From: Pseudomonadota bacterium
Lineage (GTDB): Bacteria > Pseudomonadota > Gammaproteobacteria > Burkholderiales > Burkholderiaceae_C
DNA: 33,774 nt
Assembly: GCA_021815805.1 (NCBI GenBank)
Contig: JAKAZQ010000033.1
Location: 1-33,774, forward strand
Direction of reading: 5' to 3'
Each line of letters opens with the position of its first letter. Positions within the stretch are counted from its first letter, which is position 1. The notes beneath the pieces are model-generated. The model was not told where the DNA came from and ran no database searches. It saw only the letters and a list, made by a program, of their open reading frames with translations. A program made the position numbers and the translations under genes. Positions 1 through 33,774 of this stretch are shown piece by piece.

Positions 1-597
1 GCGTCGGCGGTCGCGCCCGCCGCGGCTTCGGCGCCACCCGGCGCGAGCCAGCCGGCGGCGCCGTCCGCCGCGCCGGTGTCGCCGCAGGGCGTCACCGCCG
101 GCGCGCCGGCGCAGCGGCTCGACATGCCGGCGATTGATCGCATGCTGCGCAGGATTTCGGCGATGAGCCAGCCCGAGGCGAACGCCTGGCAACGCGCATT
201 GCAGTCGCTCGGCGCGCAACGCTCGGCCGCGCAGCGTCTGGAGCTCGCCTACCTGCTGATCGCGCGCGCCGCGCCGACCCCCGACGAGGCAGCCCAGGCA
301 CACGACTTGCTTCGACGTCTGGACAACCAGACGACGGACCCCGCCGGCCGCCAGTTCCTGCGCGTGCTGCAACGCCTGAGCCTGCAGACCGTGGAGCTTG
401 CGCAGGCACGCGCCGCGCTGACGAAGGCGCAGCGCAAGGCCGCCGATCTGGAGGACAAGATCGGCCAGATCAAGAACCTGGAGGTGCAATTGCAGGGCCG
501 CTCCCAGGATCGCGGCGGCGTGCGACGGGCGAAGCCGAAGGCGCCCGTGCCGAGCGGGGCGGCCGCGCACGAACCGGCGCGCCGGCCCGATTCCTGA
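1..597 (+). CDS. QseG/YfhG-like protein, 3' part (5' end outside window)
   Basis: The frame is open from the first base, so the gene starts upstream of the window. The first ~35 visible residues are Ala/Pro/Ser-rich, like the linker after a signal or lipoprotein peptide. A helical region follows, ending in a coiled-coil-like stretch with the motif IKNLEVQLQ near visible residue 160. That motif is typical of the QseG (YfhG) family, a small envelope protein encoded between the sensor kinase GlrK/QseE and the regulator GlrR/QseF. glrR begins 23 nt after the stop, which is the expected operon order; the kinase gene should lie just upstream. The C-terminal tail is basic and low in complexity. The family call rests on the helix motif and the neighbour and is fairly secure. 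A first internal GTG at 76 is probably not the true start. Confidence 0.7.
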   Translation, partial: ASAVAPAAASAPPGASQPAAPSAAPVSPQGVTAGAPAQRLDMPAIDRMLRRISAMSQPEANAWQRALQSLGAQRSAAQRLELAYLLIARAAPTPDEAAQAHDLLRRLDNQTTDPAGRQFLRVLQRLSLQTVELAQARAALTKAQRKAADLEDKIGQIKNLEVQLQGRSQDRGGVRRAKPKAPVPSGAAAHEPARRPDS

Positions 598-620
598 GAT
601 CGTCCCGGAGACATGCGACC

Positions 621-1973
<1,353 letters not shown>

Positions 1974-2142
1974 CGGGTCGACGCACGGCCGCAGGCGTCG
2001 TGTGCAGGCGTCGCAGGCGGGCGCGCGGGCAGGGCGCGGCAAGCGCGCCGACGGCCCGGGACGTGCCGGCGCATCGATACCCGCGGCGGCAGCGCAGGGG
2101 CGTCGGGCGTTCCGGGTTCCAAGTTCCGGATTCCGGGACGTC

Positions 2143-2160
2143 TGTCGCCGCATGGCGACG
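2143..2160. promoter_or_regulatory. GlrR-type upstream activating site 1
   Basis: TGTC at 2143-2146 and GACG at 2157-2160 are separated by exactly 10 nt. This is one base off the GlrR recognition pattern TGTC-N10-GACA known from enterobacterial glmY. The dyad extends inward as TGTCG-N8-CGACG. Its centre lies 63 bp from that of the second site, about six helical turns. Confidence 0.5.
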
Positions 2161-2205
2161 AAAAAGTTCAGCTCCGGCCACGAGTTGCGTCAGCTCGCCG
2201 AAAAC

Positions 2206-2223
2206 TGTCGGAGCTCGGCGACA
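2206..2223. promoter_or_regulatory. GlrR-type upstream activating site 2 (perfect match)
   Basis: TGTC (2206-2209) and GACA (2220-2223) flank exactly 10 nt, a perfect TGTC-N10-GACA pattern; the dyad extends to TGTCG-N8-CGACA. It is centred about 132 bp upstream of the start predicted for the sigma-54 promoter at 2320-2335, a usual enhancer distance. glrR itself lies directly upstream. Confidence 0.6.
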
Positions 2224-2224
2224 A

Positions 2225-2237
2225 AATCCAGGCTTTG
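2225..2237 (+). promoter_or_regulatory. IHF-like site
   Basis: AATCCA-GGCT-TTG matches the IHF consensus WATCAA-N4-TTR with one mismatch. It sits between the GlrR-type sites and the sigma-54 promoter, where IHF would be expected to bend the DNA. Such short degenerate matches are common by chance, so this counts mainly through its position. Confidence 0.3.
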
Positions 2238-2264
2238 ACACCCCATGGACCCCATGGAAACTCG

Positions 2265-2284
2265 GAAAACCCGCCGGGGTTTTC
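2265..2284 (+). terminator. Possible glrR terminator (AAAACCC-GCCG-GGGTTTT hairpin)
   Basis: An 8-bp perfect stem GAAAACCC / GGGTTTTC (2265-2272, 2277-2284) closes a GCCG tetraloop, with the A and T runs inside the stem base. This is a common bidirectional terminator form. It lies between the GlrR-type sites and the sigma-54 promoter, so it would insulate the downstream gene from glrR transcription. Confidence 0.45.
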
Positions 2285-2319
2285 GGGAAAGTCCTGCAAA
2301 AAGAACAGGTTATCTGGCC

Positions 2320-2335
2320 TGGAACACGCATTGCT
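2320..2335 (+). promoter_or_regulatory. Sigma-54 (-24/-12) promoter
   Basis: TGGAAC-ACGCA-TTGCT matches TGGCAC-N5-TTGC(A/T) with one mismatch. The invariant GG (2321-2322) and GC (2333-2334) are exactly 10 nt apart. The predicted start is near 2346. With the two GlrR-type sites and the IHF-like site upstream and glrR as the neighbour, the case is much stronger than for an isolated match. Confidence 0.6.
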
Positions 2336-2352
2336 AACCAGGGATCCGAGCG

Positions 2353-2688
2353 GTGTGGCAGCACGTGCACCGCGCCTACCACCTGTTCCACCCTGCGCTG
2401 TTGCCTCGCCCCGTGTTCCTGCCAACCCGATCCGCCCCGAGACTGCTGCTTGCCTGCCTGGCGTGCGGCGTCGCCTGTGGTGTCGCACTTGCCGCCGGCA
2501 TGCCCGCCGAGACGCAGGCCCAGGCGGATGCGACCAGCGCATGGGCGGGTACGGCCAGCAGCCCGGCGCCGGCGCAGGCGGCGCTGCATGCCGGGCCGGC
2601 GGCCAGCCCGGTTCAGCTTCCCGCCGCGGCGCCTACGAAGGTTTCGCAGCCGGCGCAGCATCTGAGCCTGGCCGCGACACGCCACTGA
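2353..2688 (+). CDS. Short secreted Ala/Pro-rich protein of unknown function
   Basis: This open frame of up to 111 residues resembles no family I know. From a GTG at 2413 it reads as a good signal peptide: a short basic n-region (PTRSAPR), a hydrophobic core LLLACLACGVACGVALAAG, then a mature part rich in Ala, Pro, Ser and Gln with little predicted structure. The longest form starts at GTG 2353 behind an AGGGA sequence. If the sigma-54 promoter at 2320-2335 is real, its start near 2346 leaves almost no leader for that codon, so 2413 (91 residues) is the better start. Third positions are strongly G/C, as in the neighbours, which supports coding. It has its own promoter-like signal and a strong terminator 54 nt after the stop. 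The transcript could alternatively act as a small RNA. Confidence 0.5.
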   Translation: MWQHVHRAYHLFHPALLPRPVFLPTRSAPRLLLACLACGVACGVALAAGMPAETQAQADATSAWAGTASSPAPAQAALHAGPAASPVQLPAAAPTKVSQPAQHLSLAATRH

Positions 2689-2741
2689 CCCCCTCATCGC
2701 CGGCCTGCCGTCACGGCAGGCCAGGCTGCCGTCCCCCCTTG

Positions 2742-2769
2742 GCCAAGCCGCGTGCTTGGCATTTTTTTT
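2742..2769 (+). terminator. Strong intrinsic terminator
   Basis: A 7-bp stem GCCAAGC / GCTTGGC (2742-2748, 2754-2760) with a 5-nt loop is followed by A and eight T. A second perfect hairpin, GGCCTGCCG / CGGCAGGCC (2702-2710, 2714-2722), lies just before it. Together they close the transcript of the short secreted protein and separate it from deaD. Confidence 0.85.
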
Positions 2770-2859
2770 GCGCGGCGCGCCGGCGCTGCCGTGCATCGCG
2801 GCGCGCGTGGCGCACAATGTCGGGCCGGGCCGGCGCGCCCGCAGCATCCGAGTTCCGTC

Positions 2860-4698
2860 ATGTCTGTTGCCGATACATCTCCCTCTTCCTCCGCTGACGC
2901 GAGTTCCGCACAGCCGGGTTTCGCCGACCTGGGTCTGCCCGAGCCGCTGTTGCGCGCGCTGCACGACGTCGGCTACGAAACGCCGTCACCGATCCAGGCG
3001 GCCACCATCCCGCCACTGCTCGAGGGGCGCGACCTGCTGGGGCAGGCGCAGACCGGCACAGGCAAGACGGCGGCCTTCGCGCTGCCCATCCTGGCGCGCG
3101 TCGACGTGGCGCGGCGCGAGCCGCAGGCCCTCGTGCTGGCGCCGACACGCGAACTGGCGATCCAGGTCGCCGAGGCGCTGTCGCGCTACGCCGCGCACAT
3201 GCCCGGTTTTCATGTGCTGCCGATCTACGGCGGGCAGAGCTACACGCCCCAGCTGGCGGCGCTGCGGCGCGGCGTCCACGTGGTCGTGGGCACGCCTGGC
3301 CGGGTGATCGACCACCTCGATCGCGGTACGCTCAAGCTCGACGCTCTGCGCCAGCTGGTGCTGGACGAGGCCGACGAGATGCTGCGCATGGGTTTCGTCG
3401 ACGATGTCGAGCGCATTCTCGCCAGCACGCCGCCGCAGCGCCAGGTCGCGTTGTTCTCGGCGACCATGCCCGCGCCGATCCGCAGCATCGCGCAGCGCCA
3501 TCTGCGCGAGCCGGCGCAGATCACCATCAAGGCCCAGACGCGCACCGCCAGCGGCGTGCAGCAGCGCTACTGGATGGTCAGCGGCATGCACAAGCTGGAC
3601 GCGCTCACGCGCATCCTCGAGGTCGAGAGCTTCGATGCCATGATCGTGTTCGCGCGCACCAAGGTGGCGACCGAGGAACTCGCCGAAAAGCTCGCGGCGC
3701 GCGGCTTCGCCACCGCGCCGCTGAACGGCGACATCCAGCAGGCACAGCGCGAGCGCACGGTGCAGCGCCTGAAGGACGGCGCGGTCGACATCCTGGTGGC
3801 CACCGACGTGGCGGCGCGCGGCCTCGATGTCGATCGCATCAGCCACGTCGTCAATTACGACATTCCCACGGATACCGAGTCGTACGTGCATCGCATCGGG
3901 CGCACCGGGCGTGCCGGTCGCAGCGGCCAGGCGATCCTGTTCGTGACGCCGCGCGAGCGCTACCTGCTGCAGTCCATCGAGCGCGCCACCCGGCAGCGCA
4001 TCGAGCCGATGCAGCTTCCCAGCATCGAGGCGGTGAACGACCGGCGCACGGCGCGGTTTTTCGAGCGCATCACGCAGGCCCTCGAGCAGCAGGAGGCATT
4101 GCGTCCGTATGTCGAACTGGTCGAGCGCTACGAGCGCGATCATGACGTGCCGGCCCAGGAAGTCGCCGCCGCGCTGGCCAGCCTGCTGCAGGGCGGCAAG
4201 CCGCTGCTGCTCGAGCCCGGCGCGAACGCGGCGGGGCGGCCCGAGCGCGGCGCGCGCGAGCCGCGTGCCGGCGCGCCGCGGGCGCCGGACGAGCCCTCGC
4301 GCAGCCTGGAGCAGATCGCCGAGCAGGCCTTCACCGAGATCGAGCAGGGGCGCGCCCGGCGCCAGGCCGCTGCGTCCGCCGCGCTGCAGACCTACCGCGT
4401 GGAGATCGGGCGTGAGCACGGCGTCGAGGTGCGCCACCTGGTCGGCGCGATCGCCAACGAGACCGGACTCGACAACCGGCGCATCGGCAACATCGCGATC
4501 CGCGGCAGCTACAGCCTGGTGGAACTGCCGGCCGACCTGCCGCGCGATGTGCTGCGGGTGCTGCAGCGCCTGCGCGTGCTCGGGCGGCCGCTGCAGCTGA
4601 CGCCGGCCGAGCAGGATGCCGCGCCGCCGCGCCGGCGCGACGCGCCGGGCTCGCGCAAGCCGGCGCCAGCGGCGCCGCGGCGCAGGCCGACGCGCTGA
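2860..4698 (+). CDS. deaD: DEAD-box RNA helicase DeaD/CsdA
   Basis: A 612-residue ATP-dependent RNA helicase of the DeaD (CsdA) group, acting in ribosome assembly and mRNA unwinding, classically at low temperature. In order: Q motif with the upstream Phe (FADLGLP, residue 21 on), Walker A AQTGTGKT (63-70), PTRELAIQ, TPGR, DEAD (169-172), SAT, then the second RecA domain ending in HRIGRTGRAG. After an arginine-rich linker, residues ~510-580 form a DbpA-type RNA-binding fold (VEIGREHGVEVRHLVGAI), followed by a basic Pro/Arg tail. This C-terminal fold separates DeaD from RhlE or RhlB. E. coli DeaD is 629 residues. The ATG at 2860 lies just before the Q motif; upstream in-frame codons would add a poor extension crossing the preceding terminator. 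No strong Shine-Dalgarno is visible. Confidence 0.88.
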   Translation: MSVADTSPSSSADASSAQPGFADLGLPEPLLRALHDVGYETPSPIQAATIPPLLEGRDLLGQAQTGTGKTAAFALPILARVDVARREPQALVLAPTRELAIQVAEALSRYAAHMPGFHVLPIYGGQSYTPQLAALRRGVHVVVGTPGRVIDHLDRGTLKLDALRQLVLDEADEMLRMGFVDDVERILASTPPQRQVALFSATMPAPIRSIAQRHLREPAQITIKAQTRTASGVQQRYWMVSGMHKLDALTRILEVESFDAMIVFARTKVATEELAEKLAARGFATAPLNGDIQQAQRERTVQRLKDGAVDILVATDVAARGLDVDRISHVVNYDIPTDTESYVHRIGRTGRAGRSGQAILFVTPRERYLLQSIERATRQRIEPMQLPSIEAVNDRRTARFFERITQALEQQEALRPYVELVERYERDHDVPAQEVAAALASLLQGGKPLLLEPGANAAGRPERGAREPRAGAPRAPDEPSRSLEQIAEQAFTEIEQGRARRQAAASAALQTYRVEIGREHGVEVRHLVGAIANETGLDNRRIGNIAIRGSYSLVELPADLPRDVLRVLQRLRVLGRPLQLTPAEQDAAPPRRRDAPGSRKPAPAAPRRRPTR

Positions 4699-4717
4699 GC
4701 CGGCAGCCGCCGCGCCG

Positions 4718-5953
4718 ATGCTCAACCGGCTCTGGCTCGGGCTGTTCCTGACCGCCGCGGCAGCGGCCGCGGCACGCTGGCTGTTCGGCGGCGACGCGGC
4801 GGTGTTCGGCGCGATGGTCGCGAGCCTGTTCGCGATGGCGCGCCTGTCGGTCGACGTGATGGTGCTGCTGTTCGGCACGCTCACGCTGTGGCTGGGCCTG
4901 CTCGCGATCGCCGAACGCGCGCAACTGGTGCAGGCCATGGCGCGCGCGCTCGGCCCGGTGTTCGCGCGCCTGATGCCGGAGGTGCCGCGCGGACACCCGG
5001 CGCTGGGCCTGATCACGCTGAACATGGCCGCGAACATGCTCGGCCTCGACAACGCCGCCACGCCGATCGGGCTGAAGGCGATGCGCGAACTGCAAAGCCT
5101 CAATCCCAGTTCCGATACGGCCAGCAATGCGCAGATCCTGTTCCTGGTGCTGAACGCCTCGTCGCTGACCCTGCTGCCGGTGAGTATCTTCATGTACCGC
5201 GCGCAACAAGGCGCGCAGGATCCGACCCTGGTGTTCCTGCCCATTCTGCTGGCCACCAGCGCGTCCACGCTGGTCGGCCTGCTGAGCGTCGCGCTGGTGC
5301 AGCGCCTGCCGCTGCGCGACGCGCGCGCGCTGGCCTGGATGGGCGGCGGGCTGCTCGCCTACGCCTTGCTGCTCGCCGGCCTGGCGTCGCTGTCCGCGGC
5401 GGCGCTGGCGCGCGTCTCGCAGCTCAGCGGCAATCTGATGCTGTTCGGTGTCGTGCTGCTGTTTCTTCTGGTCGGGGCGTGGCGCCGGGTGCCGGTGTAC
5501 GAGGCCTTCATCGACGGCGCGCGCCAGGGCTTCGAGGTCGCGCGCGACCTTCTGCCGTATCTGGTCGCGATGCTCTGCGCGGTCGGCGTGCTGCGTGCGT
5601 CCGGCGCTCTGGACATGGCGCTGCATGCGGTGCGCTGGGCCGTGCACGGGCTGGGGCTGGACGCGCGTTTCGTCGACGCCTTGCCGACCGCGCTGGTCAA
5701 GCCCTTTTCCGGCAGTGCGGCACGCGCCATGCTGATCGAGACCATGCACCACGACGGCGTGGACAGCTTCGCCGCGCTCACCGCGGCGACCATGCAGGGC
5801 AGCACGGAAACCACGTTCTATGTGCTGGCCGTGTATTTCGGCGCCGTCGGCATCCGCCGCATACGGCATGCGGTGGCATGCGCGCTGCTCGCCGATCTCG
5901 CCGGCGTGCTGGCGTCGATCGCCGTGTGCTACTGGTTCTTCGGGTCGCGCTGA
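4718..5953 (+). CDS. Nucleoside-recognition (Gate) membrane protein, SpmA-SpmB fusion type
   Basis: A polytopic inner-membrane protein of 411 residues with about ten hydrophobic segments. The N-terminal half carries the SpmA-like pattern NMAANMLGLDNAATPIGLKAM; the C-terminal half carries the SpmB-like pattern KPFSGSAARAM...MQGSTETTFYVLAVYFGAVGIRR. Both are nucleoside-recognition (Gate) domains. In Bacillus, SpmA and SpmB are separate spore-maturation proteins; here both halves lie in one chain, a form found in non-sporulating proteobacteria, where the role is unknown. The name records homology, not sporulation. The ATG at 4718 lies 19 nt after the deaD stop, so co-transcription is possible. 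The stop is 24 nt from the convergent pilU stop. Substrate and transport activity cannot be read from the sequence. Confidence 0.75.
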   Translation: MLNRLWLGLFLTAAAAAAARWLFGGDAAVFGAMVASLFAMARLSVDVMVLLFGTLTLWLGLLAIAERAQLVQAMARALGPVFARLMPEVPRGHPALGLITLNMAANMLGLDNAATPIGLKAMRELQSLNPSSDTASNAQILFLVLNASSLTLLPVSIFMYRAQQGAQDPTLVFLPILLATSASTLVGLLSVALVQRLPLRDARALAWMGGGLLAYALLLAGLASLSAAALARVSQLSGNLMLFGVVLLFLLVGAWRRVPVYEAFIDGARQGFEVARDLLPYLVAMLCAVGVLRASGALDMALHAVRWAVHGLGLDARFVDALPTALVKPFSGSAARAMLIETMHHDGVDSFAALTAATMQGSTETTFYVLAVYFGAVGIRRIRHAVACALLADLAGVLASIAVCYWFFGSR

Positions 5954-5977
5954 GGCCGCGCGCGCCGCCGCGGCAGG

Positions 5978-7111
5978 TCAGACGATGGCCAGGTATTCGG
6001 TGCCGCCGCTGGGATCGGACTGGTCGCGCCGGCTGTCGAGCTTGATGCGCAGACGCAGGTCGTTCACCGAATCGGCGTTGCGCAGCGCGTCCTCGTAGCT
6101 GATGTCCTTGCGCTCGTACAGATCGAACAGCGCCTGATCGAAGGTCTGCATGCCGAGCTCGCGCGAGCGTCGCATGACTTCCTTGATTTCGCCGACCTCG
6201 CCCTTGAAGATCTGGTCGGCGATCAGCGGGGAGTTGATCATCACCTCGACGGCCGGGACCCGGCCTCGGCCATCCTGGCGCGGCACCAGGCGTTGCGAGA
6301 TCATGGCGCGCAGGTTCAGCGACAGATCCATCAGCAACTGCGATCGGCGTTCCTCGGGGAAGAAGTTGATCATGCGGTCGAGCGCCTGGTTGGCGCTGTT
6401 GGCGTGCAGCGTGGCCAGCACCAGGTGTCCGGTCTCGGAAAACGCCACGGCGTGATCCATGCTCTGGCGATCGCGGATCTCGCCCATCAGGATCACATCC
6501 GGGGCCTGGCGCATGCTGTTCTTCAACGCCGACTCCCAGCTCTCGGTATCGAGCCCGACCTCGCGCTGGGTGATGATGCAGTTCTTGTGCGCATGCACGA
6601 ACTCGATCGGATCCTCGATGGTCACGATGTGCCCGCGGCTGTGCTCGTTGCGCCAGTCGAGCATGGCCGCCAGCGAGGTGCTCTTGCCGCTGCCGGTGGC
6701 GCCCACCAGGATCACCAGGCCGCGCTTGCTCATGGCGAGGTCCTCGAGCACATGCGGCAGCCCGAGCCCGGAGATGGTCGGCAGGGTCTGCGGGATCACG
6801 CGCAGCACCATGCCGATGCGGCCCTGCTGCACGAACGCGTTGACGCGGAAGCGTCCGACCCCTCCCGGGGAAATCGCGAAATTGCACTCCTTGGTGTGCT
6901 CGAACTCGGCCGCCTGTCGATCACTCATCAGGGCCCGCGCGAGCGCCTGGGTATGCTGCGCGTTCAAGGCCTGCACCGCCAGCTTGTGGACTTCGCCGTC
7001 GATTTTCATTGCGGGCGGAAAATCAGCCGTCAGAAACAGGTCCGAGCCCCCGCGCTGCAGCAGGCTGCGCAGCAGGTCCTGCACGAATTTCGAAGCCTGG
7101 TCACGGTCCAT
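5978..7111 (-). CDS. pilU: Type IV pilus retraction ATPase PilU
   Basis: A 377-residue hexameric secretion-type ATPase of the PilT/PilU family, which works with PilT in type IV pilus retraction from the cytoplasmic face. Visible motifs: Walker A GATGSGKST, the Asp-box region TIEDPIEFVH, Walker-B region VILMGEIRD and the His-box TGHLVLATLHANSA. Features marking PilU rather than PilT are the N-terminal SDLFLTADFPPAMKIDGEV, the long C-terminal tail after the NDLRLRIK stretch, and the absence of the PilT-specific AIRNLIRE motif. It is the last gene of a minus-strand cluster, 51 nt behind the cyclic-nucleotide-binding gene. The ATG at 7111 agrees with the family N-terminus. Confidence 0.9.
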   Translation of the reverse strand: MDRDQASKFVQDLLRSLLQRGGSDLFLTADFPPAMKIDGEVHKLAVQALNAQHTQALARALMSDRQAAEFEHTKECNFAISPGGVGRFRVNAFVQQGRIGMVLRVIPQTLPTISGLGLPHVLEDLAMSKRGLVILVGATGSGKSTSLAAMLDWRNEHSRGHIVTIEDPIEFVHAHKNCIITQREVGLDTESWESALKNSMRQAPDVILMGEIRDRQSMDHAVAFSETGHLVLATLHANSANQALDRMINFFPEERRSQLLMDLSLNLRAMISQRLVPRQDGRGRVPAVEVMINSPLIADQIFKGEVGEIKEVMRRSRELGMQTFDQALFDLYERKDISYEDALRNADSVNDLRLRIKLDSRRDQSDPSGGTEYLAIV

Positions 7112-7162
7112 CGTCGACTCCCGAGGATGCGTGGATGGTGGTTCAGGTGGAATTTCGGGGCA

Positions 7163-7801
7163 TCAGGCGGATGCCCCGATCGACGGTGCGCCGAGCTTGC
7201 GCAGGCGCAGCGACAGGCGGCGCGCCAGCGAGCCCACGATGCGCACCGCCGAGGCCGGATCGCGCTCGATCAGGGCGTCCAGCATGCGGGCCTCCAGCAC
7301 CGCGATCTCGCACGGGCGAAGCGTGGTGCAGAAGGAGGCGCGGGGCCCGGCGTCGAGCAGCGACATCTCGCCCAGCACGCTGCCGGCGCGCGACTCGGTC
7401 AGGCGCACGCGCTCGCCCCACGGCTGCTGCCGGTCGACCGCGATCACGCCGTGCAGCAGCACCAGCATGAAGCTGCCGGGCTCGTTCTGCTCGATGATGT
7501 CGCGGTCGGCATCGACGGCCCAGAACGCGAAGTGCCGCGCGCAGTTCTCCAGGTCGCGCGGCGCCAGGCCGGCCATGAATCGATCCTGCGTCCACAACTC
7601 CTTCAGGCGACGCGCGGCCGGCTCGTGGGCCAGGCGCCGCGCTCCCAGCGCGCGTGCCCGCTCCTCCCAGCCGAGGCGCTCGGTGGCATGGGTCGATGCC
7701 TCCTGGAATCCCGTCGTGAAGAACTGCGATTCCGGAAACGGATCCGGCTCGACGTCTTGTCGCGGGCGTCCCGCGCGCAGGAATTCCAGGACCTTTTTCA
7801 T
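7163..7801 (-). CDS. Cyclic-nucleotide-binding-domain protein between pilT and pilU
   Basis: A 212-residue protein with an N-terminal ~80-residue region of unknown fold and a CRP-type cyclic-nucleotide-binding domain over roughly residues 85-200. The phosphate-binding cassette reads GEMSLLDAGPRAS. It keeps the Glu and Arg that contact the ribose and cyclic phosphate in CRP-like domains, so ligand binding is plausible. There is no DNA-binding helix-turn-helix, so it is not a CRP-type regulator. Its place between the two retraction ATPase genes suggests it links a cyclic nucleotide to twitching motility, but this is inference. The ATG at 7801 (MKKVLEFLRAG) was preferred over a GTG 45 nt upstream because the extra residues look non-coding; neither has a clear Shine-Dalgarno. 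Confidence 0.75.
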   Translation of the reverse strand: MKKVLEFLRAGRPRQDVEPDPFPESQFFTTGFQEASTHATERLGWEERARALGARRLAHEPAARRLKELWTQDRFMAGLAPRDLENCARHFAFWAVDADRDIIEQNEPGSFMLVLLHGVIAVDRQQPWGERVRLTESRAGSVLGEMSLLDAGPRASFCTTLRPCEIAVLEARMLDALIERDPASAVRIVGSLARRLSLRLRKLGAPSIGASA

Positions 7802-7860
7802 GTCAGGGTGTTCAGAACCAAAAGGGGGGCGGCGGCTTGCGCGCACCGGCGGGGACGCCG

Positions 7861-8907
7861 TCAGGCGCCGGGGAAATTCTCCGGTTGCTTCGCCTTCGAG
7901 CGTGCTTCGCTGGACGAGATCAGGCTGCGCCGAACCAGATCGGCCAGGTTCTGGTCGAGGGTCTGCATGCCATGGGCCTGGCTGGTCTGGATCATCGAGT
8001 ACATCTGCGCCACCTTGTTCTCGCGGATCAGGTTGCGGATCGCCGGAGTCCCCACCATGATCTCATGGGCGGCCACGCGCCCGCTGCCGTCCTTGAGCTT
8101 GCACAGGGTCTGCGAGATCACCGCGACCAGCGCCTCGGACAGCATGGCTCGCACCATGTCCTTCTCCGCCGCCGGGAACACGTCGATGATGCGGTCGATG
8201 GTTTTCGGCGCCGATGAGGTATGCAGGGTGCCGAAGACCAGGTGCCCGGTTTCCGAGGCGGTGAGCGCCAGGCGGATGGTTTCCAGGTCGCGCATCTCGC
8301 CGACCAGGATCGAGTCCGGATCCTCGCGCAGTGCCGAGCGCAGGGCGTTGGCAAAACTCAGGGTGTGCGGACCGACCTCGCGCTGGTTGATCAGGCACTT
8401 CTTCGATTCATGCACGAACTCGATCGGATCCTCGATGGTGAGGATGTGGCCGTATTCGTTTTCGTTCAGATGATTGACCATTGCCGCCAGCGTGGTCGAT
8501 TTGCCCGATCCGGTGGGGCCGGTCACCAGCACCAGTCCGCGCGGTTTGAGCGACAGGTCGCCGAAGATCTTCGGCGCGTTCAGGTCGTCCAGCGAGAGGA
8601 TTTTGCTGGGAATGGTGCGAAACACCGCGCCGGCGCCGCGCTGGTGGTTGAACGCGTTCACGCGAAACCGCGCCAGGCCGTTGATCTCGAAGGAGAAATC
8701 GACCTCGAAATACTCCTCGTAGTGCTTGCGTTGAACATCGCTCATGATGTCGTAGACCATCGCATGCACCATCTTGTGGTCCAGCGGCTCGACATTGATG
8801 CGGCGCACATCGCCATGCACCCGGATCATGGGTGGCAGTCCCGCCGAAAGGTGCAGATCCGAAGCGTTGTTTTTGACACTGAACGCCAACAATTGCGTGA
8901 TGTCCAC
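7861..8907 (-). CDS. pilT: Type IV pilus retraction ATPase PilT
   Basis: A 348-residue retraction motor for type IV pili (twitching, DNA uptake). Motifs in order: N-terminal ITQLLAFSVKNNASDLHLSAG, Walker A GPTGSGKST, Asp-box TIEDPIEFVHE, Walker-B SILVGEMRD, His-box TGHLVFGTLHTSSA, and the PilT-specific AIRNLIRE near residue 290, needed for retraction in studied PilT proteins. The start is a GTG at 8907: the family N-terminus begins exactly there and AGGGAG lies 8 nt upstream. A longer form would add 26 residues with no family counterpart. It is first in the pilT - cyclic-nucleotide protein - pilU cluster and divergent from yggS. Confidence 0.92.
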   Translation of the reverse strand: MDITQLLAFSVKNNASDLHLSAGLPPMIRVHGDVRRINVEPLDHKMVHAMVYDIMSDVQRKHYEEYFEVDFSFEINGLARFRVNAFNHQRGAGAVFRTIPSKILSLDDLNAPKIFGDLSLKPRGLVLVTGPTGSGKSTTLAAMVNHLNENEYGHILTIEDPIEFVHESKKCLINQREVGPHTLSFANALRSALREDPDSILVGEMRDLETIRLALTASETGHLVFGTLHTSSAPKTIDRIIDVFPAAEKDMVRAMLSEALVAVISQTLCKLKDGSGRVAAHEIMVGTPAIRNLIRENKVAQMYSMIQTSQAHGMQTLDQNLADLVRRSLISSSEARSKAKQPENFPGA

Positions 8908-8943
8908 TGCAAACTCCCTGAGGTTTTGGCGAGTCGAGACAGT

Positions 8944-8956
8944 CTTTATAGTAAAG
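8944..8956. promoter_or_regulatory. AT-rich inverted repeat in the pilT/yggS divergent promoter region
   Basis: CTTTA-TAG-TAAAG is the only AT-rich patch in this 195-bp divergent gap. TATAGT on the plus strand resembles a -10 box for yggS, and TACTAT on the minus strand a weaker one for pilT. No convincing -35 accompanies either, so the sigma-70 reading is tentative. Confidence 0.3.
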
Positions 8957-9051
8957 GCATGGCGCAATGCGGCCGGTTTTCGCATCGAGTCGCGCCCGCG
9001 CGTGTTGCACGGGTTACACGCCGCCGCGCAGCGCGCGCGGTCCGCGCCCCC

Positions 9052-9093
9052 GTCACCTGCCCGAAGTCACCTGCCCGAAGTCACCTGCCCGAA
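9052..9093. repeat. Three perfect 14-bp tandem repeats upstream of yggS
   Basis: GTCACCTGCCCGAA occurs three times head to tail with no mismatch (9052-9065, 9066-9079, 9080-9093), ending 9 nt before the yggS ATG. It therefore occupies the leader and Shine-Dalgarno position of yggS. The unit is not a multiple of three, but it is outside the coding part. Confidence 0.9.
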
Positions 9094-9102
9094 TCCTCCT
9101 GC

Positions 9103-9852
9103 ATGCCAGCCGTGAGATCTCCCCCCGCAGACTCCCTTCGCGTCAGCCGCGCGCGTCTCGAGCAGGTGCGCCTGCGCATTGCCGAGGCCGCGCGCGCCGC
9201 CGCGCGCGACCCCGCCGAGGTGCTCCTGCTGGCGGTATCCAAGACCTTCGACGCGGCTGCCGTCGCCGGCATGGCCGCGTGCGGCCAGACGGACTTCGGG
9301 GAGAACTACGTGCAGGAGGGTGTCGCCAAGATCGACGCCCTGCGCGCGCGCCGGCCGCAACTGTGCTGGCATTTCATCGGCCCGCTGCAGAGCAACAAGA
9401 CGCGCGATGTGGCGCGCCACTTCGACTGGGTGCACAGCGTCGATCGCCTGTCGGTGGCGCAACGCCTGAGCGCGCAGCGACCGGCCGAGCGTGACGGCAT
9501 GCCGCTGCCGCCGCTGCAGGTGTGCCTGCAGGTCAACATCAGTGCCGAGCCGACCAAGAGCGGTGCCGAGCCGCGGCAGGTGCTGCAGCTTGCGCGCGAG
9601 ATCGCCGCGCTGCCCGGTCTGCGCCTGCGCGGCCTGATGTGCGTGCCGGCGCCTGCCGCGACGCTGGCGGCGCAGCGCCAGCCGTTCGCCCGCCTGCGCC
9701 AGTTGCAGCGCGAACTCATCGACGACGGCCTTCGCCTCGACACCCTGTCGATGGGCATGAGCGCCGACCTCGAGGCCGCGGTGCTCGAGGGCGCGACCAT
9801 CGTTCGCGTGGGCAGCGCGTTGTTCGGCGAGCGTGCGCCGCGCCATGGCTGA
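9103..9852 (+). CDS. yggS: PLP homeostasis protein YggS (PLPBP)
   Basis: A 249-residue member of the YggS/PROSC family, which binds pyridoxal 5'-phosphate and buffers it rather than catalysing a known reaction. The fold is an alanine-racemase-like barrel. The PLP lysine is Lys47 in LLAVSK. Further signatures are FGENYVQE, WHFIGPLQSNK, VNISAEPTKSG, GLMCVPA and LSMGMSADLEAAVLEGAT-VRVGSALFG, all in the usual order. The ATG at 9103 gives the normal N-terminal length. A long in-frame extension upstream is antisense to pilT and was rejected. The Shine-Dalgarno position is taken up by a 14-bp repeat array ending with TCCTCC, so translation may be weak or unusual. The stop overlaps the acyP start, so the two are co-transcribed. 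Confidence 0.92.
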   Translation: MPAVRSPPADSLRVSRARLEQVRLRIAEAARAAARDPAEVLLLAVSKTFDAAAVAGMAACGQTDFGENYVQEGVAKIDALRARRPQLCWHFIGPLQSNKTRDVARHFDWVHSVDRLSVAQRLSAQRPAERDGMPLPPLQVCLQVNISAEPTKSGAEPRQVLQLAREIAALPGLRLRGLMCVPAPAATLAAQRQPFARLRQLQRELIDDGLRLDTLSMGMSADLEAAVLEGATIVRVGSALFGERAPRHG

Positions 9853-10135
9853 CGCGGCCGCATCGACGCAGACGCTGCACTGGCTGATCCGGGGCCGCGT
9901 GCAGGCAGTGGGCTTTCGCGCTGCGACGCGGCGCCAGGCGCTGGCGCTCGGGCTGCGCGGCTACGCGCGCAATCTTCCCGACGGCCGCGTCGAGGTGGTG
10001 GCGCATGGCGCAGCGGCCGCGCTGCAGCAGCTTCACGCCTGGCTGCAGCACGGGCCGCCGTCGGCCCGCGTGCAGGAGATCCTGTGCGACAGCCTGCCGC
10101 CGCGGCCCGGCGACGACGGCTTCGACGTCCGCTGA
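9845..10135 (+). CDS. acyP: Acylphosphatase
   Basis: A 96-residue cytosolic acylphosphatase, which hydrolyses carboxyl-phosphate bonds such as in 1,3-bisphosphoglycerate or acetyl phosphate. The signature GRVQAVGFR ends in the phosphate-binding Arg25, and ARNLPDGRVEV supplies the catalytic Asn43; both are intact and the length is normal. The ATG at 9845 overlaps the yggS stop by 8 nt, indicating translational coupling. The C-terminus is acidic and ends 29 nt from the convergent thioredoxin-like gene. The family call is firm; the physiological substrate is unknown, as for most bacterial members. Confidence 0.9.
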   Translation: MADAAASTQTLHWLIRGRVQAVGFRAATRRQALALGLRGYARNLPDGRVEVVAHGAAAALQQLHAWLQHGPPSARVQEILCDSLPPRPGDDGFDVR

Positions 10136-10164
10136 GCCCGTTGCGGCGGCGCGCGGCGGCCGCC

Positions 10165-10560
10165 TCAGTCCGGCCGGTCGTCCTGCAGGCGGCGCAGGTC
10201 CAGTTCGTGCGCCTGCAGGCCCTCGGCCCAGCGCCGCGCCTGCGCCTCGTCGAGCGCGGCCACCGCGTCGATCATGCGCCGCCAGTTGCCCGGCTGCTGC
10301 GGCAGCGTGGCGCAGTAGAGCAGGCGTTCGCCCTGCTGCATCGCCAGCACCGGGAAGTTCTCGGGTTCGAACTCGCCGAGCGCGTCGGCCTGCCGTTCGA
10401 CGTCGACCCACAGCCAGCGCGCGCCGGGCAAGGCGGGCCCGGCGGCGAGTTCGCGAAAGGCATCATGCCAGGCGCGGCAGATGCCGCACCACTGCGCGCA
10501 CAGGCAGGCGACGATCCAGTCGCTGCCGGCGCCGGCTGCCTGACCCGGATCGCGGTTCAC
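10165..10560 (-). CDS. Thioredoxin-like protein with WCGIC site
   Basis: A 131-residue protein with a thioredoxin fold. The redox site WCGIC (Cys25, Cys28) follows the first strand (WIVACLCAQWC), and the cis-Pro loop reads ENFPVL about 50 residues later. It has no signal peptide, so it should be cytoplasmic. The site differs from WCGPC of classical thioredoxin (Ile for Pro), which usually raises the redox potential. The C-terminal ~35 residues form a charged helix, EAQARRWAEGLQAHELDLRR, beyond the normal fold. An extra Cys pair (Cys19, Cys21) precedes the site. It starts 6 nt after the ettA stop and is probably in the same transcript. Family sure, partner unknown. Confidence 0.75.
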   Translation of the reverse strand: MNRDPGQAAGAGSDWIVACLCAQWCGICRAWHDAFRELAAGPALPGARWLWVDVERQADALGEFEPENFPVLAMQQGERLLYCATLPQQPGNWRRMIDAVAALDEAQARRWAEGLQAHELDLRRLQDDRPD

Positions 10561-10566
10561 GGCGGG

Positions 10567-12231
<1,665 letters not shown>

Positions 12232-12274
12232 GGATTTGCGAACAGGAAGCGTGAAAACGGTGCGGCGCGCAGCG

Positions 12275-12300
12275 CCGGCGCGGGCGCGCCCGCGTGCCGG
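12275..12300 (-). other. GC hairpin in the ettA leader
   Basis: CGCGGGCGCGCCCGCG (12279-12294) is a perfect 16-nt palindrome. It is flanked by CCGGC and GCCGG arms (12275-12279, 12296-12300) interrupted by one unpaired T. It lies about 45 nt before the ettA ATG on the minus strand and has no T-run. It may end GNAT transcripts inefficiently or act as a structured leader. Confidence 0.35.
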
Positions 12301-12323
12301 ATGCGCCCGGGAAAAGCACTGTA

Positions 12324-12914
12324 TCAGGCGTTGCGCGGCGCGCCGGGATCGTGCATCGCCCGGGCCACCGCGCCGTCGCCGAGCCCGCTGCGCAGCAGCG
12401 CGAACATGTGCATGTCATGGTAGGCGCCTTTCCAGAAGGCGAACTCGCGCAGCACGGCTTCGTGCCGGAAACCGAGCGCCCGCAGCACCCCCGCCGAGCG
12501 TTCGTTGTCGAGCGCGACCAGAGCGTTCACGCGGTTCAGCTGCTTGTGCGCGAAGCCGTAGGCGAGCACGGCCGTGGCCGCCTCGCGCATCAGGCCGCGG
12601 CCCCAGTATTCGTGGCGCAGGTCGTAGCCCAGCGATGCCATGTTGCTGGTGCGCTCCCAGGAGAACAGCCCGCAGGTTCCGATCATGTCGTGGCGCTGCG
12701 GATCGATCAGCGCGAAGCGATCGTGGTGCTGCACAAAGAACTCGAGCAGGCGTTGCGCCTGTGCGGTGTCGACCAGGGTGTCGAATTCGTAGTGGCGTGT
12801 CACCTGCGGCTGGCCGTAGATGCCGAGCAGCCCCGGCGCATCGCCGGCTTGCAGCGGGCGCAGCAGCAGCCGCGCGGTGCGCAGCTGGCGGCTGACGGGA
12901 TCGAAGGCAGGCAT
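12324..12914 (-). CDS. GNAT acetyltransferase, RimJ/RimL-like
   Basis: A 196-residue GNAT-fold N-acetyltransferase of the RimJ/RimL type (Acetyltransf_3-like), using acetyl-CoA. It opens with the family phrase TARLLLRPLQAGDAPGLLGIYG. The acetyl-CoA-binding region reads GYDLRHEYWGRGLMREAATAVLAYGF, with the R/Q-x-x-G-x-G/A loop as EYWGRGLM. The C-terminal part, NRVNALVALDNERSAGVLRALGFRHEAVLREF, is also typical, and WKGAYHDMHMFALL closes the fold. The substrate (a ribosomal protein N-terminus or a small molecule) cannot be told. The ATG at 12914 places the fold correctly and GGAG lies 13 nt upstream; a start 60 nt further up would overlap the htrA terminator tail. Confidence 0.82.
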   Translation of the reverse strand: MPAFDPVSRQLRTARLLLRPLQAGDAPGLLGIYGQPQVTRHYEFDTLVDTAQAQRLLEFFVQHHDRFALIDPQRHDMIGTCGLFSWERTSNMASLGYDLRHEYWGRGLMREAATAVLAYGFAHKQLNRVNALVALDNERSAGVLRALGFRHEAVLREFAFWKGAYHDMHMFALLRSGLGDGAVARAMHDPGAPRNA

Positions 12915-12975
12915 GCGCACGTGGCGGCTCCGGGATCGGGCAGTCGGCCCGCAGGCCATGGTAGCGATCGGCACG

Positions 12976-13007
12976 AAAAAAAAGCGGCGGGGGATCAGCC
13001 CCGCCGC
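12976..13007 (-). terminator. Intrinsic terminator of htrA
   Basis: On the minus strand a perfect 9-bp stem GCGGCGGGG / CCCCGCCGC with a 6-nt loop is followed by eight T (12976-12983). It lies about 120 nt behind the htrA stop and immediately before the GNAT gene. Confidence 0.9.
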
Positions 13008-13129
13008 AATCGCTTGCCGCTCGCTTGAGCCCTGCCCGGGTGCCCCCGGTCAGGAGGTCCCGCGCGGCGTTGCCGGCGCCGCGCGGGAATTCGGCCCCGC
13101 CGAAGCGGGGTGTCGTGCCGCGCCCCGGC

Positions 13130-14617
13130 TCAGCCGATGTCGACCGGCACGAAGATGCGGTTGTTGCCGCGCTGGATCAGCAGCGCCACGGTGTTGCCCG
13201 CGCCCTTCAGGATGGCGCGCACCTGGGCGATGCTCTGCACCGGCTTGCCGTCGATGGCCAGCAGGATGTCGCCGGGCTGCACGCCGGCGGTCTCGGCCGC
13301 CCCCGACACGCCCTGCACCAGCAGGCCGCCGGACACCTGCGCCTGCGAGCGCTCGGTGGCGTTGAGCGGGCGCACCTGCAGCCCCAGACCGTGGCCCGCG
13401 GCGCCGTGGCCGGCGTCGGCGACGATCGAGTTGTCGTTGAAGCCGCCGAGCGTGGCCCCGAGCCTCGACTCGTGGTGATTGCTCCACACGCCGAGCTCGA
13501 CCTTCTGGCCCGGGCGCATGAGCCCGATCATCATCGGCAGGTCGGACGAGTCATTCACCGGCTGGCCGTTGACGCTGAGGATGATGTCACCCGCCTTCAG
13601 GCCGGCGCGGGCCGCCGGGCTGCCTTCGTTGACCTGCGCCACCAGCGCGCCGCGCGGCGTCTGCAGGCCGAAGGAGTTGGCCAGCTGCTGGGTCACCGTC
13701 TGCACCGCGATGCCCAGCCGCGCGTGCTCGACGTGGCCGTGCTCGATGAGCTGGCGCGCGACCTTCTCGGCGACGTTGATCGGGATCGCGAACGACAGGC
13801 CCTCGAACGCGCCGGTCTGCGTGAAGATCTGGGAGTTGATCCCCACCACGTCGCCCTGGGTGTTGAACAGCGGGCCTCCGGAGTTGCCGGGGTTCACCGC
13901 CACGTCGGTCTGGATGAAGGGCACCATGCTGTCGTCGGGCAGCGCGCGGCTTTTCGCGCTGACGATGCCCGCTGTGACGGTGTTGTAGAAACCGTAGGGC
14001 GAGCCGATCGCCAGCACCCAGTCGCCGGGCTCGAGCTTCGACGGATCGCCGATGCGCACCGTCGGCAGGTTGCGTGCGTCGATCTTCAGCACCGCGATGT
14101 CGGTCTTGGCGTCGCTGCCCAGAACCCTCGCCTTGTAGCTGCGATGATCGGTGAGCGTCACGGTGACGGACTTGGCGCCCTTCACCACGTGGGCGTTGGT
14201 CAGCACCAGTCCGTCCGAGCTGATGATGAAGCCGGAGCCCAGGCCCTCGGTGGGGACCTGACGTGGCGTCTGGTTCTGGAATTGCTGGAAGAACTGGAAG
14301 AACGGCGAGTCGCGCAATTGCGGCGGCACCTGCGAAAGATCGGGCCCGCCGCCGGTGCTCACCGTTTCGCCGCGCACGTTGATGTGCACCACCGTCGGCC
14401 CGAAGCGCTTGACGATCGACGAGAAGTTGGGCCCGCCGACGGCTCCGGTCTGACCGATCGCCGCAGGCGGGTTGTTGAACAGCGGCAGCGCCTTGTGATC
14501 CAGCTTCACCGCCGGCGGGTTGCCGGCGTAGCTGGACTGGTAGACCAAGAGGCCGCCGGCGCAGAGCGCCGCGGAGATGGCGATGGCACCGATCAATCGT
14601 GCGTTGTTGATGTTCAT
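13130..14617 (-). CDS. Periplasmic serine protease HtrA/DegP family (Do-type)
   Basis: A 495-residue envelope protease/chaperone. A basic start (MNINNARL) leads into one hydrophobic segment at ~9-28, either a signal peptide or a membrane anchor. The trypsin-like domain carries His143 (LTNAHVV), Asp173 (KTDIAVLK) and Ser246 (GNSGGP). Two PDZ domains follow, about residues 290-380 and 400-490. Two PDZ domains exclude a plain DegS, and the Q/F-rich LA-loop segment (FFQFFQQFQNQ) is DegP/DegQ-like. DegP, DegQ and MucD cannot be separated by eye. The ATG at 14617 has AGGAG 9 nt upstream and was preferred over an ATG 54 nt earlier. The gene stands alone, not behind rpoE-mucAB, and has its own terminator. 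Confidence 0.9.
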   Translation of the reverse strand: MNINNARLIGAIAISAALCAGGLLVYQSSYAGNPPAVKLDHKALPLFNNPPAAIGQTGAVGGPNFSSIVKRFGPTVVHINVRGETVSTGGGPDLSQVPPQLRDSPFFQFFQQFQNQTPRQVPTEGLGSGFIISSDGLVLTNAHVVKGAKSVTVTLTDHRSYKARVLGSDAKTDIAVLKIDARNLPTVRIGDPSKLEPGDWVLAIGSPYGFYNTVTAGIVSAKSRALPDDSMVPFIQTDVAVNPGNSGGPLFNTQGDVVGINSQIFTQTGAFEGLSFAIPINVAEKVARQLIEHGHVEHARLGIAVQTVTQQLANSFGLQTPRGALVAQVNEGSPAARAGLKAGDIILSVNGQPVNDSSDLPMMIGLMRPGQKVELGVWSNHHESRLGATLGGFNDNSIVADAGHGAAGHGLGLQVRPLNATERSQAQVSGGLLVQGVSGAAETAGVQPGDILLAIDGKPVQSIAQVRAILKGAGNTVALLIQRGNNRIFVPVDIG

Positions 14618-14701
14618 GATGACAGGCTCCTGATGTGCAATCCAGGCGGGAGAGGAAAGTTTGATGTGCATGATGCGCCGCGGCCCTTAGGGGTGGCTTA
14701 A

Positions 14702-14760
14702 GGTTGCCGCGAAAGCCCCGCGGCTGCCGCGACAGCCCCGCGGCTGCCGCGACAGCCCCA
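14702..14760. repeat. Three 20-bp tandem repeats upstream of htrA
   Basis: The unit GGCTGCCGCGACAGCCCCGC occurs at 14722-14741 with copies at 14702-14721 (two differences) and 14742-14760 (one base short). Each unit contains GGCTG...CAGCC, so each can form a small hairpin. The array lies about 85 bp upstream of the htrA start, in its probable promoter region. Confidence 0.85.
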
Positions 14761-14860
14761 CCAGAAGTGGCAGATCGCTTGAGGCGCTGCCGCCGTGGGC
14801 GTACCTTGCGGAAAGCGTGGCGCGACGCTGGCGCCCGTCGTCGGGCACGGGCCCGCCGCG

Positions 14861-14894
14861 TGGTCCGGCGCATGGTCCGGCGCATGGTCCGGCG
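14861..14894. repeat. 12-bp tandem repeat, about 2.8 copies
   Basis: TGGTCCGGCGCA repeats at 14861, 14873 and 14885, the last copy diverging after ten bases. It lies 60-90 bp upstream of the SIMPL-domain start and is unrelated in sequence to the adjacent 20-bp array. Confidence 0.8.
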
Positions 14895-14953
14895 GTGGCG
14901 CGGGACCTGCTCGCCGTGCCTCGTGTGCGCCGCGTTTGTTCGAGGAGCCTGCC

Positions 14954-15778
14954 ATGCGCCTGTCCCGCCTGTCCCGCCTGTCCCGCCTGTCCCGCCTGTC
15001 CCGCCTGTCCCGCCTGTCGGCTGCGCCTGCGCGCCGCGCCGTTCGCGCCGCGGCTTGCCGCGCCCTGTGCCTGGCCGCGGCCGCGCTGCTGCCCTGCGGC
15101 GCCGGCGCCGCCCAGCCCGCCGCCCAGCCTGCCACCCAGCCCGGCACTTTGCAGCTTGCTGCCACGGCGCGTGCCGAAGTCGTGCCCGACCGCACCGTCG
15201 CCGAGCTGGCGGCGGTCGCCCAGGGAAGCGACATCGCGGCCCTGAATGCGCAGGTGTCGTCGCGCATTGCCGCGGCGTTGCAACGCTGCCGTGGCGTGCC
15301 CGGGGTCCAGGCGCAGACCGCCGGCATCAGCACGCAGCCGCGCTGGAGCGACGTCCAAGGCGTCTCGCGCCAGGACGGCTGGAGTGTGCGCGCCGGCCTG
15401 CGCCTGCGTGCCTCGGACCCGCAGGCACTGGCCCGGCTGCTCGGCGAGCTGGGTGCCACGCTGCAGGTGGAATCGGTGTCGGCCGAGCTTTCGCCGGCGT
15501 TGCGCGAGCTCGAGCGGGAGCGGCTCAGCGCCCTCGCCATCGCCGCATTCCGCGCCCGCGCCCGCGCCGCGGCGCGCGACTTCGGCTATGCCGGCTACGT
15601 GCTGTCCAGCGTGGAACTGGGGGACCTGCAGTTCGCCCGCCCCGAGCCGCGTCCGCTGATGTTCGCGCAGCTGCGCGCCGTGCCCGGCGGTGCCGCGGCG
15701 ATGGCGTTGCAGCCGGGGACGCGGGAGGTCAGCGTGCGCGTCGGCGGCAGCGTGCAGCTGCAGGGCCGGCAGCCCTGA
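14954..15778 (+). CDS. SIMPL-domain (DUF541) periplasmic protein
   Basis: A 274-residue exported protein. The first 22 residues are Met plus seven Arg-Leu-Ser triplets, then a basic/hydrophobic segment (CRALCLAAAALLPCGAGAAQP) that looks like a signal peptide cleaved near AGAA-QP. From ~residue 60 the chain reads LQLAATARAEVVPDRTVAEL, then AALQRCRGVPGVQAQT and QPRWSD. Later it has a mid-domain LSALAIAAFRARARAAARDFGY and, at the C-terminus, TREVSVRVGGSVQLQ. This is the SIMPL (DUF541) layout, a mainly periplasmic family of unknown biochemical role. The ATG at 14954 has GAGGAG 6 nt upstream, an excellent site. The extremely basic repeated n-region comes from a 9-bp tandem repeat. It is convergent with the MFS gene. 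Confidence 0.75.
   Translation: MRLSRLSRLSRLSRLSRLSRLSAAPARRAVRAAACRALCLAAAALLPCGAGAAQPAAQPATQPGTLQLAATARAEVVPDRTVAELAAVAQGSDIAALNAQVSSRIAAALQRCRGVPGVQAQTAGISTQPRWSDVQGVSRQDGWSVRAGLRLRASDPQALARLLGELGATLQVESVSAELSPALRELERERLSALAIAAFRARARAAARDFGYAGYVLSSVELGDLQFARPEPRPLMFAQLRAVPGGAAAMALQPGTREVSVRVGGSVQLQGRQP
14957..15019 (+). repeat. Seven 9-bp tandem repeats inside the SIMPL-domain gene
   Basis: CGCCTGTCC repeats seven times without a gap directly after the start codon; the last copy ends in G. Each copy encodes Arg-Leu-Ser, and a change in copy number keeps the frame. The array therefore sets the length and charge of the signal-peptide n-region. Confidence 0.95.
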
Positions 15779-15807
15779 GCGCCGGCGCATGGTCGCGGCG
15801 GCGGCGG

Positions 15808-15838
15808 CGGCGGGGGCCCGCTTCGGGCGCCTCCGCCG
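15808..15838. terminator. Imperfect GC hairpin between convergent genes
   Basis: CGGCGGGGGCCCG (15808-15820) pairs with 15824-15838 around a CTT loop, with one mismatch and a 2-nt bulge. It lies between the stops of the SIMPL-domain and MFS genes. No T-run follows on either strand, so terminator function is only likely. Confidence 0.35.
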
Positions 15839-15841
15839 GGG

Positions 15842-17068
15842 TCAGGCGGTTCCGGTGACGCCGCGCGGCAGCGTGGCCGCCGGTGCATGCAGGTCGGGCA
15901 GCAGCGCGGCGAGCAGGCCGATCAGCGGCAGGAAGGAACACACCTTGTAGACCCCGACAATGCCGATCAGGTCGGCAAGCTGTCCCAGCGCTGCCGCCCC
16001 GATCCCGCCGAGCCCGAAGGCCAGCCCGAAGAACAGGCCGGAAACCGCGCCGACCTTGCCCGGCATCAGCTCCTGGGCGTACACGACGATGGCCGGGAAG
16101 GCCGACGCGAGCACGAATCCGATGATCGCCGTCAGAAACGCCGAGGTCTCGAGCCCGGCGTAGGGCAGCGCCAGCGTGAACGGGGCGACGCCGAGGATCG
16201 ACACCCAGATCACGCGCTTGCGTCCGATGCGGTCGCCGATCGGGCCGCCCAGCAGGGTGCCGGCAGCGACCGAGGCGAGGAAGATGAACAGGTGGAGTTG
16301 CGCGTCGCGCACACCGATGCCGAAGCGCTGCTGCAGGAAGAAGATGAGATAGGAGTTGATCGACGCCAGATAGAAGAACTTGGAGAAGACCAGCGCCAGC
16401 AGGACCGCCATCGTGCGACGCACCAGCGCCGGCGGATGCGCTTGCGCGGGATGTGCCGCTGCGCGCTTGCGCACCGCGCCCAGGTGATGCGCCGCCCAGC
16501 GCCCGACCAGCGCCAGCAGGACCATGCCCACCAGCGCGGCGATGGAGAACCACGCCACCGAGCGCTGGCCGTGGCTGACGATGATCGCCGCGGCCAGCAG
16601 CGGGCCGAGCGCGCTGCCGGCATTGCCGCCGACCTGGAAAATCGATTGCGCCAGGCCGTGGCGCCCGCCGGAGGCCATGCGCGCCACGCGCGACGACTCG
16701 GGGTGGAAGATCGACGAACCCATGCCCACGCACGCGGCCGCCATCAGCACATGCGCGAAGCTGTCCGCGCGCGACAGCAACAGCAGCCCGGTGAAGGTGA
16801 AGGCCATGCCCAGGGACAGGGAGTAGGGCTGTGGCTTGCGATCGGTGTACAGGCCGACCAGGGGCTGCAGGATCGACGCCGTGATCTGGTAGGTCAGGGT
16901 GATCAGGCCGATGTCCCCGAAGCTCAGGTGGAGATTGCCCTTGAGCAAAGGGTAGATGGCCAGCATCAACGACTGCATCATGTCGTTGATCAGGTGAGAC
17001 AGGCTGATGGCGCCGAGCACCGGAAACTGGGTGCGGGAAACGGCGCCGCGGGTGTCGGTGGCGGGCAT
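15842..17068 (-). CDS. MFS exporter, fosmidomycin-resistance (Fsr) type
   Basis: A 408-residue major facilitator with twelve likely membrane segments and a longer charged central loop (AVRKRAAAHPAQAHPP). The opening LGAISLSHLINDMMQSLMLAIYPLLK and the following GDIGLITLTYQITASILQPLVGLYTDRKP are characteristic of the Fsr family. The phrase GSSIFHPESSRVAR is also a strong mark of that family. E. coli Fsr exports fosmidomycin; natural substrates are unknown, so resistance should not be assumed. The second half repeats the loop signature as GGPIGDRIGRKR. The ATG at 17068 gives a normal family N-terminus; the upstream extension is low in complexity. No good Shine-Dalgarno is visible. The gene is the last of the minus-strand run, 105 nt after the PfkB stop. 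Confidence 0.85.
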   Translation of the reverse strand: MPATDTRGAVSRTQFPVLGAISLSHLINDMMQSLMLAIYPLLKGNLHLSFGDIGLITLTYQITASILQPLVGLYTDRKPQPYSLSLGMAFTFTGLLLLSRADSFAHVLMAAACVGMGSSIFHPESSRVARMASGGRHGLAQSIFQVGGNAGSALGPLLAAAIIVSHGQRSVAWFSIAALVGMVLLALVGRWAAHHLGAVRKRAAAHPAQAHPPALVRRTMAVLLALVFSKFFYLASINSYLIFFLQQRFGIGVRDAQLHLFIFLASVAAGTLLGGPIGDRIGRKRVIWVSILGVAPFTLALPYAGLETSAFLTAIIGFVLASAFPAIVVYAQELMPGKVGAVSGLFFGLAFGLGGIGAAALGQLADLIGIVGVYKVCSFLPLIGLLAALLPDLHAPAATLPRGVTGTA

Positions 17069-17173
17069 GCGCGGAGCGGCGGACGGGCCGCATGCAGGAT
17101 GCGCGCGGCGGCGAAGCAAAGACTGTACGACGAGCCGGGTTTTTTTGCCGGCGCGCGGCGCGCCCCGCCGGGC

Positions 17174-18127
17174 TCAGGCCGCGCGTTCGCTGTCCGGGGG
17201 TGGCACGCCGTAGGCGCTGCGGAAGTCCTGCAGCGCCTGGTCCAGGCTGCAGCTGTGGTTCTGCGGGCCGCCGCAGGCGACCTTGCGCGCGCCCAGCACA
17301 TTGCCCAGGCGGCAGGCGTCGAGCAGCGGCCAGCCGGCCTCGAGCGCCCACAGCAGGGCGGCGCGAAACGCGTCGCCGCAGCCGGTCGGATCGACCACCC
17401 GCGCTGCCGGACGGGCGGCCACGCGGGTCTGCGATTCGCCCTCGTACACGTCGCAGCCCTGGGCGCCGCGCGTGACCACGAGCCCGCGCACCTGGCCGGC
17501 GATGCGCTGCAGGCTCCAGCCGCAGCGCTCGGCCAGCATCGCGCCTTCGTAGTCGTTGACCACCACCCACGCCGCCAGCTCGACGAAGCGGCGCAGTTCC
17601 TCGGTGCCGAACATCGGCAGTCCCTGGCCGGGGTCGAACACGAACGGCAAGCCGGCCTGCGCCATCTGCTCGGCGTGCTCGAGCATGGCCTGGCGGCCGT
17701 CGGGGGCGATGATGCCCAGGCGCAGGCCGCTTTGCCGCGGCACCGGCTGGGTGTGCGCGAACTGCATGGCCCCTGGATGGAACGAGGTGATCTGGTTGTC
17801 GTCGCGATCCGTGATGATGTGGGCCTGCGCCGTCAGGCTGTCGGCGATGACCCGCACATGGCGGCGCGAAATGCCGAGCCCATCGAGGCGTTGCTCATAG
17901 TCGACGCCGTCGCTGCCCAGCGTCGCCAGCACCACCGGTTCGCCACCCAGCAATCGCATCGTGTATGCGATGTTGCCGGCGCAACCGCCGAAATCCTTGC
18001 GCATGCTCGGGACCAGGAACGCCACGTTGAGCATGTGGACCTTGTCCGGCAGGATATGGTCGGCGAAGCGACCGTCGAAGGCGGTGATGGTGTCGTAGGC
18101 GAGGGATCCGCAGATCAGACTGGACAT
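17174..18127 (-). CDS. PfkB-family carbohydrate/nucleoside kinase
   Basis: A 317-residue ribokinase-fold (PfkB) kinase. The N-terminal region has MSSLICGSLAYDTI and the substrate-side glycine motif GGCAGNIAYTMRLLGG. The C-terminal catalytic and anion-hole motif reads DPTGCGDAFRAALLWALE, where the usual GAGD is GCGD but the catalytic Asp is present. The lid-region sequence after the first strand (DGRFADHILPDKVHMLNVAFL) resembles adenosine-kinase-like members of the family. Nucleoside, ribose or fructose substrates all remain possible. The ATG at 18127 is the natural start. The gene lies 120 nt behind tpx, with a strong hairpin in the gap, and 105 nt ahead of the MFS gene. Neither neighbour indicates the substrate. 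Confidence 0.8.
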   Translation of the reverse strand: MSSLICGSLAYDTITAFDGRFADHILPDKVHMLNVAFLVPSMRKDFGGCAGNIAYTMRLLGGEPVVLATLGSDGVDYEQRLDGLGISRRHVRVIADSLTAQAHIITDRDDNQITSFHPGAMQFAHTQPVPRQSGLRLGIIAPDGRQAMLEHAEQMAQAGLPFVFDPGQGLPMFGTEELRRFVELAAWVVVNDYEGAMLAERCGWSLQRIAGQVRGLVVTRGAQGCDVYEGESQTRVAARPAARVVDPTGCGDAFRAALLWALEAGWPLLDACRLGNVLGARKVACGGPQNHSCSLDQALQDFRSAYGVPPPDSERAA

Positions 18128-18183
18128 GGGCGCGGGGTGTCGCGTCGTGCGCGCGTGGACGTGGCTGCAATGCCCACACTGTA

Positions 18184-18216
18184 GCGCCTGCCACGGCGAC
18201 GCCCCGCGGCAGGCGC
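18184..18216 (-). terminator. Hairpin behind tpx
   Basis: A perfect 9-bp stem GCGCCTGCC / GGCAGGCGC (18184-18192, 18208-18216) with a 15-nt loop lies 32 nt after the tpx stop. No T-run follows, so it may be a weak terminator or a stabilising 3' end. Confidence 0.4.
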
Positions 18217-18247
18217 AAGGCGCGCACGCCGCCGCCGGGTGGCGCGC

Positions 18248-18748
18248 TCAGCGAAGCGCCGCGAGTGCCGCGGCGTAGTCGGGTTCCTGGGCGATCTCGG
18301 GCACCAGTTCGCTGTGCAGCACACGGTCGTCGGCGTCCAGCACCACCACGGCGCGCGCCGTCAGTCCGCGCAGCGGCCCGCTGGTCATGTTCACGCCCCA
18401 GTCGGTGAGAAAGCCGGGATTGCGGAAGGTCGACAGCGTGGCCACGTTGTTCAGGCCCTCGACGCTGCAGAAGCGGCTCGCGCCGAACGGCAGGTCGGCC
18501 GACACCACGAGCACCACGGTGTTGTCGAGCTGCGCGGCGTCCTGGTTGAAATGCCGTGCCGACTGCGCACAGGTCGGGGTGTCCAGCGACGGCACGATGT
18601 TCAGCACCTTGCGCTTGCCGGCCCAGGCATCGAGCCCGACGTCGGCCAGGGTCTTGTCGGTCAGGCGCAGCGCGGGGGCGCGGCTGCCCGGCTGGGGCAG
18701 GGTGCCCTGGACGTCGACGGGGGTGCCGCGCAGCGTGATCTGGGGCAT
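18248..18748 (-). CDS. tpx: Thiol peroxidase Tpx
   Basis: A 166-residue atypical two-cysteine peroxiredoxin that reduces hydrogen peroxide and small organic peroxides using thioredoxin. The peroxidatic Cys60 lies in [16 protein letters not shown], and the resolving Cys94 in [16 protein letters not shown]. The helix after Cys60 and the phrase [11 protein letters not shown] are standard for Tpx. The length matches E. coli Tpx (168). The ATG at 18748 has GGAG 8 nt upstream; an in-frame extension of 30 residues has no family counterpart. It lies downstream of the tRNA-Ala terminator, so it should have its own promoter. It is close to the rubrerythrin-DUF3501-yaaA run, adding to a peroxide-defence neighbourhood. 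Confidence 0.95.
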
Positions 18749-19055
18749 GGGTTTGGTCTCCGGAGGAAAGTCGGGGAAATGGGCGGCACGGGGCGCTGTT
18801 AGCGGTGAATTGTGCGTCGGAGCCAACTCGTGCAGCAATGTTCATCCATGCTAGTGAGTCCCGCCGCAGCCGTTCGATGCCCCGCAATCACCACTTTGTT
18901 GACGTGGTGAAGGTCGGCTGCGCCGGCGGTCTCCGGCGCAGCGGGGAACTTCGCCCGGACCAGCGTCAGGCGCCCGAGAACAAGCGCCCAGGAGCAGACG
19001 TCCCAAAGCGCATAGGCCCGGCAGCGCAAAGGCCCAAAAACCAAAAACCCAAAAG
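18749..19055. other. Gap upstream of tpx, no gene seen
   Basis: About 300 bp between the tpx start and the tRNA terminator. Its tpx-proximal part holds the Shine-Dalgarno. The rest has no supported open frame on either strand. About 19029-19055 it is A-rich on the plus strand, which is the T-rich tail of the tRNA terminator on the minus strand. No clear -35/-10 pair for tpx was found. Confidence 0.5.
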
Positions 19056-19095
19056 CAAACCGCGCACTACATCGCAGGACGTAGTGCGCGGTTTG
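19056..19095 (-). terminator. Intrinsic terminator of tRNA-Ala
   Basis: A 15-bp perfect stem (19056-19070 with 19081-19095; arm core CCGCGCACTAC) with a 10-nt loop lies 11 nt after the tRNA 3' end. It is followed on the minus strand by CTTTTGGGTTTTTGGTTTTTGG, a T-rich tract interrupted by G. Confidence 0.85.
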
Positions 19096-19106
19096 TTCGA
19101 GACTTG

Positions 19107-19182
<76 letters not shown>

Positions 19183-19194
19183 GCAGAAGCGAAC

Positions 19195-19200
19195 ATCATA
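19195..19200 (-). promoter_or_regulatory. Possible -10 box for tRNA-Ala
   Basis: On the minus strand TATGAT lies 12 nt before the tRNA 5' end, a suitable place for a start a few bases upstream of it. The -35 is weak (TTCCCT at 18-nt spacing), so the tRNA may also be processed from the yaaA transcript. Confidence 0.35.
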
Positions 19201-19241
19201 CACTACCCTGCGTCGGCGAGGGAAGCCCCGTGGCGCCGGCC

Positions 19242-20021
19242 TCAGGCGGCGCCACGGGTGCGGCGGAACACCCAGCGCGCGTCGTCCGAGGCCTCGGGGG
19301 CGTGGGCGTAGCCCTCGAGCGCGAATTCGCGCAGTTGCTCGGGCTGGTCGATGCGCTGCTCGATGATCCAGCGCGTCATCAGGCCGCGCGCGCGCTTGGC
19401 ATGCACGCCGATCACGCGCCAGCGCCCGGTGTCGCCTTCCTGGAACACGATGTCCAGCACCGGCAGGCCCAGCGCGGCGCGATCCACCGCGCGGAAATAT
19501 TCCTCCGAGGCGAGGTTCAGCAACAGCCGGTGGCGGTGCGACGCGAGTTGCTCGCGCAGCGCCTCGGCGATGCGCGTGCCCCAGAAGGCGTACAGGTCGC
19601 GGCCCGCCGGGTTGGCCAGGCGCGTGCCCATTTCGAGGCGGTAGGCCTGCAGCAGGTCGAGCGGGCGCAGCACGCCATACAGGCCGCTGAGCATGACCAC
19701 GTGATCCTGGGCCCAGCGCAGATCCGCCGGCGTCAGGTGGGCGGCATCGAGCCCGGTGTACACGTCGCCGGCGAACGCCAGGATCGCCGGGCGGCTGTTG
19801 CCGGCGTCGAACTGCTCCGACCATGCCGCGTAGCGCTGCGCATTCAGCACGGCCAGGCGCTCGGAAATGTCCATCAGGCTGCTCAGCTGCGCCGGCGCCA
19901 TGCCGCGCAGGATGTCGATCAGGCGCGCCGAATCGGCGATGAATCTCGGCAGCGTGGTGGGCAGCGGCGGTGTCGCGCCGTCCATGTCCAGGGTCTTGGC
20001 CGGAGACAGGGCCAGCAGCAT
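19242..20021 (-). CDS. yaaA: Peroxide stress protein YaaA
   Basis: A 259-residue member of the YaaA (UPF0246) family. In E. coli YaaA is induced by peroxide through OxyR and lowers free intracellular iron, limiting Fenton damage; the fold binds DNA in vitro but the mechanism is unclear. Family marks here are the N-terminal LLALSPAKTLDMD, the central AFAGDVYTGLDA, MLSGLYGVLRPLDLLQAYRLEMGTRLANP, LYAFWGTRI and LLLNLASEEYF. VIGVHAKRARGLMTRWII follows near the C-terminus. The length is normal. The ATG at 20021 has GAGG 8 nt upstream. It starts 21 nt after the DUF3501 stop, so it is very probably the last protein gene of the rubrerythrin operon. Confidence 0.93.
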   Translation of the reverse strand: MLLALSPAKTLDMDGATPPLPTTLPRFIADSARLIDILRGMAPAQLSSLMDISERLAVLNAQRYAAWSEQFDAGNSRPAILAFAGDVYTGLDAAHLTPADLRWAQDHVVMLSGLYGVLRPLDLLQAYRLEMGTRLANPAGRDLYAFWGTRIAEALREQLASHRHRLLLNLASEEYFRAVDRAALGLPVLDIVFQEGDTGRWRVIGVHAKRARGLMTRWIIEQRIDQPEQLREFALEGYAHAPEASDDARWVFRRTRGAA

Positions 20022-20042
20022 CGGGACGTCCTCGTCAGGGGT

Positions 20043-20627
20043 TCATTGCGGGGCGAGGTCGCGCAGCAGGGCGTCGCGGGTCGCGTCGCCGACGGCCTCG
20101 CGGACAGTGTAGTGGGGATGGTCGCAGCCGATGGCCACGGCGGCGCCGGCCTGCAGGGCGCGGACGGTCTCGGGCGCGAACTCGAAGCGCAGGAAATGCA
20201 CCGACGAGGTCTTGTCGGCGGTCTCGCGCTGCAGGTCCTCGTCGGCGATCGCCGGCGTGCGCGCGCAGCCGGCGACCTCGACGTACACCCGGTCCTCGAT
20301 GCCCAGCAGGCGCGCCAGCTCGCGTCTGCGCTGGTCGACGTCCGGGTACTCCAGCAGCAGGGTCGCCTTCCAGTTGGCGCCGTCGGGAATCAGCGCCGCG
20401 TAGGCGTCGATCTCGTCCTGGATGGCCGCCGGCTCGAAGATTTTCTCGATGCGCAGCATCTCCTGGATCTGGTAGCGGATGGTGCGCTCGTCCTCGAACT
20501 GCAGCGTCAGGTGTTCGCCCAGATGCACCGAGCGCAGCTTGCGGTGCGCGATGATGCCGGCGCGCAGCGCCGCGCGCTGGCGCGCGTAGGCCTCCAGGCT
20601 CAGCAGGCTTTCGGGGGTCGGTTTCAT
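20043..20627 (-). CDS. DUF3501 family protein
   Basis: A 194-residue protein of the DUF3501 family, of unknown biochemical function. Typical stretches are the N-terminal SLEAYARQRAALRAGIIAHRKLRSVHLGEHLTLQFED, RYQIQEMLRIEKIF and DEIDAYAALIPDGANWKATLLLEYPDV, then LGIEDRVYVEV. No signal peptide, membrane segment or conserved Cys cluster is visible; Cys121 and Cys178 are single. Family members are regularly encoded next to a rubrerythrin and a CCG-type iron-sulphur protein, as here. A shared role in peroxide reduction or electron delivery is reasonable but inferred. It starts 19 nt after the Fe-S gene stop and is followed by yaaA after 21 nt. Confidence 0.85.
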   Translation of the reverse strand: MKPTPESLLSLEAYARQRAALRAGIIAHRKLRSVHLGEHLTLQFEDERTIRYQIQEMLRIEKIFEPAAIQDEIDAYAALIPDGANWKATLLLEYPDVDQRRRELARLLGIEDRVYVEVAGCARTPAIADEDLQRETADKTSSVHFLRFEFAPETVRALQAGAAVAIGCDHPHYTVREAVGDATRDALLRDLAPQ

Positions 20628-20646
20628 GCGGCGAGGTCTCCGGGTT

Positions 20647-21996
20647 TCACAGGCCGTAGGCCATGCGCAGCAGGCTCAGCGGATGCGCCAGTTGCGGCTG
20701 CTGCTCGCCGCCCAGCTCGGCCACGCCCTGCGCGATGTGGTGCCCGCCCAGCGGGCAGTCCGAGCCGATGTAGTCGGGCTGCGCCGCGGCCATCGCCTTG
20801 AACACCGGCTTGCCGATTTTCATCGCGTCGGCGTGATGCGCCTTTTTCACGCCGTAGGTGCCGGCGTGCCCGGAGCAGCGTTCGATGGTGGTGAACTGCA
20901 GCTCGGTGGCCGCCGCCACCAGCTTGAACACCTCCTCGGTCTTGCGCCCGATGTTCTGCACCCGGCCGTGGCACGGGATCTGGTAGGCGACGCGCCCCAG
21001 CGAATGCTTGAAATCGGTTTTCAGCAGGCCGTCGCGGTGCCGCGCCATGAGGTATTCGAAAGGGTCCCACATGGCGTCGCGCACCGCCAGCACGTCGGGG
21101 TCGTCGGGAAACAGCAGCGGCAGTTCCTGCTTGAACATCAGCGTGCACGACGGCACCCCGGCGAGGATCGCGCGGCCCTCGCGGGCGTGGCGCACCAGCA
21201 GCGGGATGTTGGCGCGCATCGCGCGCTCCACGCCCTGCAGGTCGCCGAGCTCGAGCTGCGGCATGCCGCAGCAACGCTCCTTCTGCACCAGCTCGTAGGC
21301 GACCTCGTTGTGGTCGAGTACCTTGAGCAGGTCGAGTCCGATGCCCGGCTCGTTGTAGTTGATGAAACAGGTCGAGAACACCGCGACGCGGCCCGGCGTG
21401 CGCTCGCCGTCCACCGCCTGCGTCGTGCGCGCCGCAGGCGCACTGGCGCGCAGCGTGCGTGTGGCCAGTTCCGGCAGCCAGGCATGGCGGTCGACGCCGA
21501 CGGTCTTTTCCATCAGCGCGCGCGCCGCCGGCACGCGGTTGACCGCGTTGACCGTCTGCACCACGATCGGAATGCCCGCGAGCTTGCCGTGCACGTCGGT
21601 GGCCGCCAGCAGCCGGCTGGCGCGCGGCACCTTGCCCTGGCGGAATTCGATCGCCTTGGCGCGCAGCATGGTGTGCGGGAAGTCCAGGTTCCACGGGTGC
21701 GGCGGCACGTACGGGCACTTGGTCATGTAGCACAGGTCGCAGATGTAGCACTGGTCGACGACCTTCCAGTAGTCGGCCTTGTCCACGCCGTCGAGCTCGC
21801 CGCTGCTGCCTTCGTCGATCAGGTCGAACAGCGTGGGAAACGCCTGGCACAGAGAGACGCAGCGTCGACAGCCATGGCAGATGTCGAACACCCGCTCCAT
21901 TTCGGCGAGGCACGATGCCTCGTCGTAGAACGTCTCGCTGCGCCAGTCCAGCGGATGGCGCGTGGGTGCTTCCAGATTGCCTTCGCGCGTGCTCAT
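20647..21996 (-). CDS. Iron-sulphur oxidoreductase, GlpC/HdrD-like, rubrerythrin-linked
   Basis: A 449-residue cytoplasmic Fe-S protein. The N-terminal third has two [4Fe-4S] ferredoxin motifs: CHGCRRCVSLC and CYICDLCYMTKCP, each C-x2-C-x2-C-x3-C. The C-terminal part has two CCG-type domains of the heterodisulphide-reductase/GlpC family. The first keeps STCF...RCCGMP...PSC; the second reads PCHGR...RCSGHAGTYG...DCPLGG, with Ser for the second Cys of the CC pair. GlpC passes electrons from GlpAB to quinone. This subgroup, found with rubrerythrin and DUF3501, could feed electrons to the rubrerythrin, but no experiment is known to me. The ATG at 21996 has AGGAGG 9 nt upstream. It lies 109 nt behind the rubrerythrin stop, with a hairpin in that gap. 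Confidence 0.82.
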   Translation of the reverse strand: MSTREGNLEAPTRHPLDWRSETFYDEASCLAEMERVFDICHGCRRCVSLCQAFPTLFDLIDEGSSGELDGVDKADYWKVVDQCYICDLCYMTKCPYVPPHPWNLDFPHTMLRAKAIEFRQGKVPRASRLLAATDVHGKLAGIPIVVQTVNAVNRVPAARALMEKTVGVDRHAWLPELATRTLRASAPAARTTQAVDGERTPGRVAVFSTCFINYNEPGIGLDLLKVLDHNEVAYELVQKERCCGMPQLELGDLQGVERAMRANIPLLVRHAREGRAILAGVPSCTLMFKQELPLLFPDDPDVLAVRDAMWDPFEYLMARHRDGLLKTDFKHSLGRVAYQIPCHGRVQNIGRKTEEVFKLVAAATELQFTTIERCSGHAGTYGVKKAHHADAMKIGKPVFKAMAAAQPDYIGSDCPLGGHHIAQGVAELGGEQQPQLAHPLSLLRMAYGL

Positions 21997-22075
21997 GGGT
22001 GCCGGCCTCCTGGGCGCGGGCGGGCACCCGCGCGAATGCGGTCATGGACGCCGGCGCAGCGCCGGCGCAGCGGAC

Positions 22076-22096
22076 GGGCCGGGCGCCGCCCGGCCC
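22076..22096 (-). other. Hairpin between rubrerythrin and Fe-S genes
   Basis: GGGCCGGGC / GCCCGGCCC is a perfect 9-bp stem with a 3-nt loop, 10 nt after the rubrerythrin stop, with no T-run. It may protect a shorter rubrerythrin mRNA or partly stop transcription, which would give more rubrerythrin than Fe-S protein. Confidence 0.45.
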
Positions 22097-22105
22097 GGCG
22101 GGCCG

Positions 22106-22528
22106 TCAGTCGGCCAGCACGTCGAGCGCCTTCTGGTAGCGGTTGGCGTGCGAGCGCTCGGCCTTCGCCAGCGTGGAGAACCAGTCGGCGATCTCGTCGA
22201 AGCCTTCGTCGCGCGCGGTCTTCGCCATGCCCGGGTACATGTCCGTGTACTCGTGGGTCTCGCCGGCCACCGCGGCCTTCAGGTTGTCGCGCGTGGCACC
22301 GATCGGCATGCCGGTGGCCGGGTCGCCCACCGCCTCCAGGAATTCCAGGTGGCCGTGCGCATGCCCGGTCTCGCCTTCGGCGGTGGAGCGGAACAGCGCC
22401 GCGACGTCGTTCTGGCCCTCGATGTCGGCCTTGTTCGCGAAGTACAGGTAGCGCCGGTTGGCCATGGACTCGCCGGCAAACGCATCCTTGAGGTTCTGCT
22501 CGGTCTTCGAGCCTTTGAGAGTGCTCAT
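22106..22528 (-). CDS. Short rubrerythrin (ferritin-like, no rubredoxin domain)
   Basis: A 140-residue di-iron peroxidase-type protein. Rubrerythrins reduce hydrogen peroxide to water. Likely iron ligands in the four-helix bundle are Glu20, Glu53 and His56 ([10 protein letters not shown]), Glu90/Glu93 (GETHEY), and Glu124/His127 (AERSHANRY). The chain ends at VLAD right after the last helix, so the C-terminal rubredoxin domain of classical rubrerythrin, with its CxxC pairs, is absent. An outside electron donor is needed, and the Fe-S protein encoded next is a candidate. The ATG at 22528 has GGAG 6 nt upstream; an upstream in-frame extension lacks family similarity. It is first in the run rubrerythrin, Fe-S protein, DUF3501, yaaA. 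Confidence 0.9.
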
Positions 22529-22616
22529 CGATGTCTCCTGCAGTGGTGTCGGTTGGGCGGCCTGCTCGGCGGCAACGTCGGCATCGGCGGCAGGGCTCGA
22601 CCCAATGTAGGCCTGG

Positions 22617-22650
22617 TGCATGACAGTGTCTAATGCAGTATGTCAATGCA
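22617..22650. promoter_or_regulatory. Dyad in the rubrerythrin divergent promoter region
   Basis: TGCATGACA (22617-22625) and TGTCAATGCA (22641-22650) form an inverted repeat with one extra A and a 15-nt spacer. On the minus strand the right arm contains a perfect -35 hexamer TTGACA (22641-22646), but no good -10 follows at 16-18 nt. The gap serves both rubrerythrin and the divergent dehydrogenase. The pattern does not match an OxyR, Fur or FNR consensus I can recognise. Confidence 0.4.
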
Positions 22651-22700
22651 ACTCATAGTTTCACGCTATCCGTCGCCGCGTTTGCGCACCCCACGCCACC

Positions 22701-23675
22701 ATGACCACCCCGTCTTGCGCCGCACCATCGTCGCCCACCACACCGTCCGCGAGCGCCGCGACGGGCTCCTGCGTTGCGCGTAGCGGCGCTGCGCTGCGCG
22801 TCGGGTTCATCGGCCTCGGGGCCATGGGCATGCCGATGGCCGGTCATCTGCGCCGCGCCGGGCATGAACTGGTGGCCTGGGCGCGCAGCGCGGGAACTCG
22901 ACAGGGGCTCGAGCAGGCCGGCATCGCGTGCGCCGGCAGTCCGGCCGAGCTGGCCGCCCGGGTCGACGTGCTGTTCAGCAATGTCACCAGCACCGAGGAC
23001 GTCCGCGAGGTGCTGCTCGGTGCACAGGGCGCGGTGCATGGCGCGCGTGCCGGTCTGCTGTGCATCGATCACAGCACCATCGCGCCGCAGGGCGCGCGCG
23101 ACATCGCGACGCGGCTCGCGGCGCGCGAAGTCGGCTTCGTCGACGCCCCGGTGTCGGGCGGCGTGCGTGGTGCGCAGCAGGCCACGCTGTCGATCATGGT
23201 CGGCGGCGCCGAGGCGGATTTCGAGCGCGCCGCGCCGCTGCTGCAACTGCTGGGCAGCAGCGTGACCTACATGGGGCCGAGCGGCAGCGGGCAGGTCGCC
23301 AAGTTGTGCAACCAGCTGGTGCAGGTGGTGACCATCCAGGGCATCGCCGAGGCCATGCGCCTGGCCGCCGCCGAGCGCGCCGACCTGTCGCGGGTGCTGC
23401 AGGCGCTGTCGGCCGGGTTCGCAGGCAGCCGCATGCTCGACCTGATGGGGCCGAAGATGGCCGCGCGCGATTTCAGCGCCGGCATCGAGGCGCGGCTGCA
23501 CGCCAAGGATTTCGGGCTGGCCGCCGAGGCGGCGGCGCAGGCCGGGCTCGAACTGCCGGCGCTGCGCGTGGTGCACGCGCAGTTGCTCGAGCTGATGCGC
23601 CACGGCTGGGGACGCGACGACACCAGTTCGTTGCTGCGCGTGCTCGAGGCCGCGCCCGGGCCGCGCGCCGGCTGA
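22701..23675 (+). CDS. 3-hydroxyisobutyrate dehydrogenase family NAD(P)-dependent oxidoreductase
   Basis: A 324-residue beta-hydroxyacid dehydrogenase. The N-terminal Rossmann domain begins at residue ~33 with VGFIGLGAMGMPMAGHL. The substrate-binding motif is VDAPVSGGVRGA. The catalytic lysine lies in GPSGSGQVAKLCNQ, and KDFGLAAEAA closes the helical domain. Family members include 3-hydroxyisobutyrate dehydrogenase and tartronate semialdehyde reductase; the substrate cannot be told by eye. The first ~32 residues are a Ser/Thr/Pro/Ala-rich tail absent from most family members. No better start codon exists before the fold, so the tail may be real or the start non-canonical. The gene is divergent from rubrerythrin and convergent with acnA. 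Confidence 0.8.
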   Translation: MTTPSCAAPSSPTTPSASAATGSCVARSGAALRVGFIGLGAMGMPMAGHLRRAGHELVAWARSAGTRQGLEQAGIACAGSPAELAARVDVLFSNVTSTEDVREVLLGAQGAVHGARAGLLCIDHSTIAPQGARDIATRLAAREVGFVDAPVSGGVRGAQQATLSIMVGGAEADFERAAPLLQLLGSSVTYMGPSGSGQVAKLCNQLVQVVTIQGIAEAMRLAAAERADLSRVLQALSAGFAGSRMLDLMGPKMAARDFSAGIEARLHAKDFGLAAEAAAQAGLELPALRVVHAQLLELMRHGWGRDDTSSLLRVLEAAPGPRAG

Positions 23676-23677
23676 GC

Positions 23678-23713
23678 CCGGCGGGCCGCCGCAACCCTGC
23701 GGCGACCCGCCGG
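23678..23713. terminator. Long hairpin between convergent genes
   Basis: CCGGCGGG-C-CGCCGCA (23678-23693) pairs with TGCGGCG-A-CCCGCCGG (23698-23713) around an ACCC loop: fifteen pairs and one mismatch. It fills the gap between the dehydrogenase and acnA stops and probably ends both transcripts, although neither side has a T-run. Confidence 0.55.
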
Positions 23714-23718
23714 CGGCG

Positions 23719-26466
<2,748 letters not shown>

Positions 26467-26548
26467 GGCAGGCTCCGTGAAAAGGATCAAGGGGTCAGGG
26501 TCGGGACAGCGTGAATCGAAAGCTTCGGGGCGCGCCTGGCGGCGCGGG

Positions 26549-28006
26549 TCATTGCGGGCAGTAGAGGTCGACGTATTCATGCACCGGCATCTGCGCCAGG
26601 CGCGCGGTATCCAGCGAGACATGCGCGATGGCCTGCTGCTGCCTGGGTGCGCAACGCCGCGCCAGGCCGGCGCGGAACTTCTGCTCCAGCAGCGGGATGC
26701 CGTCGCCGCGCCGGAGTTTGTGGCCGAGCGGCTGCTCCACCAGCACCTCGGGCAGCGCGCTGCCGTCCTGCAGCAGCACGCCGACGGCGCTGCCCATCGA
26801 GCGCGCTTGCGCATCGTCGCGGTCGCCACCGAAGCGCGCGTCCTCCACGCAGCCGATGCGCGCGCGCAGCGCGTCGATGCGGGGATCGGCGGCGACGGCG
26901 TCGGCGTAGTCGGCCGGTGTCAGGCGCCCGTGCAGCAGCGCCACCGCCACCATGTACTGGATGCAGCGCTCGCGTTGCGTGGCGTCGTGCAGCGCGCCCT
27001 GACGGTCGAGCCTGCGCAGGCAGGCGGCCGGGGCGTGGATGGTGACGCGTTCGATGTCGCAGGCGCCGCGTCCGTCCGCGCCGAGCCGTGCGTGCAGGGC
27101 AAGCGCCGCCTCGACCGCGGTCTGCGCGTGCAGGTCGGCGGCAAAGGCAGGCTTGAACAGCACGTTTTCCATGACGTGGGAGCCCCAGGCGCGCGGCGGG
27201 CCGAACTCCGCGGGCTCGACATCGCTGTCGCCCCGGCCTCGTGCCGGGACGCCGGGCGCCGTCGCGCAGCCGGCTTCGCCGGCGCGCACCATCAGCGCCA
27301 GGCGCACGCCGCGACTGCTCGCGTCGCCCGCTGCCCAGCGCCTGCCAGCGCCGGCATCGCCGAGGCGGCCGCCGTTGCGCAGCGCCGGCCCGTCGAGCCA
27401 GGCGAGCGAGAGGGCGTCGAGCAGTGCATCGCGATCCAGGCCGAGCAGGCGCGACACCAGCGCCGCGCTCGCCACCTTCACCAGCGCGACACGGTCGACA
27501 CCGCCCGCGTGACGCGAGTCGCCGAGCGCGAGCATGCCCTGGATCTCATGCGCCTGGACCATGGCGTTGAGCACGTCGCGCATGTGCGGCGCCGGCCTGC
27601 CGTTCGCCGCCGCGCGCCGGCTCAGCCAGTTCGCCGTCATCAGGATGGCGCCGATGCCGTCGGACGGGTGGCACCAGCCGGCAGCCGGCCAAGTGTCGTG
27701 GAAGTCGAGCCAGCCGATCATCGAACCCAGATCGAACGCGGCGCTCACCGGATCGAGCTGGTAGGGCGTGCCGGGCACGCGCGCACCGTGCGGCACCAGG
27801 GTTCCAGGCACCAGCGGCCCGAGCAGCTTGGTGCATTCCGGGTGGTCGAGCGCCTGCAACGCGCAGCCCAGGCCGTCGATCAGGCACAGGCGCGCGGTCT
27901 CGAACGCCAACCCGTGGAACTGCGTGTGATCGAGCACGTAGTCGGCGATGTCCGCCAGCATGCGATCCGGCGCGACACGGGCGGAGGCGGCGGGTGCGGC
28001 GGACAT
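26549..28006 (-). CDS. prpD: 2-methylcitrate dehydratase PrpD (MmgE/PrpD family)
   Basis: A 485-residue MmgE/PrpD-family enzyme. PrpD dehydrates 2-methylcitrate to 2-methyl-cis-aconitate in propionate breakdown, needs no iron-sulphur cluster, and has residual aconitase activity in E. coli. Diagnostic stretches are [69 protein letters not shown] and [26 protein letters not shown] and [22 protein letters not shown] follow. The length equals E. coli PrpD (483). The methylisocitrate lyase (prpB) and methylcitrate synthase (prpC) genes are not nearby. The ATG at 28006 was chosen by family length; no clear Shine-Dalgarno is visible, and an ATG 45 nt downstream is an alternative. Confidence 0.88.
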
Positions 28007-28056
28007 CGCGGGCAGTACGAGGCGGGAGTGCGCCGTCGCGGCGCCCGCCGCGGCGG

Positions 28057-28485
28057 CTATCGGCGGCTGGCTACCCTGGTCGCCGACCCCGGGTTGCAGT
28101 CGTCGGCCAGGCGCATCATGTGGCGGCTGTCGAACAGCATGCTCTTGGCCGGGATCTGGATCATCACCAGGCCCGCCTTGACGTCGTCGAAATGGTAGGC
28201 ACCGGTGGTGGTCGGCTGGCGGCGCATGATGTAGTGGCGGCCGTGCCAGGTCAGCCGGATGCGGCTGTCCGCCGGGCCGTCGGCCTGCACGTTCATGCGC
28301 AGGTGGTCGCTGCACTGCATCTCCCCGGCCTTCATCTTGTAGCTGGGCAGCGGGTCGCGCGAGCCGGCGCCGCCGGCGGGCGATGCGGCATGCGCCAGCG
28401 GCGCGAGCAGCGCCGCGCACAGCGCGAACGGGGCAGCCAGCGGCAGGCAGGCCGGGCGGCGGGCAGGCAGGAAGGAAGACGTCAT
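28057..28485 (-). CDS. Small secreted protein, possibly MliC-like
   Basis: A 142-residue exported protein. The signal peptide has a basic n-region (PARRP), a hydrophobic core ([17 protein letters not shown]) and a cleavage site after AHA. The mature part carries [13 protein letters not shown], then a TGAYHFDD turn and [15 protein letters not shown]. This resembles the beta-barrel repeat pattern of MliC/PliC lysozyme inhibitors, though the similarity is modest and judged by eye. Cys residues flank the domain (MQCSD and DDCNP) and could form a disulphide. The ATG at 28485 (7 nt from GGAG) or the adjacent one at 28488 is the start. It sits between mdh and prpD with 50 nt to prpD, an unexpected place for an envelope protein. 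Its function remains unassigned. Confidence 0.6.
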
Positions 28486-28704
28486 CATCGGGCTCCGCAG
28501 CGGAAGGCGCCGCTGGCGGCAGCGATGCTCGGAACATCGCCGCCGCCGGGGCGGTAGGGACCTTGTCATGCTGGCGAGTGTAAGTCTCGACCATGATGGA
28601 AACGTGGCCTCTACCCGGATCGCGCGCGCAAACGCGTCGCGCTTTGCCCATCGCGCAACACTCCAGGTGCCGCGCCGGCGCCGCCCGCCCGCACCGGGAC
28701 CGGC

Positions 28705-29691
28705 TCACAGCAGGTGCTGAACCCCTTCGCGCTCGTCCTTCAGCTCGGCCAGGGTCTTGTCCAGGCAGGTCTGCGAGAACGCATCGATCGGCAGGCCCTG
28801 CACGCGCTGGTACTTGCCCGCCTCGCAGGTCACCGGCACGCCGAACACGATGTCCTCGGGCACGCCGTAGGAGCCGTCCGACGGAATGCCCATGGTCACC
28901 CAGCGCCCCTGGCTGCCCAGCACCCAGTCGTGCATGTGGTCGATCGCCGCGTTCGCCGCGGAGGCGGCCGAACTCAGGCCGCGCGCCTCGATGATCGCGG
29001 CGCCGCGCTTGCCCACCGTCGGCAGGAAGGTGTTGCGGTTCCAGTCGTCGTCGCCGATGATGTCCTTCACCGGCTTGCCGTCGACGGTGGCGAAGCGCCA
29101 GTCGGCGTACATGGTCGGCGAGTGGTTGCCCCAGACGCAGAATTTCTCGATCGACGACACCGGCTTGCCCATCTTGGTGGCGAGTTGCGACAGGCCGCGG
29201 TTGTGGTCCAGGCGCAGCATGGCGGTGAAGTTGCCCTTGTCCAGATCGGGCGCCGACTTCATCGCGATGTAGGCGTTGGTGTTGGCCGGATTGCCGACCA
29301 CCAGCACGCGCACGTCGCGACTGGCCACCGCGTTCAGCGCCTTGCCCTGGGCGGTGAAGATCTGCGCGTTGGCGGACAGCAGGTCGCGGCGCTCCATGCC
29401 GGGGCCGCGCGGACGCGCACCGACCAGCAGCGCGCAGTCGATGTCCTTGAACGCGGTGTTCGGATCGGAGTGCCCGGTCATCCCGGCGAGCAGCGGGAAG
29501 GCGCAGTCGTCGAGTTCCATCATCACACCCTTGAGTGCCTTCTGCGCCTTCTCGTCCGGGATCTCGAGCAGTTGCAGAATCACCGGCTGGTCCTTGCCGA
29601 GCATTTCGCCGGAAGCGATGCGGAACAGCAGGGCGTAACCGATCTGTCCGGCGGCGCCGGTGACGGCGACGCGCATGGGGGCTTTGGTCAT
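28705..29691 (-). CDS. mdh: Malate dehydrogenase (NAD)
   Basis: A 328-residue malate dehydrogenase of the cytosolic-eukaryote/betaproteobacterial type, interconverting malate and oxaloacetate. The NAD-binding start reads [22 protein letters not shown], and acidic LLEIP ends the second strand. The mobile-loop substrate arginines are in [22 protein letters not shown] follows, then the catalytic Asp-Arg/His pair in [11 protein letters not shown] and [11 protein letters not shown]. The ATG at 29691 has GGAG 6 nt upstream. A good sigma-70 promoter (29809-29837) and a perfect palindrome lie upstream, shared with the divergent GntR gene. It is the first gene of the minus arm that continues to an MliC-like gene, prpD and acnA, although a 219-nt gap follows it. 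Confidence 0.96.
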
Positions 29692-29808
29692 CGTGAACTC
29701 CGAATGGGGCGTTGGCGGATCGTGCCGGAGCGGATTGCGCGAACCTGCGCCGGACGTTTGGGTCCGAAGCGCCAGGCGCGCCGGACCCCATGTTGCACTG
29801 CAAGAGTC

Positions 29809-29837
29809 AGTGTAGGGTGCAAGCCGCCGCGCGTCAA
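29809..29837 (-). promoter_or_regulatory. Sigma-70 promoter of mdh
   Basis: On the minus strand TTGACG (29832-29837) and TACACT (29809-29814) are 17 nt apart, matching TTGACA / TATAAT in five and four positions. The predicted start is near 29803, about 110 nt before the mdh ATG. The 18-bp palindrome ends 7 nt upstream of this -35. Confidence 0.6.
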
Positions 29838-29844
29838 TGCACTT

Positions 29845-29862
29845 ATGTCTTATATAAGACAT
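29845..29862. promoter_or_regulatory. Perfect 18-bp palindrome, likely operator of the GntR regulator
   Basis: ATGTCTTATATAAGACAT equals its own reverse complement over all 18 bases. The GTCTTATATAAGAC core agrees with the GT...TA...AC layout of sites for HutC-type GntR regulators. It is centred about 50 bp upstream of the predicted mdh start and about 50 bp before the GntR start codon. An extra half site GACAT lies at 29869-29873. It is the only copy I found in the window. Confidence 0.7.
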
Positions 29863-29903
29863 CTATTAGGACATGCTGGACAAGCCGGGGCGCCTGTGCT
29901 GCA

Positions 29904-30683
29904 ATGCAGCGCATGGCCACCCCGTCGTCCGCACCGTCGAGCACCTCAGGCATCGCCGCGGCGCCGGTGTTCAGCCCGCTGTACCAGCAGATCAAGGCAT
30001 TGATCACCCGGGCGCTGCAGGATGGCGAGTGGAGGCCCGGGGACCTGATCCCCAGCGAGGCCGAGCTGGCGTCGCGCTTCGGCGTCAGTCAGGGCACGGT
30101 GCGCAAGGCCATCGACGAACTGGCGGCGGAAAACCTGCTGATCCGGCGCCAGGGGCGCGGCACCTTCGTGTCGACCCACCACGAGGATCAGGTCAAGTTC
30201 CGCTTCCTGCGCCTGGTGCCCGAGACGGAGCCGGCGCAGGGGCTGCGCATGGAGCGCGAGTTTCTCGAGTGCCATCGCGTGCGCGCCTCCGGCGACGTGG
30301 TGCGCGCCCTCGGCATCCGCGCCGGCGACATGGTGCTGGAGATCCGCCGCATCCTGCGCATCGCCGGCGAGCCGGTGGTGTACGAAGACATCTACCTGCC
30401 GGCGGCGCCGTTCCGCGGGCTGACCGCCGAGCGCCTGGAGCGCTACCGCGGGCCGCTGTACGCCATGTTCGAGTCCGAATTCGGCACGCGCATGGTGCGC
30501 GCGGAGGAGAAGATCCGTGCCGTCAACGCGTCGGCGCAGGAGGCCGCGCTGCTGCGCGTGCCCGAAGGCCGCGCGCTGCTGTCGGTCGAGCGCCTCGCGT
30601 TCAGCTACGGGGACCAGCCGGTCGAGTTGCGCCGCGGTCTCTACTCGACGGCGCATCACTATTACCGCAACGAGTTGAACTGA
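29904..30683 (+). CDS. GntR-family regulator with UTRA domain, TCA cluster
   Basis: A 259-residue regulator. Residues ~25-95 are a GntR winged helix (PLYQQIKALITRAL, GDLIPSEAELASRFGVSQGTVRKAIDEL, LLIRRQGRGTFV). The rest is a UTRA ligand-binding domain of the HutC/FarR subfamily (EPVVYEDIYLPAAPFRGL ... YGDQPVELRRGLY). The ligand is unknown; a TCA or propionate-pathway acid is a guess from the neighbours. It lies between divergent mdh and sdhC, with a perfect palindrome in front of it that suggests control of mdh and of itself. The ATG at 29904 or the one at 29913 is the start; neither has a Shine-Dalgarno, so it may be leaderless or poorly translated. sdhC follows after 103 nt. Confidence 0.85.
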   Translation: MQRMATPSSAPSSTSGIAAAPVFSPLYQQIKALITRALQDGEWRPGDLIPSEAELASRFGVSQGTVRKAIDELAAENLLIRRQGRGTFVSTHHEDQVKFRFLRLVPETEPAQGLRMEREFLECHRVRASGDVVRALGIRAGDMVLEIRRILRIAGEPVVYEDIYLPAAPFRGLTAERLERYRGPLYAMFESEFGTRMVRAEEKIRAVNASAQEAALLRVPEGRALLSVERLAFSYGDQPVELRRGLYSTAHHYYRNELN

Positions 30684-30786
30684 CGCCATTTCCGCGCCGC
30701 ATCGGAAGCGCGCCAGCCAAGCCTGTCATGCCGATGTTGATTTCCAGCAATAAACTCGCAATGTGATTCCCAGCGAGGTCACCCCT

Positions 30787-31200
30787 ATGCCACCCGTTCC
30801 CAAGACTGCAAGACCCGAGTTCCGCAATATCGGTCTCGGCGACATCGTCACCTATCGCATGCCCCTGGCGGCGATCGTCTCGATCCTGCACCGCATCAGC
30901 GGCGCCCTGATGTTCCTGTTGCTGCCCGTCGTGCTGTGGGCTTTCGACCTCAGCCTGCGATCGTCGCAGGGATTCGCCGAGGTCGCCGCCGTGCTCGGGT
31001 CGTGGCCCTTCAAGGTCGTCGGCCTGGTGCTGTTCTGGGGTCTGGCGCACCACTTCTGCGCGGGCATCCGCCACCTGGTGTCGGACGCCTGCCCGCGCAT
31101 GGTGACCAAGCAGGGCGGCAAGCGTTCGGCGCTGTCGGTGCTGATTATTTCCCTGCTTGCGACGTTGGCTTTCGCCGTCTACCTGTTCTCGGGAGCCTGA
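30787..31200 (+). CDS. sdhC: Succinate dehydrogenase cytochrome b556 subunit SdhC
   Basis: A 137-residue membrane anchor of succinate:quinone oxidoreductase (complex II) with three transmembrane segments. The quinone-site motif SILHRISGALMF carries the conserved Ser and Arg. The haem-ligand region reads LAHHFCAGIRHLVSDA, with the axial His in GIRHL. The usual N-terminal RP-motif appears as ARPEFRNIGLGDIVTYRMP. The ATG at 30787 has GAGGT 7 nt upstream; a GTG 24 nt earlier is rejected. It is first of sdhCDAB. The 103-nt gap behind the GntR gene contains TTGATT and AATAAA patches but no well-spaced promoter and no copy of the 18-bp palindrome. Confidence 0.93.
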   Translation: MPPVPKTARPEFRNIGLGDIVTYRMPLAAIVSILHRISGALMFLLLPVVLWAFDLSLRSSQGFAEVAAVLGSWPFKVVGLVLFWGLAHHFCAGIRHLVSDACPRMVTKQGGKRSALSVLIISLLATLAFAVYLFSGA

Positions 31201-31201
31201 G

Positions 31202-31570
31202 ATGCCCGCAACTGATTACGGTTCGCACCGCCTCGTGGTCGGTGCCCATTACGGGCTGCGCGACTGGATGGCCCAGCGCGCCACGGCCGTGGTGCTGTCG
31301 CTGTACGTGCTGTTCATGCTCGGTTTCGCGCTGTTCTCGTCCGGCCCGCTGGACTATGGCCGTTGGCACGCGCTGTTCGCCGGCCAGGCCATGAAGCTGT
31401 TCAGCCTTGTCGCCTTCCTCGCGCTGCTGTATCACGTCTGGGTGGGCGTGCGCGACATCTGGATGGACTACGTAAAGCCGGTCGGGCTGCGACTGGTTCT
31501 GCATGTCGCGACCATCGTCTGGTTGCTGGCCTGCGTGGGCGGTGCCGTGCAGGTTCTGTGGAGGGTCTGA
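31202..31570 (+). CDS. sdhD: Succinate dehydrogenase membrane anchor SdhD
   Basis: A 122-residue partner anchor subunit with three transmembrane segments. The region LYHVWVGVRDIWMDYVKPVGLRL matches the SdhD haem/quinone site: the His (haem-side), Asp and Tyr (quinone-side) residues of E. coli SdhD are all present. The N-terminus carries GAHYGLRDWMAQRATAVVL. The ATG at 31202 comes 1 nt after the sdhC stop, with GGAG 6 nt upstream inside the sdhC end, so translation is coupled. sdhA begins 3 nt after this stop. Confidence 0.93.
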   Translation: MPATDYGSHRLVVGAHYGLRDWMAQRATAVVLSLYVLFMLGFALFSSGPLDYGRWHALFAGQAMKLFSLVAFLALLYHVWVGVRDIWMDYVKPVGLRLVLHVATIVWLLACVGGAVQVLWRV

Positions 31571-31573
31571 GTC

Positions 31574-33337
31574 GTGCAACTCAACAAACGCAAATTCGAC
31601 GTGGTGGTGGTCGGCGCCGGTGGCTCCGGGCTGCGTTGCGCGCTGCAGATCGCGCGCGCGGGGCTCGACGTGGCCGTGCTGTCCAAGGTGTTCCCGACGC
31701 GCTCCCACACGGTGGCGGCGCAGGGGGGCATCTCGGCCTCGCTGGGCAACATGAGCGAGGACAACTGGTACTGGCACATGTTCGACACCGTGAAGGGTTC
31801 GGACTACCTGGGTGACCAGGACGCCATCGAATTCATGTGCCGCGAGGCTCCGAGCGCGGTGTACGAGCTCGAGCACATGGGCATGCCCTTCGACCGCAAC
31901 CCGGACGGAACCATCTACCAGCGTCCGTTCGGCGGGCACACCGCGAACCTCGGCGAGAAGCCGGTGCAGCGTGCCTGCGCCGCGGCCGACCGCACCGGGC
32001 ACGCGCTGTTGCATACCCTGTACCAGCAGAACGTCGCGGCGCGCACGCACTTTTTCGTCGAGTGGATGGCGCTGGACCTGATCCGCGACGCCGACGGCGA
32101 CGTGCTGGGCGTGGTGGCCATGGAAATGGAAACCGGCGAGGTCAGCGTGCTGCAGGCGAAGGCCACGGTGCTCGCCACCGGCGGCGCCGGACGCATCTTC
32201 GCGGCGTCGACCAACGCCTACATCAACACCGGCGACGGCATCGGCATGGCCGCGCGCGCCGGGCTGCCGCTGCAGGACATGGAGTTCTGGCAGTTCCATC
32301 CGACCGGCGTGGCCGGTGCCGGCGTGCTGATCACCGAGGGCGTGCGCGGCGAGGGCGGCATCCTGCTCAACGCCAACGGCGAGCGCTTCATGGAGCGCTA
32401 CGCTCCCACCTACAAGGACCTGGCGCCGCGCGACTTCGTCTCGCGCTCGATGGACCAGGAGATCAAGGAAGGCCGTGGCGTCGGTCCGCACAAGGACCAC
32501 GTGCTGCTCAAGCTCGATCACCTCGGCGCCGAAACCATCCACAAGCGCCTGCCGTCGATCGCCGAGATCGCGCGCAAGTTCGCCAACGTCGACTGCACCA
32601 AGGAGCCGATCCCGGTGGTGCCGACCATCCATTACCAGATGGGTGGCATCCCGACCAACATCCACAGCCAGGTGCTGACGGTCGGCGCCGACGGTGCGGA
32701 GCACGTGGTGGGCGGGCTGTACGCCATCGGCGAATGCTCCTGCGTCAGCGTGCACGGCGCCAATCGCCTGGGTACCAACTCGCTGCTCGATCTGGTCGTG
32801 TTCGGACGTTCGTCCGGCCGGCATCTGGTCGACAGCGAACTCGTGCGCGGCAGCCACAAGGATCTTCCGAAGGACTGCGCGGATGCGCCGCTGGCGCGCC
32901 TGGCGCGCCTCGAGTCCTCGAGCAGCGGCGAGTCGATCCAGGATGTGGCCAACGCGATCCGCGCCAGCATGCAGAAGCATTGCGGGGTGTTCCGCACCTC
33001 CGACCTGCTCAAGGAAGGGGTGGAGCAGATCGCGCAACTCGAACAGCGCGTGCAGTCCATCCACCTGAAGGACAAGTCGAAGGTGTTCAACACGGCGCGG
33101 GTCGAGGCGCTCGAGGTGGAAAACCTGATCGAGACGGCCAAGGCGACCATCGTGTCCGCCGAAGCGCGCAAGGAAAGCCGCGGCGCGCATTCGCACCGCG
33201 ACTTCCAGGAGCGCGACGACGCCAACTGGCTCAAGCACACCTTGTGGTTCCGCGATGGCAGTCGCCTGGCCTATCGTGAGGTGCAGATGAAGCCGATGAG
33301 CGTGGAGGCCTTCCAGCCCAAGCCGCGAACCTTCTGA
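31574..33337 (+). CDS. sdhA: Succinate dehydrogenase flavoprotein SdhA
   Basis: A 587-residue catalytic subunit oxidising succinate to fumarate. The FAD-binding start is FDVVVVGAGGSGLR; covalent FAD attaches at His45 in RSHTVAAQGG. Active-site stretches are TEGVRGEGG (catalytic Arg), PTIHYQMGGIPTN (substrate His) and GANRLGTNSLLDLVVFG. The C-terminal region RGAHSHRDFQERDDANWLKHTL is standard. The start is GTG at 31574 with GGAGG 9 nt upstream, 3 nt after the sdhD stop. The length matches E. coli SdhA (588). No key residue is missing. sdhB follows after an 88-nt gap containing a small hairpin. Confidence 0.97.
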   Translation: MQLNKRKFDVVVVGAGGSGLRCALQIARAGLDVAVLSKVFPTRSHTVAAQGGISASLGNMSEDNWYWHMFDTVKGSDYLGDQDAIEFMCREAPSAVYELEHMGMPFDRNPDGTIYQRPFGGHTANLGEKPVQRACAAADRTGHALLHTLYQQNVAARTHFFVEWMALDLIRDADGDVLGVVAMEMETGEVSVLQAKATVLATGGAGRIFAASTNAYINTGDGIGMAARAGLPLQDMEFWQFHPTGVAGAGVLITEGVRGEGGILLNANGERFMERYAPTYKDLAPRDFVSRSMDQEIKEGRGVGPHKDHVLLKLDHLGAETIHKRLPSIAEIARKFANVDCTKEPIPVVPTIHYQMGGIPTNIHSQVLTVGADGAEHVVGGLYAIGECSCVSVHGANRLGTNSLLDLVVFGRSSGRHLVDSELVRGSHKDLPKDCADAPLARLARLESSSSGESIQDVANAIRASMQKHCGVFRTSDLLKEGVEQIAQLEQRVQSIHLKDKSKVFNTARVEALEVENLIETAKATIVSAEARKESRGAHSHRDFQERDDANWLKHTLWFRDGSRLAYREVQMKPMSVEAFQPKPRTF

Positions 33338-33383
33338 TCACGCATGCCCGCGGGGCCGCAGGACCCGCAACGAACCCAGTCGC

Positions 33384-33405
33384 GGCCGGCGCGTGCAAGC
33401 CGGCC
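33384..33405 (+). other. Hairpin between sdhA and sdhB
   Basis: GGCCGGC / GCCGGCC (33384-33390, 33399-33405) with an 8-nt loop lies about 20 nt before the sdhB start, with no T-run. It is the only notable structure in the unusually long 88-nt gap of an otherwise tightly packed operon; it may influence sdhB translation. Confidence 0.35.
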
Positions 33406-33425
33406 GAGCGCATACGGAGAGCGCG

Positions 33426-33774
33426 ATGACCCGCAAGATGAAATTCTCGATCTATCGCTACGACCCCGACCGCGATGTCCGGCCTTACATGCAGGACTAC
33501 GAGGTGGAACTGCAGCACAACGACAAGATGCTGCTCGATGCGCTGATGCGCATCAAGGCCGACGTCGACGAGACCCTGGCGTTCCGCCGTTCGTGCCGCG
33601 AGGGGGTGTGCGGCTCGGACGGCATGAACATCAACGGCAAGAACGGACTGACCTGCACCACCAACCTGCTCACGCTGAGCGAGCCGGTGGTGCTCAAGCC
33701 GCTGCCCGGGCTGCCGGTGATCCGCGACCTGATCGTCGACATGACCCAGTTCTTCAAGCAGTACCACTCGGTCA
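33426..33774 (+). CDS. sdhB: Succinate dehydrogenase iron-sulphur subunit SdhB, 5' part
   Basis: The first 116 codons of SdhB run to the window edge with no stop. The reading MTRKMKFSIYRYDPD begins the plant-type ferredoxin domain. The [2Fe-2S] ligands lie in SCREGVCGSDGMNINGKNGLTC, and LPVIRDLIVDMTQFF follows, leading to the second domain outside the window. SdhB carries electrons from FAD in SdhA through three Fe-S clusters to quinone. The ATG at 33426 has GGAG 6 nt upstream. The full protein should be about 235 residues. Confidence 0.95.
   Translation, partial: MTRKMKFSIYRYDPDRDVRPYMQDYEVELQHNDKMLLDALMRIKADVDETLAFRRSCREGVCGSDGMNINGKNGLTCTTNLLTLSEPVVLKPLPGLPVIRDLIVDMTQFFKQYHSV

Follow-up and report, generated by a model that had tools for sequence, protein, structure and literature searches.

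In Escherichia coli, the regulator QseF/GlrR acts together with IHF and sigma-54 to drive the small RNA gene glmY, which lies beside its operon (PMC6075780). As described in PMC6075780 and PMC8745638, the glmY unit precedes the kinase gene and combines three sites of the TGT-N12-ACA type with IHF and a sigma-54 promoter. A second point of comparison is the Bordetella small RNA S17, which is located by coq7 and has a sigma-A promoter; its long form covers a small ORF, and RNase E cleavage of this form yields a 67-nt 3' RNA, which acts at ribosome-binding sites (PMC11722255). No paper on GlrR targets in betaproteobacteria was found among the mostly open-access literature matches listed, and PMC3162934, in its passages on QseF, names none.

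The locus described here lies on a 33,774-nt stretch of DNA (the window; contig G000:C9) from a 3.1-Mb, 71-contig assembly, which is the source genome. Like the glmY unit, it pairs a regulator of the GlrR type with TGT-N12-ACA sites and a sigma-54 promoter, with an IHF-type site in most relatives; it has two sites instead of three, and these lie behind glrR. Unlike glmY, it carries a C-rich 3' module and an optional ORF and has no Rfam RNA match in the window: assignment of the module to GlmY or another Rfam family was rejected, the only Rfam hit at or above gathering score there being a tRNA. A first-pass annotation of this DNA had anticipated an output different from that of the enterobacterial system, and on this point it is supported. 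At the transcript 3' end, the likeness is to S17 and the BdhR1/RF02278 "toxic small RNA" (PMC11722255, PMC4603805, and PMC7011215) and consists of a C/U-rich stretch preceding a terminator.

Results

A GlrR-type/sigma-54 unit behind glrR

The product of glrR (positions 621 to 1973, + strand) has a receiver domain and a sigma-54 AAA+ domain (Pfam Response_reg and Sigma54_activat). Its highest-scoring match among the NCBIfam models listed is GlrR (NF011695) at 562.4 bits, although this falls below the curated cutoff of 763. The gene preceding glrR is truncated by the window start; in one relative, G013 (L197), a HisKA/HATPase frame upstream of glrR represents a sensor kinase gene. On the other side of the unit, a DEAD-box helicase gene identified by domain search starts at 2860, downstream of the terminator.

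The first-pass annotation had proposed two TGTC-N10-GACA-type sites 63 bp apart, one perfect and one with a single change, followed by a sigma-54 promoter with GG-N10-GC spacing, and both elements are present as described. Site A (TGTCGCCGCATGGCGACG, 2143 to 2160, + strand) has one mismatch, site B (TGTCGGAGCTCGGCGACA, 2206 to 2223, + strand) is perfect and starts 63 bp after A, and the promoter (TGGAACACGCATTGCT, 2320 to 2335, + strand), whose -24 element reads TGGAAC, has a predicted transcription start at about 2346. The window thus has two TGT-N12-ACA-type sites (2143 and 2206) upstream of a -24/-12 promoter (2320). Single sites with at most one mismatch occur in the window at chance level (10 versus 9.9 expected), and a further perfect TGTC-N10-GACA site lies at 10992 to 11009. 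In 3,000 dinucleotide shuffles of the sequence between glrR and the C tract in the window, no pair at a spacing of 62 to 65 bp appeared. Across the source genome, sigma-54-like sites number 56 + 59, compared with 16 + 24 in a reversed control.

The copy in the window is weaker than those of most relatives. At the position of their IHF-type site (2288 to 2300, + strand) it reads AAAGTCCTGCAAA, with 4 of 9 specified bases wrong. In the interval from site B to the promoter, the best IHF-type sequence has 2 mismatches and stands 92 bp upstream of the promoter. The window copy also lacks an ATG or a ribosome-binding site at the place where relatives have them, and its site A lies 169 bp from glrR, compared with 1 to 90 bp in 25 other paired-site loci.

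We assembled 27 loci of the genus, 24 of them through the glrR ortholog alone (found in 24/25 genus genomes searched) and three (L112, L117, and L128) through the 3' module pattern. Retention of the sites in relatives with glrR had been named in advance as a test of the unit, which it passed: the site pair is present in 26/27 loci, at a spacing of 63 or 64 bp, and the promoter in 27/27, with 0 to 1 mismatch to TGGCAC-N5-TTGCW and with GG and GC intact. Paired sites plus promoter in strict form occur in 22/27 loci, compared with 0 of 5,400 dinucleotide shuffles; the exceptions are L013, with one site within one mismatch, and L014, L015, L016, and L018, in which site B has two mismatches. The first-pass annotation had proposed an IHF-like site for the window without giving coordinates; in the genus, 19/27 loci carry YAANNNNTTGATW with 0 to 1 mismatch 31 to 32 bp before the promoter (versus 6 of 10,800 mononucleotide shuffles), and in the window this position is degenerate.

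The comparison of DNA-site and frame conservation called for by the first-pass annotation gave mean pairwise identities, with L013 omitted, of 0.84 for the module, 0.74 for site A, 0.76 for site B, 0.74 for the promoter, 0.62 for the IHF position, 0.54 for the ORF, and 0.42 for the leader; the values for the sites and promoter, chosen by consensus match, and for the module, chosen by its invariant 16 bases, are biased high. A search of five genomes for a GlrR site plus TGGCAC gave 8 matches, of which 3 are the glrR unit and 5 lie inside genes or are unclear; the pattern overlooked the glrR unit in two of the five. Because the pair was absent from 3,000 shuffles and the strict unit from 5,400, the arrangement exceeds chance. 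We conclude from these sequence comparisons that the GlrR-type/sigma-54 unit is real and is kept behind glrR in relatives, with GlrR as its presumed ligand and RpoN as its presumed sigma factor.

An invariant module at the 3' end

The downstream part of the unit ends in three elements, all on the + strand. A GC-rich hairpin (2699 to 2726), whose arm sequences vary among relatives, is followed by the C-rich tract CCCCCCTTG (2733 to 2741), which we propose as a seed, and by the terminator GCCAAGC-CGCGT-GCTTGGC (2742 to 2769), with a stem at 2742 to 2760 and then A plus T8. The fold z-score for 2695 to 2769 is -3.38. The tract, which includes CCCCCC at 2733 to 2738, is predicted to be unpaired with a mean probability of 0.94 and is invariant in 27/27 loci. 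Terminator-like sites as such occur in the window at chance level (1 versus 1.3 expected).

Across the genus, the transcript 3' end CCCCCCTTGGCCAAGC-N4/5-GCTTGGC-W-T7 is identical in 27/27 loci. The module alignment has 30 invariant columns, both stem arms included, and 7/7 terminator stem pairs are unvarying among 19 distinct module sequences. There is one module copy per genome in 27/28 genus genomes; the exception, G016 (91% complete), also has no glrR ortholog. Best folds leave the whole of the shorter tract CCCCCCUUG unpaired in 21/27 loci and pair part of it in the other 6, to the greatest extent in L011, L012, and L021; in the consensus fold built from 12 loci (A2), the 3' half of the C tract pairs with upstream bases. 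Some loci form a weak upstream hairpin (z-scores of -0.71 in L011 and -1.49 in L013), and the consensus fold of this hairpin has little covariation.

A model of the module (R1) reaches full scores of 62 to 67 bits within the genus only; elsewhere, in drawn samples of 200 family and 300 order genomes taken under stricter filters, the best score was 39 bits and weak matches were many. In the flanking sequence examined at 20 such loci, glrR homologs (E up to 1e-10) and GlrR-type sites 62 to 65 bp apart were both absent. In other families, C-rich tracts (for example, CCTCCCCC or CCCCCC, then TTGGC) abut terminators behind other genes (L158, L163, L165, L166, and L167); such tracts may mark a general class of 3'-end RNAs.

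A short protein frame is common but not constant

As first annotated, a short gene precedes the terminator. The frame at 2353 to 2688 (+ strand) has a GTG start and encodes 111 aa, rich in Ala and Pro, with an AAGMPAET motif and a start that by eye resembles a signal peptide; its product matched nothing in Pfam or NCBIfam. Its true start is uncertain in the window, which has neither ATG nor Shine-Dalgarno sequence at the relatives' position. With transcription predicted to start at about 2346, a start at the GTG (2353) would leave almost no leader. The relatives' start is an ATG further into the frame, looked for first 60 to 110 nt past the promoter; the chosen ATG lies 67 to 75 nt past the promoter in 18/20 other ORF loci and 104 nt past it in L002 and L003.

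Counting the window, an ORF with the GMP motif (AAGMP) is present in 21/27 genus loci. It is missing from 6/27, meaning that no ATG, GTG, or TTG frame with GMP[AP][EDQ] terminates before the C tract, and the distance from promoter end to T-run end in these loci is 81 to 154 nt. Two of the six, L011 and L012, are among those with a partly paired tract. On the glrR tree, the six fall into three separate groups, and starred branches there force at least two state changes. We read the absence as probable loss, not gain, since the motif is common to all clades that have the frame. The dN/dS ratio (Nei-Gojobori, with some dS values at or over 1) shows purifying selection on the ORF in two clades (0.07 to 0.33); in three others it is 0.33 to 0.73.

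A proposed S17-like seed in one clade

An RF02278 RNA scores above the cutoff at a separate locus in 28/28 genus genomes. In the source genome, this S17-type RNA (L195, G000:C10:20339-20401, 67.3 bits) adjoins what by eye is a coq7-like frame, the neighborhood given for S17 in Bordetella (PMC11722255). A reading of 12 genus loci shows the C/U-rich 5' part of this RNA to be almost invariant and, by eye, one pair of its terminator stem to change from G-C to A-U.

In one clade (L014 to L021, 8/27 loci), the glrR module contains TTGTCTCCTCCCCCC, which matches the 5' end of the genus RF02278 RNA at 14/15 bases; in the three loci tested (L014, L017, and L019), this match arose in 0 of 500 shuffles each. 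Five other loci tested, the window included, were at shuffle level (10/15 in the window; 296 of 500 shuffles). Membership of the module in RF02278 was rejected, with scores of 24.6 (L017) and 23 bits (L019) against a gathering cutoff of 50, and the window module (L001) gave no RF02278 match up to an E value of 5. Weak RF02278-like 3' ends (E values of 1.9 and 1.6) lie behind the glrR-unit frames of two other families (L026, 3989 to 4032; L027, 3753 to 3789).

glrR units outside the genus

Shuffle controls covered the loci of the genus; counts beyond it are raw. At 16 of 35 outside-genus loci (L025 to L030 plus the first 29 of 80 loci), a sigma-54 match with 0 to 1 mismatch lies behind glrR together with one or more GlrR-type sites. 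Nitrospirota and Desulfobulbaceae MAG records are among these 16, and the site-promoter gap in L047 is 350 bp; none of the enterobacterial (L051, L055, and L056) or Halomonas (L040 and L046) loci among the 35 qualifies. Within the family, a glrR match (E up to 1e-120) was present in 39/150 genomes, including two from this genus. A GlrR-type site and a sigma-54 promoter lie behind glrR in 21 of the 28 non-genus loci examined (L231 to L258), with 11 further rows falling outside this count.

The units of other betaproteobacteria are similar in place, sites, and promoter, and an envelope protein gene follows; in the samples scanned, model R1 reached full strength nowhere outside the genus. MdoG/OpgG-like frames often come next in other genera of the family, as supported by Pfam in the two fragments tested (one of them from L036) and by eye in the rest, which suggests that GlrR may control periplasmic glucans there. 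Elsewhere the next frame is BON (7/8) or a glycine zipper (1/8). In L030, from another family, the promoter is followed about 120 nt on by a terminator with no frame between (about 3017 to 3150), possibly a second, unrelated GlrR-driven RNA. On these sequences, the cassette looks old and its cargo variable, with the C-rich module apparently the genus's own version.

Discussion

Our favored interpretation, which we consider reasonably probable, is that the unit specifies a GlrR/sigma-54-controlled small RNA from the transcript 3' end, whose seed is anti-Shine-Dalgarno-like and whose transcript often also encodes a small secreted protein. From the features described above, we infer the following course. 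A sensor kinase would activate GlrR, which would bind the two sites 63 bp apart behind glrR; with the help of IHF bending in most species, the sigma-54 promoter would fire. The transcript, of about 70 to 470 nt, would end in the genus-wide module, consisting usually of a hairpin, the mostly unpaired CCCCCCUUG, and the sequence-invariant terminator hairpin with its U tail. This 3' end would act alone, or after release by an RNase from a longer coding transcript, as a small RNA of the Hfq type, covering the G-rich Shine-Dalgarno regions of its target mRNAs; in 21/27 species the 5' part would additionally encode the small protein with a signal-peptide-like start. We prefer an S17-like mechanism by analogy, because the layout of the glrR unit resembles that of S17; the two differ in that S17 has its separate coq7 locus and sigma-A promoter and the module lies behind glrR under a sigma-54 promoter. 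The trait of Hfq-dependent small RNAs, an unpaired C/U-rich stretch plus a Rho-independent terminator with a U tail, is predicted in the unit, and 27/28 genus genomes have an hfq gene. Start sites complementary to the seed (AAGGGGGG-N-ATG) number 1 in the source genome, whereas its reversed control has 4, which leaves no target set evident there; summed over 28 genomes, they number 199 versus 70, an excess that G-rich Shine-Dalgarno sequences alone could explain. With 25 of 30 loci examined, the target search was uninformative.

The first-pass annotation had put the secreted protein first and an RNA second. The annotation is partly supported in this: comparison of the loci leans toward its RNA alternative, the ORF being missing in three groups. 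That the protein is nevertheless the output, and the module merely a strong terminator, seems to us unlikely. Such a reading would fit the presence of the ORF in 21/27 loci, its conserved AAGMP, the dN/dS of 0.07 to 0.33 in two clades, and the protein genes that follow comparable units in other genera, but the promoter and module stay where the ORF is missing. Moreover, a terminator requires pairing only, yet all seven stem pairs are fixed among the 19 distinct sequences, and the RF02278 terminator stem does vary. These comparisons favor an RNA as what the unit constantly yields; the protein would accompany it, and three species groups lack it.

The fixed stem might also be expected of a DNA element, as TTGGCCAA is a DNA palindrome with both arms invariant; however, the module is single copy in the genus, sits at the end of the unit, and carries a T-run. 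A leader of the next gene fares no better, the helicase gene being downstream in 16/27 loci and absent from the 0.8 to 1.5 kb examined in the other 11; the downstream gene differs among clades, and a helicase leader specifically is rejected. We regard either role for the module, in place of an RNA product of the GlrR promoter, as highly improbable. It is improbable, to a lesser degree, that the unit of the source genome is decaying and perhaps weakly used though working in relatives. The mismatch in site A, the TGGAAC -24 element, the degenerate IHF position, the missing ATG and Shine-Dalgarno sequence, and the 169 bp between glrR and site A would all agree with decay, but the spacing, site B, GG/GC, and the entire 3' module are intact, and single mismatches occur in other loci too.

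A broader reading, which we put forward tentatively and hold to be rather doubtful, is that GlrKR controls a cassette fixed behind glrR whose cargo is exchangeable: an envelope protein in much of its range (periplasmic glucan synthesis, BON, or glycine zipper) and a new small RNA in this genus, with an S17/BdhR1 seed in one clade. If this were true, an envelope-stress regulator and another regulator would each drive a sibling anti-Shine-Dalgarno RNA, and the nondrifting terminator stem would itself be functional, for example in pairing or in dimer formation through UUGGCCAA.

Returning to the GlrR-controlled 3'-end RNA, the six species that have promoter and module without the ORF can separate the RNA from the protein. 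If our interpretation is correct, betaproteobacteria would gain a GlrR-controlled small RNA, a counterpart of GlmY that differs from it in sequence and place. It would also point to a conserved two-component system whose output is exchanged by swapping what follows one promoter.
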